Source of the DNA: Herbinix sp.
GTDB taxonomy: Bacteria > Bacillota > Clostridia > Lachnospirales > Lachnospiraceae
Direction: 5' to 3'
Length of the DNA stretch: 64,000 nucleotides
Assembly: GCA_029256105.1 (NCBI GenBank)
Contig: JAQSYO010000023.1
Span: 1-64,000 of the forward strand
Shown here in pieces: positions 1 through 64,000 of the stretch. Below the pieces are notes generated by a model. That model was not told the DNA's origin, made no database searches, and saw nothing but the letters and a program-made list of their open reading frames with translations. The stretch's first letter is position 1. The number at the start of each line of letters is the position of its first letter. A program made the translations under genes and the position numbers.

Positions 1-1
1 T

Positions 2-568
2 TTGGTAGGGCTAGTTCCGCCAGAAGAACAAGGAAACAAAAATCCTCATCAGCTGTCTGGTGGGCAAAGACAAAGAGCATATTTAGCAAGAATATTGTCG
101 GTAGGTGCAGAAGTTATATTTGCGGATGAACCTACGTCAATGTTAGACGTATCAATTCGGCTGGGAATTTTAAATCTTATGAACAAGTTGAAAAAAGAAA
201 ATAACAAATCGTTTATTTATATTACGCATGATATAGCCACTGCACGATACTTTGCTGATAGAATTATTGTATTGTATGCTGGGCATATGGTTGAATGGGG
301 TGATGTTAATAAGGTTATTGTAAGTCCCGCACATCCTTATACAAAGCTTTTGGTTACAGCTGCTCCGGATCCAGAAAGAGAAGGAGTTGTAGAATTGCCA
401 GTATTAAAAGATAAAGAATCAGAAGTTGCTTTTTGGACACCGGAAAGCAAAGGCTGTCCATTTAAAAGCCGTTGTCCTGTCGCTGAAGAGAGATGTTCAA
501 AGGAAATGCCACCGGTAAGAGAAGTTAGCGACGGACAATTTATTAGATGCTTCCATTACTTAACATGA
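2..568 (+). CDS. oligopeptide/dipeptide ABC transporter ATP-binding protein, 5' truncated by window edge
   Basis: This is the C-terminal ~188 residues of an ABC ATPase; the Walker A part lies upstream of the window, so the listed start is only the window edge. The signature LSGGQRQR, the Walker B FADEPTSMLD and the H-loop THD are all visible. The C-terminal extension, with HPYTKLL followed by the cysteine-rich CPFKSRCP...C segment, is the oligopeptide/dipeptide subfamily domain (OppF/DppF or OppD/DppD type). It would energise peptide, nickel or similar solute import at the inner face of the membrane. Permease and binding-protein genes would be expected to the left. A terminator follows at about 790. 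The subfamily is secure; the substrate is unknown. Confidence 0.9.
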   Translation: MVGLVPPEEQGNKNPHQLSGGQRQRAYLARILSVGAEVIFADEPTSMLDVSIRLGILNLMNKLKKENNKSFIYITHDIATARYFADRIIVLYAGHMVEWGDVNKVIVSPAHPYTKLLVTAAPDPEREGVVELPVLKDKESEVAFWTPESKGCPFKSRCPVAEERCSKEMPPVREVSDGQFIRCFHYLT

Positions 569-1082
569 GATGCAGGTAGGTTAATTTGAGAAATAATGGA
601 GGTATATGGCTAATCTCTAATACAAACAAAAGGCTGGCGTTTTGACTATCTTTTGTAAAAGGTTAGAAATATTTTAACGTAAGTATGAATTTATGAATGG
701 TTGAAGCAATACAGAAAAATGGTAGATTGCATATGTAGAGTATATTGAGTAAAATTCGAATTGTTGCAGAAACCATAAGAAATAAACAAAAGCCGCGGGT
801 TAGTATTCTAACTGCGGCTTTTGTTTTTATGGTAAAATATTACTGTAAAATTCGATTATTATAGAAAATAAGACTTGATTTACGTCTCTAGTGTGGATTG
901 CTATTTTTATCGATACTTCATTATCCATGATATCATAAATTAAAATACAAGTCTATAATTCTCTGAAAATAATTGTTATGATTATATTGCCGGCAAGTAA
1001 TAAAGATTTCTTATTATGAAAAAATAAAATTACATTTGAAAACTTTGTAACAAGTTTATGAAAAATAATAAGGAGGTAGTAT
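569..1082. other. 514-bp intergenic region, mostly empty
   Basis: No open reading frame with a ribosome binding site is visible. The only clear element is the intrinsic terminator at 788-828. A weaker ACAAAAG/CTTTTGT pair near 628-655 could form a loose hairpin. The 13-mer-like stretch GTAAAATTCGA occurs twice (about 750 and 846), flanking the terminator; I attach no function to it. The last 100 bases are AT-rich and presumably hold the promoter of the downstream methyltransferase, but no convincing -35/-10 pair stands out. Confidence 0.5.
788..828 (+). terminator. intrinsic terminator
   Basis: AAAAGCCGC pairs with GCGGCTTTT, with an inner GGTTAG/CTAAC stem extension and a TATT loop. A T-rich tail (TTGTTTTT) follows. 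It ends the peptide-transporter operon about 220 bp after its stop codon. Confidence 0.85.
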
Positions 1083-1856
1083 ATGGAAACAAATAATTTG
1101 GATTGGTATAAAAATATATGGACACTAAATATTAAAAATCAATCATGGGTTGAGGATACTGAAAATCAAGTAGATTTTATTATAAAAACACTTGGGCTTA
1201 GTGGAAAAGAGTGTATTCTTGATCTTGCATGTGGATTTGGAAGACATTCGCTTGCTTTTGCACGAAAAGGATACTCGGTTGTTGGTGTTGATATAACAAA
1301 GGATTTTATTGATGATGCAATAAAAACTGCAGACAAAGAATTTCTTTCTGCTAAGTTTATAAACTCAGACATCCGTGATGTTAATTTTGAAAATGAATTT
1401 GATGTTGTTTTAAATTTGGCAGACGGTGCTATTGGATATCTGGAAAATGAAGAAGAAAACCTTAAGATTTTTGATGTTATTTTCAGAGCTCTGAAGCCGG
1501 GAGGTAAACATTTTATGGACGTATGTAATGCAGAACATGCAGAGCATTATTTCCCTAAACGCTGTTGGGATATTGGTGAGAAGGCATTAGCTTTATCTGT
1601 ACTTGAATGGGACAAAGAGAGCAGAAGGATGCTTTATGGAGGGTATGATATTCCATATGGAGAGCCTGCAAGAAAACCGGAAATACCACTTGGTGATCCA
1701 ACGCGCCTGTATTCAATAGATGAGCTTGATGTTATCTTACGGAAGAGAAGTATGAAAATAATTGATACATATTCAAATTATTATGGTAAGGAGGCTACAT
1801 ATAAGGAATTACAACTTATTGTGTATTCGGAAAAGCAGCAGAATAAAATTTTATAA
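1083..1856 (+). CDS. class I SAM-dependent methyltransferase
   Basis: The protein has 257 residues. Motif I is seen as ILDLACGFGRHSLAFA (about residues 44-59), followed by an acidic strand end GVDIT (motif II), a SDIRDV segment and the post-motif ALKPGG near residue 140. These are typical of the Methyltransf_11/25 Rossmann fold that binds S-adenosylmethionine. The ATG follows a good AAGGAGG site. The gene stands alone, between two terminators, so context gives no substrate. The C-terminal half (YDIPYGEPARKPEIPLGDP) resembles small-molecule methyltransferases, but the acceptor cannot be named. The assignment to the superfamily is firm and the role is unknown. Confidence 0.85.
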   Translation: METNNLDWYKNIWTLNIKNQSWVEDTENQVDFIIKTLGLSGKECILDLACGFGRHSLAFARKGYSVVGVDITKDFIDDAIKTADKEFLSAKFINSDIRDVNFENEFDVVLNLADGAIGYLENEEENLKIFDVIFRALKPGGKHFMDVCNAEHAEHYFPKRCWDIGEKALALSVLEWDKESRRMLYGGYDIPYGEPARKPEIPLGDPTRLYSIDELDVILRKRSMKIIDTYSNYYGKEATYKELQLIVYSEKQQNKIL

Positions 1857-1914
1857 ATAAAACTAGTGAGTAGCTATAATTGGCTATGTGCTAAGAGATA
1901 ATTGGCATAATAAT

Positions 1915-1951
1915 AAAAGTCTTGAAACGTCAATGTTTTAAGACTTTTTTG
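1915..1951 (+). terminator. intrinsic terminator, possibly bidirectional
   Basis: AAAGTCTTGAAAC and GTTTTAAGACTTT form a stem with a short loop, followed by TTTTTT. It separates the methyltransferase from the convergent lysR gene and has A-rich flanks on the other strand, so it may serve both. Confidence 0.8.
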
Positions 1952-2017
1952 CCTAAAAAAGATTTGTGTGAAATGATACTTAGGAATGGAAAGTAACATT
2001 AATGTTACTATAAATAA

Positions 2018-2932
2018 TTATTTTGTTTCAGATATTGAGTTAGATTTTGAACTTGATATGAATTCTATCAAAAAGTCTTTGAAAAGTTTTGCAGAAGGAG
2101 ATAAGTCCGTACTTTTTTTCCAGCCTAGATAAATTGTTCTATAGCATTGTAGTTCTTTTGCTCTTAACACGGATATACTCTCCGTTTTTAAAAAACAGGA
2201 GTAGGGGACAATTGAGATACCTAGTCCCGCACTCACAAATCCGATTACTACCATGCTATTTTCACTGGAATTTAGAACCGATTTTGGGGTAAGGCCAAAA
2301 CTATGAAAAAAAGTACTAATCTTAGATTTTATTATTTCCGAGAAGAACACAAAGTTCTCGTCCTTAAGTTCTAGTAAGGATATTTCAGTTTTATTTGAAA
2401 GTGGATGGTTTTTGGGTATAATAATAACAAGTTCCTCCTGTTTTACAGGAATTGATTCAATTTCTCTTCTTATTGAAGATTCATCGAGATCAGCAAATAA
2501 ACCCAAATCAAACAATCCGTTTGTCAGGCCTTTTTTAATGTTATCGACTGTTTCCATGCAATATTCAAATTTTATGTTGGGATAAATATTTAAAAATTCA
2601 CTAACAGCTTCCGGTATAAGGCGTGTTCCTAAAGTATAGAGTGATGAAATTGAAATTGTCCCTGCATCCGGTTGAAACATATCCTTAAGTTCCTGAATAC
2701 CTTCACTAATTGCTCCAAGAGCAGTTACGGTATGTTTGAGAAATGCATCTCCATAACGAGTCAATCTTATATTGCGCCCATGTTTTTCAAATAAAGGAAC
2801 ATCTAATTCTTCTTCTAATTTGGACATAGCCTTACTTAAGGCTGGTTGTGTTACGGATAGTAAATTTGCAGCTTCTGTGAAATTCTCAGTCTCTGCTATA
2901 GTTTTAAAATACTCCAATTGTTGCCAGTTCAT
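2018..2932 (-). CDS. LysR family transcriptional regulator
   Basis: The protein has 304 residues when started at the ATG whose complement ends at 2932. That codon is preceded by AAAGGAG at ideal spacing; the longer ORF-track start at 3073 adds 47 residues without homology. The winged helix-turn-helix (MNWQQLEYFKTIAETENFTEAA... VTQPALSKAMSKLEEEL) is textbook LysR. The remaining ~210 residues form the effector-binding domain (periplasmic-binding-protein-like, LysR_substrate). It is divergent from the nitroreductase gene, across a 254-bp gap with a strong dyad at 3088-3117, so it probably controls that gene and itself. The effector is unknown. Confidence 0.9.
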   Translation of the reverse strand: MNWQQLEYFKTIAETENFTEAANLLSVTQPALSKAMSKLEEELDVPLFEKHGRNIRLTRYGDAFLKHTVTALGAISEGIQELKDMFQPDAGTISISSLYTLGTRLIPEAVSEFLNIYPNIKFEYCMETVDNIKKGLTNGLFDLGLFADLDESSIRREIESIPVKQEELVIIIPKNHPLSNKTEISLLELKDENFVFFSEIIKSKISTFFHSFGLTPKSVLNSSENSMVVIGFVSAGLGISIVPYSCFLKTESISVLRAKELQCYRTIYLGWKKSTDLSPSAKLFKDFLIEFISSSKSNSISETK

Positions 2933-3087
2933 GATAACTCCTTTTAATTTGTATACACTGTTTCGGATTCCATAAAGCTGTAATTCATAACTTGAGGTTA
3001 TAGATAGATGAAAAGAATTCACTGGACTCAAGGTGAAATTGCTGTTATTATTTCGTTGTATTATTAAAATCATAAATACAATTAGGA

Positions 3088-3117
3088 ACTAATTATAAAA
3101 CAAATTTATGAATTAGT
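3088..3117. promoter_or_regulatory. imperfect dyad, candidate LysR operator
   Basis: ACTAATTATAAA is followed, after ACAA, by ATTTATGAATTAGT, giving an almost perfect inverted repeat. It sits in the lysR-nitroreductase divergent region, about 70 bp upstream of the nitroreductase ATG and 155 bp from the lysR ATG. LysR regulators usually bind such dyads in divergent promoters; binding here is inferred. Confidence 0.45.
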
Positions 3118-3186
3118 CAAAATAAGGATTATGATTTGTTACATTATATAAATATAATTTCATTAATCATCGAAAGGAAAAGAATT

Positions 3187-3747
3187 ATGAACGAAGTAAT
3201 TCAGAATATTTTAACTAGAAGAAGCGTTAGATCATTTAAAGAGGAGCAAATTTCTGACGAAAACTTAAATATCTTGTTGGAAGTAGCTAAATATGCTCCA
3301 AGTGGAATGGGAAGACAGGGTTGGCATTTTACAGTAGTACAGAATAAAGATAAGATGGAAAAGCTGATTTCTATTATAAAAGAACAGATGCTAAATTCAT
3401 CAGAAGAGCGTTTTAAGAAGATGGGAGGTAATCCGGACTTCAATCCTTTTTATAATGCTCCCACAGTAATAATTACAGCATATGATAAAACTGCGGCCAC
3501 AATAGAGGCAGATTGCGCAGTAGCTCTTGAAAATATTTTTTTGGCTGCCCATTCACTTCATATCAGCTCTTGCTGGATTCATATTTTGGCGTACTTTGGT
3601 AATGACCCTAAGGTAAGAAGTGTCCTTACAGAATTCGGTGTTCCGGAAGATTATGTAGTATCCGGTTCAGCAGTTCTAGGATATAATAATAATCCACTTC
3701 CAGATGCTGCCCCTAGGAAAGAAGGAATAGTTAACATTGTTAAATAG
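3187..3747 (+). CDS. nitroreductase family protein
   Basis: The protein has 186 residues from the ATG at 3187, which follows an AAAGGA site; the 17 extra residues in the ORF track have no family support. The N-terminal NILTRRSVRSFKEEQI and the APSGMGRQGWHF segment are the conserved FMN-binding start of the nitroreductase superfamily. The C-terminal VSGSAVLGYNN also fits. Such flavoproteins reduce nitro compounds, quinones or flavins using NAD(P)H in the cytoplasm. Divergent transcription from a LysR gene suggests induction by a small aromatic or oxidative signal, which is inference. A terminator follows. Confidence 0.9.
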   Translation: MNEVIQNILTRRSVRSFKEEQISDENLNILLEVAKYAPSGMGRQGWHFTVVQNKDKMEKLISIIKEQMLNSSEERFKKMGGNPDFNPFYNAPTVIITAYDKTAATIEADCAVALENIFLAAHSLHISSCWIHILAYFGNDPKVRSVLTEFGVPEDYVVSGSAVLGYNNNPLPDAAPRKEGIVNIVK

Positions 3748-3802
3748 CTGTGTTCATGGATACATTATTAAAGAGATTATTAGAAATAATATATAGTTAT
3801 TC

Positions 3803-3839
3803 AAAGCCTTGCAGATTCAGTGTTTGCAGGGCTTTTTTT
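3803..3839 (+). terminator. intrinsic terminator
   Basis: AAAGCCTTGCA pairs with TGCAGGGCTTT around an 11-nt loop and is followed by seven T residues. It ends the nitroreductase transcript. Confidence 0.85.
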
Positions 3840-3918
3840 ACGATGTAGGACAACTTAGAGCATAAATTGACAGGAAAATGAAAGAGAATTAGGTTATTCT
3901 TGTTTTTGAGGTGATTCG

Positions 3919-4059
3919 ATGAATAAAAAATTAAAACAACACTATTTAGAAACAGGATCATATACCTATGCAGGGTTATATAAAGAGTATTTTAAAAGCT
4001 TACCCGATATTAGTCCACTCGTTGGTGAAAGCGATAATTATTATGAGATGGAGGTCTAA
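3919..4059 (+). CDS. 46-residue ORF, probable N-terminal remnant of a longer protein
   Basis: The ORF is too short for the track. It begins MNKKLKQHYLETGSYTYAGL and has its own GAGGTGATT ribosome site. The opening, up to YKEYFKSLPDI, reads like the N-terminus of clostridial transglutaminase-domain proteins that I recall beginning in this style. After that the similarity stops and the ORF ends in 17 unrelated residues, one base before the VOC gene start. It is therefore either a truncated gene remnant or a small leader gene coupled to the VOC gene, whose ribosome site it contains. The family link is from memory and uncertain. Confidence 0.4.
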   Translation: MNKKLKQHYLETGSYTYAGLYKEYFKSLPDISPLVGESDNYYEMEV

Positions 4060-4060
4060 G

Positions 4061-4447
4061 ATGAGTTTATTCAAATGTATTGATTGTATTCAACTATATG
4101 TATCAAACCTAGAAGACGGAATTCAGTATTATCAGGACTGTATGGGGTTAAAGCTTCTTTGGAAAACTAATACATCAGTTGGATTAGGGATGCAAGAAGA
4201 TATCACGGAAATTGTACTACAGAGTGAACATGAAAGTATAGAAATTGATTTTAAGGTTGAGTCTGTCGAAAACGCTGTGAATGAAATTAAAAAATATGGC
4301 GGGACAATTCTATGTGGACCATTTGATATCGCAATTGGAAAAGGTGCTGTTATTAAAGACAAATGGAAGAACGAGTATGTAATTCTTGATATGTCAAAAG
4401 GAAAATATGTTACAGATAAGAATGGTACTGTTATTGCTGTTGAATAA
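4061..4447 (+). CDS. VOC (glyoxalase/bleomycin resistance) family protein
   Basis: The protein has 128 residues from the ATG at 4061, which follows GGAGG; the upstream track start lies inside the small ORF at 3919-4059. The pattern CIQLYVSNLEDGIQYYQDCMGLKL followed by two beta-alpha-beta-beta-beta units is the vicinal-oxygen-chelate fold. The C-terminal half (VIKDKWKNEYVILDMSKG) keeps the repeat. Metal ligands are not clear: the N-terminal ligand position holds Q (IQLYVSN) instead of the usual H. It could be a glyoxalase-like enzyme or a ligand-binding resistance protein. The gene sits directly after the small ORF, without a gap. Confidence 0.75.
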   Translation: MSLFKCIDCIQLYVSNLEDGIQYYQDCMGLKLLWKTNTSVGLGMQEDITEIVLQSEHESIEIDFKVESVENAVNEIKKYGGTILCGPFDIAIGKGAVIKDKWKNEYVILDMSKGKYVTDKNGTVIAVE

Positions 4448-4518
4448 ATCTTCTTCTCAAAGAGATATTCGTTTTTTTATCATTCGAAATAATGCAAGTG
4501 CAATGCATAAATTCGGGA

Positions 4519-4547
4519 TTGAGTTTTAAAATAGATTATGGTATAAA
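4519..4547 (+). promoter_or_regulatory. SigA-type promoter candidate for yitT
   Basis: TTGAGT is separated by exactly 17 bp from TATAAA. It is the best promoter-like sequence in the 197-bp gap before the YitT gene and would give a leader of about 90 nt that contains the terminator hairpin at 4595-4632. Confidence 0.5.
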
Positions 4548-4594
4548 TAAGTAGAACTTAATAAATCTAAAAGTATTAGGCAGTTGCCTTGATC

Positions 4595-4632
4595 CACGTC
4601 TGTTAGGGAAAATCCTAGCAGACGTGTTTTTT
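4595..4632 (+). terminator. strong terminator hairpin immediately upstream of the yitT ribosome site
   Basis: CACGTCTGTTAGG pairs with CCTAGCAGACGTG over 13 positions with one T-G wobble. A 6-nt loop and TTTTTT follow. The hairpin ends three bases before the GGAGGGG ribosome site of the YitT gene, leaving no room for a promoter between them. Transcripts reaching YitT must therefore read through it, which makes it a candidate attenuator and not only the end of the VOC transcript. Confidence 0.7.
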
Positions 4633-4644
4633 ATGGAGGGGTAC

Positions 4645-5502
4645 ATGAAAAAGAGAAGAATACTATTTGATATTCTGACAATCATATTTGGAAATTTTCT
4701 TTATGCAACGGGAGTGGTATTCTTTATCATGCCTTCAGGGTTGATTACAGGAGGTACTACAGGGATTGCAATTTTTATCAATCACTATATTGGTCTACCT
4801 GTGTCATATTTTGTGTTTGGATTCAATGTAACTATGTTCATTTTAGGCTTTTTAATTCTAGGAAGAAAGTTTGCATTAACCACACTGGTTAGTACCTTCT
4901 GCTATCCAATTGCTTTGGAATTATTGCGTAAAATAGCTGGAGATTATGTGGTGACGGAGGATATTTTTCTATGCACACTCTTTGGAGGTATCTGCATTGG
5001 TACATCAATTGCCCTTGTTATCAGGGTTGGAGCAAGTACAGGAGGTATGGATATACCACCACTGATACTACGGAAGTATTTTCGTGTGCCGGTATCTGTC
5101 AGCCTATATATTGCTGATTGTGTGATTCTAGCTTTACAGACTGTTTTTAATGACAGAGAAAAGATTCTATATGGTATCGTTTTAGTTATGGCATATTCTA
5201 TAATTTTAGATAGGCTTCTAATACTTGGTACAAACAAAATGCAAATAAAAGTAGTGAGTAATAGATCGAATGATATAAAAGACGCAATCATCTCAGAAAT
5301 TGACAGAGGCGTAACGCTTTTGCATGGCAAGACAGGATATCTGGAAAATGAGACCGACATTCTACTAAGCGTTGTTTCAAATAGGGAGCTCTCCAAAGTG
5401 GAAAAATTGGTGCATGAAATAGATGAAGAGGCCTTTGTCATGATAAGCCGTGTCAGTGAAGTAAGAGGCAGAGGGTTTAGTGCAGGAAAGAAATATCTAT
5501 AG
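4645..5502 (+). CDS. YitT family membrane protein (DUF161 + DUF2179)
   Basis: The protein has 285 residues from the ATG at 4645, which follows GGAGGGG; the track start at 4624 is inside the terminator T-tract. The N-terminal ~200 residues contain about five or six membrane segments and the family motifs MPSGLITGGTTGIAIF and RVGASTGGMDIPPLILRKYF. The last ~80 residues (RGVTLLHGKTGY... VSNRELSKVEKLVHEID) are the cytoplasmic DUF2179/DUF2179-like domain. The family's function in clostridia is unknown; transport has been suggested. A second paralogue is encoded at 14902-15786. Confidence 0.9.
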   Translation: MKKRRILFDILTIIFGNFLYATGVVFFIMPSGLITGGTTGIAIFINHYIGLPVSYFVFGFNVTMFILGFLILGRKFALTTLVSTFCYPIALELLRKIAGDYVVTEDIFLCTLFGGICIGTSIALVIRVGASTGGMDIPPLILRKYFRVPVSVSLYIADCVILALQTVFNDREKILYGIVLVMAYSIILDRLLILGTNKMQIKVVSNRSNDIKDAIISEIDRGVTLLHGKTGYLENETDILLSVVSNRELSKVEKLVHEIDEEAFVMISRVSEVRGRGFSAGKKYL

Positions 5503-5544
5503 CAAAAAGTAATCAAAATTTATTCTATTCATTACAGAACAAAT

Positions 5545-5581
5545 AGCCCCCAAGAATAGTGCATTCTTGGGGGCTGTTTTT
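5545..5581 (+). terminator. intrinsic terminator
   Basis: AGCCCCCAAGAAT pairs perfectly with ATTCTTGGGGGCT around a 5-nt loop, followed by GTTTTT. It ends the yitT transcript just before the convergent MATE gene. Confidence 0.9.
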
Positions 5582-5634
5582 GAGATATTAAGTAGGTAAA
5601 AGCACTGCTACACTATCGTTAATTCATAATTCTT

Positions 5635-7059
5635 TTAAGTAATCGTATTCTTTGACAACCATACATCCGATCGGTAACGTAAATAGTACACCAATGCCCG
5701 TACAGCCCATTCAATGCCCATACAGATCCAAACACCTTGAACTCCAAACCCGAGCTGTATTGCAAATACATAACCGAGGCCAACGCGCACAACCCACATC
5801 GTTGTCAGTGAAAACACAGAACTAAAAGTTGAATCACCGGCGGAACGTAACACACAGGGCATTATATTCGATATAGCCCAGAAAAAAGGCATTGGAATTA
5901 TCGCTGTAAATAGCAGCTTATAAATAATCGAAAGGGTTTCATCCGGAGCCTGATACAGCTTCAAAATCACAGGCATTAGCGGTAGCATTACAGCGATGGA
6001 AAGTAATACAAATACAGTTCCAAGGTAAATCATTTTTGCGCCGTAACGCCGTGCCAGTGCTTTGTCACCAGCTCCGATACACTGCCCCACTACGGTAGTT
6101 GCTAGTGTACCCACAGCAAGTCCTGCAGAATATACAATCGAAAACGCAGAATTTGTAACAGCATTTGCTGCTACACTAATTGTGCCAAGCTGCACTATGT
6201 AGGTCTGTACAAGCATACTGCCGCCATTAAAGAAGATTTGCTCTAATGCGAAGGGGATGCCATACTTGAACACGGATTTTAGGATCGACCAATCAATTTT
6301 AAATATATGTCTTGGAGATACACGCATGATGCTACCGGGGCGCATCAGCTGCCAAATGGCGATCACTCCACCAACCAAGCGTGCAATATTTAACGATAAA
6401 GAGGTACCAAAGATATCAAGATGCATTACATTTAAAAATAGCATACTTGCAAGTAAATGAATTAGATTGATGATAATGGTAAGTCGCAAGCAGATCTTTG
6501 CTTCTCCCATGCCGCGAAATACTGCAAAGGCACCCATATAAAAGGAAAGAAAGATCTGTGATATAGCCACGCCGATTAGATAATTTCGTGCTTTTCCAAT
6601 AACAATTGGATTAGCCGCACCAAACATTAAATGCACCAGTGAGCTTGCAAAGGTAACAAGTATAATGCAGGAGATGATTGCTACGGAAGCTGTAGCCAGC
6701 ATTACCTGCCCTGCGGCGGCACGGATTTTTTCTTCATTGCCACGGCCCTTATACTGTGCCACAATGATTGTACCACCGACCGAAATTGCATTAAAAATTG
6801 CAAAAATCATCATGTAGACTGGACTTACCAGGCTGACTGCTGATACGGATTCCTGACTGGAGGAACTAATCATGGCGGTTGTCAATAACCCAATTAAATT
6901 AATAAAAAATTGATCCAAGATTAGTGGAAGTAACATTGCAAATATCTGACCATATGTAAACAGTGTACTGCCAAATTGTCGTTCTAAAAAACGATCTTCT
7001 CGTGATCCTGGCTTTATAAGAGATCTTTTATGTAACGTTTTATTTTGAATTCTGTCCAT
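5635..7059 (-). CDS. MATE family efflux transporter
   Basis: The ORF track runs to residue 588 from 7401, but the first ~114 residues resemble no MATE sequence and overlap the divergent channel gene. I place the start near the ATG at 7059 (474 residues), in front of FLERQFGSTLFTYGQIFAMLLPLILDQFF. The AAGGGAG there lies almost against the ATG, and another ATG lies five codons upstream, so the exact start is uncertain. Twelve membrane segments in two halves are visible, each half starting with a P-containing first helix (LLPLILDQFF, GIPFALEQIFF). MATE proteins expel drugs or metabolites using a Na+ or H+ gradient. The substrate is unknown. Confidence 0.85.
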   Translation of the reverse strand: MDRIQNKTLHKRSLIKPGSREDRFLERQFGSTLFTYGQIFAMLLPLILDQFFINLIGLLTTAMISSSSQESVSAVSLVSPVYMMIFAIFNAISVGGTIIVAQYKGRGNEEKIRAAAGQVMLATASVAIISCIILVTFASSLVHLMFGAANPIVIGKARNYLIGVAISQIFLSFYMGAFAVFRGMGEAKICLRLTIIINLIHLLASMLFLNVMHLDIFGTSLSLNIARLVGGVIAIWQLMRPGSIMRVSPRHIFKIDWSILKSVFKYGIPFALEQIFFNGGSMLVQTYIVQLGTISVAANAVTNSAFSIVYSAGLAVGTLATTVVGQCIGAGDKALARRYGAKMIYLGTVFVLLSIAVMLPLMPVILKLYQAPDETLSIIYKLLFTAIIPMPFFWAISNIMPCVLRSAGDSTFSSVFSLTTMWVVRVGLGYVFAIQLGFGVQGVWICMGIEWAVRALVYYLRYRSDVWLSKNTIT

Positions 7060-7301
7060 CTCCCTTGATATCATAATGGTTTTATAATAAACATATCGAG
7101 TTACGAAAGCAAGGGTTATTTTTGTTCTTTTTAGGATATACATCATATCATTGTTCGAGGTTTTAATTAATAACATATATCTACCTAAAAGATTGAGGAA
7201 TAATAGGCTATATTTATTTGCCATCAATGAAATACTGTAAGAGAGAATACGATTTTTAATTAATTCAAGTAGCAAATATAGAAATGAAGGAGAAACCGCG
7301 G

Positions 7302-8138
7302 ATGCAAAGTATATTAATTTTATTGATGACATTGGGAATAATTCTATACTTTTTTCGCTCAATCTGGAAAAGCAGGAAGCTGCTTTCAAAATATATTTCA
7401 TCCGTTGGGGGGGAGAATTCGGTTAGGATTCATTTGAAACCATTATTTTGGGTTCCATTTTTATTCATACATGGTGTAATTGCAAGCCTGGTAGGCTATA
7501 TGGTTTTTCGGAAAGAAAGTGATGGGAGAATGGTATTTCACATATTACTAGCTATCCTAGCGGCACTCATCTTTTTATTACTATTATACGCATTTTACTT
7601 TATTTTGGTGGTTATTATAAAAGAAATCATTTTTATGAAAGATAGGATAATTAATTATGTTTTGATATATTCCGTGGTTACCTGCATCATTTTATGTAAA
7701 CAAATATTTACAAGCGAAGTAGAGTATCCAAAAGGTTTTTTATGGATTAGTGCTGTCTTATATGTTATCAATCTCTTTGGCATAGGGCGAATAATTTGGA
7801 CTATTTTTCGTAGGATCGTATTGGTTAAAAGTATATGGAGCATTGCGTTTATGAATATTACATTTGCAATTGTGGCATTAAGTAATATCGCGTATGAAAT
7901 CCAATATGTATATCCAGCGCCTTGCTATAGTCGAACCCTGAATTCCTGGGGAGATGCACTGTATTTTGTTGTGATTTCTTTCTTTACGGTTGGTTATGGT
8001 GATTTGTATCCGATTTGTGAGACAACAAAAATATTAACAATGATTATTATTCTATCAGGCTTTACTTTTACAGCTGTATTTGTATCCGCTGCATTATCGG
8101 CAACCGTGGAGCACTTTGGAAATACCCAGAAAAAGTAG
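7302..8138 (+). CDS. multi-pass membrane protein with C-terminal K+ channel pore
   Basis: The protein has 278 residues from the ATG at 7302, which lies 10 bases after AAGGAG; the track start six codons earlier overlaps that site. Residues ~225-278 form a pore helix, the filter TVGYGD and a last membrane helix (ILTMIIILSGFTFTAVFVSAAL), the Ion_trans_2 potassium-channel signature. Ahead of it lie about six hydrophobic segments with no recognisable voltage-sensor arginine ladder and no RCK domain after the pore. It should conduct K+ across the cytoplasmic membrane. The N-terminal part is unusual and of unknown role. It diverges from the MATE gene. Confidence 0.8.
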   Translation: MQSILILLMTLGIILYFFRSIWKSRKLLSKYISSVGGENSVRIHLKPLFWVPFLFIHGVIASLVGYMVFRKESDGRMVFHILLAILAALIFLLLLYAFYFILVVIIKEIIFMKDRIINYVLIYSVVTCIILCKQIFTSEVEYPKGFLWISAVLYVINLFGIGRIIWTIFRRIVLVKSIWSIAFMNITFAIVALSNIAYEIQYVYPAPCYSRTLNSWGDALYFVVISFFTVGYGDLYPICETTKILTMIIILSGFTFTAVFVSAALSATVEHFGNTQKK

Positions 8139-8158
8139 CAAATTAATTAGTAATTTAT

Positions 8159-8213
8159 TTATATATAGGAATAGGTCTTCCATTAGCTGGAAGGCCTATT
8201 CCTATATATATTT
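8159..8213. terminator. bidirectional terminator hairpin
   Basis: TATATATAGGAATAGG and its near-perfect complement CCTATTCCTATATATA enclose an inner TTCCA/TGGAA stem. It lies between the convergent channel gene and the araC gene and overlaps the last codons of araC. T runs on both sides are short, so efficiency is uncertain. Confidence 0.7.
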
Positions 8214-9034
8214 ACATCATCTTTCGGCGAACACCCAAACAGAAGCTTATATTTTCTATAAAACGAAGAATAGTCTGTAAACCCGCAGCTGTTATGCGCT
8301 TTTAGCGGTGTTTCGCCATTTTGAATTAATTGTTTTGCCACCAATAATCTTTTTAATAAAATATATTCCCATACGGAGGAACCGGTAGCTTTTTTGAATA
8401 TACGGTTTGTTTGTGATTGACTTAGAAAAAAGTGCGTACTTACTTCTTTCAGAGATATTTGGTTATATAAATTTTTATTTATGTAATCAATCATTTCAAT
8501 CGAAACATTGTTGCTATTCTCAAAAATATCTTTATCGGTACGATTATGGAATGCATTACAAAGTTCTGCAAGTAGTGCAAACAAATTAGATAGGATGAAC
8601 AGATCAATTGAAACATTGGCATTGGCATATGTTTCAATTGCATTTAAACAAGAGAGCCAATGTTCCGATGAAAAATCCGAGGGGTGATATTGGTTGAGTC
8701 TTCCGAGTGGATGATGAAAAAAAGGCTCTAATATATGTTCGTAGTTGTCAAATTTCCGTAATAAAGTGGGTGAAAAATGTATTGTTACCCGTTCATATGG
8801 CTCCTCTGGACTGATGTTGAGTTTGTGCGCTTCTGTTGAGCGCATAATTAGAATATCATATGGCAGCAGGGAATAAGTATTACCCTCAACGACATAACTA
8901 CCCTTCCCTGAAATGAAGATGAATATTTCCAAGACATCATGAGCGTGCATCATAAAGTGAGAGGGATTTGGTGAACTGTCATAGGAACGTTGACAGATAA
9001 ATCCGTTCGTATTATAGCAATAAATAGAACCCAT
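8183..9034 (-). CDS. AraC family transcriptional regulator
   Basis: The protein has 283 residues from the ATG at 9034, which follows AAGGAGGAG; the track start 25 codons upstream has no support. The N-terminal ~150 residues carry the AraC cupin ligand-binding domain, seen as MMHAHDVLEIFIFISGKGSYVVEG and later YDILIMRSTEAHKL. The C-terminal ~100 residues carry two helix-turn-helix motifs (ISLKEVSTHFFLSQSQTNRIFKKATG and NSCGFTDYSSFYRKYKLLFGCSPK). It is divergent from the isomerase-dehydrogenase operon at 9488 and probably activates it in response to a sugar or polyol. The inducer is unknown. Confidence 0.9.
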   Translation of the reverse strand: MGSIYCYNTNGFICQRSYDSSPNPSHFMMHAHDVLEIFIFISGKGSYVVEGNTYSLLPYDILIMRSTEAHKLNISPEEPYERVTIHFSPTLLRKFDNYEHILEPFFHHPLGRLNQYHPSDFSSEHWLSCLNAIETYANANVSIDLFILSNLFALLAELCNAFHNRTDKDIFENSNNVSIEMIDYINKNLYNQISLKEVSTHFFLSQSQTNRIFKKATGSSVWEYILLKRLLVAKQLIQNGETPLKAHNSCGFTDYSSFYRKYKLLFGCSPKDDVNIYRNRPSS

Positions 9035-9109
9035 ACGTTTCTCCTCCTTACCAATTACAACATAGCATGATATGCGCAAAATTACAATGCAAAATGCGTT
9101 TATATGCAA

Positions 9110-9138
9110 TTGATATGTAAAAATAAAACAAGTATAAT
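9110..9138 (+). promoter_or_regulatory. SigA-type promoter of the sugar/polyol operon
   Basis: TTGATA lies 17 bp from a perfect TATAAT. Start of transcription near 9145 would give a leader of about 340 nt before the first gene. Just upstream (9070-9112) the motif GCAAAAT occurs twice and GCAATTG once, plausible half-sites for the divergent AraC protein. Confidence 0.7.
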
Positions 9139-9282
9139 ATTACATAAGTAGAGATTAATTGTTAATAGTTACAAGAAAAACACATGGGAGGGGTATTATT
9201 GTTTAAAAACAAATGCGTTTGCAGATGAGGCTGTATAAATAATTTGAATGAGAAGAGGAAAGCATTACTGTAAATAAGCCAG

Positions 9283-9449
9283 AGGTCTTAAGGCGACCGT
9301 TCATGAGGCGGCAACAACGTTAAAAGGCTTGAAGCGACCTATGATGTAGGTAGCAACAACGTTAAAGGGATTGGAACAGTCTATGATGTAGGTGGCAACA
9401 ACGCTAGAGGGATTGGAACGGCCTTCGTTCTAGAGGCAACAACATTAAT
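9283..9449 (+). repeat. four 42-bp imperfect tandem repeats with a conserved hairpin, in the operon leader
   Basis: Units span 9283-9324, 9325-9366, 9367-9408 and 9409-9449. Each unit contains a short hairpin (for example ACCTA-TGATG-TAGGT) followed by GCAACAAC and an A-rich or purine-rich link. GCAACAAC begins at 9311, 9353, 9395 and 9436, so the period is 42, 42 and 41. Stem sequences differ between units but stay pairable (CCG/CGG, CCTA/TAGG, GTCTA/TAGGT by wobble, GCCT/AGGC), which suggests an RNA-level structure. The repeat ends about 38 bp before the first ATG. I do not recognise the motif. Confidence 0.8.
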
Positions 9450-9487
9450 GGAGATAGAAAAGGTGATATATTAAGGGGGTAAAAATA

Positions 9488-10228
9488 ATGAAATTAGGAG
9501 CACAGTTATATACGGTTAGGGATTTTACACAAAATTTAGATGATTTTGCAGAAACATTAAAGAAAGTATCAAATATTGGATATAAGACAGTGCAAGTATC
9601 TGGTACCTGCACCTTTGAAGCTGAATGGCTGAAGGAACAGTTGGACAAAAATGGCTTACAATGTGTGGTTACTCATAACTCAGCGGACAGAATAATTAAC
9701 GATACAGATAAATTAATAGCGGATCACAAAACATTTCATTGCCAGAATATCGGACTTGGTTGGTACAATATAAAAGATGCTGGCATTGAGGATTTTATTG
9801 AGAAATTTCGTCCCGTGGCTCAAAAAATGAAGGAACAGAATATAAAGTTTATGTACCACAACCACGATATGGAATTTGAAAAAATAGATACGGATATCTT
9901 GCTGGAGCAACTGGCCAACGAATTTTCTGCAGATGAATTGGAATTTATTTTGGATACCTATTGGGTACAGGCGGGTGGCGGTGACCCTGCATGGTGGATA
10001 CGACATCTAAAGAACCGTGTAACCTGCGTGCATTTTAAAGATATGGCTTTTGGAAGAAAAATGGCGGTTGTTGGGGAAGGTAATATGAACTTTGAGGAAA
10101 TCATAAAGGCTTGTTATGATTCAAATGTCCAATATATACTGGTGGAACAGGATGATTGCAACGGGGAAGATCCGTTTGATTGCTTGAGACGCAGTTATGA
10201 ATATTTGCAAGCGAAAGGATTAGAATAG
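9488..10228 (+). CDS. sugar phosphate isomerase/epimerase (xylose isomerase-like TIM barrel)
   Basis: The protein has 246 residues and an ATG at 9488 after GGGGGT. MKLGAQLYTVRDFTQNLDDF, FMYHNHDMEFEK and the late EQDDC segment are hallmarks of the AP endonuclease family 2/IolE-IolI-like barrel. Metal-binding acidic and histidine residues sit in HNHDMEF, DTYWVQAGG, HFKDM and the terminal VEQDD. Members isomerise, epimerise or dehydrate sugars and cyclitols in the cytoplasm. It is followed at 9 and 18 bp by two Gfo/Idh/MocA dehydrogenases, a common arrangement for catabolism of inositol-like or keto-sugar substrates. The actual substrate is not evident. Confidence 0.85.
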   Translation: MKLGAQLYTVRDFTQNLDDFAETLKKVSNIGYKTVQVSGTCTFEAEWLKEQLDKNGLQCVVTHNSADRIINDTDKLIADHKTFHCQNIGLGWYNIKDAGIEDFIEKFRPVAQKMKEQNIKFMYHNHDMEFEKIDTDILLEQLANEFSADELEFILDTYWVQAGGGDPAWWIRHLKNRVTCVHFKDMAFGRKMAVVGEGNMNFEEIIKACYDSNVQYILVEQDDCNGEDPFDCLRRSYEYLQAKGLE

Positions 10229-10237
10229 GGGGCTACG

Positions 10238-11386
10238 ATGGATAAAGTCAGACTTGGAATAATTGGTATCGGTAATATGGGAACAGGGCATTATAACAAT
10301 ATAAGTACCGGTAAATGTCCTGAAATCGAGGTTATTGCAATAGCAGATACAAATCCGGACAGAATACAATGGGCAAAGGAGAACCTAGCAGAGGGTATTT
10401 TAAAGTTTAATACGGCTGAGGAAATGCTGGAAAGCGGCCTTATTGATGCTGCATTGGTAGCCATTCCACATTATGATCATCCGAAATACGCGTTAGAATG
10501 CTTTAAAAGAGGAATTCATGTTATGGTTGAAAAACCTGCCGGTGTTTATACAAAGCAAGTTCGAGAAATGAATGAAGCATCGAAACAGGAGGATGTCGTA
10601 TTTGGAATGATGTTTAACCAGCGAACCAATCATATTTACAGAAAGATGCGTGAATTAGTTCAAAGCGGCGATTATGGTCAAATTCGTCGTACCAACTGGA
10701 TTATTACGGACTGGTACCGTTCACAGGCATATTATAATTCCGGTAATTGGCGCGCGACCTGGAGTGGCGAAGGAGGTGGGGTTTTATTAAACCAATGTCC
10801 TCATCAGTTGGATTTGTGGCAGTGGATTTGTGGAATGCCGGTAAAAGTTGAAGCGCACTTACAATATGGTAAATGGCATGACATTGAAGTGGAAGATGAT
10901 GTGACTGCATACGTTGAGTATGAAAACGGTGCAACTGGCGTATTTATTACAACAACAGGAGATGCATGTGGTACAAACCGTTTTGAAATTCAGATGGACA
11001 AAGCAAAAATTGTTGCAGAGAATAATGAACTAACAATTTGGGTATTTGATCAAGCAGAACCGGAATTTTCAAAGACGAATACGGATGCTTGGGCCTGCCC
11101 GAAAGCAGAGTTAGTTCCGGTTGTTACGGATGGGAAATCGGAACAGCATGTAGGTGTATTGAACGCATTTGCTGGAGCAATACTTCGTGGAGAAGCATTG
11201 ATAGCGGGTGGAGAAGAAGGAATAAAGGGCCTTACTCTCTCTAATGCAATGCATTTATCGTCTTGGCTGGGGAAACCGGTGGAACTTCCGTTTGATGAAG
11301 AGTTGTATTATAGTGAGTTGATGAAAAGAGTAGCAACGTCAAGACGGAAAGACAAAGTGATACCAATCATTGCACCAGTTAGATAA
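10238..11386 (+). CDS. Gfo/Idh/MocA family oxidoreductase (first copy)
   Basis: The protein has 382 residues. The N-terminal Rossmann fold begins LGIIGIGNMGTGHY, with the NAD(P) glycine motif. The conserved VEKPAGVY holds the EKP motif (about residues 96-98), and the C-terminal alpha/beta domain follows (NWRATWSGEGGGVLLNQCPHQLDLWQW). The His in PHQLD matches the catalytic position of the family. It oxidises or reduces a sugar or cyclitol hydroxyl with NAD(P). The next gene is a clear paralogue with near-identical motifs, so the pair probably arose by tandem duplication and may act on two intermediates of one pathway. Confidence 0.9.
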   Translation: MDKVRLGIIGIGNMGTGHYNNISTGKCPEIEVIAIADTNPDRIQWAKENLAEGILKFNTAEEMLESGLIDAALVAIPHYDHPKYALECFKRGIHVMVEKPAGVYTKQVREMNEASKQEDVVFGMMFNQRTNHIYRKMRELVQSGDYGQIRRTNWIITDWYRSQAYYNSGNWRATWSGEGGGVLLNQCPHQLDLWQWICGMPVKVEAHLQYGKWHDIEVEDDVTAYVEYENGATGVFITTTGDACGTNRFEIQMDKAKIVAENNELTIWVFDQAEPEFSKTNTDAWACPKAELVPVVTDGKSEQHVGVLNAFAGAILRGEALIAGGEEGIKGLTLSNAMHLSSWLGKPVELPFDEELYYSELMKRVATSRRKDKVIPIIAPVR

Positions 11387-11404
11387 AGGGAAAGGGTAAT
11401 TATT

Positions 11405-12577
11405 ATGGACGAGGTTAGAATCGGGATTATTGGTATTGGGAATATGGGGTTTGCTCATGCAAAATGTATTGGTAGCGGTGAAATAGAGGGGTTGAAACTT
11501 ACGGCACTTTGCGATCTTGATGAAGAGAAGATCGACAAAGTCAGGAAGGAGTTTCCGGATATCCCTGTATTTATTGACTATAAGGAATTGCTAGGTAGTG
11601 GATTGGTAGATGCAATAATAATAGCAGTGCCTCATATTCTGCACGCTGACATCGCAATTGATGCTTTTGATAGTGGACTGCATGTTCTTGTTGAAAAACC
11701 GGCAGATATTATGACGAGTAAGGCTAGAGCCATGAATGAGGCTGCGGAGAAAAGCGGTAAGGTGTTTTGTATCATGTTCAATCAACGTACCAACCCGATC
11801 TTCGCCAAAGCACGAGAAATAGTCCAAAGTGGACAACTGGGAGCGTTGAAACGACTTGTCTGGATCATTACAAATTGGTACAGAACACAGCATTATTATG
11901 ATTCGGGCTCATGGCGTGCGACCTGGAGTGGAGAAGGAGGTGGGGTTCTTTTGAATCAAGCACCTCATAATCTTGATCTAATGCAGTGGATTTTTGGTAT
12001 GCCTATAAAGATTAGAGCGTTTTGTTCAGTCGCGAAGTATCATGATATCGAGGTTGAAGACGATGCCACAATTTATGCTGAATATAAAAATGGTGCAACT
12101 GGTGTATTTATTACCTCGACTGGAGAATGCCCGGGAACAAACCGCCTTGAGATCTCGGGTGATTTGGGTAAACTTGTTCTTGAGGATGGCAAATTGAAAT
12201 GGTGGAAGTTAAATCAGCCAGAACGAGAATTCTGCTTCAATGTTAAAGAAGGCTTCTATGAACCGAGTACCGAATATTGTGAGTTTGCAGCAGAGAACCA
12301 AGGGACCGCGCATAAAGGGATATTGCAAAATTTTTCTGATGCTATATTAAAACATGAAGAATTGTTGGCACCGGGTTATGATGGTATCAATGAATTGCAG
12401 ATTTCCAATGCGGCTTATTTGTCATCATTTCAGGATAGATGGGTGGAACTTCCCGTTTGCGAGAAAGAATTTGAAGAGTGTTTGAAACAGTTGGCAATAA
12501 ACTCAGGAGGTAGCCAGATGTTTACATCACATAGTATGTCCTCCGGATATAATGAACGCTGGCAAGTTAGATGGTAG
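11405..12577 (+). CDS. Gfo/Idh/MocA family oxidoreductase (second copy)
   Basis: The protein has 390 residues and an ATG at 11405 with a GGGAAAGGG-type site. Motifs parallel the upstream paralogue: VRIGIIGIGNMGFAHA, HVLVEKPADI and SWRATWSGEGGGVLLNQAPHNLDLMQW. The EKP and catalytic H positions are kept. The C-terminal tail is somewhat longer (ending NERWQVRW). It is the last gene of the operon and is followed by a large hairpin at 12604-12675. Family assignment is firm; whether the two copies form a heteromer or act in sequence cannot be told. Confidence 0.9.
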   Translation: MDEVRIGIIGIGNMGFAHAKCIGSGEIEGLKLTALCDLDEEKIDKVRKEFPDIPVFIDYKELLGSGLVDAIIIAVPHILHADIAIDAFDSGLHVLVEKPADIMTSKARAMNEAAEKSGKVFCIMFNQRTNPIFAKAREIVQSGQLGALKRLVWIITNWYRTQHYYDSGSWRATWSGEGGGVLLNQAPHNLDLMQWIFGMPIKIRAFCSVAKYHDIEVEDDATIYAEYKNGATGVFITSTGECPGTNRLEISGDLGKLVLEDGKLKWWKLNQPEREFCFNVKEGFYEPSTEYCEFAAENQGTAHKGILQNFSDAILKHEELLAPGYDGINELQISNAAYLSSFQDRWVELPVCEKEFEECLKQLAINSGGSQMFTSHSMSSGYNERWQVRW

Positions 12578-12603
12578 AACCGAGTTCTTACAGATATTAA
12601 TAA

Positions 12604-12675
12604 TAAAACCGTTCCGAAGTTTAATTTCCGCTGTCTACAAGACAGAGAGCGGTATAACTTTCGGGACGGTTTTAT
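12604..12675. terminator. large bidirectional terminator hairpin
   Basis: An outer stem AAAACCGTTCCGAAGTT / AACTTTCGGGACGGTTTT encloses an inner CCGCTGTC...GACAG...AGCGG hairpin. It lies between the convergent dehydrogenase operon and the SDR gene, with A and T runs at both ends suited to both directions. Confidence 0.8.
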
Positions 12676-12744
12676 CAATCTCTTTCCTATAAGATAAAAC
12701 TAGTAAAATAAAAATACATTACATAAACAAAATAGTATAGTGAC

Positions 12745-13476
12745 CTATATCCATCCACCGTCCAGCCCAATAATCTGACCGGTCAAATATTCATTCTTAT
12801 AAGCCAGATGATACACTAAATCTGCCACCTCTTCCGCGCGACCAAGACGGTTCGCTGGAATTTCTTCAATTAACTGCATTAATTCTGCATCCTCCAAAAA
12901 TTGATTCATCTCCGTATCGATTGCACCACAAGCCACTGCATTTACTTGAATGTTACTCGGTGCAAGTTCTTTCGCAAGTGCCTTAGTAAGAGCATTCATA
13001 CCACCCTTTGAGGCAGAATATGCGACCTCACAGGAAGCACCGACATTACCCCAGACAGAGGAGATATTTATAATCTTACCATACTTATTCTTCACCATAT
13101 CCGGTATTGCCAGAGCACATGAGTTGTAAACTGAGGTTAAATTGGTAGTAATGACTCGGTTCCAATCCTCAGGTTTCATATCAGTAAAAAGCCCGACATA
13201 GGCAATCCCTGCGTTGTTGACAAGCACATCAATGCCTCCATACAGCTTCTTTATTTGTCGAAAAAGTTCCTGTGCTGCCTCGTAGTCTCCCATATCACCC
13301 AGAAAGGCAAGACAGGATACTTGATAGGATTCAATCTCAGCCTTTGTCTTAAGTAATGCCTCCTCATTGTGAGCGCAGTTAATAACAACATGATAACCTT
13401 TTTTTGCGAATTTTACGGCTATCGCTTTACCAATTCCGCGGGAGGAGCCGGTAACCAATACAGTCTTCTTATTCAT
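12745..13476 (-). CDS. SDR family NAD(P)-dependent oxidoreductase (FabG-like)
   Basis: The protein has 243 residues from the ATG at 13476, which follows GGAGG; the track start four codons upstream is not supported. The cofactor motif TGSSRGIGKAI (residues ~9-19), NNAGIAYVG, the catalytic Ser in INISSVWG and YSASKGGMNAL (Y-x3-K) are all present, as is the late GQIIGLDGGWI typical of FabG-like 3-ketoacyl or sugar reductases. It is a single gene convergent to the dehydrogenase operon, with a duplicated 91-bp leader upstream. It could be a fatty-acid 3-oxoacyl-ACP reductase paralogue or a sugar dehydrogenase; sequence alone does not decide. Confidence 0.9.
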   Translation of the reverse strand: MNKKTVLVTGSSRGIGKAIAVKFAKKGYHVVINCAHNEEALLKTKAEIESYQVSCLAFLGDMGDYEAAQELFRQIKKLYGGIDVLVNNAGIAYVGLFTDMKPEDWNRVITTNLTSVYNSCALAIPDMVKNKYGKIINISSVWGNVGASCEVAYSASKGGMNALTKALAKELAPSNIQVNAVACGAIDTEMNQFLEDAELMQLIEEIPANRLGRAEEVADLVYHLAYKNEYLTGQIIGLDGGWI

Positions 13477-13485
13477 AATAACCTC

Positions 13486-13667
13486 CATCCTGCCGTCAGG
13501 CAGTACAAAAACTGAGCGAAAAGCGCATGAGTGCTTTTTGCCGGTTGAAAAATGTTTCTCTTTTCAACCTAATCATCATCCTGCCGTCAGGCAGTACAAA
13601 AGCTGAGCGAAAAGCACGTGAGTGCTTTTTGCCGGTTGAAAAATGTTTCTCTTTTCAACCTAATCAC
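13486..13667. repeat. 91-bp direct tandem duplication (two copies) with internal hairpins
   Basis: Copies start at 13486 and 13577 and are nearly identical (the CGCATGAG/CACGTGAG difference is the clearest). Each holds three dyads: CTGCCGTCAGGCAG, AAAGCRC...GTGCTTT followed by T residues, and GGTTGAAAA...TTTTCAACC. On the minus strand this is the leader of the SDR gene. On the plus strand the second dyad plus TTTTT looks terminator-like. No transposase or terminal target duplication is visible. It may be a dispersed repeat element of this genome. Confidence 0.8.
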
Positions 13668-13765
13668 CTTTCCCTTTTGTTGATTTAGTACTTCTAATAA
13701 TGTTTCCTGATTTGTTTCTTCTTATTATCAATTATAACACAAGGCCTCGCAGGAATAAAGATACG

Positions 13766-13794
13766 TTGATAAACAACACCGAATATGATAAAAT
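13766..13794 (+). promoter_or_regulatory. SigA-type promoter
   Basis: TTGATA and TAAAAT are separated by 17 bp. They lie about 26 bp upstream of the TTG start of the LCP-like gene. This is the best promoter in the SDR-LCP gap. Confidence 0.6.
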
Positions 13795-13819
13795 GTATCA
13801 AAGATGTGAGGTGATTTAC

Positions 13820-14788
13820 TTGGGACAAAGCGCTAAAAATGGAACGTTAGGCACCAGGAATAAAAAGAATGGTTCCACTAAGAGGAAGCATAATGCAATT
13901 AATTTATTTATCAAAGGATTTTTACAATCCTTTTTTATTGTAGGTATATTACTGGTTATAGGAGTAGTCAGTTATAAAGCCACGATGCATTTTTGGAAGG
14001 GCTCCGATCAAGAAGCCGTGGTAGCTTATAAGGAACAACCAGCACCGGAACCTATTACAGTCGCGAGTATAGATGATGTATCCAAGAACTTAATCTACTG
14101 TTATGATGAAGATACATATGAGATCAGTAAAATCATATTGGAGATATTCAATTGTGAGAAGAAACAGTTGACTTATATTACAATACCAATCAGAACACAA
14201 TTTACGATGTCTGATTCACTGTATCGAAAGCTGGTATTGGTTCATCCGGCAATACCACAAATGATAAAACTCTCTACCATTACAAATTACCTTGATAAGG
14301 ATACGGAATTTGATTATGGGGTATTAATGATCGAGGATTTGCTTGGAATTGATATAAGCTATTATACCGCAATTCCACAAGCTACATTTGATACAATCTT
14401 TACAGAACAAGATATTTTACCGGAATCTAGTGGTCAAATCGATACTTCAGTTACAGAGATGAATGACGAGACAAATATGTCCACAGACCAGACGACGGAG
14501 CAGCCTGTACCGTTGGAAACTTTTACAGAGGAATACATAGCACTTATCAGTACGCTTAAAACAGCAGAAGAAGTGAGTACTTATATTGAAGAAATCTATC
14601 CATCCCTTCAATCGAACCTTTCGGTAAAGGATAAGATGAACTATTTGGAAAGCTATTGTAATACACCGTCTGAGAATATTTCTTTTGAAAGAATCAAAGG
14701 AGTTGATCTTAATAATTCCTTTGAAATTAATCAGGAATTGGCATTACAACAATTGACAGAGCTTATGGAAAAGAGTGCAACGAATTAA
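13820..14788 (+). CDS. membrane-anchored LCP-like (LytR-CpsA-Psr related) protein
   Basis: I start this at the TTG at 13820, which follows GAGGTGATT and lies just after a good promoter. The ORF track extends 40 codons further upstream without a ribosome site. The result is 322 residues: a basic cytoplasmic tail, one membrane helix (about residues 32-55, FLQSFFIVGILLVIGVVSYK) and an extracytoplasmic part. Within it, QLTYITIPIRTQFTM, a YDYGVLMIEDLLGIDISYY-like stretch and YTAIPQ follow the order of LCP phosphotransferase motifs. The usual arginine-aspartate active-site pattern (R-D-T) is not complete, so it may be inactive or very divergent. A linker rich in T, E and D precedes a C-terminal helical part. 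Confidence 0.55.
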   Translation: MGQSAKNGTLGTRNKKNGSTKRKHNAINLFIKGFLQSFFIVGILLVIGVVSYKATMHFWKGSDQEAVVAYKEQPAPEPITVASIDDVSKNLIYCYDEDTYEISKIILEIFNCEKKQLTYITIPIRTQFTMSDSLYRKLVLVHPAIPQMIKLSTITNYLDKDTEFDYGVLMIEDLLGIDISYYTAIPQATFDTIFTEQDILPESSGQIDTSVTEMNDETNMSTDQTTEQPVPLETFTEEYIALISTLKTAEEVSTYIEEIYPSLQSNLSVKDKMNYLESYCNTPSENISFERIKGVDLNNSFEINQELALQQLTELMEKSATN

Positions 14789-14901
14789 GAAGAATAAAAA
14801 GTTAAAAAAGCCTATATTTCCAGAGTAATATGTTTTGTGAATAAAGAAAAGAGGAAATGCGTACCATAAATTTGAAATTGATTGGTACCAAAGGAGCAGA
14901 A

Positions 14902-15786
14902 ATGACAAACAAGAAAATTAAGAATAAAAATATTCTTTTACTAAGAAAATACTTAATCATTGCGGTCGGGTCCTTTCTTATGGCACTTTCGGTTAACATA
15001 ATTTATGAACCGATGGAGCTTGTAACAGGCGGAGTATCTGGTCTGGCAATCGTAGTAAAGTACTGGACGGAACCTTTATTTAATGGAGGTATTCCAATCT
15101 GGTTGTTTACCGTAGTTTGCAACGTACCGTTGTATTTGCTTGCTTTAAAGATGAAAGGTATTAAGTTTCTGCTTTCCAACCTGTTCGGAACCGTTGCATT
15201 TATTCTTTCACTAATGGTAATCCCGATTTATGATTTAAAATTAGACGACTTTCTGTTAGCCTCTATCTTAGGTGGTGTCATCGGAGGCATTGGCATCGGT
15301 ATGGTATTCTCTGTGCAAGCCTCCACTGGGGGAACCGATTTATTAGCAACCTTACTCCATTTTAGAAATCGACATCTATCCGTACCTCGAATTTTAATCT
15401 TTATCGATGGAATTATCATCTTTATCGGAGCGATTGTCTTCGGTTTGGGTAATGCGCTATATGCAACCATTTCAGTTTTTATAACTGCAAAAATCTCAGA
15501 TAGTATTCTGGAAGGTCTGAAATTTGCTAAAATGGCATATATAATATCAGATGATTATTCTAGAATTGCTGACGCAATAATGCACAATATGGACCGTGGA
15601 GTCACTGGTGTCAGTGCTACCGGAATGTACTCCAATCGAGATAAAAAAATGCTATTCTGCGTGGTGTCCAAGAATGAAATTGTGAAGATTATTGAGATTG
15701 CGCAGAAAATAGATCCCAAATCTTTTGTGATAGTTAGTGATGTCAGAGAGGTTATGGGTGAAGGCTTTATTGAATATAGACAGTAA
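14902..15786 (+). CDS. YitT family membrane protein (DUF161 + DUF2179), second paralogue
   Basis: The protein has 294 residues from the ATG at 14902 after AAAGGAG; the in-frame ATG at 14857 has its purine run directly against the codon and is less likely. Membrane segments occupy the first ~200 residues and include the family repeats MELVTGGVSGLAIV and SVQASTGGTDLLATLLHF. The C-terminal cytoplasmic domain (RGVTGVSATGMYSNRDKKMLFCVVSKNEI) is DUF2179. It resembles the protein at 4645-5502 but lacks its hairpin leader. Function is unknown in this group. Confidence 0.9.
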   Translation: MTNKKIKNKNILLLRKYLIIAVGSFLMALSVNIIYEPMELVTGGVSGLAIVVKYWTEPLFNGGIPIWLFTVVCNVPLYLLALKMKGIKFLLSNLFGTVAFILSLMVIPIYDLKLDDFLLASILGGVIGGIGIGMVFSVQASTGGTDLLATLLHFRNRHLSVPRILIFIDGIIIFIGAIVFGLGNALYATISVFITAKISDSILEGLKFAKMAYIISDDYSRIADAIMHNMDRGVTGVSATGMYSNRDKKMLFCVVSKNEIVKIIEIAQKIDPKSFVIVSDVREVMGEGFIEYRQ

Positions 15787-15854
15787 AATTACCAAAATTT
15801 TAAGTTATTATCGGTAAAAGTACTTATTTTTACAGGGGGTATACAAATTATACA

Positions 15855-15901
15855 AAAGGGCAAAACCTATTTTGTTAAAATGGGATATGGTTTAACCCTT
15901 T
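15855..15901. promoter_or_regulatory. long inverted repeat upstream of msmK, candidate operator
   Basis: AAAGGGCAAAACC and GGTTTAACCCTTT match as an inverted repeat at 11 of 13 positions. The right arm runs into the -35 hexamer TTGAAA of the ABC ATPase promoter, so a bound repressor would block it. The regulator is unknown. Confidence 0.4.
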
Positions 15902-15927
15902 GAAATAGTGTATCATAACAATATAGT
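15900..15927 (+). promoter_or_regulatory. SigA-type promoter of the msmK-type gene
   Basis: TTGAAA and TATAGT are separated by 16 bp. Transcription would start about 40 bp before the AGGAGG site of the gene at 15976. Confidence 0.5.
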
Positions 15928-15975
15928 AATTGTACAAGAATACACGAATTGTAGAAAATTGTAGGAGGATATAAA

Positions 15976-17027
15976 ATGGCAAGTTTATCATTAAAGAACA
16001 TAACAAAACAATATCCTAACGGAGTTATAGCTGTAAAAGATCAACAACACTTCGTATGATCGCTGGACTTGAAGAGATCTCCGATGGCGAACTCTGGATT
16101 GGCGACAAATTGGTAAATGATGTAGAGCCAAAGGATAGAGATATCGCAATGGTTTTCCAGAACTATGCTTTGTATCCACATATGTCTGTTTATGATAACA
16201 TGGCATTTGGTTTAAAATTAAGAAAAGTTCCTAAGGATCAAATTGAAAAGTATGTACGTGAAGCAGCTAAAATACTTGATATTGAACATTTGTTAGATCG
16301 TAAACCGAAGGCTCTTTCCGGTGGACAGAGACAGCGTGTTGCTATGGGTCGTGCTATTGTTCGTAATCCTAAGGTTTTCCTTATGGATGAGCCTTTATCA
16401 AACCTTGATGCTAAATTGAGAGTTCAGATGCGTATCGAGATCTCTAAGTTACATCAAAGATTACAAACTACTATTATCTATGTAACACATGATCAGACAG
16501 AGGCTATGACGCTTGGTACTAGAATCGTTGTTATGAAGGATGGTTTAATACAGCAAGTAGATACACCTCAGAACTTATATGACAGACCGAAGAATTTATT
16601 CGTTGCAGGTTTCATGGGTTCACCTCAAATGAACTTAATGGAAGCAACTGTAGCTAAAAAGGGCTCTGAAGTATTCGTAAATTTCGGAAGCAACTCCTTA
16701 AAGCTTCCTGAAGGAAAAGCAAAGAAGGTTATCGATGGCGGTTATGATGGAAAGACAGTTATGATTGGTATTCGTCCGGAAGATATTCATGACGAAGAGA
16801 TGTTCATCAGCAATTTCCCTGATAGCGTTGTTGAAGCTGTTGTTAGAGTATATGAATTATTAGGTGCTGAAGTATTCTTATACTTCACCATTGATGAGAC
16901 TTGGGAAATCACCGCACGTGTTAACCCTCGTACAACTGCAAGACCTGATGATACATTAAAGATTGCATTTGACATGTCTAAGTTGCATGTATTTGATAAA
17001 GAGACAGAGCAAGTTATTACAAATTAA
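15976..17027 (+). pseudogene. msmK: msmK/ugpC-type sugar ABC transporter ATPase with the Walker A segment deleted (frameshifted)
   Basis: The ATG at 15976 has a good AGGAGG site and encodes [22 protein letters not shown], the normal start of this family. Family members then have about 22 residues including GPSGCGKS before [11 protein letters not shown]. Here only two bases lie between the GAT codon and ACAACACTT, so about 64 bases are missing and the frame breaks into QQHFV-stop. The rest (16040-17027) is intact: [30 protein letters not shown] and the C-terminal MalK-type domain ([11 protein letters not shown]). The remaining ORF (track start 16056) lacks a ribosome site and Walker A, so it cannot hydrolyse ATP. 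No other damage is visible, which points to a very recent deletion or an assembly error. Confidence 0.85.
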
Positions 17028-17041
17028 TTTAGTAGATGATC

Positions 17042-17069
17042 AAAGGGAACACGAAGGTGTTCCCTTTTT
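17042..17069 (+). terminator. intrinsic terminator
   Basis: AAAGGGAACAC pairs with GTGTTCCCTTT around GAAG, followed by TTTTTA. It ends the msmK-type gene. Confidence 0.9.
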
Positions 17070-17503
17070 ATATGTCGTGTGTCCAACGAAGCAAAACAAT
17101 AGCGAAAAATAATGAAGCTAGATAGTAGCGAAGATAAACAGTAGGGAAGACATAAGGTGTGACAAACACCATAATAGAAAGAGTACCCAAGGGGAAACCT
17201 GTCACCACTGCTCAGTAACATCGGAATATTTGAAGCTGGTCGGATTATTTGAATTAGTTCCGACTTATATATACTACTTGATTCTCCTGCAAAGGTAGTG
17301 ATAGCTTGACTTACAAGGTCTATAGAATAATAGTTTACGCAATGAACTAATGTGCTATTGCATAAATTTGATAGAAATACACTAAAATTATTATGAATAT
17401 TTCATAAAGTTAGTTTACTTCTGACGAATTCGGTGTTAAAATAACTTTCATATACATGAATTTTAAGAAAAAATAGAAATATAATATAAAAGGGAGTGAA
17501 AAC
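17070..17503. other. 434-bp intergenic region without a recognised gene
   Basis: The minus-strand ORF in the track here has no ribosome site or recognisable protein. A segment around 17156-17206 can pair GGTGTGACA with TGTCACC and enclose a small purine-rich core, but it matches no riboswitch I know. A perfect short palindrome, TTATGAATATTTCATAA, lies at 17391-17407 upstream of the CdaR-like gene and may be an operator. No convincing -35/-10 pair was found. Confidence 0.4.
17391..17407. promoter_or_regulatory. palindrome upstream of the CdaR-like gene
   Basis: TTATGAA-TAT-TTCATAA is a perfect inverted repeat with a 3-bp centre, about 100 bp before the regulator start. It could be an operator, perhaps autoregulatory; no protein can be assigned. 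Confidence 0.3.
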
Positions 17504-18592
17504 ATGATTTCCAATCAGATTCTTCAAAGCACCATAGATGGATTAAAAGGAATCACACGTATCGATATTTGTGTTTTGGATACGGAAGGTAAAGTCCTGG
17601 CGACCACGATTGAGAATGCAGAGCAATATGAGAATGCAGTATTAGCTTTTGTAGCTTCACCTGCAGATAGTCAGGCAATTCAAGGATATCAGTTTTTTAA
17701 AGTTTTCGATGAACATCAGTTAGAATATGTGATTCTTGCGAAGGGTGACAGTGAAGATGTATTTATGATTGGAAAGATTGCATCTTTCCAGATTCAGAAC
17801 CTATTAGTAGCTTATAAAGAAAGATACGACAAGGATAATTTTATTAAGAACTTACTGCTCGACAATCTGTTATTGGTAGATATCTATAACCGTGCGAAGA
17901 AACTTCATATCGACACAGAAGCAAGACGTGTGGTTTATATCATTGAAACCAAGAATGAGAAAGATGCTAATGCATTAGAGACGGTTCGCAGCCTTTTCTC
18001 AGGAAAGACAAAAGATTTCATAACAGCAGTGGATGAGAAGAACATCATCCTTGTTAAAGAAGTAAAGCAGAATGAAACATATGATGACTTGAATAAAACT
18101 GCGAAAGTCATCCTGGATATGCTCAATACCGAGGCAATGACCAAGGTACATGTGGCTTATGGAACGATTGTTAATGAAATCAAGGATGTCTCCAGATCCT
18201 ACAAGGAAGCAAAGATGGCTCTTGATGTTGGAAAGATCTTCTACAGTGGAAGAAATGTTGTGGCATATAACAACCTTGGTATTGGAAGATTAATCTATCA
18301 ATTGCCGATGCCGCTTTGCAAGATGTTTATCAAAGAAATTTTTGAAGGTAAATCACCTGACGATTTTGATGATGAGACATTATCAACAATTAATAAGTTC
18401 TTTGAAAACAGTTTGAATGTATCCGAAACCTCCAGACAATTGTATATCCATCGTAATACGTTGGTATACAGACTGGATAAATTACAAAAGAGTACGAACC
18501 TTGACCTTCGTGTATTTGAAGATGCAATTACCTTTAAAATTGCACTTATGGTAGTAAAATACATGAAATATATGGAGCAATTAGATTATTAA
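17504..18592 (+). CDS. CdaR/PucR-type transcriptional regulator
   Basis: The protein has 362 residues and an ATG after AAAGGGAG. The N-terminal ~130 residues (NQILQSTIDGLKGITRIDICVLDTEGKVLATT) form the sugar-diacid-recognition-like sensor domain. A middle GGDEF-like domain of the CdaR type follows, and the last ~60 residues contain the helix-turn-helix NVSETSRQLYIHRNTLVYRLDKLQK of the HTH_30/PucR C-terminal family. Such regulators respond to small acids or sugars and control catabolic genes. Neighbours are an ABC ATPase pseudogene upstream and a peptidase downstream; neither reveals the target. Terminators flank it on both sides. Confidence 0.85.
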   Translation: MISNQILQSTIDGLKGITRIDICVLDTEGKVLATTIENAEQYENAVLAFVASPADSQAIQGYQFFKVFDEHQLEYVILAKGDSEDVFMIGKIASFQIQNLLVAYKERYDKDNFIKNLLLDNLLLVDIYNRAKKLHIDTEARRVVYIIETKNEKDANALETVRSLFSGKTKDFITAVDEKNIILVKEVKQNETYDDLNKTAKVILDMLNTEAMTKVHVAYGTIVNEIKDVSRSYKEAKMALDVGKIFYSGRNVVAYNNLGIGRLIYQLPMPLCKMFIKEIFEGKSPDDFDDETLSTINKFFENSLNVSETSRQLYIHRNTLVYRLDKLQKSTNLDLRVFEDAITFKIALMVVKYMKYMEQLDY

Positions 18593-18599
18593 GGAATAA

Positions 18600-18626
18600 G
18601 GCAACCGTCTCGGTTGCCTGTTTTTA
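18600..18626 (+). terminator. intrinsic terminator
   Basis: GGCAACC-GTCTC-GGTTGCC is followed by TGTTTTT. It ends the CdaR-like gene 8 bases after its stop. Confidence 0.9.
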
Positions 18627-18651
18627 ACAAAGGGAAGAATGGAGACAAATT

Positions 18652-19905
18652 ATGAAGAAGAATTTTTTTGCCGGTTTACTTACAGGTCTTTGTGGTGCCT
18701 TGTTGCTAATTGCAATCCTAGGGACGGTTCTTGTTCTGACGGATAGGAATGTAGAGAAGAAGATTGATAACTCATCAGAAAAAGTTGAGGATGCACAGGT
18801 AGCGGAAGAAATACCATATGGTGATATAGTGGATAAATTAACCTTTTTACAAATGCTTGTAGATAATTACTATTTAGAGGACGTGGATCAGGTTTCTTTT
18901 GCCGATGGTATATATAAAGGCTTTATAAGCAGCCTGAAGGATCCGTATTCTACTTATTTTACAAAAGAGGAATATAGTGCTTTAATGGAAAGCTCCTCGG
19001 GGGTATATTGTGGTATTGGTGCAACGGTTAGTCAGGATGCGAAAACCGGAATTATTACAATTGTGAAACCTTTTGCAAGCGGGCCGGCATACAAAGCAGG
19101 AATTCTACCGGGAGACATCTTATATAAGGTGGAAGAGGAAGCAGTGACAGGAGAAGACTTGTCCGAGGTTGTTAGTAAGATGAAAGGTGTAGAGGGGACT
19201 AAAGTTAAAATCTCCATTATGCGAGAGGGTGAAACAGACCCGAAGGTATTTACAATTACAAGAAAAGAGATTGAAGTTCCTACCATTGAGTATCAGATGT
19301 TAAAGGGTAATATTGGATATATCACGATTGCGGAATTTGATGAAATCACAGTAGCCCAGTTCAAAGCGGCAGTTGATAAGCTTGAGAAGGATGGAATGAA
19401 GGGTCTTATTGTGGATGTCCGTAACAACCCGGGTGGACTTTTAGATTCTGTTGTTAAAATATTAGACCGTCTATTGCCACCAGAACTAATTGTATATACG
19501 GAAGATAAATATGACAACCGTACAGAAGAAAAGGCAGTGGATGCCGCTAAAATTAAAGTTCCTATGGCTGTTTTAATTAACGGACAAAGTGCAAGTGCCT
19601 CTGAGATTTTTGCCGGTACAATCCAAGATTACAAGACAGGAACGATTGTAGGAACAACGAGCTTTGGAAAAGGTATTGTGCAGAAGGTTATTCCATTATC
19701 GGATGGAACAGCAGTCAAACTAACGATCTCCAAATATTTCACTCCAAAGGGCCGTAATATTCATGGTACCGGAATTAAACCAGATGTTGAAGTAGAATTG
19801 AATGATGAAATGAAGAAGGAAATCATAATCCCAATCGAAAAAGATAATCAATTACAAGAAGCAATTAAGATTGTGAAAGAAAAGATGAAACAAGTTAAAA
19901 AATAA
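18652..19905 (+). CDS. S41 family C-terminal processing peptidase (CtpA-like)
   Basis: The protein has 417 residues. An N-terminal membrane helix or signal anchor (FFAGLLTGLCGALLLIAILGTVLVL) places it outside the membrane. A PDZ domain lies at about residues 105-190 (GIGATVSQDAKTGII... SGPAYKAGILPGDIL). The S41 core follows, with DVRNNPGGLLDSVV, the catalytic Ser in NGQSASASEIFAG (about residue 312) and the Lys in GTTSFGKGIVQKV (about residue 337). These serine-lysine peptidases trim the C-termini of extracytoplasmic proteins. It precedes the flagellar block but has its own terminator, so it is probably not part of that operon. Confidence 0.93.
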   Translation: MKKNFFAGLLTGLCGALLLIAILGTVLVLTDRNVEKKIDNSSEKVEDAQVAEEIPYGDIVDKLTFLQMLVDNYYLEDVDQVSFADGIYKGFISSLKDPYSTYFTKEEYSALMESSSGVYCGIGATVSQDAKTGIITIVKPFASGPAYKAGILPGDILYKVEEEAVTGEDLSEVVSKMKGVEGTKVKISIMREGETDPKVFTITRKEIEVPTIEYQMLKGNIGYITIAEFDEITVAQFKAAVDKLEKDGMKGLIVDVRNNPGGLLDSVVKILDRLLPPELIVYTEDKYDNRTEEKAVDAAKIKVPMAVLINGQSASASEIFAGTIQDYKTGTIVGTTSFGKGIVQKVIPLSDGTAVKLTISKYFTPKGRNIHGTGIKPDVEVELNDEMKKEIIIPIEKDNQLQEAIKIVKEKMKQVKK

Positions 19906-19953
19906 TACAATAATTGAATTCAAAAAATGGTTTCATTGGATGAAATAAGTCAA

Positions 19954-19988
19954 ACCGGCATAATATTAATTATGCCGGTGATTTTTTG
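19954..19988 (+). terminator. intrinsic terminator
   Basis: ACCGGCATAAT and ATTATGCCGGT form a perfect stem with a short loop, followed by GATTTTTTG. It isolates the peptidase from the flagellar operon. Confidence 0.9.
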
Positions 19989-20060
19989 TGCTTTGTTGGA
20001 TATTTTGGGAGAGAGTGACGAGATTTGTGGTTAATTTCTTTAAGAAAATCATAAATGGCT

Positions 20061-20088
20061 CTAATGTAAATTGTAAAACATCCGATAA
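20061..20088 (+). promoter_or_regulatory. SigD (sigma-28) type promoter of the flgM operon
   Basis: CTAAT (consensus CTAAA) is followed after 15 bp by TCCGATAA (consensus GCCGATAA). It lies about 58 bp before the flgM ATG. The same -10 core recurs upstream of flaG and flagellin. Confidence 0.65.
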
Positions 20089-20145
20089 ATATTATATAGT
20101 AAATGGAAACAAGAGTGGTAAAGCTTTAGATAGGTGGTGATTAGG

Positions 20146-20424
20146 ATGCGTATAGATGCATTTAATAAAGTTAGTGAATTATACAAATCAAGTTCTGCCA
20201 AGAGTACGGCAAAAGTAAAAAGCGGCAGTTTTAGCGATAAGCTTGAGATTTCCCAGACGGGAAAAGATTATCAGGTAGCAAAGCAAATAGTTGCACGCAC
20301 TCCAGATATCAGAGAAACGAAGGTAAACGATATTAAACAACGCATGGAAGCGGGAGTTTATAATATCAATATCGAAGATGTGGCTGATAAATTGGTCGAT
20401 AATTACTTTGAAGAAACAATTTAA
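20146..20424 (+). CDS. flgM: anti-sigma-28 factor FlgM
   Basis: The protein has 92 residues from the ATG at 20146, which follows AGGTGGTGATT; the GTG at 20134 in the track lies inside that site. The first half is basic and probably disordered. The second half (KLEISQTGKDYQVAKQIVARTPDIRETKVNDIKQRMEAGVY...) matches the FlgM C-terminal helices that bind and hold SigD, ending with the typical VADKLVDNYFEE. FlgM keeps SigD inactive until the hook is complete and is then exported. It is the first gene of flgM-flgN-flgK-flgK, under a SigD-like promoter, so it is autoregulated. Confidence 0.93.
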   Translation: MRIDAFNKVSELYKSSSAKSTAKVKSGSFSDKLEISQTGKDYQVAKQIVARTPDIRETKVNDIKQRMEAGVYNINIEDVADKLVDNYFEETI

Positions 20425-20453
20425 TAAAGCCTGCAGAGGAAAGAGGGTTAGCG

Positions 20454-20969
20454 GTGGCAAGTTTAATTGATGAATTGATTGACATCTTAGAAAAGGAATA
20501 CGAAGTGTATCAGCAATTAATCCCGATAGCGGATGAGAAGACTCAGGTCATCGTAAAAAATGACCTGACTTCCTTACAGGACATTACCGGAAAAGAACAA
20601 ATATCTATCGATCGTATTAATGCCTTGGAGAATAAAAGAGAAGCAGTTATGGTTAATATCAAAACAGTAATTAACCGTAAAGCAGGAGATTTTAATCTGA
20701 AGACATTAATTGAATTAATGGAAAAGCAACCAAAAGAGCAGAAGGCTCTTTCTGTTATACATGATAATCTAAAAAGAAGTGTTCAAAGATTAGTCGAAAT
20801 AAATAGTCGTAACAAATCGTTAATACAACAATCCCTAGAAATGATAGAATTCAATATGAATTTTATTCAAAGCACAAGGATGTCGCCGGGGAACAATACT
20901 TACACAAAGGGTGCTTCACAATATGATGCACAGGCTTTTAGGACAGGGATGTTCGATGCGAAGCAGTAA
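20454..20969 (+). CDS. flgN: flagellar export chaperone FlgN
   Basis: The protein has 171 residues from a GTG start at 20454, with a purine-rich site (GAAAGAGGG) upstream. The all-helical coiled-coil layout (LIDELIDILEKEYEVYQQLIPIADEKTQVIVKNDL) and the position between flgM and flgK identify it as FlgN. It chaperones the hook-filament junction proteins FlgK and FlgL to the flagellar export gate. The C-terminal ~30 residues are low in structure, as usual for the substrate-binding tail. Confidence 0.88.
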   Translation: MASLIDELIDILEKEYEVYQQLIPIADEKTQVIVKNDLTSLQDITGKEQISIDRINALENKREAVMVNIKTVINRKAGDFNLKTLIELMEKQPKEQKALSVIHDNLKRSVQRLVEINSRNKSLIQQSLEMIEFNMNFIQSTRMSPGNNTYTKGASQYDAQAFRTGMFDAKQ

Positions 20970-20990
20970 GAGTAAGGTTAGGTGGAGTTC

Positions 20991-22724
20991 ATGAGTTCAT
21001 TAGGTGGCTTATATATTGGTGTTTCAGGCTTGAATGTTAGTCAAGCTGCTTTGAATATAACATCCCACAATTTAGCGAATGTAGATACCAAGGGATTCGT
21101 CCGTCAACAGGCAGTGTTGACTGATTTTAATTATATAACATGGGGAAGTTCTCATAGTTCTTCAATGCAGCAGGGATTGGGTGTGGATTTTGCTACTGTG
21201 AAGCAAGTGAGAGATTCTTTTCTTGATAAAGCCTATCGCCAGGAAATTGGTAGAGAGGCCTTTTATGAATCCCAATATACTGCTGTAGGTGAGGTGGAAG
21301 GCTTATTTGGTGAGTTGGAAGGGGAAGCTTTTCAGGATACGCTAAGTGAATTCTGGACTTCTTTGCAGGAACTTTCAAAGGAGCCGGATAGTGTTGTAGC
21401 TAGAGCATCACTTATACAGACAGCGGTTACTTTCGTTGAACGTGCGGAGAATATCTCAACGCAGTTGAATGATTACCAGGTTAATCTAAATACACAAATT
21501 AAAGATCAGGTAAACAGAATTAATGAGATTGGCGAAAATGTTAAGCAACTGAATTTGAAAATCAGACAATACGAGAGCACGGGAGTAGAGCACGCGAATG
21601 ATTTACGGGATCAACGTAATTCACTTCTGGATGAACTAGGAAAGATAGTAAATATTACATATAAGGAAAATACCGTCGGCATAGTTACTGTAAATGTTGA
21701 GGGAGTACCATTTGTAACTGAGGATACTGCATTTAAAATGGATGCAATAAGAATTAGTGAAACCTCCGAAATGTTGAAGCCGGTATGGGTTTCCCATGGG
21801 AATGCAGATGTTTTTAACCTAGACAAAGCACCTTCGTCCTTAAATAATAACGATATTGGTTCTCTAAAGGGGCTGCTGTCAGCAAGAGGTTATAAGCAAG
21901 CAAATTATACGGATATACCCAATAGAGATAATTATGAATCAGATGCCTTATATAACTCGGCAGTGATTGATTATAACAACAAAATAAATTCATCTGTAAT
22001 TATGTCTGTACAGGCACAGTTCGATCAATTGATCCATGGTATTGTTACTACGGTTAATGATATTCTTAGCCCCAACAAAGAAGTTACTTTAACCGATGGT
22101 ACCAAAGTTAAAATTCTCGATGAAGAAAATGCACCTGTAGGTATGGATGATAATAAGACGATGGGTGAAGCTTTATTTAACCGGAAATCAATGGATCGGT
22201 ATAGTGAAGCTCAGGAAATAGATATTATTAATGAATCAGGTGGATATGAGACGATAACGGCACGCGTATATAATGTGGAGGATCCTACGGATAATTATTC
22301 TTTGTTTACTTTGGGTGAAATTGAGATAAATGAGAATATATTGCAGAATTATTCCTTTATACCACTTTCAAGTAACACAGGTACTGGTGATTTTGATGTT
22401 AAGACAGCAGAAAAGCTTTTATCGGAATGGCAGAAGCCATTTGCAACGTTATCTCCCAATACCTTAACGAAAAATAATTTTAGTGATTACTATAATTCTT
22501 TTATATCGGAGATAGCGAACCGTGGCGAACAGTTAAAGACCATTAGTACCAACCAAGCCTCCATGGTGGAAAGCATAGACAATCAGAGAATGGCAGTTAC
22601 CGGTGTTTCCTCTGATGAGGAGTTGACGAACCTAATTAAATATCAGCATGCGTATAATGCCTCTGCCAGATATGTAAATGTGGTAAGTGAGATGCTTGAA
22701 CATATAATAACGAAGCTATCCTAG
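20991..22724 (+). CDS. flgK: flagellar hook-associated protein FlgK (first copy)
   Basis: The protein has 577 residues from the ATG at 20991, which follows GGTGGAG; the GTG at 20982 is part of that site. The N-terminus GGLYIGVSGLNVSQAALNITSHNLANVDTKGFVRQ is the rod/hook signature with the ASHNLANV-type motif. The C-terminal VSSDEELTNLIKYQHAYNASARYVNVVSEMLEHII is the FlgK coiled-coil end. Together they make the DI helical domain, and the middle is the exposed variable part. It links hook and filament outside the cell. A second FlgK follows immediately. Confidence 0.92.
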   Translation: MSSLGGLYIGVSGLNVSQAALNITSHNLANVDTKGFVRQQAVLTDFNYITWGSSHSSSMQQGLGVDFATVKQVRDSFLDKAYRQEIGREAFYESQYTAVGEVEGLFGELEGEAFQDTLSEFWTSLQELSKEPDSVVARASLIQTAVTFVERAENISTQLNDYQVNLNTQIKDQVNRINEIGENVKQLNLKIRQYESTGVEHANDLRDQRNSLLDELGKIVNITYKENTVGIVTVNVEGVPFVTEDTAFKMDAIRISETSEMLKPVWVSHGNADVFNLDKAPSSLNNNDIGSLKGLLSARGYKQANYTDIPNRDNYESDALYNSAVIDYNNKINSSVIMSVQAQFDQLIHGIVTTVNDILSPNKEVTLTDGTKVKILDEENAPVGMDDNKTMGEALFNRKSMDRYSEAQEIDIINESGGYETITARVYNVEDPTDNYSLFTLGEIEINENILQNYSFIPLSSNTGTGDFDVKTAEKLLSEWQKPFATLSPNTLTKNNFSDYYNSFISEIANRGEQLKTISTNQASMVESIDNQRMAVTGVSSDEELTNLIKYQHAYNASARYVNVVSEMLEHIITKLS

Positions 22725-22756
22725 GATAACTAATTTCCTTATAAAGAGGTGAAAGT

Positions 22757-24613
22757 ATGGGATCTACATTTTTTGGATTAAATATAGGACAGACGGGGCT
22801 ATACGCGTATCAATCAGCCCTTGATACAACAGCGCATAATATAACCAATACGGAGACAGAGGGTTATACCAGGCAGGTAATGGGGCAGCAGGCGGGAAAG
22901 GCTCTCTCAGTTAACAGTACCTATGGTATGGCAGGTACCGGAGTCTCTATTACTGGTGTAAAGCAGCTTCGTGATGAATATTATGATATTAAATATTGGA
23001 AGAATAATACTATGCTTGGAGAGTACTCCAGTAAGTCACACTATATGACAGAAGTAGAGAACTACTTTAACGACATCAGTGTAGATGGATTTAATACCTC
23101 TTTTAACTCAATGAATGATAGTCTTCAGGAGCTAATTAAAAATCCTTCCAGTTTGACGGTTCGTACGCAGGTAATCAACTATGCCAAAAGCTTCTCGGAA
23201 TATTTTAATTCAGTTTCTACGAATCTAAAGAGTATTCAAGGGGAGTGCAATTTTGAAGTACGTAATAGGGTAGATCAGATTAATTCCACTTCGCAACAGA
23301 TTGCAGCGCTAACCAAACAGATTAATACCTTGGAGGTAAGTGGTGGGCCGGCAAACGACTTAAGAGACCAGAGAGCATTATTGGTGGACGAGCTTTCTGA
23401 AATCGCAAATGTTTCTGTTTCGGAGAAGACAATCGGAGCTGGTGTAGGAGTTACTAGCTATACGGTGAAAATTGATGGTGTTACCCTAGTGGATGGTGGT
23501 ACTAGCAACTCACTTAAGGTAATACCAAGAACAGAAAAACAGAATCAAAATGATATAGATGGCTTATACGATATTACTTGGGCAAACGGCCAAGATTTTA
23601 ACATGAGAAGTACTACGCTGGGTGGGGCACTACAGGCATTATTGGAAGTTCGCGATGGTAACAACCAGTCTAACTTGCAAGGCACCGTATACGCAGAAGC
23701 TGGTGATGATCATATAACAATGACAGATACGAATATCAATGCAGTAGAAAAACTCAATATCCCAGAGACCGGAGTATTAACTGTTGGCAACCATGAATAT
23801 TCCTATACTGGTTTTGAGGTCACAAAGGATGTGGAAACTGGTGCGTTTATTTACACCTTTGAGCTTGAGAACCCGGTAGCTGCTGATGCTGTGGATGAAC
23901 AGGCTTCCATTGGAGAAAGCATTGATTACAAAGGCATACCTTATTATATGAGTCAGATGAATGAATTTGTCCGTACTTATGCAAAAGCCTTTAATGACAT
24001 TCATAGAGGTGGCGTAGACTTGGAAAATAATGCCGGTATGGATTTCTTTAATGCCACTAATAAGGTAAATGGTAGAGAATATACCTTTGGACCGTTAAAA
24101 GATTCGGATGACTATGAATATTATGATTTCGATACCTTTAATTCGCAAACAGGTGGTTATCATGAAGATATACCGGAAGATCAACCCTTATACGGTTCCT
24201 ATTATTTTATGACTGCAGAAAACTTTACCGTAAGTAAAGATTTGTTACTAGATGCCAATTTAATGACAACTGCCTCGAATGTAGTGGATGGAGCTGAAAA
24301 TAATGATATTGTAGATGCATTACTTGCGTTAAAGGATGACAAAATGTTATTCAAGCAAGGTGCACCGGATGGGTTCTTCCAGACTTTGGTGGCTGAAATT
24401 GGTATAGATACAAAGAAGGCATCCAATTTTTCGGATGGTCAGGAGAATATTTTAGGCTCAATCAAAAATCAGCGACTCTCAATATCCGGTGTAGATGTTG
24501 ATGAAGAAGCCATGAATTTGGTTCGCTTTCAAAATGCATATAATTTGTCAGCTAAGGTTATAACTGTTATGGATGAGATTTATGATAAATTAATTAATTA
24601 TATGGGCGCATAG
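22757..24613 (+). CDS. flgK: flagellar hook-associated protein FlgK (second copy)
   Basis: The protein has 618 residues and an ATG after AAAGAGGTG. The N-terminus (FFGLNIGQTGLYAYQSALDTTAHNITNTETEGYTRQ) and C-terminus (GVDVDEEAMNLVRFQNAYNLSAKVITVMDEIYDKLI) are again FlgK ends, while the middle differs from the upstream copy. The LRDQRALLVDELSEIANVSV segment occurs in both. The tandem pair lies in one operon with flgN. Which copy forms the junction, or whether both rings coexist, cannot be told. A long hairpin overlaps the stop codon. Confidence 0.9.
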   Translation: MGSTFFGLNIGQTGLYAYQSALDTTAHNITNTETEGYTRQVMGQQAGKALSVNSTYGMAGTGVSITGVKQLRDEYYDIKYWKNNTMLGEYSSKSHYMTEVENYFNDISVDGFNTSFNSMNDSLQELIKNPSSLTVRTQVINYAKSFSEYFNSVSTNLKSIQGECNFEVRNRVDQINSTSQQIAALTKQINTLEVSGGPANDLRDQRALLVDELSEIANVSVSEKTIGAGVGVTSYTVKIDGVTLVDGGTSNSLKVIPRTEKQNQNDIDGLYDITWANGQDFNMRSTTLGGALQALLEVRDGNNQSNLQGTVYAEAGDDHITMTDTNINAVEKLNIPETGVLTVGNHEYSYTGFEVTKDVETGAFIYTFELENPVAADAVDEQASIGESIDYKGIPYYMSQMNEFVRTYAKAFNDIHRGGVDLENNAGMDFFNATNKVNGREYTFGPLKDSDDYEYYDFDTFNSQTGGYHEDIPEDQPLYGSYYFMTAENFTVSKDLLLDANLMTTASNVVDGAENNDIVDALLALKDDKMLFKQGAPDGFFQTLVAEIGIDTKKASNFSDGQENILGSIKNQRLSISGVDVDEEAMNLVRFQNAYNLSAKVITVMDEIYDKLINYMGA

Positions 24614-24648
24614 TCTCTAAAAACCATGCATGAATGGTTTTTAGAGAC
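24613..24648 (+). terminator. hairpin after flgK, terminator candidate
   Basis: GTCTCTAAAAACCAT pairs perfectly with ATGGTTTTTAGAGAC around a 6-nt loop. No T tract follows, so it may stabilise the mRNA end or pause transcription without being an efficient terminator. Confidence 0.5.
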
Positions 24649-24652
24649 ATTG

Positions 24653-24945
24653 GAAATATCAGAATGAATTCCATAGGAAATTCATTCTGATATTTCAGGG
24701 GTGTTGGGATGGGCGAAAAAGAAATTCATTCTGATATTTCGTATTGGGATAGGCGAAAAAGGAAGTAGGGTCTGATATTTATTGAGTGTTGGGATGAGCG
24801 AGAAAGTCATTCTGATATTTCGTGTTGGGATAGGAAAAAAGGAAATACGGTCTGATATTTATTGAGTGTTGAGATGGGTAAAAGAAAGTTCATACTGAGG
24901 TAATTGGGGTGTTAGGATAGGCGAAAAAGAAAGATCCTTCTTATA
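24653..24945. repeat. inverted repeat plus about six degenerate ~41-bp tandem repeats upstream of flgL
   Basis: GAAATATCAGAATGAATT (24653-24670) and its exact complement (24679-24696) form an 18-bp perfect dyad. TCTGATATTT then recurs at 24686, 24730, 24771, 24811 and 24851, with a degraded copy near 24892. Between copies comes GTGTTGGGATRGGCGAAAAAG or a close relative. The spacing is 40-44 bp. No ORF covers this stretch. It fills most of the 457-bp flgK-flgL gap. It is not a CRISPR array, since no unique spacers separate the units. Confidence 0.75.
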
Positions 24946-25070
24946 CTTCAGGGTTATTGAAATAGGATATAAAAAAATCTTTCTATTATCATATAAATGA
25001 TAGAGAAGATAGATGGAAATAACGTGTGGTAGGATGCTGAATTTTTATATGAGGGTCAGGAGGTTGGATT

Positions 25071-26561
25071 ATGAGAATTACGAATAAGATGATGACGAAC
25101 AATATGATGAATAACATAAACAAGAATAAGTTAAGCATGACAACTTTGGAACAACAGTATTCCACAGGTAAGAAGATCCAAAGGCCGTCCGATGACCCGA
25201 TTGTTACGGTTAGAGCCTTAAAATTAAGGACAAATCTATCGGAACTTGATCAGTACTATGAGAAGAATATTCCCGATGCAACATCTTGGATGGATGTTAC
25301 GGAGAGTGCATTGTCTACCGTAAATGATATCTTAAAACAGATTAATACCTATTGTGTACAAGGTAGTACCGACACTTTGACTGGATCTGATCGATCCTCC
25401 ATTGTTCAGAATCTGGAGCAAATGAAAAATCAGATTTATCAGGAAGGGAATACGAATTATGCCGGAAGATATGTTTTTACCGGTTATAAGACGGACAGCC
25501 CATTAATATTTACAGAGGCTTCAAACAATTTAACTTATTCTATTACAGAGAATATAACAGGGGAACAGATACAGATTAAAAATAGGGTTACCGACACATA
25601 TGAGTTAGATGACTTTGGTAGTTCTACATTTGATGCTGCACCCCAGCTTGTAAAGACAAATCGTATACAGTTGTCATATGATAATCTGAGTAACACAAAA
25701 CCCTCAGAGATTCATTACTTTAAAGAAAATACCTTGGGTGATGTAGAAGAACAACTGCCACCTTTCACAGCAATTACATCCATTTCGGTAACACATCCTG
25801 GTGCCTATAAACCAGCTGCTGGTACAGCTAATTACATCCCTGAAACAGGAGAAATTATTCTGAGTGATAGTGTATATGAGGAACTTCGTACCTCAGAGAA
25901 CATGAAGATTACCTATTCAAAGACAGGTTTTTCACAAGGTGATTTAAAACCAGAGCATTATTTTGACTGTGAAATGACAGATAGTGCCAAACCGGAACAG
26001 GATCCAATCAAATATACAAAGACAAAGCAGCAGATTCAATATGAAATAAATTATAATCAAAAGTTAACCGTTAACACAGAAGGCTCGGACGCAATATCCC
26101 ATCAAATAGGTAGAAGAATTGATGATATCCTCGAAGCTGTTAATGATGTAGTACAAGTAGAAGCCAAAATTACGGAGATCGATAAGCGTCTGCAAGACAC
26201 TACTTTATCGGATACAGATAAAGCAATTTATGAGAAAATGAAGGAACAAATGGATACTGAATTGGAACTTAAGAAAGAGACGATGCAAGCGGCCTTTGAA
26301 AAGGGCATAACCAGCTCTACCGAGGAACAAGATAGAGTAAATATTGCGGTAGCGGACTTAGGTAGCAGACATGTTCGTCTTGATATGACGGAGAATCGAT
26401 TATCAAGCCAAAAAGTGGATTTTGAAGATCTATTATCAACAAATGAGGACGTTGATATGGTGGATACGGTTATAAAGTATAATGCAGCGGAGACGATTTA
26501 CAATGCATCTCTTTCAGCAGCATCCAAGGTTGTGCAGAAGTCGTTATTGGATTTCCTGTAA
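25071..26561 (+). CDS. flgL: flagellar hook-associated protein FlgL
   Basis: The protein has 496 residues and an ATG after CAGGAGG. The N-terminus MRITNKMMTNNMMNNINKNK... TLEQQYSTGKKIQRPSDDPIVTVRAL is the flagellin-like helical start typical of FlgL. The C-terminal VDFEDLLSTNEDVDMVDTVIKYNAAETIYNASLSAASKV is the matching end helix. It is longer than the ~300 residues common in other bacteria because of an enlarged central domain. It forms the second hook-filament junction ring. The repeat-filled gap separates it from flgK, so it may have its own promoter, with fliW and csrA following. Confidence 0.92.
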   Translation: MRITNKMMTNNMMNNINKNKLSMTTLEQQYSTGKKIQRPSDDPIVTVRALKLRTNLSELDQYYEKNIPDATSWMDVTESALSTVNDILKQINTYCVQGSTDTLTGSDRSSIVQNLEQMKNQIYQEGNTNYAGRYVFTGYKTDSPLIFTEASNNLTYSITENITGEQIQIKNRVTDTYELDDFGSSTFDAAPQLVKTNRIQLSYDNLSNTKPSEIHYFKENTLGDVEEQLPPFTAITSISVTHPGAYKPAAGTANYIPETGEIILSDSVYEELRTSENMKITYSKTGFSQGDLKPEHYFDCEMTDSAKPEQDPIKYTKTKQQIQYEINYNQKLTVNTEGSDAISHQIGRRIDDILEAVNDVVQVEAKITEIDKRLQDTTLSDTDKAIYEKMKEQMDTELELKKETMQAAFEKGITSSTEEQDRVNIAVADLGSRHVRLDMTENRLSSQKVDFEDLLSTNEDVDMVDTVIKYNAAETIYNASLSAASKVVQKSLLDFL

Positions 26562-26648
26562 AATATATGATGCGGAGTAAACATATATCATGTATAATGA
26601 TTTTAGTTTTAAACAAAAGAACTACCGATAGAAGGGAAGGCGACGGTC

Positions 26649-27116
26649 ATGCTAATTAATACGAGACATTTTGGTGAAATAAATCTGGATGAAAGCAAGG
26701 TTATCTATTTTGATAACGGGATCTTGGGCTTTGAAGAATACAAGAAATACACACTTCTTTTTGACGACGAGAAGGGTGAAAGACCGGACATCTCCTGGTT
26801 GCAGAGCTTGGACGAACCTGCACTTGCAATTCCGGTAGTTAGTCCATTTTTAGTAAAGCCTGATTATAATCCGGAAGTGGAGGATGAACTTTTAAAATCC
26901 TTGGGAGAACTTACAGAGGATAATATCGTTGTTATGGTATCCGTGACGATACCCACGGATGTTGAGAAGATTTCAGCTAATTTGAAGGCACCTTTTATTC
27001 TTAATTCAGATTCGAAAAAAGGGGCACAATTAATTATAGAGAACTCAGACTATGAAGTTAAATTCCGCTTTTATGAACAGTTAAAGGCACGCAAGGCAGC
27101 AAAGGAGGGCAAATAA
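26649..27116 (+). CDS. fliW: flagellar assembly factor FliW
   Basis: The protein has 155 residues and an ATG after GAAGGGAAGG. MLINTRHFGEINLDESKVIYFDNGILGFEEYKKYTLL is the conserved FliW beginning. SWLQSLDEPALAIPVVSPF and the late APFILNSDSKKGAQLI also fit. FliW binds flagellin in the cytoplasm and, when free of it, binds CsrA and blocks its repression of flagellin translation. csrA starts one base after its stop, the standard pairing, and the flagellin leader with CsrA-type sites lies 3.6 kb downstream. Confidence 0.95.
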   Translation: MLINTRHFGEINLDESKVIYFDNGILGFEEYKKYTLLFDDEKGERPDISWLQSLDEPALAIPVVSPFLVKPDYNPEVEDELLKSLGELTEDNIVVMVSVTIPTDVEKISANLKAPFILNSDSKKGAQLIIENSDYEVKFRFYEQLKARKAAKEGK

Positions 27117-27117
27117 T

Positions 27118-27339
27118 ATGTTAGCCCTATCACGAAGAACGAACGAATCGATCATTATTGGTAATGAAATAGAAATTACAGTTTTAGAAGTTAAAGGGGA
27201 CCAGGTTAAGATTGGCATTAGTGCGCCTAAGTCAGTTCCCATCTACCGTAAAGAAATTTATTTACAGATAAAAGAATCTAATAAGGAAGCAGCAGGAACA
27301 TTGGCTACGGACGATATACTAAAGAAATTATTCGAATAA
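27118..27339 (+). CDS. csrA: carbon storage regulator CsrA
   Basis: The protein has 73 residues. MLALSRRTNESIIIGNEIEITVLEVKGDQVKIGISAPKSVPIYRKEIY contains all conserved CsrA strands, including the RNA-binding first strand (LALSRR) and the IGIxAP...V..R.E motif. The Firmicute-type C-terminal helix that FliW contacts is present (KESNKEAAGTLATDDILKKLF). The ribosome site AAAGGAGG is inside the end of fliW, so the two are co-translated. CsrA is expected to repress flagellin synthesis by binding its leader (see 30650-30732). Confidence 0.96.
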   Translation: MLALSRRTNESIIIGNEIEITVLEVKGDQVKIGISAPKSVPIYRKEIYLQIKESNKEAAGTLATDDILKKLFE

Positions 27340-27347
27340 GGTTAATA

Positions 27348-27406
27348 GAGGCTTTCCTGTTGATGGTTGAAATACAACTGAAAATGGGTGGCCTTTTTCT
27401 TTTTTT
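27348..27406 (+). terminator. probable intrinsic terminator after csrA
   Basis: GAGGC near 27348 can pair with GCCTTTTT near 27392, with a small internal TTG/CAA hairpin, followed by CTTTTTTTG. The stem has mismatches, so it is a moderate candidate. Confidence 0.5.
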
Positions 27407-27429
27407 GTCCTATTTTTTCATAAAGGGTA

Positions 27430-27457
27430 TAAACCTTTTGTAGGAGTAAACCGATAT
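27430..27457 (+). promoter_or_regulatory. SigD (sigma-28) type promoter of flaG-fliD-fliS
   Basis: TAAA is followed after 16 bp by ACCGATAT, the same -10 core as in the flagellin promoter. It lies about 110 bp before the flaG ATG and just after the csrA terminator. Confidence 0.65.
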
Positions 27458-27566
27458 AAGAAGTAGATGTTAATGCTGATTATTAAAACACAGTCAAGGA
27501 TGGCAAAATAAGCATAGTTATATTTGATAAGGGTTGGAAGACCCTAACACATGGAGGTGTATTGTT

Positions 27567-27983
27567 ATGGCATTAGAAATATTATCCGGAGCAGCGTACT
27601 ATGATGCTGCAAGTACTGTTCGGAAATCAAAAGCTGATAAGAATCAAGACCCAAGCGCGATGAATATACAGGTTACGGAAATTCCGGCAGTAGTTAAATC
27701 ATCAAGCAGTAATCAAAATGTCAATGGACAGGACAAAGGACAAAAGGAAAGTACGGCTACTGAGAAGCAAATAAAAGAGGCTATCTCAAAAGCAAACAAT
27801 AAGTTGCGAGGTCATAGAACTAGATGTGAATTTTCGTATCACGAAGAAACGAAGAGAGTATCCATCAAGGTTCTGGACAGAGACACAGAAGAGGTCATTA
27901 GAGAAATTCCTCCGGAAGAGGCACTGGAAATGTTGGAAAAAGTGTGGGAACTGGCTGGAATTCTTGTTGATGAAAAAAGATAG
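27567..27983 (+). CDS. flaG: FlaG family flagellar protein
   Basis: The protein has 138 residues from the ATG at 27567, which follows GGAGGTG; the upstream track start includes that site. The first ~70 residues are polar and low in complexity. The last ~60 (KLRGHRTRCEFSYHEETKRVSIKVLDRDTEEVIREIPPEEALEMLEKV) match the FlaG domain with its IKVVDxxTxEVIRxIPPEE motif. FlaG influences filament length or cap function and usually precedes fliD, as here (12-bp gap). Confidence 0.9.
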   Translation: MALEILSGAAYYDAASTVRKSKADKNQDPSAMNIQVTEIPAVVKSSSSNQNVNGQDKGQKESTATEKQIKEAISKANNKLRGHRTRCEFSYHEETKRVSIKVLDRDTEEVIREIPPEEALEMLEKVWELAGILVDEKR

Positions 27984-27995
27984 GGAGGTGGATTT

Positions 27996-29555
27996 ATGGG
28001 AATTAAATTGAGCGGATTAACTTCCGGTATGGATACGGAGAGTATGGTAACGGAGTTAATGAAAGCACAACGAATGAAATCAACCAAAATTGAAAATAAG
28101 ATTACAAAAGTTGGGTGGACTCAGGACAAGTGGAAAGATTTAAACACTAAGTTATACTCTTTCTATACAGGACCATTATCGAAAATGCGTATGCAAGGCA
28201 GCTTTAATACGAAGAAGGTTTCCTCCTCAGATGAAAGTAAAGCAGAAATTTCAGCAAATACAGCTGCACCGGACGGAACCCACTTGCTTAAAATAAAACA
28301 ATTAGCAAGTGCTCAATTTGTTACGGGAAAGCAACTAGGCACGGATCTTAATTCGAATACAATTACGTCAAAAACAAAGTTGACAGATCTTGGCTTTGTA
28401 GCCGACGAGAATAATAAAATTTCTATTGATGCAGGAAAGAAAGTTATAACTATAGGCATCTCTGAGACCACTACGGTGGGTAGTATTACAAATGCTTTAA
28501 AGGATGCTGGTTTGAATGCGAGTTATGATACGAGTCAAAAACGATTTTTTATAAGTTCGAAGGAAAGTGGATATACGAATGCGTTTTCCATTTCGACAGC
28601 AGGTACGGTTGATTTATCCAAGCTTGGATTAAGTACGATTACAAAGACTAATAATGGTGACGGTACAGTTAGCGTAACCGGAGACAGTAACATTAAATTG
28701 GTGGCACCCGCTGATGCCAAGGCTATCTATAATGGAGCTGAGTTAACTAGTACCACCAATACCTTAACGGCCAATGGTGTTACCATTAATTTGAAAGGTG
28801 TTACCAAAGGCCTTGATACAGCAGATACCTCAGATGATGAGACAATCAGCTTAAGTGTATCAAATAATACAAAAGAAATTTATGACATGATAAAGGGCTT
28901 TGTAAAATCATATAATGAATTAACCACGGGAATGAGTGAAGCTTATTATGCGGATTCTTCGAAGGGTTTTGAACCACTTACAGAGGATGAAAAATCATCC
29001 ATGACAGATGATCAGATAACGAAATGGGAAGATAAGATAAAGAACTCCCTACTAAGACGGGACAATACCTTGAGTTCTCTACTCGATAACATGCGATCAT
29101 CGTTGAGTGAAAGTGTAGAAGTTAATGGAAAGAAATATTCCCTGTCTTCTTTTGGTATAGGATCGGAAAATTATTCGGAAAAAGGTCTCTTACATATCAA
29201 AGGAGATGCGGATGACAGTCTTGTATCAGGTTTTGAAGATAAGTTGATGAAGGCACTTACTGAGGATCCGGATACCGTTATGAAGGTTTTTAATGAGTTG
29301 GCCGGAGATCTATACGAAAAAATGACAGATAACATGAGCAGCACCACCCTAAGAAGCGCATTAACATTCTACAACGATAAAGAAATGACAAAAACAGTTA
29401 CAAACTATAAGAGTGATCTCAAAAAAATGGAGGATAGGCTTAAAGATATGGAGAACCGTTATTATAAGCAGTTTTCCGCCATGGAATCAGCGATGACCAA
29501 GATGAATTCAGAAAGTTCATCACTGGCATCAATGCTGGGTACTAACTCTAACTAA
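27996..29555 (+). CDS. fliD: flagellar filament cap protein FliD (HAP2)
   Basis: The protein has 519 residues and an ATG after GGGAGGTGG. The N-terminal IKLSGLTSGMDTESMVTELMKAQRMKSTKIENKI and the DxxxxKWKDLNTKLYSFY segment are FliD_N. The C-terminal FliD_C runs from about residue 300 to 500 (GFVKSYNELTTGMSEAYYADSSKGFEPLTEDEK..., then ending with a coiled coil KKMEDRLKDMENRYYKQFSAMES). FliD caps the filament and places flagellin subunits. It lies in the flaG-fliD-fliS operon. Confidence 0.93.
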   Translation: MGIKLSGLTSGMDTESMVTELMKAQRMKSTKIENKITKVGWTQDKWKDLNTKLYSFYTGPLSKMRMQGSFNTKKVSSSDESKAEISANTAAPDGTHLLKIKQLASAQFVTGKQLGTDLNSNTITSKTKLTDLGFVADENNKISIDAGKKVITIGISETTTVGSITNALKDAGLNASYDTSQKRFFISSKESGYTNAFSISTAGTVDLSKLGLSTITKTNNGDGTVSVTGDSNIKLVAPADAKAIYNGAELTSTTNTLTANGVTINLKGVTKGLDTADTSDDETISLSVSNNTKEIYDMIKGFVKSYNELTTGMSEAYYADSSKGFEPLTEDEKSSMTDDQITKWEDKIKNSLLRRDNTLSSLLDNMRSSLSESVEVNGKKYSLSSFGIGSENYSEKGLLHIKGDADDSLVSGFEDKLMKALTEDPDTVMKVFNELAGDLYEKMTDNMSSTTLRSALTFYNDKEMTKTVTNYKSDLKKMEDRLKDMENRYYKQFSAMESAMTKMNSESSSLASMLGTNSN

Positions 29556-29654
29556 CTATAAAAACTTTTAGAAGAGATATCGCTATATGATACCCTTTTT
29601 ATAAATAAACGAGTGTCAGAGAGACAGGTCGTTTTCAAAAACAGGAGGAATAAC

Positions 29655-30035
29655 ATGGCAACGAATGCAGCTGCAACATATAAGGATAGTAAAATTTTAA
29701 CTGCATCACCTGCAGACCTTACATTGATGCTCTATGATGGAGCAATTAGATTTTGCAATACAGCATTGATATCGCTGGAAAAAATGGAATATCAAAAGGT
29801 TAGTCTCAATATTATAAAGGCAGAAAAAATTATTCAAGAATTCCGTTGTACTTTGGATTTTAAGTACCCGGTAGCGAAGCACTTCGATTTAGTTTATGAT
29901 TATATCTATCGAAGACTTATCGATGCCAATATTAAGAAAGATAAGGAAATATTAGAAGAAGCTTTGGGTTATATCAGAGAAATGCGTGATACCTGGATGG
30001 AAGTCATGAAGAACGCTAAAATGGCAAAAATATAG
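29655..30035 (+). CDS. fliS: flagellar export chaperone FliS
   Basis: The protein has 126 residues from the ATG at 29655, which follows CAGGAGG; the track start at 29613 adds 14 residues without support. TYKDSKILTASPADLTLMLYDGAIRFCNTALISLE is the classic FliS opening. The rest is an alpha-helical bundle (VYDYIYRRLIDANIKKDKEILEEALGYIREMRDTWMEVM). FliS binds the flagellin C-terminus and prevents early polymerisation. A probable second chaperone gene follows at 33 bp. Confidence 0.94.
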   Translation: MATNAAATYKDSKILTASPADLTLMLYDGAIRFCNTALISLEKMEYQKVSLNIIKAEKIIQEFRCTLDFKYPVAKHFDLVYDYIYRRLIDANIKKDKEILEEALGYIREMRDTWMEVMKNAKMAKI

Positions 30036-30068
30036 TCTGCCTAAGTTGCTTTCAGAGAGGATGTACGG

Positions 30069-30566
30069 ATGGAATTAGAAAATCACACCACCAAGCAAGC
30101 ATATATACAATTGCTTGCAGATACTTTAAAGAAAAAAACAGAAGTTCTTGATCTGTTGATGAATTTATCAGAGCAACAGGATAGTATCATATCTTCCGAA
30201 GATTTTGATGAGGAGCAATTCTTGCAGACAATAACCTTAAAGGAGGAGCAAATTGATAGCCTTACGAAGTTAGATGCAGGCTTTGAGCAGTTGTATGAAA
30301 GCGTAAAAGTAGAACTTGAAACAGGCAGGGCGAAATACACCATTGAAATATCTGCACTAAAGGAACGAATTACTGAAATTACCGATCTTAGTGTAAAACT
30401 GCAAGCTTTGGAAAAGCGAAATAAATCAAAGTTAGAGGTATTACTTGCCCAAAAACGTAAGGTAATTAAGAATTCCAGAATCAGTAATCAGACCGCTGCT
30501 AATTATTACAAGACAATGGCAAAACAACATGAGGCACAATCGGTTTTTTATGACAAAAAAAATTAA
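30069..30566 (+). CDS. coiled-coil protein, probable flagellar export chaperone (FliT/FlgN-like)
   Basis: The protein has 165 residues that are almost entirely alpha-helical with heptads (YIQLLADTLKKKTEVLDLLMNLSEQQDSIISSEDFDEEQFLQTI). There is no signal sequence or membrane segment. The C-terminus ends in ANYYKTMAKQHEAQSVFYDKKN, reminiscent of the terminal helix of FlgN-like chaperones that finish with a Y-F-D segment. Its place directly after fliS, where FliT is found in other bacteria, supports a chaperone role for FliD or a related cargo. Sequence similarity to named FliT proteins is not obvious by eye. Confidence 0.6.
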   Translation: MELENHTTKQAYIQLLADTLKKKTEVLDLLMNLSEQQDSIISSEDFDEEQFLQTITLKEEQIDSLTKLDAGFEQLYESVKVELETGRAKYTIEISALKERITEITDLSVKLQALEKRNKSKLEVLLAQKRKVIKNSRISNQTAANYYKTMAKQHEAQSVFYDKKN

Positions 30567-30584
30567 AATAATTTAAAATAGGTA

Positions 30585-30611
30585 TAAAGTTTTGCAAATC
30601 TATACCGATAT
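30585..30611 (+). promoter_or_regulatory. SigD (sigma-28) type promoter of flagellin
   Basis: TAAA is followed after exactly 15 bp by ACCGATAT (consensus TAAA-N15-GCCGATAA). Transcription should start near 30618 and give a leader of about 120 nt. Confidence 0.8.
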
Positions 30612-30649
30612 ATATTACATGTAAGGAATTCACTTACGAAATTTTTCTT

Positions 30650-30732
30650 CATGGAGGAGCGTACGGCCTGAAGGTAGAAAAATAAAAAACTCTAGCAGCA
30701 TGGAAGCTGCTAACAACAAAATTTCAAGGAGG
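30650..30732 (+). promoter_or_regulatory. flagellin leader with three CANGGANG CsrA-type motifs
   Basis: CATGGAGG (30650-30657), CATGGAAG (30699-30706) and CAAGGAGG (30725-30732) all fit the CANGGANG pattern favoured by CsrA. The middle one is presented as the hexaloop ATGGAA on a perfect 7-bp stem (TAGCAGC/GCTGCTA). The last one is the Shine-Dalgarno of the flagellin gene. This layout matches known CsrA repression of hag in Bacillus, where one site overlaps the ribosome site. fliW and csrA lie upstream in the same window. Confidence 0.7.
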
Positions 30733-30740
30733 AATATATT

Positions 30741-31571
30741 ATGATAGTACAACACAATATGGCAGCAGCCAATACGAACAGACAATTAGGTATCACTACA
30801 GGAAGTCTTGCAAAATCAACCGAAAAGTTATCATCTGGTTACAGAATTAACCGCGCTGGTGATGATGCAGCTGGTCTTTCTATTTCCGAAAAGATGAGAG
30901 GACAGATCAGAGGTCTTGATCAAGCTTCTACAAATGCACAGGATGGTATTTCTTTAATTCAGACAGCAGAAGGTGCATTACAAGAAACTCACTCTATTCT
31001 TCAAAGAATGAGAGAATTAGCAGTTCAGTCTTCAAATGATACTAACGTTACTGCTGACCGTGATTCTATCAAAGCTGAGTTAACATCTTTAACTGATGAA
31101 ATTACACGTATTGCTACTCAGACTGAGTTCAATACTAAGAAACTTTTGGATGGATCTTACTCATCAACAGTAATGAATTTCCAAGTTGGTGCCAATCATG
31201 ATCAGAATATCTCTTTAAACATCAAAAAGATGAGTGCATCTGGTTTAGGTGTACAGGCTTCAAAAGTAGCTGATATGGTTTCTTCATACACAGATGCAAC
31301 AGCAGCTATCACTACAATTAATGCAGCTATTACAAAAGTATCTACTGAAAGATCTTCACTTGGTGCTGTTCAGAACAGATTAGAGCATACGATTACGAAT
31401 GCTAATAATACTTCTGAGAACTTACAAGCAGCTGAATCTCGTATTCGTGACGTTGATATGGCTAAGGAAATGGTTTCTTACTCTAAGAGCAATATCCTTC
31501 AGCAAGCAGCTCAGTCTATGTTATCACAAGCTAATCAGTCAACACAGGGTGTTTTATCACTGTTACAGTAA
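30741..31571 (+). CDS. fliC: flagellin
   Basis: The protein has 276 residues and an ATG after CAAGGAGG. The N-terminal D0/D1 (IVQHNMAAANTNRQLGITTG... SSGYRINRAGDDAAGLSISEKMRGQIRGL) and C-terminal D1/D0 (ERSSLGAVQNRLEHTITNANNTSENLQAAESRIRDVDMAKEMV) are fully conserved. The central domain is short. It is rich in S and T (about residues 130-200), the likely sites of O-glycosylation by the Maf protein encoded next. Codon use is highly biased, as for an abundant protein. It has its own SigD promoter and a very strong terminator. Confidence 0.97.
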   Translation: MIVQHNMAAANTNRQLGITTGSLAKSTEKLSSGYRINRAGDDAAGLSISEKMRGQIRGLDQASTNAQDGISLIQTAEGALQETHSILQRMRELAVQSSNDTNVTADRDSIKAELTSLTDEITRIATQTEFNTKKLLDGSYSSTVMNFQVGANHDQNISLNIKKMSASGLGVQASKVADMVSSYTDATAAITTINAAITKVSTERSSLGAVQNRLEHTITNANNTSENLQAAESRIRDVDMAKEMVSYSKSNILQQAAQSMLSQANQSTQGVLSLLQ

Positions 31572-31588
31572 TTTTACTATTGTAATAA

Positions 31589-31625
31589 TAACAAGGCCGG
31601 CCATTTGGCCGGCCTTGTTATTTTA
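31589..31625 (+). terminator. strong intrinsic terminator after flagellin
   Basis: TAACAAGGCCGGCCA pairs perfectly with TGGCCGGCCTTGTTA around TT, followed by TTTT. It is one of the strongest hairpins in the window. Confidence 0.95.
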
Positions 31626-31680
31626 TCCGTGATTATTGAGAAGTATATAGCTGATAGAAGGAGTATGATGGGAGGCAAAT

Positions 31681-31995
31681 ATGGAAGGCATGAATGATTA
31701 TGTTTTGGCTTTGAAATCAAAAATCGAACTTGTTACAGGTTATTTCTATCAACAAAAGAGTCAGGCTGGCTATCGGGAATTAATCGGCGTTATTGATGAC
31801 ATCACTCTAGTGTCAGAGTTATTGGGAATGAGAATTTCGGAACCCCAAATAATGGTAATAAATAATAAATTATTGAATGGACTACAGGAGCTAATGAACG
31901 CAATGCTTCAAAAGGATATAGTCTTATTGGCAGATATTATGAGCTATGATATCATGGAATTACTCGATGAGATTATGAATACGAATTTAGAATAA
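31681..31995 (+). CDS. small helical protein of unknown function between flagellin and maf
   Basis: The protein has 104 residues, with an ATG after GGGAGGCAA. It is predicted wholly helical and acidic (MEGMNDYVLALKSKIELVTGYFYQQKSQAGYRELIGVIDDITLVSELL), without signal or membrane segment. It reads like a four-helix partner of the size of FliS. It lies 13 bp upstream of maf, so the two are probably co-translated. A role as helper of Maf or as a chaperone for glycosylated flagellin is a guess from position only. I recognise no family. Confidence 0.6.
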   Translation: MEGMNDYVLALKSKIELVTGYFYQQKSQAGYRELIGVIDDITLVSELLGMRISEPQIMVINNKLLNGLQELMNAMLQKDIVLLADIMSYDIMELLDEIMNTNLE

Positions 31996-32008
31996 AAGGT
32001 GGTTCAAA

Positions 32009-33880
32009 ATGGAGCATTATGAACATAATCTACAGATCATAAAAAACAATAGAAAATATCTATATGACCAAATCGTTAACGAAGAAGCCTATATAGTTGA
32101 TGAATATATAAATGTTACCTCTGCTCCAACAAAGACGAAAGATTTTGCACTCGAAGTTGAGTGTGATGGAAACCTTATTCGTCTAAATAGTAAATATAAT
32201 CCATTGCAGGAAGCACAAAAATGGGCTGAGCAACATCAGATAAAAAATTTGGATACGGTTATTGCTATGTTTGGTCTAGGTAATGGAATTTTTTTACGAG
32301 AGTTTTTAAAGAAAATGAATAAAGATAATATTATTATAGTTTATGAGCCCTCCTATTTGATATTCAGACATGTGCTTGAGTTGTATCCAATGGAAGATAT
32401 ACTAATGGATCATAGGGTAATCATTGTTATTCAAGGAAAAAATGACTTTGAATTTTCCTATTATTTGTCACGCACTTTAACTTGGATGAACTTATATTCA
32501 CAGATAGAGTGTCTACATCCTGGCTATGATAAAATATTTAATGATTCATATCAAGCGTTTAAAGGAAAGCTTCAAGATAATATGCTCAACAATTTAGTTG
32601 CGAAAAATACACATGGTGAACACGGAAAGACGGTGGTGGAAAACGCCATTTTAAATATTATTCATTTAAAAGATTCCATTTCCTTTTGGGATTTATACAA
32701 TGATCTACCAAAGGATGTTCCGATAATTATCGTTTCTGCAGGTCCATCATTATTAAAAAATATTGATGTACTGAAAGAGGCAAAAGGGAAATCTATTATA
32801 TTAGTGGTGGATAGAGCGTACGAGACACTACTCAAACATGGCATTGAGCCTGATTTTGTTATTCTTTTGGATGCAAAAAAAGCTCTAAAGCACTGTGGAA
32901 ATCAAGTGGGATTTATGACCCCATTGTTATGTAAACTCGAAGGAAGCCAACCAATATTAAATAATCATGGCGGCAAAAAGGTTATTTATGACTGCTCGGA
33001 ATATATTCAAAATATTTATAAAAAGTTAAGTAAGAATATGGGAACCATTACTACAGGGGGATCGGTTACAACGGCTGCATTTGTTTTAGCAGTGAAATTT
33101 AATTTCAAACGTATTGTACTTATTGGCTCTGATTTAGCTTACGCAGGAGGGCTGTCCCATGCAGGGCTGGACCATATCCCGGAAAAATATAATAGTGGCC
33201 TAATCGAGCTATATGTTGAAGACATATACGGAGGGAAAATTAAAACCAGATATGATTGGTATATCTTTTTACGTTGGTTTGAAAGCGTAATAATGCAAAT
33301 GCCGGAGTATGATGTAATTGATGCAACCGAGGGTGGGGCAAAAATTAAAGGGACACGGATCATGACGCTGAAAGAAGTAGTGGATCAATATTGTACGAAA
33401 GAAGTAGATTGCGAAGCTATTATTAATCATAAAATGTCAACCTTTGATCGGCTTGAACTCGAGTCCATTTATGAGTATTTGAATGTTGGAAGAAAAGAAT
33501 TAGATGAGATAAAGGAAATAGCGCGAAAAACAATCTATGATTGTCAAAAGCTTATTATTAATGCAAAAACAAATAGAAGTGATTCATCGGAAAGCCAAAG
33601 ATTAGTCAAAAGATTATTTGAAGCAAATAAAAACATTGAGAACATGTCCATATTCACCTTAGTTAATCAATATGTGCTTAGTGTAGGCACGGATGAAATT
33701 GAAGAATTATATTTTATGTCTAATGACAAGAAGAAAGACGAACTATCCTCCTATCAGACTACGGAAAAGATATATAACTGTATTGTGGAGGCTTGTGATT
33801 TTATAATACCCAAATTGGGTTATGAAATAGTTGCTTTCAAGGATAAGATTAGCATGGATTCAGTTGAGCCACAAGAATAG
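32009..33880 (+). CDS. maf: Maf (motility-associated factor, DUF115) flagellin glycosyltransferase
   Basis: The protein has 623 residues and an ATG after AAAAGGTGG. The central MptE-like/DUF115 domain (about residues 215-410) contains KDVPIIIVSAGPSLLKNIDVLK, GIEPDFVILLDA and a GSVTTAAFVLAVKFNFKRIVLIGSDLAYAGG segment with the expected SDLA-type motif. An N-terminal Rossmann-like part (AMFGLGNGIFLREFL) and a C-terminal helical part complete the Maf architecture. Known Maf proteins transfer nonulosonic acids (pseudaminate or legionaminate) to Ser/Thr of flagellin in the cytoplasm. Its position right after flagellin, followed by CMP-nonulosonate genes, supports this role. Confidence 0.9.
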   Translation: MEHYEHNLQIIKNNRKYLYDQIVNEEAYIVDEYINVTSAPTKTKDFALEVECDGNLIRLNSKYNPLQEAQKWAEQHQIKNLDTVIAMFGLGNGIFLREFLKKMNKDNIIIVYEPSYLIFRHVLELYPMEDILMDHRVIIVIQGKNDFEFSYYLSRTLTWMNLYSQIECLHPGYDKIFNDSYQAFKGKLQDNMLNNLVAKNTHGEHGKTVVENAILNIIHLKDSISFWDLYNDLPKDVPIIIVSAGPSLLKNIDVLKEAKGKSIILVVDRAYETLLKHGIEPDFVILLDAKKALKHCGNQVGFMTPLLCKLEGSQPILNNHGGKKVIYDCSEYIQNIYKKLSKNMGTITTGGSVTTAAFVLAVKFNFKRIVLIGSDLAYAGGLSHAGLDHIPEKYNSGLIELYVEDIYGGKIKTRYDWYIFLRWFESVIMQMPEYDVIDATEGGAKIKGTRIMTLKEVVDQYCTKEVDCEAIINHKMSTFDRLELESIYEYLNVGRKELDEIKEIARKTIYDCQKLIINAKTNRSDSSESQRLVKRLFEANKNIENMSIFTLVNQYVLSVGTDEIEELYFMSNDKKKDELSSYQTTEKIYNCIVEACDFIIPKLGYEIVAFKDKISMDSVEPQE

Positions 33881-33938
33881 GTTGAAGAAAGTGATATACG
33901 ATAAAACTCGAAGTATATTATACGAAAGGATGAATACG

Positions 33939-34943
33939 ATGAACGTATTAGCGATTATACCGGCAAGAAGTGGATCAAAGAGCATTCTACATAAAAACAT
34001 CAGATTATTTAATAGTAAACCTATGCTCGGTTACTCTATTGAACATGCAAAGGGATCAAAATTGATCAATCGGATCATCTTAAGTACGGATAGTGAGGAA
34101 TATGCAAGTATCGGCAGGGAATACGGAGCGGAGGTTCCTTTTTTACGACCGAAGGAATTTGCAAGTGATACTGCTCTGGATGTCGATGTATTCTATCATT
34201 GCTTAGAATTCTTACGAGAGAAAGAGGGCTATCAGGCAGATATTGTAGTACAACTGAGACCAACGTATCCAATACGAAATATTGATGATATAGATGCTAT
34301 GATACAAAAATTATTGGACAATCCCTTATACGATTCGGTACGAAGTATTGCACCGGCAAAAGAGATTCCATTTAAGATGTGGTATAGGCAAGAAGACGGA
34401 ACGATTACACCTATAATAAAAGATATGAAAGAATGCTATAATATGCCAAGGCAGCAGCTGCCCCAGGTATTTTATCAAAATGCATGCATCGATGTTGTCC
34501 GAGGAAGTGTTATACTAGAAGAGCACTCCATGTCAGGAGACAATATTGTTGGGTATGAGATGAATAAAAATTATGACATTGATACAGAAGCAGAATTCAA
34601 ACTAGCGGAAGAGTATATGAAAATTACATCAGGAAATACAAGGTTTGTTTTTGATATTGATGGTGTTATTGCTAAAATTCAAACGGATAATAATTATGCA
34701 TTGGCTGAGCCAAATCAACCAATGATAAATTTAATTAATAAGCTGTATCAAATGGGAAATCAGATTATACTGTTCACAGCTCGAGGATTTGTTACAGGAA
34801 TAGATTGGAAGGAAATAACCGAACATCAATTGAGCAGATGGGGTCTTTTATATCATGAATTACAATTTGGCAAACCAAATGCCGATTATTATATTGATGA
34901 TAAAATGATATCGATTGACAAACTATTTGAATTATTTGAATAA
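33939..34943 (+). CDS. acylneuraminate (nonulosonate) cytidylyltransferase fused to a HAD-like phosphatase domain
   Basis: The protein has 334 residues from the ATG at 33939, eight bases after AAAGGA; the track start at 33831 overlaps maf and is unsupported. Residues 1-~225 form the NeuA/LegF-type CTP transferase (VLAIIPARSGSKSILHKNIRLFNSKPML, with the P-A-R-x-G-S-K nucleotide motif and DVVR metal-site region). Residues ~230-334 are a small HAD domain, with FVFDIDGVIA (D-x-D) as motif I and YYIDDKMIS as the acidic motif. It should make CMP-nonulosonate and may also dephosphorylate a 9-phosphate precursor. The donor would feed the Maf protein. The fusion is unusual but known in related clusters, from memory. 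Confidence 0.88.
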   Translation: MNVLAIIPARSGSKSILHKNIRLFNSKPMLGYSIEHAKGSKLINRIILSTDSEEYASIGREYGAEVPFLRPKEFASDTALDVDVFYHCLEFLREKEGYQADIVVQLRPTYPIRNIDDIDAMIQKLLDNPLYDSVRSIAPAKEIPFKMWYRQEDGTITPIIKDMKECYNMPRQQLPQVFYQNACIDVVRGSVILEEHSMSGDNIVGYEMNKNYDIDTEAEFKLAEEYMKITSGNTRFVFDIDGVIAKIQTDNNYALAEPNQPMINLINKLYQMGNQIILFTARGFVTGIDWKEITEHQLSRWGLLYHELQFGKPNADYYIDDKMISIDKLFELFE

Positions 34944-34990
34944 GGAGAGTTGCTGCAAGTTATAGGTTACTATGCAGCAACTCCTTTTAT
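34942..34990 (+). terminator. hairpin after the cytidylyltransferase, terminator candidate
   Basis: AAGGAGAGTTGCTGCA pairs with TGCAGCAACTCCTT around a 15-nt loop, followed by TTATGTATA. The T tract is short, so read-through is possible. Confidence 0.6.
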
Positions 34991-35146
34991 GTATAATATG
35001 GTGAAAATGGATAATGAAACACAAGAAATTTTACAATCGAAAGAACTTAAATCTAATATTTTAATATATTTTGTCGATATATATGATATAATTAAAAAAA
35101 TAAGTCGAATACATTTTACATAGAATTAGTGATACGGAGGACTAAT

Positions 35147-36649
35147 ATGACGGAGAATAAGAACCTATTCACGGATTTGTTTATCTTTGAAATGGCAAAC
35201 AGTCATCAAGGTAGTGTGGAACATGGAATTGATATTATTAAGGCAATGAGTAGGATTGTGAGAAAGTATAATATAAAAGCTGCTGTAAAATTACAATATC
35301 GTAATCTGGATACTTTTATCCACCCGGATTATAAGGAACGAACTGATGTGAACCACATCCCAAGGTTCATGAGTACTAGATTGAATTTTGATCAGTATAC
35401 CCAGCTTATAGATTCCATACATGAAGAAGGTATGATTGCAATGAGCACTCCGTTTGACGAAGCAGGTGTGGATTGGTGCATGGATCAAGGAGTGGATATT
35501 ATTAAAGTGGCTAGCTGTAGTTCACTTGATTGGCCATTATTAACTAAAATCGCGCAGACTCAGAAACCGGTTATCATTTCGACAGGGGGAAAAACTTTAT
35601 CGGACATCGATAAGCTATATAATTTCTTTACCCATAAAAAATGTGAATTTGCTTTTCTTCACTGTATTGCAGAATATCCAGCTCCGCTAGAACGACTTCA
35701 ATTAGATTTTATTGATCGTATGAATCGCAGGTATCCTGAGGTAACAATCGGATATTCGGGACATGAAGAGCCTAATGATAATATTGTACCAATGCTCGCT
35801 ATCGCAAAGGGAGCCAGAATACTAGAACGTCACGTTGGTCTCCCAACAGATACAATTACTCTAAATTCCTATTCCATGAATCCCGAGCAGGCAGACCGTT
35901 GGGTTAAGGCGGCATTAGATGCGAAAACCATCTGTAAAATAAAAAAAGAGGATGATAAATATATCAGCCAAGAAGAAGTAGATTCACTCCGTTCTCTGAT
36001 GAGAGGGGTATATCTAAATAGAATGGTGAAGCAAGGAGATCCTATTATGCAAGAGGATGTTTTCTTTGCTATGCCATGTCAGGATAAGCAGATGAACAGT
36101 GGAGATTTTACGGAAGGTATCATAGCAAGCAGAGATTATGCAGTTAACGAAGCATTATTGGAAAAGAAAAAGATTACAGATATTGGATTGGTGAGAAGTG
36201 TAGTACATGATGCCAAAGGTATGTTATATGAGGCAGGAATTGCCCTTGGAGATGATTTTGAAGTCGAACTGTCTCATCATTATGGAATGAAACACTTTAG
36301 GCAGGTTGGTGCGATTATCATCAGTATTATTAACCGCGAATATTGCAAAAAGCTATTGGTGATACTACCGGGGCAGAAACATCCAATGCACATGCATAAA
36401 GTAAAAGAAGAGACGTTCCAGCTCCTTTATGGTGATTTGACCATACACCTGGAGGGAAAAGAAAGAACAATGAAAGCCGGGGATATTCAGACCGTTCTCC
36501 GAGAGGAAAAACACTCTTTCACCTCAAATAAAGGAGCAATCTTTGAAGAGGTGTCAACAACGCATATAAAAAATGATTCCTATTATGAAGATTCTATAAT
36601 AAGAGCGTTGGATCCGATTGAAAGGAAGACGATATTAAAGAAATGGTAA
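35147..36649 (+). CDS. NeuB-type nonulosonate synthase with SAF and C-terminal cupin domains
   Basis: The protein has 500 residues from the ATG at 35147 after CGGAGG. Residues ~5-265 form the NeuB TIM barrel (FIFEMANSHQGSVEHGIDIIKA; later MSTPFDEAGVDWC and PVIISTGGKTL). Residues ~285-345 are the SAF domain (GVYLNRMVKQGDPIMQEDVFFA). Residues ~395-475 are a cupin with HPMHMHKVKEETFQLLYGDLTIHLEG, a metal-type HxHxH motif. The barrel condenses phosphoenolpyruvate with an N-acyl-hexosamine. The cupin extension is not part of normal NeuB and may isomerise or bind a sugar. It partners with the fused cytidylyltransferase upstream and is different from the plain NeuB at 57392. Confidence 0.88.
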   Translation: MTENKNLFTDLFIFEMANSHQGSVEHGIDIIKAMSRIVRKYNIKAAVKLQYRNLDTFIHPDYKERTDVNHIPRFMSTRLNFDQYTQLIDSIHEEGMIAMSTPFDEAGVDWCMDQGVDIIKVASCSSLDWPLLTKIAQTQKPVIISTGGKTLSDIDKLYNFFTHKKCEFAFLHCIAEYPAPLERLQLDFIDRMNRRYPEVTIGYSGHEEPNDNIVPMLAIAKGARILERHVGLPTDTITLNSYSMNPEQADRWVKAALDAKTICKIKKEDDKYISQEEVDSLRSLMRGVYLNRMVKQGDPIMQEDVFFAMPCQDKQMNSGDFTEGIIASRDYAVNEALLEKKKITDIGLVRSVVHDAKGMLYEAGIALGDDFEVELSHHYGMKHFRQVGAIIISIINREYCKKLLVILPGQKHPMHMHKVKEETFQLLYGDLTIHLEGKERTMKAGDIQTVLREEKHSFTSNKGAIFEEVSTTHIKNDSYYEDSIIRALDPIERKTILKKW

Positions 36650-36690
36650 GAAATTAAAAACCAATACTACGATGAAAAGATGAAAAAACG

Positions 36691-37887
36691 ATGATATGTA
36701 TACTGAAAGAAATTAAATACTGGAGCCAGGTATTATTATTGCCAATTTACTGGATTTCCTTCCTTATCCCTAGATCAAATAAAATATGGGCATTTGGAAG
36801 CACGTTTGGTAAACGGTTTGCAGATAATCCCAAATATTTCTATTTGTATATGAGGCAAAATTATTATCAAAGCATTGATGCAATATGGATTACAAAGGAT
36901 AAGGATATATTCCGTATGATGCAACAATTCAAGCTCAAGTCATACTATCTATATTCAATTAAGGGAGTTTGGTATTCCTTAAGAGCAGGAATTTATCTGT
37001 ATGATAATTATTCAAAGGATATTAGCTTTCTATTATCTGGAGGGGCTACAAAGATAAATCTATGGCACGGAGTTCCTTTAAAAAAGATCAACAAAGATAA
37101 TAAATTAGATCTTGTACGAAATCCATTAACGAAGGCAACTAGAATGAAATGGGTACTCCGAAGAATGCAGGATGAAAAGCCACATCATTATGTACTTACA
37201 ACATCAAGGTTTCTAGAACCAATTTTTTCATCAGCATTCCAAACCAATAATGTCATTAACTGTGGTTATCCGAGAAATGATATATTAATAGAAAATTGTA
37301 ATTCTAGTTATATGACTATTCAAGAAGAAACTACATATCAAGTCATTAAAAACAGAGATGGTATGCTTAAGAAAATTCTATATATGCCAACCTTCAGAGA
37401 AAGCGAAAGTGAGTTTTTTAACATCGTTAATATGAACGAGTTTGAACAGTTTCTAATAGAAAATAAAATTTTGTTCTGTATTAAACTACATCCGAAATCT
37501 ACAATGAACAAACAGTTCAAAGAATGCAGCTATGAAAACGTGATTGTAATTGATTCGCAAGCTGATCCTTATCCATTCCTAACAATTGTGGATGGATTAG
37601 TTACAGATTATTCCTCTATCTATTTTGATTTTTTGCTAAGAGATAAGCCAATTATATTTTTTCATTATGATCTTGATAGATACCTTCATAATTCGAGAGA
37701 ATTGTATTTTAATTACGAAGAATTTACTCCGGGAATGAAAGCTAAAAATATGGTGGAGCTTGAACAGGCATTATTAAGTCAGGATATCTATCATGAAATG
37801 AGAGAAATAATACGAGATAAAGTTTTTGATTACGTAGGCAGTGCCTCTGAAAGATTATTTAAAATAATTATGGAAACGGTGATATAA
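36691..37887 (+). CDS. CDP-glycerol glycerophosphotransferase family protein (TagB/TagF-like)
   Basis: The protein has 398 residues. ILLLPIYWISFLIPRSNKIWAFGSTFGKRFADN at the start, TKINLWHGVPLKKINKD (the WHG motif) and VTDYSSIYFDFLLRDKPIIFFHYDLDRY (DYSS..D) are the family hallmarks. Family members transfer glycerol- or ribitol-phosphate from a CDP donor to sugars or polymer. Here the next genes build a phosphonate with nucleotide activation, so a CMP-linked phosphonate is an equally good donor candidate. The start has only a weak purine run (GAAAAGATG). The gene ends directly before the next ATG. Confidence 0.85.
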   Translation: MICILKEIKYWSQVLLLPIYWISFLIPRSNKIWAFGSTFGKRFADNPKYFYLYMRQNYYQSIDAIWITKDKDIFRMMQQFKLKSYYLYSIKGVWYSLRAGIYLYDNYSKDISFLLSGGATKINLWHGVPLKKINKDNKLDLVRNPLTKATRMKWVLRRMQDEKPHHYVLTTSRFLEPIFSSAFQTNNVINCGYPRNDILIENCNSSYMTIQEETTYQVIKNRDGMLKKILYMPTFRESESEFFNIVNMNEFEQFLIENKILFCIKLHPKSTMNKQFKECSYENVIVIDSQADPYPFLTIVDGLVTDYSSIYFDFLLRDKPIIFFHYDLDRYLHNSRELYFNYEEFTPGMKAKNMVELEQALLSQDIYHEMREIIRDKVFDYVGSASERLFKIIMETVI

Positions 37888-39702
37888 ATGGAAAATGAAA
37901 ATAGGTATGATAGAAGATTAAAACAGATTATAGAAAAATATCACATGATGCAAAGACCAGCTGGAGATAGTACCATGATTCATAATATTCTCATGGAACT
38001 ATTCAAGACGCGCTGTTCAAATAAAAAAACTGCATTATGGGGAGCCGGTAGGAATAATTCGGAAAATAGCCATGCATCCGTAATAGTCAATAAATATGCT
38101 ACCTATGTTCAGAGTTTAATCTGTATTATCGATTCCTGTGAGGATTTTCATGGTAAGGAGTTTATGCAATTACCAATTATCTCGCCAAGCCAGATACAGG
38201 ATAATGGAATTGACATCGTTATCATAGCTTCGAAATACAGTGCTTCATCAATTAAGGAAGACTTAATAAAATACGCACCAAAATGTGAATATTTGGATAT
38301 TTATGAGGAATTAAAAAAGCGAGATATTATTGTATATCATAAATTCTTTGATGAAAGTTCAATTTACACCCAAATATATGATGCGAAACAAGTTTATAAC
38401 AATGGAGAGGATCAAGAGACAAAGCAAAATGCTCTCAAGGTCCTTATTGGTTTGTATTTATGCATAAAGGATTTCTACTATGCAGAAAAATATATCAAAG
38501 AATATAAGTATAATAACTACGATCAATCACAAAACCTGATTGATATGTTGGATGAAATCAAGCTTTTATTACAGGAAGTAAAGGAAGTAAATAGTAAAAG
38601 AAAAGAGGATATTACTATTTATTTTATTGATTCTCTTAGGGCTATGGATGTATTTGAGAAAAATGAGGGCAAGCTTAATTTTAAGATGCTGAAAAATTAT
38701 ATGGAGAATTCGGCAATTTTTACGAATGCATATGCCACGGGTCCAACTACTTATGAAAGCATGATGGGAATTATCGCAAAGCGTAATTCTTTTGAGAAGA
38801 ATGCTTATGAAAATAATTTTATTTTTGACTATGATGAATTTGATATTTTAAAAATTGCTGAAGAGAAGTCGATGGATATTCGCTTTTATATATCGGAAGG
38901 CTACAGAGTAATTAGAGATAATGATAAGATTAAATATAAAAAGCAGATTTATATGACAGACAAGTTATGGTCCGTAGCTACGGATATGGCTGTTGCTGAT
39001 CAACCAACATTTAACTTTATCTACTTTCCCTGTGAACTTCATTTTCCGTTAATATGTGGTGAGCATCGGAATAAGCCCGAGATACATGGTTTTGTGGATG
39101 TTGGTGTTGTGGATATGTCCTCTTTCATTGAGGCTCAATTTGATGATTGCATTCATTATGTGGATAATGTATTGGAATACTACAGAACCTTTTTCAGTAA
39201 GGAAATGCTTGCAGTATTCTTTAGTGACCATTCTCAGGTAATTTATGATAAGGAAGAACAGAAACCATTTTTTACATATTATAATAATGTTGACCGAAGT
39301 GTCCATGTTACATTCTTTATTAGCAGTAGTAGGGTAGAGCCAAAAGAATATCCTGAATTATTTAGTATGATAGACTTTAATATCTTAATGTCTGGTGTGA
39401 TGAAAGATCGTCAAGTCATTATTCCAGACACTAAGGTAGTAAAATATCAGTATTATAATATTCATAATAAAAAATTGCGTCAGTATGCCATTGAACGAGA
39501 TTTACAGAACTATATTGATGGTATCAATTGTTTTATGTCGGATGAATATATCTATATCATAACCGGTACAGGAAGAGAAGAGGTCTATGATAGAAAGAAT
39601 AGAAAGCAAAACATCATCGCGACAGAAAAAGGTAGATTATTTGCCGAACAGATAAGAACGAATTATAATATTGATTTTCCGGACTTTCTAAAAATTCATT
39701 AG
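37888..39702 (+). CDS. two-domain protein: small Rossmann module + sulfatase/phosphotransferase-fold domain
   Basis: The protein has 604 residues. Residues ~40-150 carry a Rossmann-like module (KKTALWGAGRNN... LICIIDSCEDFHGKE... DIVIIASKYSASS) shared with four other proteins of this island. After a helical linker, residues ~240-560 follow the alkaline phosphatase/sulfatase order: ITIYFIDSLRAMDVF (first metal Asp), NAYATGPTTYESMMGI (nucleophile-type Thr), FPCELHFPL (His) and AVFFSDHSQ (Asp-His metal pair). No signal peptide or membrane helix is seen, so it acts in the cytoplasm, unlike LtaS-type enzymes. It may move or remove a phospho or phosphono group on the glycan; function is inferred only from fold and neighbours. 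Confidence 0.65.
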   Translation: MENENRYDRRLKQIIEKYHMMQRPAGDSTMIHNILMELFKTRCSNKKTALWGAGRNNSENSHASVIVNKYATYVQSLICIIDSCEDFHGKEFMQLPIISPSQIQDNGIDIVIIASKYSASSIKEDLIKYAPKCEYLDIYEELKKRDIIVYHKFFDESSIYTQIYDAKQVYNNGEDQETKQNALKVLIGLYLCIKDFYYAEKYIKEYKYNNYDQSQNLIDMLDEIKLLLQEVKEVNSKRKEDITIYFIDSLRAMDVFEKNEGKLNFKMLKNYMENSAIFTNAYATGPTTYESMMGIIAKRNSFEKNAYENNFIFDYDEFDILKIAEEKSMDIRFYISEGYRVIRDNDKIKYKKQIYMTDKLWSVATDMAVADQPTFNFIYFPCELHFPLICGEHRNKPEIHGFVDVGVVDMSSFIEAQFDDCIHYVDNVLEYYRTFFSKEMLAVFFSDHSQVIYDKEEQKPFFTYYNNVDRSVHVTFFISSSRVEPKEYPELFSMIDFNILMSGVMKDRQVIIPDTKVVKYQYYNIHNKKLRQYAIERDLQNYIDGINCFMSDEYIYIITGTGREEVYDRKNRKQNIIATEKGRLFAEQIRTNYNIDFPDFLKIH

Positions 39703-39715
39703 AAAAGGAGCTGCT

Positions 39716-40441
39716 ATGAAAGCAATCATACTGAATTCAGGTATTGGTAGCCGGCTTGGTTATTATACAAAGGATAAGACAAAATGTATGGTACCTGTTA
39801 AGGGGAATATATCAATTATCCAGCATCAATTAAAGCAGCTAAAGAAAGCTGGTATTACCGAAGTTATTATCACTACCGGTTATATGAGAGAAGTATTGGA
39901 GCAATTTGTTGAAAATCTGGAAGATGAGCTTGAGATTACTTTTGTAAATAATCCGGATTATATAACTACTAATTATATAAAATCATTGGAGCTTGTGGAA
40001 TGTGAAAATGATGATGTTATCCTATTGCATGGTGACTTGATTTTTGAATCTAGGGTTCTTAGTAGTGTAGTAGAAAGTACAAAGAGTTGTATGATAATAG
40101 ACAGGACACTTGAATTACCCTCGAAAGATTTTAAAGCGAAAATGAATTGGGATAGGATTGAAGCAATCGGTATTTCTTATTTTGGTGATGATTGTGTAGC
40201 TGCACAGCCAATGTATAAGTTGTTGCATAAAGACTGGGTTATCTGGAAAAATAGTATTCATGATTTTTGTATAAATGGAAATGATAAGGTCTATGCGGAA
40301 GAAGCTTTCAACAAGGTGTCATCGGAGATGGTATTAATTGGAATTGACATAAACGGACTGTTATGCAATGAAATTGATGATGAGGAAGATTTACATAGAA
40401 TGAGAAGGATATTAGAGAAGGAGGAATATATGAATGAATAA
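39716..40441 (+). CDS. sugar-phosphate-type nucleotidyltransferase (LicC/PntC-like)
   Basis: The protein has 241 residues and an ATG after AAAAGGAG. MKAIILNSGIGSRLGYYTKDKTKCMVPVKG is the NTP_transferase start (G-x-G-x-R with the K-x4-K-C-M-x-P-V motif typical of the LicC phosphocholine cytidylyltransferases). DDVILLHGDLIFE gives the metal-binding Asp. PntC enzymes, which activate aminoethylphosphonate with CTP, belong to this family and neighbour pepM and ppd, as here. I infer activation of 2-hydroxyethylphosphonate or its analogue to a CMP ester. It overlaps pepM by 8 bp. Confidence 0.75.
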   Translation: MKAIILNSGIGSRLGYYTKDKTKCMVPVKGNISIIQHQLKQLKKAGITEVIITTGYMREVLEQFVENLEDELEITFVNNPDYITTNYIKSLELVECENDDVILLHGDLIFESRVLSSVVESTKSCMIIDRTLELPSKDFKAKMNWDRIEAIGISYFGDDCVAAQPMYKLLHKDWVIWKNSIHDFCINGNDKVYAEEAFNKVSSEMVLIGIDINGLLCNEIDDEEDLHRMRRILEKEEYMNE

Positions 40442-41735
40442 AACAGTATATATTGCGATTAGTGCAGATATCCTACATCATGGACATATCAATCTTATTA
40501 ATAAAGCAGCAGAGTTAGGTGAGCTAACAGTTGGCGTATTAACCGATGAGGCGGTTGCCAGTTATAAGAGATATCCGATTTTAACATATGAGGAGCGTTA
40601 TGGAATTATTGCCAGTATCAAAGGGGTTCAACAAGTAGTTCCACAATCGAGTATTGATTATGTTGAAAATTTAGAAAATCTAAAGCCGGATTATGTTGTT
40701 CACGGAGACGATTGGATTGGAAGCATACAAAGCAAGGTTAGGACTAGAGTAATTGATACATTAAAATTGTGGGGTGGAGAGTTAGTTGAGATACCTTATA
40801 CCCAAGGAGTAAGTATTGATAAGTTAAATTCTGTTCTGCAAAAAGAAGGTGTAATGCCAGAATTACGTCGGAAGAGATTGAAGCAACTTCTTAAACTTAA
40901 ACCTGTTGTTAGAGTTTTAGAGGCGCACAATGGATTAAGTGGATTGGTAGTTGAAAATACTAAAGTAATAAAGGATGAAAAAATAGAAAGCTTTGATGCA
41001 ATGTGGCTTTCGAGTTTAACGGATAGTACTGCAAAGGGAAAACCAGATATCGAGTTGGTAGATATGACTTCCAGAATTAGTACAATCAACGAGATAATGG
41101 AGGTCACAAGTAAGCCCATTATTATGGATGGTGATACAGGGGGACAAATCGAGCATTTTGTATATAACGTAAAAACACTTGAGAGAATGGGTGTTTCAGC
41201 AATTATAATTGAGGATAAGATAGGACTAAAGAAGAATTCTTTATTTGGAACAGAGGTAGTTCAAACCCAGGATACGATTGAACATTTTTGCGAAAAGATT
41301 AAAGCAGGCCGGCAGGCGGCGCAGACCGATGAATTTATGATAATAGCCCGATTAGAATCTTTAATATTAAGACAGGGTATGGAAGATGCAATTATTAGAG
41401 CTAAGGCTTATGTCGAAGCCGGAGCTCAAGGAATTATGATCCATAGTAGGGAGAAAACACCGGACGAGATTTTTGAATTTTGTGAAAAATATCAAGAATT
41501 TGGTGCTAATATACCATTGGTTGTTGTACCTACCTCCTTCAATCAAGTATATGAAAAAGAATTTATGGAGCATGGGGTTAGTATAGTTATCTATGCCAAT
41601 CACCTAATTAGAAGTGTATATCCAGCAATGAAGGATACGGCAGAATTAATTTTAACTAATGAAAGATGCTATGAAGCAGACCGAGATATTATGCCAATTA
41701 AGGAAGTACTGACCTTAATACCGGGAGGAAATTAA
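40434..41735 (+). CDS. pepM: phosphoenolpyruvate mutase with N-terminal cytidylyltransferase-like domain
   Basis: The protein has 433 residues. Residues 1-~140 form a TagD/GCT-type nucleotidyltransferase-like domain (YIAISADILHHGHINLINKA with the HxGH motif). Residues ~150-433 are the PEP mutase barrel. The signature EDKIGLKKNS begins at residue ~260 and is diagnostic for PepM over isocitrate-lyase relatives. IMDGDTGG provides metal ligands. It converts phosphoenolpyruvate to phosphonopyruvate, the first step of C-P bond formation. The fused cytidylyltransferase domain is known in some PepM proteins and may take part in nucleotide activation. The ribosome site lies in the end of the upstream gene. 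Confidence 0.93.
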   Translation: MNKTVYIAISADILHHGHINLINKAAELGELTVGVLTDEAVASYKRYPILTYEERYGIIASIKGVQQVVPQSSIDYVENLENLKPDYVVHGDDWIGSIQSKVRTRVIDTLKLWGGELVEIPYTQGVSIDKLNSVLQKEGVMPELRRKRLKQLLKLKPVVRVLEAHNGLSGLVVENTKVIKDEKIESFDAMWLSSLTDSTAKGKPDIELVDMTSRISTINEIMEVTSKPIIMDGDTGGQIEHFVYNVKTLERMGVSAIIIEDKIGLKKNSLFGTEVVQTQDTIEHFCEKIKAGRQAAQTDEFMIIARLESLILRQGMEDAIIRAKAYVEAGAQGIMIHSREKTPDEIFEFCEKYQEFGANIPLVVVPTSFNQVYEKEFMEHGVSIVIYANHLIRSVYPAMKDTAELILTNERCYEADRDIMPIKEVLTLIPGGN

Positions 41736-41738
41736 TTC

Positions 41739-42887
41739 ATGATTAATGTAGAAGATTTATATGAATTCTTACAGGATAAAGGGATTTGCTATTTTACTGG
41801 AGTACCTGATTCTCAATTAAAACCATTCTGTGACTTTATTACACTAAAGCATGGGACTGGGAATCGGCATATCATTGCAGCAAATGAAGGTAATGCGGTA
41901 GCGTTGGCTGCGGGCTATCATTTAGCTACTGGAATGGTCGGTATGGTTTATATGCAAAATTCTGGGCTTGGGAATGCGGTGAATCCAATTACATCTCTAA
42001 CCGATCTTGAGGTATATGGCATCCCTGTAATATATATGATTGGTTGGCGTGGACAGCCAGGTGTAAAGGATGAGCCTCAGCATATAAAACAAGGTAAAAT
42101 TACTCTCGACCTTTTAAAACTTTTAGATATTGAATATATTATATTAACTGAAAATACAACTTTAGAGGATGTTAAAGTAGGCTATTCTGATATCTTTGAG
42201 AAAGCTATAAAAGAAGGAAGAAGCGTAGCCTTTGTAGTGGAGAAGGATGCATTTGAAAATGCAGGTAAAACAGTAAATAATAACACAAACTGTATGACGA
42301 GGGAAGAAGCCATTCAGATAATTGTAGATTTTCAGGATAAAGATGATATCATTGTGTCCACTACTGGAAAAACTTCTAGAGAATTATTTGAATACCGTGA
42401 GGCTAAGGGTGAGGGTCATGAGAAGGATTTTCTGACCGTAGGTTCCATGGGACATGCGTCCATGATAGCCACAGCTATCGCTGAGAATTCTGCAAGAAAG
42501 GTTTGGTGCATTGATGGAGATGGAGCTTTAATTATGCACACCGGTGCTGCAGCTTTGATAGGATGTAGAAAACCGAAAAATCTTTATCATATTTTATTGA
42601 ATAATGGTGCTCATGAAACTGTTGGTGGGATGCCTACCATTTCCTATTCTATTGATTGGGTAACAGTGATGAATGCACTAGGCTATCAGAAATCGTACAA
42701 AGCCTCAACAAGAAAAGAGTTATATGATATTCTCTCCGTGGCTAGGTTATCCGAGGGGCCGATATATATTGAAATACTGTTAAATGTGTCCTCTAGGGAA
42801 AACCTTACTAGGCCAACAATTAAGCCAATTGATAATAAAAAAGAATTTATGAGGTTTGTCAAAAATAATGCAGTAAGTTCCAAATAA
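41739..42887 (+). CDS. ppd: phosphonopyruvate decarboxylase
   Basis: The protein has 382 residues and an ATG after GGGAGGAA. The N-terminal TPP-enzyme domain (CYFTGVPDSQLKPFCDFI... NEGNAVALAAGYHLATG, with the catalytic Glu) and the C-terminal cofactor motif IDGDGALIMHTGAAALIG (from residue ~258) through HILLNNGAHETVGG are diagnostic of Ppd. It decarboxylates phosphonopyruvate to phosphonoacetaldehyde and pulls the unfavourable PepM reaction. It starts 3 bp after pepM, so the two are translationally coupled. Confidence 0.95.
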   Translation: MINVEDLYEFLQDKGICYFTGVPDSQLKPFCDFITLKHGTGNRHIIAANEGNAVALAAGYHLATGMVGMVYMQNSGLGNAVNPITSLTDLEVYGIPVIYMIGWRGQPGVKDEPQHIKQGKITLDLLKLLDIEYIILTENTTLEDVKVGYSDIFEKAIKEGRSVAFVVEKDAFENAGKTVNNNTNCMTREEAIQIIVDFQDKDDIIVSTTGKTSRELFEYREAKGEGHEKDFLTVGSMGHASMIATAIAENSARKVWCIDGDGALIMHTGAAALIGCRKPKNLYHILLNNGAHETVGGMPTISYSIDWVTVMNALGYQKSYKASTRKELYDILSVARLSEGPIYIEILLNVSSRENLTRPTIKPIDNKKEFMRFVKNNAVSSK

Positions 42888-42912
42888 ATAAGTAAAGATA
42901 ATGGGAGGAATC

Positions 42913-44043
42913 ATGGATTTTCATTATAATATACCGACCAAGGTAAGCTTTGTAAACTATGAGCAAACAATGGAATACCTCTATGGCGGCAAATTTATAA
43001 ATAAGCATATTTTATTGGTCATGTCGGTGCGTATGATGGAACGATTTGGTTTCTCTGAAATAATTGAAGATTTAAAAAAGAACAATCATGTTACCCATAT
43101 TGTAGAAGCACCACCAAATCCAACGGAAATGGATATTCTGGAAGCATTGAATTTAATAGCTGTTGATTATGAGATAGTAATTGCGTGTGGTGGTGGCAGT
43201 GTGATTGATTTGGCAAAAGCAATCATCGCCCTATCTTATAAGAGAACACAGGTTTCACAAGTAATAAAGGATGCTATTATAAAAAAAGAATACCTTCAAC
43301 ATGAGAAAAAGGTTGAATTTATTGCTGTTCCTACAACAGCGGGAACTGGATCTGAGGTCACTAGATGGGCAACAGTATGGGATAGTAGCAGAGAAATGAA
43401 AATGTCAGTAGATGCTCCCTGGTTGGCACCAAGTGTAGCATATATTATTCCTGAATTAACCATGAAATTATCAAATCGATTGACCCTAAGTACTGGACTA
43501 GATGCGTTGACACACGCAATAGAAAGTTATTGGTCTAAAAAAAGCAACGCAATTAGCAGAGAGCTATCAAAATCAGCAATACATCTTATAACTAAATATT
43601 TACCTAAGGTACTGAAGGACCCTGATCATCTAGAATATAGAACGAAGATGAGCTTGGGTTCCGTATTTGCAGGGCTTGCCTTTGCCAATACTAGAACTAC
43701 GGCATGCCATTCTATCTCCTACCCTTTAACTATGAGATATGGAGTAGAACATGGATTTGCAGCAGCCATTACCCTAATACCAATAATGAGATTAAACAGA
43801 GAGAGTATTGTCGAAATAGATGAATTTATGAACTCATATGGTGGGTCCTCAATTGATGATATGCAAGAATGGCTGGATGAGATATGTAGAGATATACAAC
43901 GATTAAGATTGAGCTCGTTTGGAATTCATAAAGAGGATATTAAGATGATAGCAGAGATGTCTTTTACAGCTGGAAGAATGGATAATAATCCGGTGGATAT
44001 TCAGATTGAAGATATAATAGAGATATTAAATGAAATTTTATAA
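42913..44043 (+). CDS. iron-containing alcohol dehydrogenase, probable phosphonoacetaldehyde reductase
   Basis: The protein has 376 residues from the ATG at 42913, right after GGGAGGAATC; the track ATG at 42901 lies in that site. PNPTEMDILEAL, the NAD motif CGGGSVIDLAKA, TTAGTGSEVTRWA, and metal ligands in STGLDALTHAIESYW and RYGVEHGFAAA are all kept. In phosphonate clusters, Fe-ADH proteins of this kind (PhpC type) reduce phosphonoacetaldehyde to 2-hydroxyethylphosphonate. No aminoethylphosphonate transaminase is present, so the predicted product is hydroxyethylphosphonate. This is the last gene of the phosphonate block. Confidence 0.88.
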   Translation: MDFHYNIPTKVSFVNYEQTMEYLYGGKFINKHILLVMSVRMMERFGFSEIIEDLKKNNHVTHIVEAPPNPTEMDILEALNLIAVDYEIVIACGGGSVIDLAKAIIALSYKRTQVSQVIKDAIIKKEYLQHEKKVEFIAVPTTAGTGSEVTRWATVWDSSREMKMSVDAPWLAPSVAYIIPELTMKLSNRLTLSTGLDALTHAIESYWSKKSNAISRELSKSAIHLITKYLPKVLKDPDHLEYRTKMSLGSVFAGLAFANTRTTACHSISYPLTMRYGVEHGFAAAITLIPIMRLNRESIVEIDEFMNSYGGSSIDDMQEWLDEICRDIQRLRLSSFGIHKEDIKMIAEMSFTAGRMDNNPVDIQIEDIIEILNEIL

Positions 44044-44081
44044 AGTTAATTACTTGAGTTATAGCTGAGAGGGGGGGTTGT

Positions 44082-45500
44082 GTGATAAAAGTAAGTATTA
44101 TTGTCCCGATTTATAATGTCGAAAAATATTTACCTAAATGCATTGATTCACTGGTGTCACAGACACTACAGGAGATTGAAATTATATTGGTGAATGATGC
44201 GTCACCTGACAACTCAGCAGCTATCATGAGGGAATATGTAGGAAAATATTCAAACATAAAATGTATCTATTTAAGCGAAAACAAATGTCTCGGTGGAGCA
44301 AGAAATGAAGGTATTAAAGTTGCGGAAGGTAAGTATGTATCATTTGTCGATAGTGATGATTATGTAGATATTACAATGTTTGATAAAATGTATCAAAAGG
44401 CAGAAGAAACAAGTAGTGAGTTAACATATTGTATGTTTCAAAGAATTGATGAAGCAGGGAAACATTTAAAGAATGATTTTCTGTATCCGCCTGAATTTGC
44501 TGGCGAAATAAGTGAAAACAAAATACGAGGCTATTTTCATAAGCCATCCTACGCTTGGGGTAAATTGTTTAAAAGGGATATAATAATGGACAATAACATT
44601 CTGTTTCCAGAACATTTAAAATATGAAGATAGCTTTTTTATGCTCCAAATTGCTATCAATTTGACTAAAGCTGCTATGGTTCCAGAAGCTTTATATTATT
44701 ATCTGCAGAGAAAAACTTCTATCTTAAATTCCAGAAATACAGAACACCACTTAGAACAAATTAAGGTAGTTGATCTATTTGTTGATGAAATGAAGAAAAA
44801 AGGATACTATCAAAAATACAAAAACGAAATTGAATACTATATTATTAATAGACGATATCTTAAAATACTAAATAACTGTGTATCTAAATACGATGAAATA
44901 CCAATTCATGTCATGAAAGAAACACGAGACTATATAATGAGAAATTTTCCTTCGTATCAATCAAACCCCTATTATTTAAACATAATTGGAGAAGACAGAA
45001 TATTAATGAAAATGAATCGTATCAGTCCGAAGCTGGCAGTATTGTGGAATACTCACCGAAAAACAATTATGAAAAAGCTGGGCAAGAGAAAAGAAAGTTA
45101 TATATACTATCACAAATACTATAGTAAACATAAAGTAAAAATATATAAGTTACTTGATGAGTTACAATCAAAGAATTTAGTTATTGATATAAAGGGAGCA
45201 GATTTGAAAAAGTTGGCTTTTCTTCAAAGTTTAGATAAAAAACATAATGTGTATTTAATAAAAAATTCAACAAGCGACCAACAATTTAATATCGGAGAAA
45301 TTACGCAAGAAGATAATATTATGAATAAAATTAATGTGATTATTGTAGTTAATCCAAGCTTCTGTTGTAAAATTTATGAGTCAGTTCAACGGATCAATTC
45401 TTCAATTCTTGTAGTTAATCTAGAAGACTATTTAGAAGGTTATATTGAATTAAATTATTATGATGATGAAATAAAAAAATTGCGAAATATAATAAAGTAA
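44082..45500 (+). CDS. GT2 family glycosyltransferase with C-terminal extension
   Basis: The protein has 472 residues from a GTG after GAGGGGGGG. Residues ~1-230 form the GT-A domain: IKVSIIVPIYNVEKYLPKCIDSLVSQ, EIILVNDASPDNS and FVDSDDYVD (the D-x-D). Beyond ~residue 330 an extension of about 140 residues (RKESYIYYHKYYSKHKVKIYKLLDELQSKNLVIDIKGADLKKL) with Rossmann-like strands has no clear family. It transfers a sugar from a nucleotide donor in the cytoplasm. Position after the phosphonate genes suggests work on the same glycan. Confidence 0.88.
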   Translation: MIKVSIIVPIYNVEKYLPKCIDSLVSQTLQEIEIILVNDASPDNSAAIMREYVGKYSNIKCIYLSENKCLGGARNEGIKVAEGKYVSFVDSDDYVDITMFDKMYQKAEETSSELTYCMFQRIDEAGKHLKNDFLYPPEFAGEISENKIRGYFHKPSYAWGKLFKRDIIMDNNILFPEHLKYEDSFFMLQIAINLTKAAMVPEALYYYLQRKTSILNSRNTEHHLEQIKVVDLFVDEMKKKGYYQKYKNEIEYYIINRRYLKILNNCVSKYDEIPIHVMKETRDYIMRNFPSYQSNPYYLNIIGEDRILMKMNRISPKLAVLWNTHRKTIMKKLGKRKESYIYYHKYYSKHKVKIYKLLDELQSKNLVIDIKGADLKKLAFLQSLDKKHNVYLIKNSTSDQQFNIGEITQEDNIMNKINVIIVVNPSFCCKIYESVQRINSSILVVNLEDYLEGYIELNYYDDEIKKLRNIIK

Positions 45501-45552
45501 TGAAACTGATAACTTCTTTATTGACATAAATTAAAAGTTAGGGGGAAGTATA

Positions 45553-46482
45553 ATGAAGCGTGTTACTGTTATAATGCCAGTTTACAATGCAGAGAAATAT
45601 CTTAAGATAGCGATTGATAGCATATTAAATCAGACATATTCTAATTTTGAATTACTTTTAATCGATGATGCTTCAACAGATGGTAGCGCTGATATAATTA
45701 AACAATATGACGATGAGAGAATAAGACTAGTAAGAAACAAAGTGAATATGGGAATTTCTGGGACTCGTAATAAGGGACTTGAATTATGTAGTACAGAATA
45801 CATAGCTTTACTAGATAATGATGATATCGCTACACCAACTCGCTTAGAAAAGGAAGTTCAATATTTAGACGAAAATCGGGATGTAGATGTAGTTGCAGGA
45901 CAATATTGGAAAATAGATGAGAACGGAGAGTTAACGAATAAGCATACGATTATTCGTACCAACCCTAAGTATATTAAAGCCTATTTAATGTTGGGCAATA
46001 CAATATCCAACGGGACAGCGATGTTTCGAAAAAGCTTTATCAATAAATTTGGCATTAGGTATCAAAATAATTATTATGGGGCGGAGGATTATAAATTTTG
46101 GGTAGAATGTTCGCTACATGGGAAGATTGTAAATTTAGATGAAGTATTTTTACTTTATAGAATGGGTCATAACAATGAAACAAAGAGAGCATTGGAGCAA
46201 GAGAGTGAAGAGAGAATTAAAGCAATTAGCAGTATACATACCTACGCCTTAGAGAAGACTGGGTTTAAATTGAGGGAAGATGAAATCACTATTATTAATA
46301 AGATATTTAAAGAAGAAGGTATTATAAATAATAAGGATGAGTTAGAACAAATATATCGGGCTTTGAAATCAATTGCAAAACAGGCAATGGAGCTGCAGTT
46401 AGATAATGCAAAAGAAGTAATTACTATGTGTAGAAAACGTTATGGAGATAAAGTAGGTAAGGCATTTTACATGTGGGAGTGA
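45553..46482 (+). CDS. GT2 family glycosyltransferase
   Basis: The protein has 309 residues and an ATG after GGGGGAAG. RVTVIMPVYNAEKYLKIAIDSILNQTYSNFELLLIDDASTDGSADII and ALLDNDDIATPTRLEKEVQYL give the GT-A nucleotide fold and metal site. EDYKFWVECSLHGKIVNLDEVFLLYRMG gives the usual acceptor-side catalytic region. There is no membrane helix. The sugar and acceptor are unknown. Confidence 0.9.
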   Translation: MKRVTVIMPVYNAEKYLKIAIDSILNQTYSNFELLLIDDASTDGSADIIKQYDDERIRLVRNKVNMGISGTRNKGLELCSTEYIALLDNDDIATPTRLEKEVQYLDENRDVDVVAGQYWKIDENGELTNKHTIIRTNPKYIKAYLMLGNTISNGTAMFRKSFINKFGIRYQNNYYGAEDYKFWVECSLHGKIVNLDEVFLLYRMGHNNETKRALEQESEERIKAISSIHTYALEKTGFKLREDEITIINKIFKEEGIINNKDELEQIYRALKSIAKQAMELQLDNAKEVITMCRKRYGDKVGKAFYMWE

Positions 46483-46487
46483 TACAG

Positions 46488-47582
46488 ATGGAGAAAATAG
46501 TTATATTTGGAACTGGTTCAGGCGCAGAGAAAGTTATGATTAATTTTGATGAAAATAGGTATCAAAAAGTAGCGTATGTTGATAATAACAGGGAGATGCA
46601 AAATAAACTATTAAATGGTGTAAAAGTAATTGCGCCTGAGGACCTTTACAAAATAAATTACGATAAAATTATTATTTGCAGTACTGCCTATAAGGATATT
46701 TATCATCAATTAACACAAACCTATCATGTAAATGCAAATAAAATTGTAAACAATTTACATTTTATTAAAAACTTATTAATTGAATATTATAAAAATGAGT
46801 TAGAACGTGATGAAATCGTTGAAGTTATCAGATATCTTGAAAAGCACGACTTAGAAGTTTTCAATTATGAATTTAGTAGAAAATATGATAATTATGAAGT
46901 TGATGTTCAGTTTGACTGCGATGTAAATATGTTCTATGTCTTACATAACGGGAAGAGAATGTATTTTAAGGAGAGCTTTAAAAATAAAGAAAAAGTTATT
47001 AACTATTATAAATTTCTCATTAAGGAGCAGGATATCGCTTCACCACACCGATATGTTACACCAGAAATGCAAGTGGAAGAAGGGGATATAGTTATTGATG
47101 CTGGTGTGGCAGAGGGAAATTTTGCACTAGACATTATTGATAAGGTGAGTAAGATTTATTTAGTTGAAATGGACAGAGAATGGATTAAAGCGTTAAAAAA
47201 TACCTTTAAAGAATATGGTGATAAGGTTATTATTGTAGAGAAATTTTTGACTGATTTCAATGATGAAAATAATATCACAATTGATGAATTAATTGGTTTT
47301 GAAAATATTGATTTTATAAAAATGGACATTGAAGGTGAAGAAATCAAAGGACTAAAAGGGGCTGTGGAATTACTAAAAAGAAGTAAAAGTTTAAAAATGG
47401 ATATTTGTGCTTATCATAACATTAATGATGAACAGAAAATAATCGATTTTTTCAAACAAATTCCATACGAGATAACTACATCCAGAGGGTATATGTTCTT
47501 CATCAATAAGGAAACACATAAGAATAAAGAACAAAGATTAGTCAGAGGCCTAGTAAGAGCAATAAAAAGGTATGAGATATAA
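46488..47582 (+). CDS. FkbM family methyltransferase with N-terminal Rossmann module
   Basis: The protein has 364 residues from the ATG at 46488 after GGGAGTGA; the GTG at 46473 is upstream of that site and overlaps the previous gene. Residues 1-~95 are the small Rossmann module (KIVIFGTGSGAEKVMINF... VAYVDNNREMQNKLLNG... DKIIICSTAYKDI). Residues ~180-340 form the FkbM domain (EEGDIVIDAGVAEGNFALDIIDKVSKIYLVEMD; IDFIKMDIEGEEIKGLKGA). FkbM enzymes O-methylate sugars. It probably methylates a residue of the flagellar glycan. The N-terminal module is shared with other island proteins. Confidence 0.88.
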   Translation: MEKIVIFGTGSGAEKVMINFDENRYQKVAYVDNNREMQNKLLNGVKVIAPEDLYKINYDKIIICSTAYKDIYHQLTQTYHVNANKIVNNLHFIKNLLIEYYKNELERDEIVEVIRYLEKHDLEVFNYEFSRKYDNYEVDVQFDCDVNMFYVLHNGKRMYFKESFKNKEKVINYYKFLIKEQDIASPHRYVTPEMQVEEGDIVIDAGVAEGNFALDIIDKVSKIYLVEMDREWIKALKNTFKEYGDKVIIVEKFLTDFNDENNITIDELIGFENIDFIKMDIEGEEIKGLKGAVELLKRSKSLKMDICAYHNINDEQKIIDFFKQIPYEITTSRGYMFFINKETHKNKEQRLVRGLVRAIKRYEI

Positions 47583-47713
47583 TATGATAGAGGCTAATAA
47601 ATAAAGAAATAGGTAGTGGATAACAAGCTAAAAATTACATAGTAGCTTTTATCAGATTAATAGATAAGTCTGAACTTTATGTACGAATATATTATTTGAA
47701 AGGACAGGTAAGA

Positions 47714-48202
47714 ATGAAAAAGGAATTAAAAACTGTAACGATAATTGGAGCAATTTTTGTAGGAGTTGTGATAGGGGGTATAACATGCAGTATATTGAAA
47801 AACAAAGAAATAAGAAAGGAAACGAACAGGGTTAATAAATTTAAAGATTATTATAATATATTAAATCAATGGTTTGTGCTAAAAAATAGCGGTAAATCCC
47901 TTGATCAATATTTTGTTAAAAATGGTTATAAAACAATTGCGATATATGGCATGGGAGAAATGGGTAACAGGTTTTATGAAGAATTTAAAAATAGTGGTAA
48001 TGTTAAAATAAGATATGCAATTGACAAGTCTGCCGGAAGCGTTTATTCCGAATTAGAGATAGTTGATGTAGATGATGAACTTGAAAGTGTAGATGCAATT
48101 ATAGTGACCGCTACTTTTGCATTTGATGAGATTAAGGAGAATTTAAGTAGTAAAGTGAATTGTGCTATCATATCTCTCGAGGATGTCGTTTACGAAGCAT
48201 AA
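47714..48202 (+). CDS. membrane-anchored small Rossmann-module protein (paralogue 1)
   Basis: The protein has 162 residues from the ATG at 47714, after AAAGGACAGG; the TTG track start is in front of that site. One N-terminal membrane helix (VTIIGAIFVGVVIGGITCSIL) is followed by a short helical stretch (FKDYYNILNQWFVLKNSGKSLDQYF) and a Rossmann-like module (KTIAIYGMGEMGNRFYEEFKNSGNVKIRYAIDK... VDAIIVTATFAFDEI). It lacks any catalytic domain. A clear paralogue lies at 49393-49884 on the other side of the WbsX gene. The role is unknown; membrane tethering or substrate sensing are guesses. Confidence 0.7.
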   Translation: MKKELKTVTIIGAIFVGVVIGGITCSILKNKEIRKETNRVNKFKDYYNILNQWFVLKNSGKSLDQYFVKNGYKTIAIYGMGEMGNRFYEEFKNSGNVKIRYAIDKSAGSVYSELEIVDVDDELESVDAIIVTATFAFDEIKENLSSKVNCAIISLEDVVYEA

Positions 48203-48277
48203 AGTACAGTTTAATGCTGTGAAAAACAACCAATATAAATATAAGATATAAATTAAAAAAAGGGATGGGTTAGGAAA

Positions 48278-49381
48278 ATGAAGATATTAACCTTCTATTT
48301 ACCACAATTTCATACAATACCGGAAAATGATAAATGGTGGGGAAAAGGGTTTACCGAGTGGACAAGTGTAAGGAAAGCTAAGCCATTATTTAATAAGCAT
48401 TATCAGCCAAGAGAACCATTACAGGATAATTACTATAATTTGTTAGACCAAAATGTAATGGAAGAGCAAATGAAATTAGCAGAAAAATATGGAATTGGTG
48501 GATTTTGCTTTTATCATTATTGGTTTTGTGGGAAACAACTTCTTGAAAAGCCAGTTGAGCAATTACTTTGTAATTCAAAAGCTAATTTACCCTTTTGCCT
48601 ATCTTGGGCTAACGAACCGTGGACCAAAGCCTGGAATGGAAAAGAAGGCGAGAAAGAGTTACTACAGGTTCAAGATTATGGTGACGAAAGAGATTGGACC
48701 AAACATTTTATGTATTTGTTACCATTATTTAATGATAAAAGATATATTCGGATGGATGATAAGCCTGTATTTTTAATTTACCGCTCTTTTCATATATTAA
48801 AATGTGACCAAATGTTAAATCTATGGAAAAAGTTAGCGGTTGAAAATGGGTTAAAAGGAATTTATTTTATATCCATGGAAACTGTTTATGAAATAGATAA
48901 TAGGCACAGAGAATTTGATGCTTCTATTGAATTTGAGCCAATGCGTTCGATTAGAGAATTAGGCCAGGAAGTACTAGAAAAAAGACGTCAGAGATTAAGG
49001 AAGCTGGAGAAATATGAAAATACACCGTTTAGTCAGCTTTATTTAGATAAAATATCCTATGATGATTGCTATAAAGTAATTACTAGCAGAGAACACCGAA
49101 ATAAAAACAAAAAGGTATACTTAGGAGCCTTTGTGGATTGGGATAATACCCCTCGAAAAGGGAAAAAAGGGCTAATCATACATGGGGGGTCGCCACAAAA
49201 GTTTAAACAATATTTAAAGCAGCAAATTAAGCGATCAGTGCAACTAAACAATGAATTTTTGTTTATTAATGCATGGAATGAATGGTCTGAAGCTGCCTAT
49301 CTTGAACCGGATAAGAAATACGGGTATGCATACCTTCATTCGGTTAGACAAGCAATAAACGAGACAATTGAAGGAAAGTAG
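48278..49381 (+). CDS. WbsX family (glycoside hydrolase 99-like) glycan protein
   Basis: The protein has 367 residues. MKILTFYLPQFHTIPENDKWWGKGFTEWTSVRKAKPLFNKHYQPR is the conserved WbsX/Glyco_hydro_99-like start. GGFCFYHYWFCGKQLLEKPVE, LSWANEPWTKAWNG and INAWNEWSEAAYLEPD follow the family order, with acidic residues in the ANEPW and NEWSEA segments at the catalytic positions. Such proteins are frequent in O-antigen and capsule clusters and may trim or transfer mannose-like residues. The exact reaction is unsettled. No signal peptide is seen, so it acts in the cytoplasm. Confidence 0.85.
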   Translation: MKILTFYLPQFHTIPENDKWWGKGFTEWTSVRKAKPLFNKHYQPREPLQDNYYNLLDQNVMEEQMKLAEKYGIGGFCFYHYWFCGKQLLEKPVEQLLCNSKANLPFCLSWANEPWTKAWNGKEGEKELLQVQDYGDERDWTKHFMYLLPLFNDKRYIRMDDKPVFLIYRSFHILKCDQMLNLWKKLAVENGLKGIYFISMETVYEIDNRHREFDASIEFEPMRSIRELGQEVLEKRRQRLRKLEKYENTPFSQLYLDKISYDDCYKVITSREHRNKNKKVYLGAFVDWDNTPRKGKKGLIIHGGSPQKFKQYLKQQIKRSVQLNNEFLFINAWNEWSEAAYLEPDKKYGYAYLHSVRQAINETIEGK

Positions 49382-49392
49382 GTTGATTATAA

Positions 49393-49884
49393 TTGAAAAG
49401 AAATCAGTTTAATATAATCGTTATTAGCTTAATTAGTGGTATTATAGGAAGTACTATAACTTTTTACTTCATTACGAAAAAGAAGGATGAGGAAAACAAA
49501 TTATTAAAGCGAAAAGAAGATAAATTTCGTAAATATTATCAGTTAACTAACGAATGGCTTTTACTAAAAGGTCAAAAAAAATCTATTATTGATTATATGT
49601 TATATATGAATTATAAAAAAATTGCTATTTATGGAATGGGAGAGCTCGGGAATAGACTTTACGAGGAATTAGAGAATTCGTCAATCCAAGTATTGTATGC
49701 GATCGATAAATATCCGGAAAATAATCACAGCAATTTAGAATTTTGTGAATTAAGTACTAACATCAAAAAAGTCGATGCAATTATTGTAACACCTATCTTT
49801 GATTATGAAGTAATCTCATCAGAAATAAGTGATGTTGTGGATTACCCAGTTATCTCCTTGGAAGATATTATATTCCAGAGATAA
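49393..49884 (+). CDS. membrane-anchored small Rossmann-module protein (paralogue 2)
   Basis: The protein has 163 residues from a TTG start at 49393, 11 bp after the WbsX stop. An N-terminal membrane helix (FNIIVISLISGIIGSTITFYFI), a basic stretch, then FRKYYQLTNEWLLLKGQKKSIIDYM and the module KIAIYGMGELGNRLYEELENSSIQVLYAIDK... VDAIIVTPIFDYEV parallel paralogue 1 closely, although membrane helices and linkers differ. The TTG start has only a modest purine-rich site. Function is unknown, as for paralogue 1. Confidence 0.65.
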   Translation: MKRNQFNIIVISLISGIIGSTITFYFITKKKDEENKLLKRKEDKFRKYYQLTNEWLLLKGQKKSIIDYMLYMNYKKIAIYGMGELGNRLYEELENSSIQVLYAIDKYPENNHSNLEFCELSTNIKKVDAIIVTPIFDYEVISSEISDVVDYPVISLEDIIFQR

Positions 49885-49908
49885 TAAATTAAATAAGGAG
49901 TGAATTCG

Positions 49909-50517
49909 ATGATTGCATTAATAAATTATCAAGGATTAAGAATGTTATCACAAATTTTGAATTCGGTTTATTCCAAAATAGTTATTAAGGCAATAAAGCA
50001 GGTTGGGAGAAACGCCAAATTTGAATATCCAGTTCGTATGGTAGGCGAAGAATTTATTAAGATAGGAGATTGTTTTATCGCCTATCGGAATTTGAGAATT
50101 GAAGTTTATAAAGTGAAGCATATATGTGGCAGAAAGAATCCACTGATTGAGATTGGAAATAATGTAAATATACAACCTAATTGTCATATTGGCTGTATTA
50201 ATCATATAAAAATTGGTAATGGCGTTGTTATAGCTAGTAATGTTTCTATTCTAGATCACTTTCATGGAAATATAGATACCAATGAACTTGATATTACTCC
50301 AGCAAAAAGACAACTCGTATCGAAAGGTGAAATCATTATCGGTGATAATGTATGGCTGGGTGAGAATGTAGTGATTCTTCCTAATGTAAGAATAGGTAAA
50401 GGCGCTATTATAGGGGCTGGAGCTGTTGTTACAAAGGATATTCCTGAATATTCGGTTGCTGGAGGAATTCCAGCGAGAGTGATTAAGCAATTGAGGCAAA
50501 AGGAACTGCGGTTATAG
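49909..50517 (+). CDS. left-handed beta-helix (hexapeptide) acyltransferase
   Basis: The protein has 202 residues from the ATG at 49909, eight bases after AAGGAG; the GTG at 49900 is part of the spacer. The hexapeptide repeats run from about residue 80 to 190 (PLIEIGNNVNIQPNCHIGCINHIKIGNGVVIASNV; GEIIIGDNVWLGENVVILPNVRIGKGAIIGAGAVV), ending with the typical AGGIPARVIK. The catalytic His is likely in ILDHFHGN. It acetylates or acylates a sugar of the glycan. It could supply the N-acetyltransfer step of a diamino-sugar path, but sequence alone does not fix the substrate. Confidence 0.88.
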   Translation: MIALINYQGLRMLSQILNSVYSKIVIKAIKQVGRNAKFEYPVRMVGEEFIKIGDCFIAYRNLRIEVYKVKHICGRKNPLIEIGNNVNIQPNCHIGCINHIKIGNGVVIASNVSILDHFHGNIDTNELDITPAKRQLVSKGEIIIGDNVWLGENVVILPNVRIGKGAIIGAGAVVTKDIPEYSVAGGIPARVIKQLRQKELRL

Positions 50518-50536
50518 GAAAGGGAAAAATTATATT

Positions 50537-51463
50537 ATGGAGGACGACATATTATTAACAATAGCAATACCAACTTATAATAGAAAAAACTATTTGAAGG
50601 AATGTTTAGAGTACTTAATACCACAAATAAAAGATAATATTGAAGTGATTGTGTCGGATAATGCTTCACCAGATGATACTCCGCTTATGATGGAGGAATA
50701 TATTAATAAACATAGTTATATTAAATATCATAGATATGAATCCAGTGTTGGAGGATTTAACATAGGAAATTTGTTTTACATGGCAAGAGGAAAATATTTA
50801 TTTATCCTTTGTGATGATGATATTCCTTTGCATGGGTGTATTGACAATATTTTAAATTGTATTCATTGTTTTCCGGATTTAGCATTAATAAGTCTAAATA
50901 CATGTAGCTTTAATAAAAAATTTACTGGAGTATGTACAAAACCGAATTTAGATATTAAGGAGAACCTATATACTAAGGACAAGGATGAGTTTATTCGTAA
51001 GGTTGGAATATGGATTTCATTTATTTCTTCTATGGTTTATAATATGAAATATATGAAACGCGTTAAAAACATTTCTCAATTTATTGGTACGAATTTTATG
51101 GTTAGCCATATTGCATTATTAACAACAAGAGGAAATACAAAAATGGCTATTTTAAAAGATGTTTGTATTGCTGCACGAGGAGGAAATAATGCTGCAAGCT
51201 ATGATATATATGAAATATTTGTATATAGATGGAAACAGTTACTTTACACTAGTGGTTTGAAAAGTGGTTATAGCATAAAAGCTTTGAATGATGTATATGT
51301 AAATACTCTTACAACAACGATTAAAGGTTTTATTTTATCTGCAAAAAGTAGTAGTACAAGATATTATATTAAAAATAAAATAAAACTAGTTAGATATACT
51401 TATATGTATCCGGTAGTATGGTTAAAAGTATATCCATATGCTTTCTTGCCTATAAAAAAATAA
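50537..51463 (+). CDS. GT2 family glycosyltransferase (third)
   Basis: The protein has 308 residues and an ATG at 50537. ILLTIAIPTYNRKNYLKECLEYLIPQIKDNIEVIVSDNASPDDT and LFILCDDDIPLHGCIDNIL (D-D-D metal site) define the GT-A fold. The catalytic region after residue 150 is divergent. It is cytoplasmic and followed by an epimerase-type gene. Donor and acceptor are unknown. Confidence 0.88.
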   Translation: MEDDILLTIAIPTYNRKNYLKECLEYLIPQIKDNIEVIVSDNASPDDTPLMMEEYINKHSYIKYHRYESSVGGFNIGNLFYMARGKYLFILCDDDIPLHGCIDNILNCIHCFPDLALISLNTCSFNKKFTGVCTKPNLDIKENLYTKDKDEFIRKVGIWISFISSMVYNMKYMKRVKNISQFIGTNFMVSHIALLTTRGNTKMAILKDVCIAARGGNNAASYDIYEIFVYRWKQLLYTSGLKSGYSIKALNDVYVNTLTTTIKGFILSAKSSSTRYYIKNKIKLVRYTYMYPVVWLKVYPYAFLPIKK

Positions 51464-51497
51464 AATAAGTATAAAGAGTAAAGGTGATATACAACAT

Positions 51498-52361
51498 ATG
51501 AAAAAATTATTAATATTAGGATCAACCGGTTTTATAGGTAAAAATATGTATGATTATTTTAAAGATAAATATTTAGTATATGCTCCAATGAAAATCCAAT
51601 TAGATGCTTTAAGTGAAATAAATATTTATGAGCATTTGAGTAAGAACTATTATGATGTAATTATTAATGCATTGGATATTAGAGAGTTTAATCAATATTA
51701 TTTAGAGCATAGACTACGTATGTATACAAACTTAGAGCGCTTTAACAATTTATATGGAAAAATGATTTATTTTGGATCAGGCGCTGAATACGCAAGAGAA
51801 TTACCAATAAATAGTATTGTAGAAGATGAATTTGACCGAAAAATCCCTGAAGATACTTATGGCTTCTGTTTGCATCAAATCTCTAAAAGTGCAATGATTA
51901 GTAAAAATATATATAATTTTAGGCTATTTGGAATCTTTGGTAAATATGAAATCTGGCAGAAAAGATTTATTTCAAATGCCATATGTAAGGCATTGTATGG
52001 ATATCCCATCACAATTAGGCAAAATACAGTATTTGATTACTTATTTATTGATGATCTATGTAAAATAGTCGAATGGGCTATAGAAGCAACACCGAACTAT
52101 CATGATTACAATGCTGTTTCAGGAAAAAAATATGATTTAAAGGAATTGGCTGATATTATCAACACAATAACGAAAAATAGTGCGCCAGTGTTAATTGCGA
52201 GTGAAGGATATGATAAAGAATATACAGCATCCTGTGGTAGATTAATGAATGAAATTTATAATTATAAATCCGAACCAATCGAAGATTCCATTAGAAAAAT
52301 GATTGCCTGGTATCAACAGAATTTAGATCTGATTGACAGGCAAAAACTTTTATATCAGTAG
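51498..52361 (+). CDS. NAD-dependent epimerase/dehydratase-like protein (extended SDR, atypical)
   Basis: The protein has 287 residues. KLLILGSTGFIGKNMYDYF is the NAD-binding glycine motif, and YDVIINALDIREFNQYYLEH follows the extended-SDR order. The catalytic Tyr region reads EDTYGFCLHQISKSAMI: the Lys is nine positions after the Tyr, not the usual four, so activity is doubtful or the site is rearranged. FDYLFIDDLCKIVEWAI and NAVSGKKYDLKELADII continue the usual C-terminal half. It may reduce or epimerise a nucleotide sugar of the island, or act as a binding protein. Confidence 0.75.
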   Translation: MKKLLILGSTGFIGKNMYDYFKDKYLVYAPMKIQLDALSEINIYEHLSKNYYDVIINALDIREFNQYYLEHRLRMYTNLERFNNLYGKMIYFGSGAEYARELPINSIVEDEFDRKIPEDTYGFCLHQISKSAMISKNIYNFRLFGIFGKYEIWQKRFISNAICKALYGYPITIRQNTVFDYLFIDDLCKIVEWAIEATPNYHDYNAVSGKKYDLKELADIINTITKNSAPVLIASEGYDKEYTASCGRLMNEIYNYKSEPIEDSIRKMIAWYQQNLDLIDRQKLLYQ

Positions 52362-52441
52362 ATTTTATTTTTTTAACTATACTTGATGATGGAATTTAAA
52401 GACTTTCATAAATTAAGTATACGAATGAAAGTGGTGATGAG

Positions 52442-53482
52442 ATGAAATTAGAAAATTTAATGGTAAGTGAACGTGATACAATACACAATGCAGTAGAAAG
52501 ATTGGAAAAATATCGCTGTAAAATAGTCTATGTAGTATTTAATAGACAATTAAGGGCTTCTATTTCAGATGGAGACGTTCGTCGATATTTATTACAGGAT
52601 GGAGATCCACATAAATTAGTTGAGCATATAGCAAATTATTCACCTAAATATTTTTATGAAAATGAAACAGATGAAATAGAAGAGTTTTTTAACAAAAGTG
52701 AATTGTATTCAGTTCCGATTCTAAATAACAATCAAGAGATTGTTTCTATTTTCTTTCGTAACAATGTAATAGTAAAAAGTAAAGAAAAGATGAATATACC
52801 TGTAATTATTATGGCTGGTGGTAAAGGAACAAGGCTATATCCATATACTAAAATATTACCGAAAGCTTTAATACCAGTTGGTGAACTACCAATTGCGGAA
52901 CATATTATGAACCGATTGAAAGATTGCGGGTGTAACAAATATTATATGATAGTAAATCATAAAAAAAATATGATTAAATCATATTTTGATAACATTGAAA
53001 AAGATTACTCCCTAGATTTTATCGATGAAGATATTCCTATGGGTACAGGGGGAGGTTTGGTGCTGCTGAAGAATAAAATAGAATCTGATTTCATCTTAAG
53101 TAATTGTGATATTTTAATTGATTCGAATTATTTAGAATTATATCAGTATCATAAGGTGAATAAGAATTTTATTACAATTGTTGCTGCAAAAAAGATTGAC
53201 AAGATACCTTATGGTGTTTTGTTTACTGATCCAGATGGTAAATATTTGGGAACAACAGAAAAACCGGAAAGAAATTATTTGATTAATACTGGTTTTTATA
53301 TTGTAAACTCAAGAGTGATAAATGAGATGGACTATAATGAATGTATTGGATTTCCTGATATTATTGATCGTTATCAAAAAAAAGGTGAAAAAATAGGTAT
53401 CTATTCAATTTCCGAAAATGCTTTTATGGATATGGGACAAATTGAGGAACTGGAGTTAATGAAGAAAAGATTAGATGTATAA
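52442..53482 (+). CDS. CBS-domain nucleotidyltransferase, PtmE-like (glucosamine-1-phosphate guanylyltransferase)
   Basis: The protein has 346 residues. Residues ~1-115 form a CBS pair (MVSERDTIHNAVERLEKYRCKIVYVV... SISDGDVRRYLLQDGD). Residues ~118-346 form the NTP_transferase (IPVIIMAGGKGTRLYPYTKILPKALIPVGELP). This CBS-nucleotidyltransferase order is that of PtmE in Campylobacter, which makes GDP-glucosamine for legionaminic acid. It lies directly before NeuC/LegG here, supporting the same role. CBS domains may sense an adenylate or the end product. Confidence 0.88.
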   Translation: MKLENLMVSERDTIHNAVERLEKYRCKIVYVVFNRQLRASISDGDVRRYLLQDGDPHKLVEHIANYSPKYFYENETDEIEEFFNKSELYSVPILNNNQEIVSIFFRNNVIVKSKEKMNIPVIIMAGGKGTRLYPYTKILPKALIPVGELPIAEHIMNRLKDCGCNKYYMIVNHKKNMIKSYFDNIEKDYSLDFIDEDIPMGTGGGLVLLKNKIESDFILSNCDILIDSNYLELYQYHKVNKNFITIVAAKKIDKIPYGVLFTDPDGKYLGTTEKPERNYLINTGFYIVNSRVINEMDYNECIGFPDIIDRYQKKGEKIGIYSISENAFMDMGQIEELELMKKRLDV

Positions 53483-53509
53483 AAAACTTATTTAGAAGGT
53501 GCTGAACGA

Positions 53510-54685
53510 ATGAAAAGGGTTTGTATAGTGACTGCAACAAGAGCAGAATATGGATTATTAAAAAATTTAATAAGTAGCCTAATCAATTTATCTAAGTATG
53601 AGGTTAAAATTGTTGCTACAGGAATGCACCTTTCGCCAGAATTTGGCCAAACATATAAAGAGATTGAGGAGGATGGCTTTCAAATAGATGAAAAGATTGA
53701 AATCCTTTTGAGTGCTGATACCTCTAGTGCAATATCAAAGAGTATGGGTATTGCTTTGATTGGTTTTGCAGATTATTTTGAGAGAAAAAAGCCAGATTTA
53801 TTAATTTTATTGGGAGATCGATACGAAACGCTTGCCGTTTGTTGCGCAGCATTAAATTCTAGAATCCCTATAGCACATATACACGGTGGAGAGACGACAG
53901 AGGGAGCTATTGATGAAGCGATAAGACATGCTGTTAGCAAAATGAGTTATTTGCACTTTACAACCACACAGGAGTATCGAAACAGAGTAATACAATTGGG
54001 AGAGACACCTGATAGGGTGTTTACTGTTGGTGCTTTGGGAGTTGAAAATATATATAAAACTCAATTGCTTGATAAATCCGAAGTAGAGCAAATTCTTGGA
54101 ATTACTACAGATACACCATATACATTATTAACATTTCATCCAGTAACATTAGAATATGGGACAGCGCTATCCCAGTTTACAGAGATTATATTGGCGTTAG
54201 ATAAAGTCGATAATATAAAAGTCGTCATAACAAAAGCAAACGCCGACGCTGATGGCAGGGTGATTAATAAAATGATTGATGACTTATCAACCAAAGATCC
54301 GAATAAGTATAAAGCATTTACTTCTTTAGGAGCTTTAAAATATCTATCTGCAATGAAATACTGTAGTTTTGTTATAGGTAATACATCAAGTGGAATTATA
54401 GAAGCACCTTCTTTTAAAATCCCAACTATTAATATCGGTGATAGGCAAAGAGGGAGAGCACAGGCGGCATCTGTTATTAATTGTAAGCCAATATCTACAG
54501 AAATATCAGATGCGATACAAAAAGTATTTTCTGCAGAGTTCCAGAAACAACTTCAACAGATTGAAAATCCCTATGGAGATGGTACTGCATCAGAAAAAAT
54601 AACACATGTCATTGATAATTATCTTGATAATAATAAACTTGATATTAAGAAGGTATTTTACAATATAAATATGAAAATGGAGTAG
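53510..54685 (+). CDS. neuC: hydrolysing UDP/GDP-N-acetylhexosamine 2-epimerase (NeuC/LegG)
   Basis: The protein has 391 residues. KRVCIVTATRAEYGLLKNLI is the family start. KPDLLILLGDRYETLAVCCAALNSRIPIAHIHGGETTEGAIDEAIRHAVSKMSYLHFTT contains the conserved GDR and HGGE...DE motifs, and FVIGNTSSGIIEAP gives the nucleotide pocket. It releases the 2-epimerised N-acyl sugar from its nucleotide, giving the substrate of the nonulosonate synthase NeuB/LegI. In the legionaminate path the substrate is GDP-2,4-diacetamido-trideoxyglucose. It is followed at 4 bp by the TPP enzyme. Confidence 0.92.
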   Translation: MKRVCIVTATRAEYGLLKNLISSLINLSKYEVKIVATGMHLSPEFGQTYKEIEEDGFQIDEKIEILLSADTSSAISKSMGIALIGFADYFERKKPDLLILLGDRYETLAVCCAALNSRIPIAHIHGGETTEGAIDEAIRHAVSKMSYLHFTTTQEYRNRVIQLGETPDRVFTVGALGVENIYKTQLLDKSEVEQILGITTDTPYTLLTFHPVTLEYGTALSQFTEIILALDKVDNIKVVITKANADADGRVINKMIDDLSTKDPNKYKAFTSLGALKYLSAMKYCSFVIGNTSSGIIEAPSFKIPTINIGDRQRGRAQAASVINCKPISTEISDAIQKVFSAEFQKQLQQIENPYGDGTASEKITHVIDNYLDNNKLDIKKVFYNINMKME

Positions 54686-54688
54686 TTG

Positions 54689-56476
54689 ATGAAAAAGCGT
54701 GTAGCTGATATTATTATAAATCTTTTAGTGGAAAATGGTATTGTAGATTGCTTCGCCGTAGTTGGTGGTGGTGCAATGTATTTAGATAATGCTTTAGCCA
54801 TAAATGATAACATAAATAAATATTTTAATCATCATGAACAGGCCTGCGCAATGGCAGCGGATTCATATGCCCGTTTTAGTGGAAATATGGCAGCAGTTTG
54901 TGTAACCTCAGGACCTGGTGCAACGAACACTTTAACAGGGGTAATGGGGGCATGGCAGGATAGCTTGCCAATGATAATACTCTCTGGCCAGGTTAGACAT
55001 GAGATTTCCGTTGATAAATCCGGACTGCCATTAAGATATCGTGGAATTCAAGAATTTGATATAATACATTCTGTTTCGAATATGACAAAGTATGCTGTTA
55101 AAATTATTGATCCCTACTCGATTAAAAAAGAATTAGTCAAAGCTATCAAAATCGCTATGGATGGGAGAAGAGGTCCAGTATGGCTCGATATTCCTCAGGA
55201 TGTTCAGAGCGCTATTGTGGAAGAGGATGATTTATATTCCGTAGAGTCAGTTCTAGGTAATGGAAAACAACCGGATAAGGATGAAATAAATAACTTGTTA
55301 GAAAGTATCCGATTGGCAGACAGACCTTGTATTTTAGCTGGATCAGGGATTCGTAGTAGTAATACAATGTTGGAATTTGAAGAAATTGTAGAAAAATTAG
55401 GAATCCCTGTCATTGGAGGTTCGTGGGTTTGTGATAATTTCTATGAGGAACATTCACTCTATTTTGGACCTTCTGGAAATGTAGGACCTCGAACGGGAAA
55501 CTTTATTTTACAAAATGCAGACTTGATTTTATCTCTTGGAAATAGCTTGGGATTTAGGCAAACCGGTTTCAATCAAGAAGGGTTTGCACCTAATGCTAGA
55601 ATAATAATGATCGATGTAGATGAAAGCGAGGCTAAAAAACCTGGTTTACACCTACATCGATTTATACATTCGGGTTTAAAAGAATTTTTACAAGAGATAA
55701 AAGAAAGAATTATAAGTATTAATGTAAATGAGAACTGGATTGCCTATTGCAACATGTTAAAGAATAGATTCACACCTTTTGAAGCGACAGATAATTTGAT
55801 TATGGAGGATAGGGTTTGTTCTTATTTCTTTTGGAAGGTATTCAGAGAATATGAACCTGAGGATAGCATTCTGGCATTAGGCAATAATACAGCCAATACG
55901 GCCAAATTACAGATTGGAATAAGAAAAAGAGCACAGAGAGTTATGACAAATTATACTTGTGGCTCGATGGGTTATGATTTACCGGCAGCAATAGGAGCAG
56001 CTGTTGCCTCAAAGAAACAAGTTTATTGTATTACTGGAGATGGAAGTATTATGATGAATCTCCAAGAACTCCAGACAATAAGGCAATACAACCTACCAAT
56101 TCATGTAGTAATCTTTTCTAATGATGGATATGGTGCAATACGGCAGACAACAAAAAACTTTTTTAATGGAACATATATCGGCTGTACTCCAGATACTGGA
56201 GTTAGTTTCCCTGACTTTCAAAAAATTGCAGAAACCTTTGGTTTTCAGTATATGTGCTGTCATAACAACAAAGAAGTGGAGAAATATGTCCAGTTATTAA
56301 TAAAAGCTAGTAATAGAGTTCTACTTGAGGTTTTACAGCAGTTTGATGACCCTATTACACCAAAAGTAATATCAAGAATGGATAGTGAAGGAAAAATGTT
56401 AACTCCAGCTTTACATGATATGGCTCCATTCTTGGATAATGATGAGATAGATAAATTAATGCTATGGAATAAATAG
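54689..56476 (+). CDS. thiamine pyrophosphate enzyme, acetolactate-synthase-like
   Basis: The protein has 595 residues from the ATG at 54689, next to GGAG; the TTG at 54686 in the track is in front. The PYR domain carries VVGGGAMYLDNALA and NHHEQACAMAADSYARFSG with the catalytic Glu. The middle domain follows (GIPVIGGSWVCDNF). The PP domain carries the TPP motif ITGDGSIMMNLQELQTIRQYNLPIHVVIFSN. It is close to acetolactate synthases but sits among glycan genes. One precedent is YerE, which adds a two-carbon branch from pyruvate to a CDP-3,6-dideoxy-4-ketosugar, and RfbH/RfbF for such a sugar lie downstream. Role inferred. Confidence 0.8.
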   Translation: MKKRVADIIINLLVENGIVDCFAVVGGGAMYLDNALAINDNINKYFNHHEQACAMAADSYARFSGNMAAVCVTSGPGATNTLTGVMGAWQDSLPMIILSGQVRHEISVDKSGLPLRYRGIQEFDIIHSVSNMTKYAVKIIDPYSIKKELVKAIKIAMDGRRGPVWLDIPQDVQSAIVEEDDLYSVESVLGNGKQPDKDEINNLLESIRLADRPCILAGSGIRSSNTMLEFEEIVEKLGIPVIGGSWVCDNFYEEHSLYFGPSGNVGPRTGNFILQNADLILSLGNSLGFRQTGFNQEGFAPNARIIMIDVDESEAKKPGLHLHRFIHSGLKEFLQEIKERIISINVNENWIAYCNMLKNRFTPFEATDNLIMEDRVCSYFFWKVFREYEPEDSILALGNNTANTAKLQIGIRKRAQRVMTNYTCGSMGYDLPAAIGAAVASKKQVYCITGDGSIMMNLQELQTIRQYNLPIHVVIFSNDGYGAIRQTTKNFFNGTYIGCTPDTGVSFPDFQKIAETFGFQYMCCHNNKEVEKYVQLLIKASNRVLLEVLQQFDDPITPKVISRMDSEGKMLTPALHDMAPFLDNDEIDKLMLWNK

Positions 56477-56487
56477 AAGGTGAACCT

Positions 56488-57387
56488 ATGTATAAAGAAA
56501 AATTAAAAATTGGATATTTTGCAGATGGACCTTGGGCACATAATGCGTTTCATAAGTTAATTAAAGATGAAACAATAGAAATTTTATTTATTTGTGTTAG
56601 ATACGATCATAAGGATCCAATACTGGTTGAGTTAGCAAAGAATAACAATATTAATTTGTTATATCATGAAAACATAAATTCTCCCGAGTTTATTTTAATG
56701 ATGAAGGAATATCAAGCAGATTTATTTGTATCAATGTCATTTAATCAAATATTTAAAACTAATATTATAAATATACCTCCATTAAAAACAATCAATTGCC
56801 ATGCAGGAAAGCTTCCATTTTATCGAGGAAGAAATATCTTGAACTGGGTTTTAATTAATGATGAAAAAGAATTTGGGATAACAGTCCATTACATGGATGA
56901 AGGAATTGATACAGGAGATATAATTTTACAGAGTACTTATCCAATAAATGATGAAGATGACTATAATACACTTCTTACAAAATCTTATTTTAGCTGTGCA
57001 GAAATTTTGAATGATGCAATAAAATTAATTCAGAATGATAATATAAAAGTGATAAAACAGAAGGAAATTGATCCGATCGGATTTTATTGTGGTATGCGTA
57101 GAAGCGGGGATGAAGTAATTCATTGGAACCAAACTAGTAGAGAAATATTCAATTTCGTCAGAGCAATCTGTATGCCAGGACCGCAGGCTGTCTCTAAAAT
57201 TAATGATAATATCATTAAAATCAACAAAGTTCATTTGGTTGAGGGAGCACATCAGTATAAAAATACAGTAGGACAAGTTGTAGGAAAAACAAGGGAAGGT
57301 TTTTATGTAAAAACCTTAGATACAATGGTCGAAGTAGTAGAGTATAGCTATGATGGTTCAATTAAAATAGGGGATAGGTTGGTATGA
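56488..57387 (+). CDS. formyltransferase family protein, probable sugar N-formyltransferase
   Basis: The protein has 299 residues. The catalytic Asn-His-Asp triad is visible in TINCHAGKLPFYRGRNILNWVL (N, H) and FGITVHYMDEGIDTGDIIL (D). KLPFYRG is the formyl-THF-binding segment. The C-terminal ~90 residues (IHWNQTSREIFNFVRAICMPGPQA) match the Formyl_trans_C domain. It is not the methionyl-tRNA enzyme, since it is in a glycan operon between the TPP enzyme and NeuB. It would put an N-formyl group on an amino sugar using 10-formyl-tetrahydrofolate. N-formylated nonulosonates are known in other bacteria. Confidence 0.85.
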   Translation: MYKEKLKIGYFADGPWAHNAFHKLIKDETIEILFICVRYDHKDPILVELAKNNNINLLYHENINSPEFILMMKEYQADLFVSMSFNQIFKTNIINIPPLKTINCHAGKLPFYRGRNILNWVLINDEKEFGITVHYMDEGIDTGDIILQSTYPINDEDDYNTLLTKSYFSCAEILNDAIKLIQNDNIKVIKQKEIDPIGFYCGMRRSGDEVIHWNQTSREIFNFVRAICMPGPQAVSKINDNIIKINKVHLVEGAHQYKNTVGQVVGKTREGFYVKTLDTMVEVVEYSYDGSIKIGDRLV

Positions 57388-57391
57388 TACG

Positions 57392-58411
57392 ATGAGTAAA
57401 GTATATATTATTGCTGAGGCTGGAGTAAACCACAATGGAGATTTAGAACTGGCAAAAAGGTTAGTTGATATAGCAAAAGATGCAGGTGCAGATGTAGTTA
57501 AGTTTCAAACCTTTAAAGCGGAAAATCTTGTATGCCGTACTGCCCCCAAAGCAGACTACCAAATGCTTACTACAAATAAGCAAGAATCTCAATTTGAGAT
57601 GCTTAAAAAATTAGAAGTTACGGAAGATATGCACAAAGAGCTAATTTCTTATTGTAAAGAGAAAAAGATAGAATTTATGTCTACACCATTTGACGAAGAC
57701 AGTGTTTTATTATTAATGGATTTAGGTATGGAAACTATTAAAATACCATCCGGCGAAATTACGAATTATCCATATTTAAAGCAGATTGGTAACTATAAAA
57801 AGAAGGTTATAATTTCAACTGGAATGAGTAACTTAGATGAAGTAAAGGAAGCAGTGAATATTCTTAGAAGTGAAGGAACCGAGGATATCTCAGTTTTACA
57901 TTGTACAACAGCATATCCTACGAATATGGAGGATGTAAATCTAAGAGCTATGTCTAATATGATGGAGGAACTTCAAGTTCCGGTAGGATATTCTGATCAT
58001 ACTTTAGGTATTGAAGTCCCAATCGCGGCAGTAGCACTGGGTGCTATTATCATAGAGAAACATTTTACTATAGATAAAAAAATGGATGGACCTGATCATA
58101 AAGCAAGTCTAGAACCAGAAGAATTAAAGGCTATGATAAAAGCGATAAGGAACATAGAAAAAGCTTTTGGTTATGGAGTAAAAAAGCCCTGCAAGGCTGA
58201 AGAAAAGAATATAGAAATTGCAAGAAAAAGTATTGTAGCAAAAAGAGATATTATAAGGGGCGAAACATTATCAGAAGATAATCTTATTACCAAAAGGCCT
58301 GCAAATGGTATATCTCCAATGAAATGGCCCAATATATTGGGAACGAAAGCAATTCGAGATTTTAAACAGGATGAGTTGATAGAAATATCAGGAGAACAGA
58401 TATATGAGTGA
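57392..58411 (+). CDS. neuB: N-acylneuraminate/legionaminate synthase (NeuB/LegI)
   Basis: The protein has 339 residues. VYIIAEAGVNHNGDLELAKRLVDIAKDAGADVVKFQTFKAENLV, FMSTPFDEDSVLLL, SGEITNYPYL and GYSDHTLGIEVPIAAVALGA are the conserved NeuB barrel elements. The last ~60 residues are the SAF antifreeze-like domain (ARKSIVAKRDIIRGETLSEDNLITKRP). This is the standard length and architecture, unlike the cupin-fused homologue at 35147. It condenses the sugar from NeuC with phosphoenolpyruvate. It starts 4 bp after the formyltransferase and overlaps legB by 8 bp. Confidence 0.93.
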   Translation: MSKVYIIAEAGVNHNGDLELAKRLVDIAKDAGADVVKFQTFKAENLVCRTAPKADYQMLTTNKQESQFEMLKKLEVTEDMHKELISYCKEKKIEFMSTPFDEDSVLLLMDLGMETIKIPSGEITNYPYLKQIGNYKKKVIISTGMSNLDEVKEAVNILRSEGTEDISVLHCTTAYPTNMEDVNLRAMSNMMEELQVPVGYSDHTLGIEVPIAAVALGAIIIEKHFTIDKKMDGPDHKASLEPEELKAMIKAIRNIEKAFGYGVKKPCKAEEKNIEIARKSIVAKRDIIRGETLSEDNLITKRPANGISPMKWPNILGTKAIRDFKQDELIEISGEQIYE

Positions 58412-59390
58412 GAAAAATGTCTTAGTTACAGGTGCTGATGGTTTTATCGGTAGCCATTTAGTAGAAAAGCTATTAGTAGAAGGGTATAAGGTGAAAGCAT
58501 TTGTCTGTTATAATTCCTTCAATAGTTGGGGGTGGTTGGACAAATTGCCGAAAGAACAATTAGACCGAATAGAAATATTTAGTGGAGATGTCAGAGATCC
58601 CTATGCGGTGAGAATGGCATTGAAAGGTGTGGATGCAGTGATGCATTTGGCAGCATTAATTGCGATACCATATAGCTACTATGCTCCTGATGCCTATGTA
58701 GATACAAATGTAAAGGGCACGTTAAATGTATTAAATGCCGCAAGAGATTCCGGAAATGTACGTGTCTTAGTAACGTCTACTTCTGAAGTATATGGAACGG
58801 CACAATATGTACCTATCGATGAAAAACACCCATTTCAAGGGCAATCTCCTTATTCGGCGACAAAAATAGGCGCAGATCGTTTGGCAGAATCCTATTATAG
58901 AAGCTTCAACCTACCTGTTACTATTGTGCGACCTTTTAACACCTATGGACCGAGACAATCAGCCAGAGCTGTTATTCCTACAATAATTATGCAGTTGCTG
59001 GGGGGAAAAGAAGAAATCAAATTGGGATCATTATCACCTACCAGAGACTTTAATTATGTAAAAGATACCGTCAGTGGATTTATAGAAATTTTGAAATCAG
59101 ATATGACTATTGGACATGAAATTAATATTGCTACACAAAAAGAAATCTCAATAGGAAGTCTTGCAGATGAATTGATACGACAGATAAATCCCAATGCAAA
59201 AATTATAAGTGATGAGAATAGGTTGAGGCCTTCAAATAGCGAGGTAGAAAGACTGCTGGGATCTAATGAGAAGATAAAAAGCCTCACTAACTGGACTCCG
59301 CAATATACATTTGAACAGGGTATTTCTGAAACAATACAGTGGATGAGAGAAAATATTAGTCAATATAAAACGGATATATACAATGTTTAA
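58404..59390 (+). CDS. legB: NAD-dependent 4,6-dehydratase LegB
   Basis: The protein has 328 residues. VLVTGADGFIGSHLVEKLL is the NAD motif. The active region has VTSTSEVYGTAQ and PYSATKIGADRLAESYY (Y-x3-K). TSTSEVYG is the usual T-x-D/E position, here S-E as in nucleotide-sugar 4,6-dehydratases. The sequence YNSFNSWGWLD near residue 35 is typical of LegB-type enzymes, which dehydrate GDP-GlcNAc at the start of legionaminate synthesis. In this window it is placed after NeuB, with the aminotransferase legC following, but that gene is broken. Confidence 0.9.
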   Translation: MSEKNVLVTGADGFIGSHLVEKLLVEGYKVKAFVCYNSFNSWGWLDKLPKEQLDRIEIFSGDVRDPYAVRMALKGVDAVMHLAALIAIPYSYYAPDAYVDTNVKGTLNVLNAARDSGNVRVLVTSTSEVYGTAQYVPIDEKHPFQGQSPYSATKIGADRLAESYYRSFNLPVTIVRPFNTYGPRQSARAVIPTIIMQLLGGKEEIKLGSLSPTRDFNYVKDTVSGFIEILKSDMTIGHEINIATQKEISIGSLADELIRQINPNAKIISDENRLRPSNSEVERLLGSNEKIKSLTNWTPQYTFEQGISETIQWMRENISQYKTDIYNV

Positions 59391-59417
59391 ATATATATAA
59401 ATGAAAGAAGAAAAGAT

Positions 59418-60056
59418 ATGCTTCCATTAGCGGTACCTAATTTAACGTGAATGAGAGAAAATATTTGAATCAGTGTATTGATACAACCTTTGATTCCTTT
59501 GTGGGGAGGTTTGTAACACGTTTGGAGCAGTACACTAGTATAAAATCCGGCATAGAGTATGCAGTAGCAACATCATTTGAACTTCTGGTTTGCATATGGC
59601 TCTAGAGGTATGTGGAGTTGGGAAAGATAATCTTGTCATTATACCCTCTTTTACATTTATAGCCACAGCAAATGCTGTTACACATTGTGGTGCTGGACCA
59701 TAGTATTTGAATATCGATGTAATATCTTGGACAAAATCTGCCGATATACTAGAAGAGCAGCTTTCTTCTGAAACAAAGATGACTGATGGGGCTTTGCTAC
59801 ATATAAAATCAGGGAAAAAGTAGCTGCAATTTTGCCAGCTTATACTTTGGGAATGCCTGCAGATATGGATCGTATCAAAAAAAATAGGTGAAAAATATGG
59901 TTTGCCAGTTATTGCCGATGCAGCAGCACAAGGGCAATATATAAGGGTAGTAATATAGGTGATTTAGCTGATGTTACGGTTTTTTCGTTTAACAGGAATA
60001 AAACTATTACTAGCTGTGGTGGCGGAATATATAAAAGAGATACTCAAAAATATTAA
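59418..60056 (+). pseudogene. legC: decayed legC (DegT/DnrJ/EryC1 sugar aminotransferase)
   Basis: The ATG at 59418 starts MLPLAVPNLT then stops. In other frames the homology continues: NERKYLNQCIDTTFDSFVGRFVTRLEQ, then ALEVCGVGKDNLVIIPSF, FIATANAVTHCGAG, KVAAILPAYTLGMPADMDRIK, GEKYGLPVIADAAAQGQY and VFSFNRNKTITSCGGG, the last containing the PLP Lys region. At least several frameshifts and stops occur, and the reading ends at a stop near 60056. About the C-terminal half of a ~380-residue enzyme is missing. LegC aminates the 4-keto sugar made by LegB. Its loss breaks the otherwise intact legionaminate set unless another copy exists elsewhere. Confidence 0.9.
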
Positions 60057-60082
60057 AAACAGCAACATAATGAGGTATTCAA

Positions 60083-61114
60083 ATGAAAGCAAAGAATGAA
60101 AATTTAGTAAATATGAATAGAAGTAAGTTACAGGATGTAATTCCACTTTCTACCCCATATACCATTGCTATTGACCCATGCAATTTATGTAATTTTAAAT
60201 GTGAGTTTTGTGCAATGCATGCGAGTGATGAAAAACAAGACTTTAAAAAACAAAATATGCCATTGGATTTGTTTAAAAAAATTATAGATGATTTATCTGA
60301 ATTTCCTCAAAAACTGAAAGTACTTCGAATTAATGGTCAAGGTGAACCCTTGATTAATATTCATTTACCTGAAATGATAGCTTATGCCAAGAAGAAGAAT
60401 ATTGCTGATTTTATAGAGATTATTACCAATGGAAGCCTCTTACAGCCTGACTTAAATAGAAAACTCGTACAGTCTGGCCTTCATCGAATTCGAATCTCAG
60501 TAGAGGCTGTGGATGAGGAAGGATATCTTGATTTATCCAAAGCAAAGATTGATTTTAATAAGTTTCGTGATAATATTCGTGATTTATATGAAAACAAGGG
60601 GAAATGTGAGATATACGTTAAAATTGTTGATGTAGCAGTACCAACTGAGGAGGACAAGCAAAAATTCTTTGCTTTATTTGGTGATATCTGTGATCGAATA
60701 TTCATTGATAATGTTATACCACTATGGTCTGACTTTAACGAATTAGAAGAAAACTTTCAATTAAAGACCCAGTTAGGAGTACATGGCCAAGTAGTAAAAA
60801 ATGTTAATGTTTGTCCCTTTCCCTTTTACTCTTTTCTAATTAATCCAGAGGGGCAAGTAACGGCTTGCTGTGCAGATTGGAAGCGGAAATTAGTAATTGG
60901 CGATGTATCAAAAGAAAAGCTAATTAATATTTGGAATGGACAAATCTTAAATAAATTATGGATTAACATGCTTGAGGGAAATATGAAAAATTATGAGATG
61001 TGCAAGAAATGCCTATTACCTTCTTATGATTGTAATGATAATATTGATGAGTTTACAGATGTTATTTTAAAAAATCTGGAGTTGAAGAAAGGAGAGAATA
61101 ATGAAGTTTGGTAG
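60083..61114 (+). CDS. radical SAM/SPASM domain protein
   Basis: The protein has 343 residues. The radical SAM [4Fe-4S] motif is CNFKCEFC (C-x3-C-x2-C, about residues 36-43), followed by GQGEPLINIHLPEM and IEIITNGSLL. A C-terminal SPASM-like cluster region (CPFPFYSFLINPEGQVTACCADWKR and MCKKCLLPSYDC) supplies further cysteines. Such enzymes in glycan clusters can modify sugars or amino-acyl decorations by radical chemistry. The substrate is unknown. It follows the broken legC and overlaps the next gene by 14 bp. Confidence 0.88.
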   Translation: MKAKNENLVNMNRSKLQDVIPLSTPYTIAIDPCNLCNFKCEFCAMHASDEKQDFKKQNMPLDLFKKIIDDLSEFPQKLKVLRINGQGEPLINIHLPEMIAYAKKKNIADFIEIITNGSLLQPDLNRKLVQSGLHRIRISVEAVDEEGYLDLSKAKIDFNKFRDNIRDLYENKGKCEIYVKIVDVAVPTEEDKQKFFALFGDICDRIFIDNVIPLWSDFNELEENFQLKTQLGVHGQVVKNVNVCPFPFYSFLINPEGQVTACCADWKRKLVIGDVSKEKLINIWNGQILNKLWINMLEGNMKNYEMCKKCLLPSYDCNDNIDEFTDVILKNLELKKGENNEVW

Positions 61115-62402
61115 ATTGATTTATCGTTATACTAGTAAAGCATTTTCTGATACAGAAAATGTAATGACAAATATTGGTGATAATATGCAGACATACGCAG
61201 TAGATAATTTTTATCGAAGAATGGGTATAAATGAAGCAGATATTATTGACATTAACGATACAGAGATGGAATTTTATGATGGAGAGTATGTTATTGTTCC
61301 TATGGCTGGATATTTTTCTCATTATAGAAGGTTTAATCAAATTCCTACTTCAACTAAAATTATTCCCTTTTTTATCAGTTTTGAGTTTTCAGTTGAAGAA
61401 TGCGATAAATTAATCGGATATTTTAAAAAGCATGACCCAATTGGTTGTAGAGATGAAGCAACGATGAAATTATTAAGAAGAAAAGGCATTGAAGCTTATC
61501 TGAGCGGTTGTTTAACTATTACCTTACCGAAACGAAAACTAGAACCTATCGTGACTAAGGTGTTCTTTGTTGATATACCAGAATCACTTGAGCAATATAT
61601 TCCAAAACCTTTAAAAGAAAATTGCGAGTATATCAAACATGAAATCCCGATCAAAGAATATCCAATGACGGAAGAAGATAGAATACGAATAGATAATTAT
61701 GCAAAATCTCTATTAGAAAGATATGAAAAGGAAGCTACCTTAGTTGTTACCTCAAGACTACATGCAGCCTCACCATGTGCTGCATTGGGAATTCCGGTTA
61801 TTATTGTTGGAGACAATATTGATGAAAGATTTGCATGGCTTGATAAATATCTTCCGATGTATACGAAAGAAGACTTTGCGAGTATTGATTGGAATCCCAA
61901 GCCTATAGAAATTGAAGAAGTAAAAGATAAGATATTCAATCTATTTGAACATAGTATAAAGAAAATTCTTAGAAATAAAAAAGAATTATATGAATTAAGT
62001 AGTTATTATGAAAATCGTATTCATTGCGAGTATAATTTAAAGTTAATGCGTCGATTGATTTATTTAGAACAATTATATAATAAGAATGACATTTTTCGTT
62101 ATGTTATTTGGGGAGCAGGAGTACATGGCAATAAGGCGTACCTTGTGATGAAAGAAAAATTTCCCCACGCTGAATTAATTGCAATAGCAGATAACTTTGC
62201 TGAGGGGGAATTATTTGGTATAAAAATTATTAAGCCAATAGAAGTTAAAAAGTTGGTTTTTGATTATGCATTAATAACAACTCATCCAGGAAGATTCGAA
62301 GCAGTTGAAATATTAGAAATGATGGGTAAGAAATATCAAAGTCAATATAACTATTTTATGTCAAAAGATATCCCTGAGGAGGAAATTAAAATTTATCATT
62401 AA
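61101..62402 (+). CDS. polysaccharide pyruvyltransferase-like protein with C-terminal Rossmann module
   Basis: The protein has 433 residues and an ATG after AAAGGAGAG. Residues ~1-290 resemble the PS_pyruv_trans fold: TNIGDNMQTYAVDNFYRRMG, IGCRDEATMKLLRRKG, TSRLHAASPCAALGIPVIIVGD (the late RLHA motif is diagnostic). Residues ~325-425 hold the small Rossmann module (RYVIWGAGVHGNKAYLVM... AELIAIADNFAEGELFGI... DYALITTHPGR). It could add a ketal pyruvate to a sugar or be a related transferase. The C-terminal module is shared with other island proteins. Confidence 0.82.
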   Translation: MKFGRLIYRYTSKAFSDTENVMTNIGDNMQTYAVDNFYRRMGINEADIIDINDTEMEFYDGEYVIVPMAGYFSHYRRFNQIPTSTKIIPFFISFEFSVEECDKLIGYFKKHDPIGCRDEATMKLLRRKGIEAYLSGCLTITLPKRKLEPIVTKVFFVDIPESLEQYIPKPLKENCEYIKHEIPIKEYPMTEEDRIRIDNYAKSLLERYEKEATLVVTSRLHAASPCAALGIPVIIVGDNIDERFAWLDKYLPMYTKEDFASIDWNPKPIEIEEVKDKIFNLFEHSIKKILRNKKELYELSSYYENRIHCEYNLKLMRRLIYLEQLYNKNDIFRYVIWGAGVHGNKAYLVMKEKFPHAELIAIADNFAEGELFGIKIIKPIEVKKLVFDYALITTHPGRFEAVEILEMMGKKYQSQYNYFMSKDIPEEEIKIYH

Positions 62403-62499
62403 ATGGATTCATATAAATAAGCTTTAATGAATATAATTATTTTTATAATTTTGAATAGATAAGTATTTTAATCACAAACACTGAAAATAGGAGTATAAG

Positions 62500-63843
62500 T
62501 TGAATAGAGAACAAATAATAAAAAATCAAATTTTAGATCTTGTAAATGAATATCATAAAGAAAAGTTTTATCCTGAGGAGAAGTATATAGAAGGCAATCG
62601 TGTGAATTATGCCGGTCGGGTATTTGATTCAGAGGAACTAATTAATCTCGTTGATTCCTCCTTAGAATTCTGGCTAACAGCGGGACATTATGCCGATGAA
62701 TTCGAGACAGGCTTATCAAAATTCCTAGGCATAAAGTACTGTTCCTTAGTTAATTCTGGTTCCTCCGCAAATCTTTTAGCATTTATGGCTTTGACTTCTT
62801 ATAAATTAGGAAACAGGAGAATCAAAAAAGGTGATGAAGTCATAACAGTTGCAGCTGCCTTTCCTACTACAATTGCACCAATCATCCAATACGGAGCAGT
62901 TCCTGTATTTGTGGATATAACGATCCCTCAGTATAATATGGATGTGACTAAATTAGAAGAGGCTTTGTCTGATAAGACGAGAGCAATCATGATAGCTCAT
63001 ACCCTAGGCAATCCCTTCGATTTACAATATATCAGAGATTTCTGCGATAAACACAACCTGTGGCTAATCGAAGACAATTGCGATGCCTTAGGGTCAAAGT
63101 ATTATTATAACGGAGAATGGAAGCAGACAGGTACCATAGGACATATTGGAACCTCAAGCTTTTATCCGCCTCATCATATTACGATGGGGGAAGGAGGTGC
63201 AGTTTATACCGATGATTTACTACTGAACCGAATTGTTAATTCTTTTCGTGATTGGGGACGAGATTGCTGGTGCGCGCCTGGGACAGATGGTAGTTGTAAT
63301 CATCGTTACACGCAGCAATTTGGTGAGCTCCCATTAGGATATGACCATAAATATGTGTATTCCCATTTTGGGTATAATTTAAAGGCTACTGATATGCAAG
63401 CTGCCATTGGGTGCGCTCAATTAAAAAAAATAGATAACTTTACAGAACTCAGGAAAAAACATTGGAGTATTCTAAGGGAATCTTTACTTGATATGGAGGA
63501 TTTAATTATTCTTCCGGAGGCTACTCCTAACTCGGACCCTAGTTGGTTTGGATTTTTAATGACTGTTTCTGAGAGAGCATTGTTTACAAGGGATGATCTG
63601 GCAGCATATTTAGAATATAATAATATTCAAACAAGAAATTTATTTGCTGGAAATATTATCAAACATCCCTGCTTTGATGAAATGAGAATGGATGGGACCG
63701 GATATCGTGTTGTCGGTACATTGGAGAATACAGATAAAATTATGAACAATACCTTATGGATCGGTGTGTATCCAGGAATGAATGATGATAAATTAAATTA
63801 TATGATTAAAACAATAAAGAAGTTTATTTTAGATAAGAAATAA
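62500..63843 (+). CDS. rfbH: CDP-4-keto-6-deoxyglucose-3-dehydrase (RfbH/E1)
   Basis: The protein has 447 residues from a TTG start after AGGAG. It is a DegT-type fold, with NYAGRVFDSEELINLVDSSLEFWLTAG, SLVNSGSSANLLAFMAL and VIEDNCDALGSKY-like cofactor motifs (here LIEDNCDALGSKY). The PLP Lys is replaced by His in SSFYPPHHITMGEGGAV, the hallmark of the RfbH/ColD/E1 group. CWCAPGTDGSC supplies the [2Fe-2S] cysteines. It removes the C3 hydroxyl of CDP-4-keto-6-deoxyglucose on the way to 3,6-dideoxyhexoses. The cut rfbF gene follows. Confidence 0.95.
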   Translation: MNREQIIKNQILDLVNEYHKEKFYPEEKYIEGNRVNYAGRVFDSEELINLVDSSLEFWLTAGHYADEFETGLSKFLGIKYCSLVNSGSSANLLAFMALTSYKLGNRRIKKGDEVITVAAAFPTTIAPIIQYGAVPVFVDITIPQYNMDVTKLEEALSDKTRAIMIAHTLGNPFDLQYIRDFCDKHNLWLIEDNCDALGSKYYYNGEWKQTGTIGHIGTSSFYPPHHITMGEGGAVYTDDLLLNRIVNSFRDWGRDCWCAPGTDGSCNHRYTQQFGELPLGYDHKYVYSHFGYNLKATDMQAAIGCAQLKKIDNFTELRKKHWSILRESLLDMEDLIILPEATPNSDPSWFGFLMTVSERALFTRDDLAAYLEYNNIQTRNLFAGNIIKHPCFDEMRMDGTGYRVVGTLENTDKIMNNTLWIGVYPGMNDDKLNYMIKTIKKFILDKK

Positions 63844-63869
63844 TCTAAATTTGAATAGGAGGTATTTGA

Positions 63870-64000
63870 GTGAAGGTTGTAATCTTAGCAGGTGGTATGG
63901 GAACTAGAATTAGTGAAGAATCACATTTAAAGCCAAAGCCAATGGTAGATATCGGCGAAAGGCCCATTTTATGGCATATCATGAAAATATATTCACATTT
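63870..64000 (+). CDS. rfbF: glucose-1-phosphate cytidylyltransferase (RfbF), 3' cut by window edge
   Basis: Only the first ~43 residues are in the window, from a GTG start after [43 protein letters not shown]. The [11 protein letters not shown] start is specific for RfbF, which makes CDP-glucose. It is 27 bp after rfbH, and rfbG (CDP-glucose 4,6-dehydratase) is expected next outside the window. The gene is missing from the ORF track because it runs off the end. Confidence 0.92.

Follow-up and report, generated by a model that had tools for sequence, protein, structure and literature searches.

Whether the flagellin leader of this Lachnospiraceae genome (4.8 Mb) carries a three-site, and hence stronger, version of the CsrA switch of Bacillus, as the original prediction had it, is the question raised by a cluster of CANGGANG motifs in the window (the whole 64,000-nucleotide stretch of DNA that was analysed). 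The flagellin gene (30741–31571, 276 aa, PF00669 and PF00700; this gene, the leader features, fliW and csrA are all on the + strand) lies in a flagellar cluster with the order flgK, flgL, fliW, csrA, flaG, fliD, fliS, FlgN-like gene and flagellin. The predicted presence of fliW (26649–27116, PF02623) and csrA (27118–27339, PF02599) in the same window was borne out; csrA is single-copy in the genome and encodes 73 aa, with R44 and N55 present. A sigma-28-type promoter, TAAA-N16-CCGATAT, was read from the sequence at 30585–30611 and fits the sigma-28 consensus of Butyrivibrio, a relative, quoted in PMC3720852. From this promoter we infer a leader of approximately 125 nt, and all three CANGGANG motifs consequently lie inside the transcript. 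They were found exactly as described, three within 83 nt: CATGGAGG at 30650–30657, CATGGAAG at 30699–30706 and CAAGGAGG at 30725–30732. The whole window contains 23 copies of CANGGANG on both strands compared to 17.5 expected from shuffles, and the expectation on one strand is approximately 0.011 per 83 nt, so that three copies in 83 nt are not due to composition, though one of them is the Shine-Dalgarno sequence, where GGAGG is required anyway.

For comparison, flagellin leaders were gathered from approximately 300 family genomes, 80 named Bacilli and Clostridia genomes, and 245 class-wide genomes. Across the collected leaders, a hairpin with GGA in its loop at around −35 (termed BS1) and a ribosome site reading CAAGGAGG (BS2) were nearly universal. 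In the window, BS1 is the hairpin UAGCAGC(AUGGAA)GCUGCUA at 30693–30712, with 7 pairs and the GGA of the middle motif in the loop, which agrees with the predicted hexaloop on a perfect stem, while the last motif indeed overlies the Shine-Dalgarno sequence, here within a weak hairpin, AUUUC(AAGGA)GGAAU, at 30721–30735. In 238 distinct Bacillota leader windows, picked by motif only, BS1 stem positions 1–5 were paired in 93, 95, 94, 87 and 74%, compared to 5–59% in a control with slid registers, and each stem position showed 3–4 Watson-Crick types, i.e. compensatory changes. The distance between the two GGAs was most frequently 20 nt in the leaders and is 26 nt in the window. The sites also followed the regulator, co-occurrence being assessed against csrA rather than fliW. 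A csrA gene above the Pfam cut-off was present in 51 of 55 genomes with flagellin and in none of 20 without, and in csrA-containing genomes the ribosome-site CANGGA was found in 58 of 63 leaders and the BS1 hairpin in 56 of 63, compared to 0/4 and 1/4, respectively, in csrA-less genomes. One flagellate without detectable csrA (G339, leader L272) has kept a BS1-like hairpin, GGCAGAAATGCC, with GAA replacing GGA, a case in which the CsrA motif was lost naturally.

Since the two sites are structured and conserved and their occurrence follows that of csrA from genome to genome, control of this leader by CsrA and FliW is well supported by the comparative sequence data. The arrangement is the one already known from hag and flaA. 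In the FliW-CsrA-Hag partner switch of Bacillus subtilis, the hag leader has two sites, BS1 at A51–A55 and BS2 at C75–G82, and the same two-site arrangement has been predicted for C. difficile fliC (PMC8523840). The window shares with hag a sigma-28-type promoter, an upstream GGA hairpin loop, a GGA site over the Shine-Dalgarno sequence, a distance of approximately 20–28 nt between the GGAs, and fliW and csrA within the flagellar cluster, although the CsrA sites here are predicted ones. Similarly, the Campylobacter jejuni flaA leader, for which the arrangement was demonstrated biochemically with FliW as antagonist (PMC4894983), has two GGA hexaloops, 21 nt apart, in spite of belonging to a separate phylum. 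By analogy, CsrA presumably binds and represses at this leader: one CsrA dimer would sit on BS1 and BS2 and cover the ribosome site, and export of flagellin would allow FliW to strip CsrA off the leader, as in Bacillus hag. The Bacillus flagellin switch, as represented by this module, appears to be the rule among flagellated Lachnospiraceae, gut relatives included.

The proposed FliW-CsrA-flagellin switch is thus supported for BS1 and BS2, but its strengthening by a third site is not. Among family leaders, a BS1 hexaloop of ideal form is usual rather than special, and a third CsrA site was rejected as a conserved feature, as it is absent from most relatives and three CANGGANG motifs occur in just 7 of 249 promoter-bearing leaders. 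Three functional sites acting as a stronger switch are therefore unlikely, even with three exact motifs in the window, six further leaders that share this number, and an excess of GGA 5' of BS1. The place of the third motif is occupied by a conserved hairpin, of which CATGGAGG (30650–30657), the first putative CsrA site, forms the 5' arm and bulge; the hairpin core persists without GGA in leaders L024, L058, L085 and L087, and the hairpin is also kept in csrA-less genomes. Between promoter and BS1, family leaders contained 101 GGAs compared to 77 ± 5 expected with most of the element core removed, while CANGGA was not in excess. Possibly, extra weak CsrA contacts 5' of BS1, or the composition of the stems, lie behind this surplus. 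A reading of the region as a GGA-rich sponge was rejected, since the element core explains the excess in part and CANGGA does not share it.

What the original prediction left out is a conserved 13-mer, GGAGCGTACGGCC, at 30656–30668, which overlaps the first motif, and the hairpin to which it belongs. This hairpin (30642–30682) was assigned from its fold and from homology with relatives. Its stem consists of UUUUU/AAAAA, CUUC (30647–30650)/GAAG (30670–30673) and AGG (30655–30657)/CCU (30667–30669), with a 4-nt 5' bulge, AUGG, and it closes on a 9-nt loop, AG-CGUACG-G (30658–30666), in which positions 30660–30665 form a self-complementary hexamer. The 13-mer occurs once in the source genome. Among 299 family genomes it was matched exactly 23 times: 16 of these matches lie shortly 5' of a flagellin start and outside long reading frames and 7 within other frames; variants were present in approximately 35 family leaders. 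The loop-closing pair (−3,+7) was G-C in 26, A-U in 5 and U-A in 2 of 35 family leaders, and this covariation sets a clear stem register with a 9-nt loop of the form RG-YGUACG-R. A pentaloop, GC(GUACG)GC, was considered for the Lachnospiraceae core and discarded for the 9-nt loop, as (−3,+7) pairs in 33/35 leaders and the inner C-G is broken in about ten. The window's own copy is a weak example. It folds poorly alone (z −0.70), its flanks pair no better than average, 11 other occurrences of like 3–4-bp structures were found in the window, and none of the other main hexamers is as weak as CGUACG (duplex estimate of −6.4 compared to −10.9 kcal/mol for the GCGCGC of HIV-1), so that the assignment of the element at this position rests on homology. 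Some Lachnospiraceae loops are moreover imperfect, e.g. CGUGCA and CGUACA. In a search of Rfam, neither the window nor the other leaders gave a family match above the gathering score, save an unrelated tRNA.

At the same place, leaders of other clades carry different self-complementary hexamers, i.e. GGGCCC, GGCGCC, UGGCCA, GCCGGC and CCCGGG, and CGGCCG in many Bacilli and Clostridia. Of the 88 family leaders, 38 had a GC-rich hexapalindrome in the stretch from promoter to BS1, as had 43 of the 64 named leaders; dinucleotide shuffles predict 14.8 for each set. The family and named sets gave rise to the palindrome idea; the class-wide set was drawn later and includes some relatives of the earlier sets, so that the counts are not fully independent. 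The tests were fixed before being run on a second set of 74 further leaders, in which 48 had a GC-rich hexapalindrome (18.7 ± 3.3 expected) and 26, approximately a third, had none, and in the control stretch 5' of the promoter the count was 4/69. Some of these palindromes (GCCGGC, CGGCCG) may in part reflect GC-rich islands. To separate loop from stem, the strongest hairpin of each leader was taken with its loop sequence ignored. Among the 9-nt loops obtained in this way, 17/102 were palindromic at positions 3–8 compared to 2.4 expected (14/55 compared to 1.5 in the second set), while palindromes at other loop offsets were near chance. The flanks of a palindrome paired better with each other than flanks swapped between leaders (0/20000 permutations, repeated in the second set), and a stem of at least 6 with a 2+6+1 loop was found in 21 of 268 leaders and only twice in 1285 kb of background. 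Loop changes were followed in the closest alignable pairs, pairs below approximately 0.7 identity being mostly misaligned and therefore excluded. The changes included CGTACG/CGGCCG within one genus (L221, L225, L232), TGGCCA/CGGCCG (L305/L223), and CGGCCG/TGGCCG via a G-U pair. As expected of a kissing-loop element like the dimerization initiation site of HIV-1, the self-complementary hexamer sits in a hairpin loop and remains palindromic through sequence change.

Palindromic DNA is the usual form of an operator, and an element just past the promoter, with some copies that are perfect dyads (L182, L280), could be taken for the binding site of a dimeric regulator. We consider this improbable, since the core varies freely among taxa with palindromy kept, and since the stem is not centred on the palindrome: an extra unpaired base lies on the 5' side in 28 cases and on the 3' side in 2, with 14 symmetric. 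Isolated non-Watson-Crick pairs in the stems were G-U in 8 cases and A-C in none, which together with the fixed sign of the offset favours a hairpin formed in RNA from the flagellin strand, rather than a dyad in DNA. Nor does the element act merely as an extra CsrA site, as it persists in 3 of 4 csrA-less leaders (L272, L292 and L297).

If the element acts as RNA, its loop could alternatively find its partner in a trans-acting RNA, or in the mRNA leaders of flagellin paralogues, instead of in its own copy. Many family genomes do have several flagellin genes, and a self-complementary loop is able to pair with any RNA bearing the same loop. Such pairing is nonetheless a doubtful explanation, given that no such RNA was seen, that the window's GGAGCGTACGGCC is unique in its own genome, and that antisense pairing does not require self-complementarity. 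Stem-loops at the 5' end are also known to stabilise mRNAs, and some copies of the element are almost perfect inverted repeats, from which a loop palindrome could arise as a by-product of a hairpin that is a mere protective or spacer structure. There is little likelihood of this, considering that palindromes cluster at one loop register in hairpins picked blind to loop sequence, and that the RG-YGUACG-R loop is retained in Lachnospiraceae while the stems are variable.

Taken as a whole, the leader probably comprises two modules, the CsrA-FliW switch at BS1 and BS2 and a separate palindromic-loop hairpin through which flagellin mRNAs would kiss. The hairpin, built partly from CATGGAGG and located 5' of the CsrA module, would present its self-complementary hexamer in the loop, and kissing of the loops of two identical mRNAs would render the flagellin transcript dimeric at least part of the time. 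That the partners are identical molecules is suggested by the loops, which vary among taxa yet remain palindromic; dimerization of the flagellin mRNA through this hairpin is thus a deduction from sequence patterns. On balance, we lean towards the broader proposal that flagellin leaders of Bacilli and Clostridia carry a hitherto undescribed kissing-loop dimerization element, separable from the CsrA sites and selected for self-complementarity and not for sequence, and that the mRNAs act as dimers. What a dimer would bring about can be guessed at: effects on transcript stability, a sensing of mRNA concentration, or co-packaging and joint delivery of messages at the export site.

The loop of the HIV-1 dimerization initiation site has 9 nt in a 2+6+1 layout, with purines beside its hexamer, and like the leader hairpins it holds a GC-rich self-complementary hexamer. 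Both the GC-rich palindromes and the purines next to them are of importance in HIV-1 (PMC5874298). Purines around the hexamer, two 5' and one 3', were seen in Lachnospiraceae, while other taxa were mixed. The likeness is one of sequence layout: the leader element belongs to a cellular bacterial mRNA, has its own sequences and shows no sign of a common origin.

Should the hairpin dimerize mRNA, motile cells would carry, on a message that ranks among their most abundant, a kind of cis-element not known to us outside viruses and a handful of non-coding RNAs. While BS1 and BS2 match a known arrangement, the palindromic-loop hairpin is an undescribed element; a search limited to open-access papers found no description of it for hag and nothing of relevance on flagellin-leader dimers or kissing loops, most subscription articles, the first study of the hag leader among them, lying beyond its range. 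FliW itself is reported to bind the hag leader weakly "for as-yet-unknown reasons" (PMC6529632), and the palindromic hairpin offers a candidate explanation, although the connection is speculative.

Directly 3' of the sigma-28 promoter, a further hairpin, GUAAG(GAAUUCA)CUUAC, was recognised from its fold at 30621–30637. It recurs in many Lachnospiraceae flagellin leaders, where like arms (AAGTAA..TTACTT) are seen, and possibly serves as a 5' stabiliser. The source genome has a second flagellin gene on contig C22 (L002), a frame of approximately 527 aa with a leader devoid of the conserved BS1/BS2 arrangement; since assembly contamination is 7.5%, this gene could be foreign to the genome. Finally, the region 3' of the flagellin gene in the window (32009–36649) encodes an MptE-like protein (PF01973), a cytidylyltransferase and a NeuB-type synthase, and resembles a gene cluster for the glycosylation of flagellin (nonulosonic acid).
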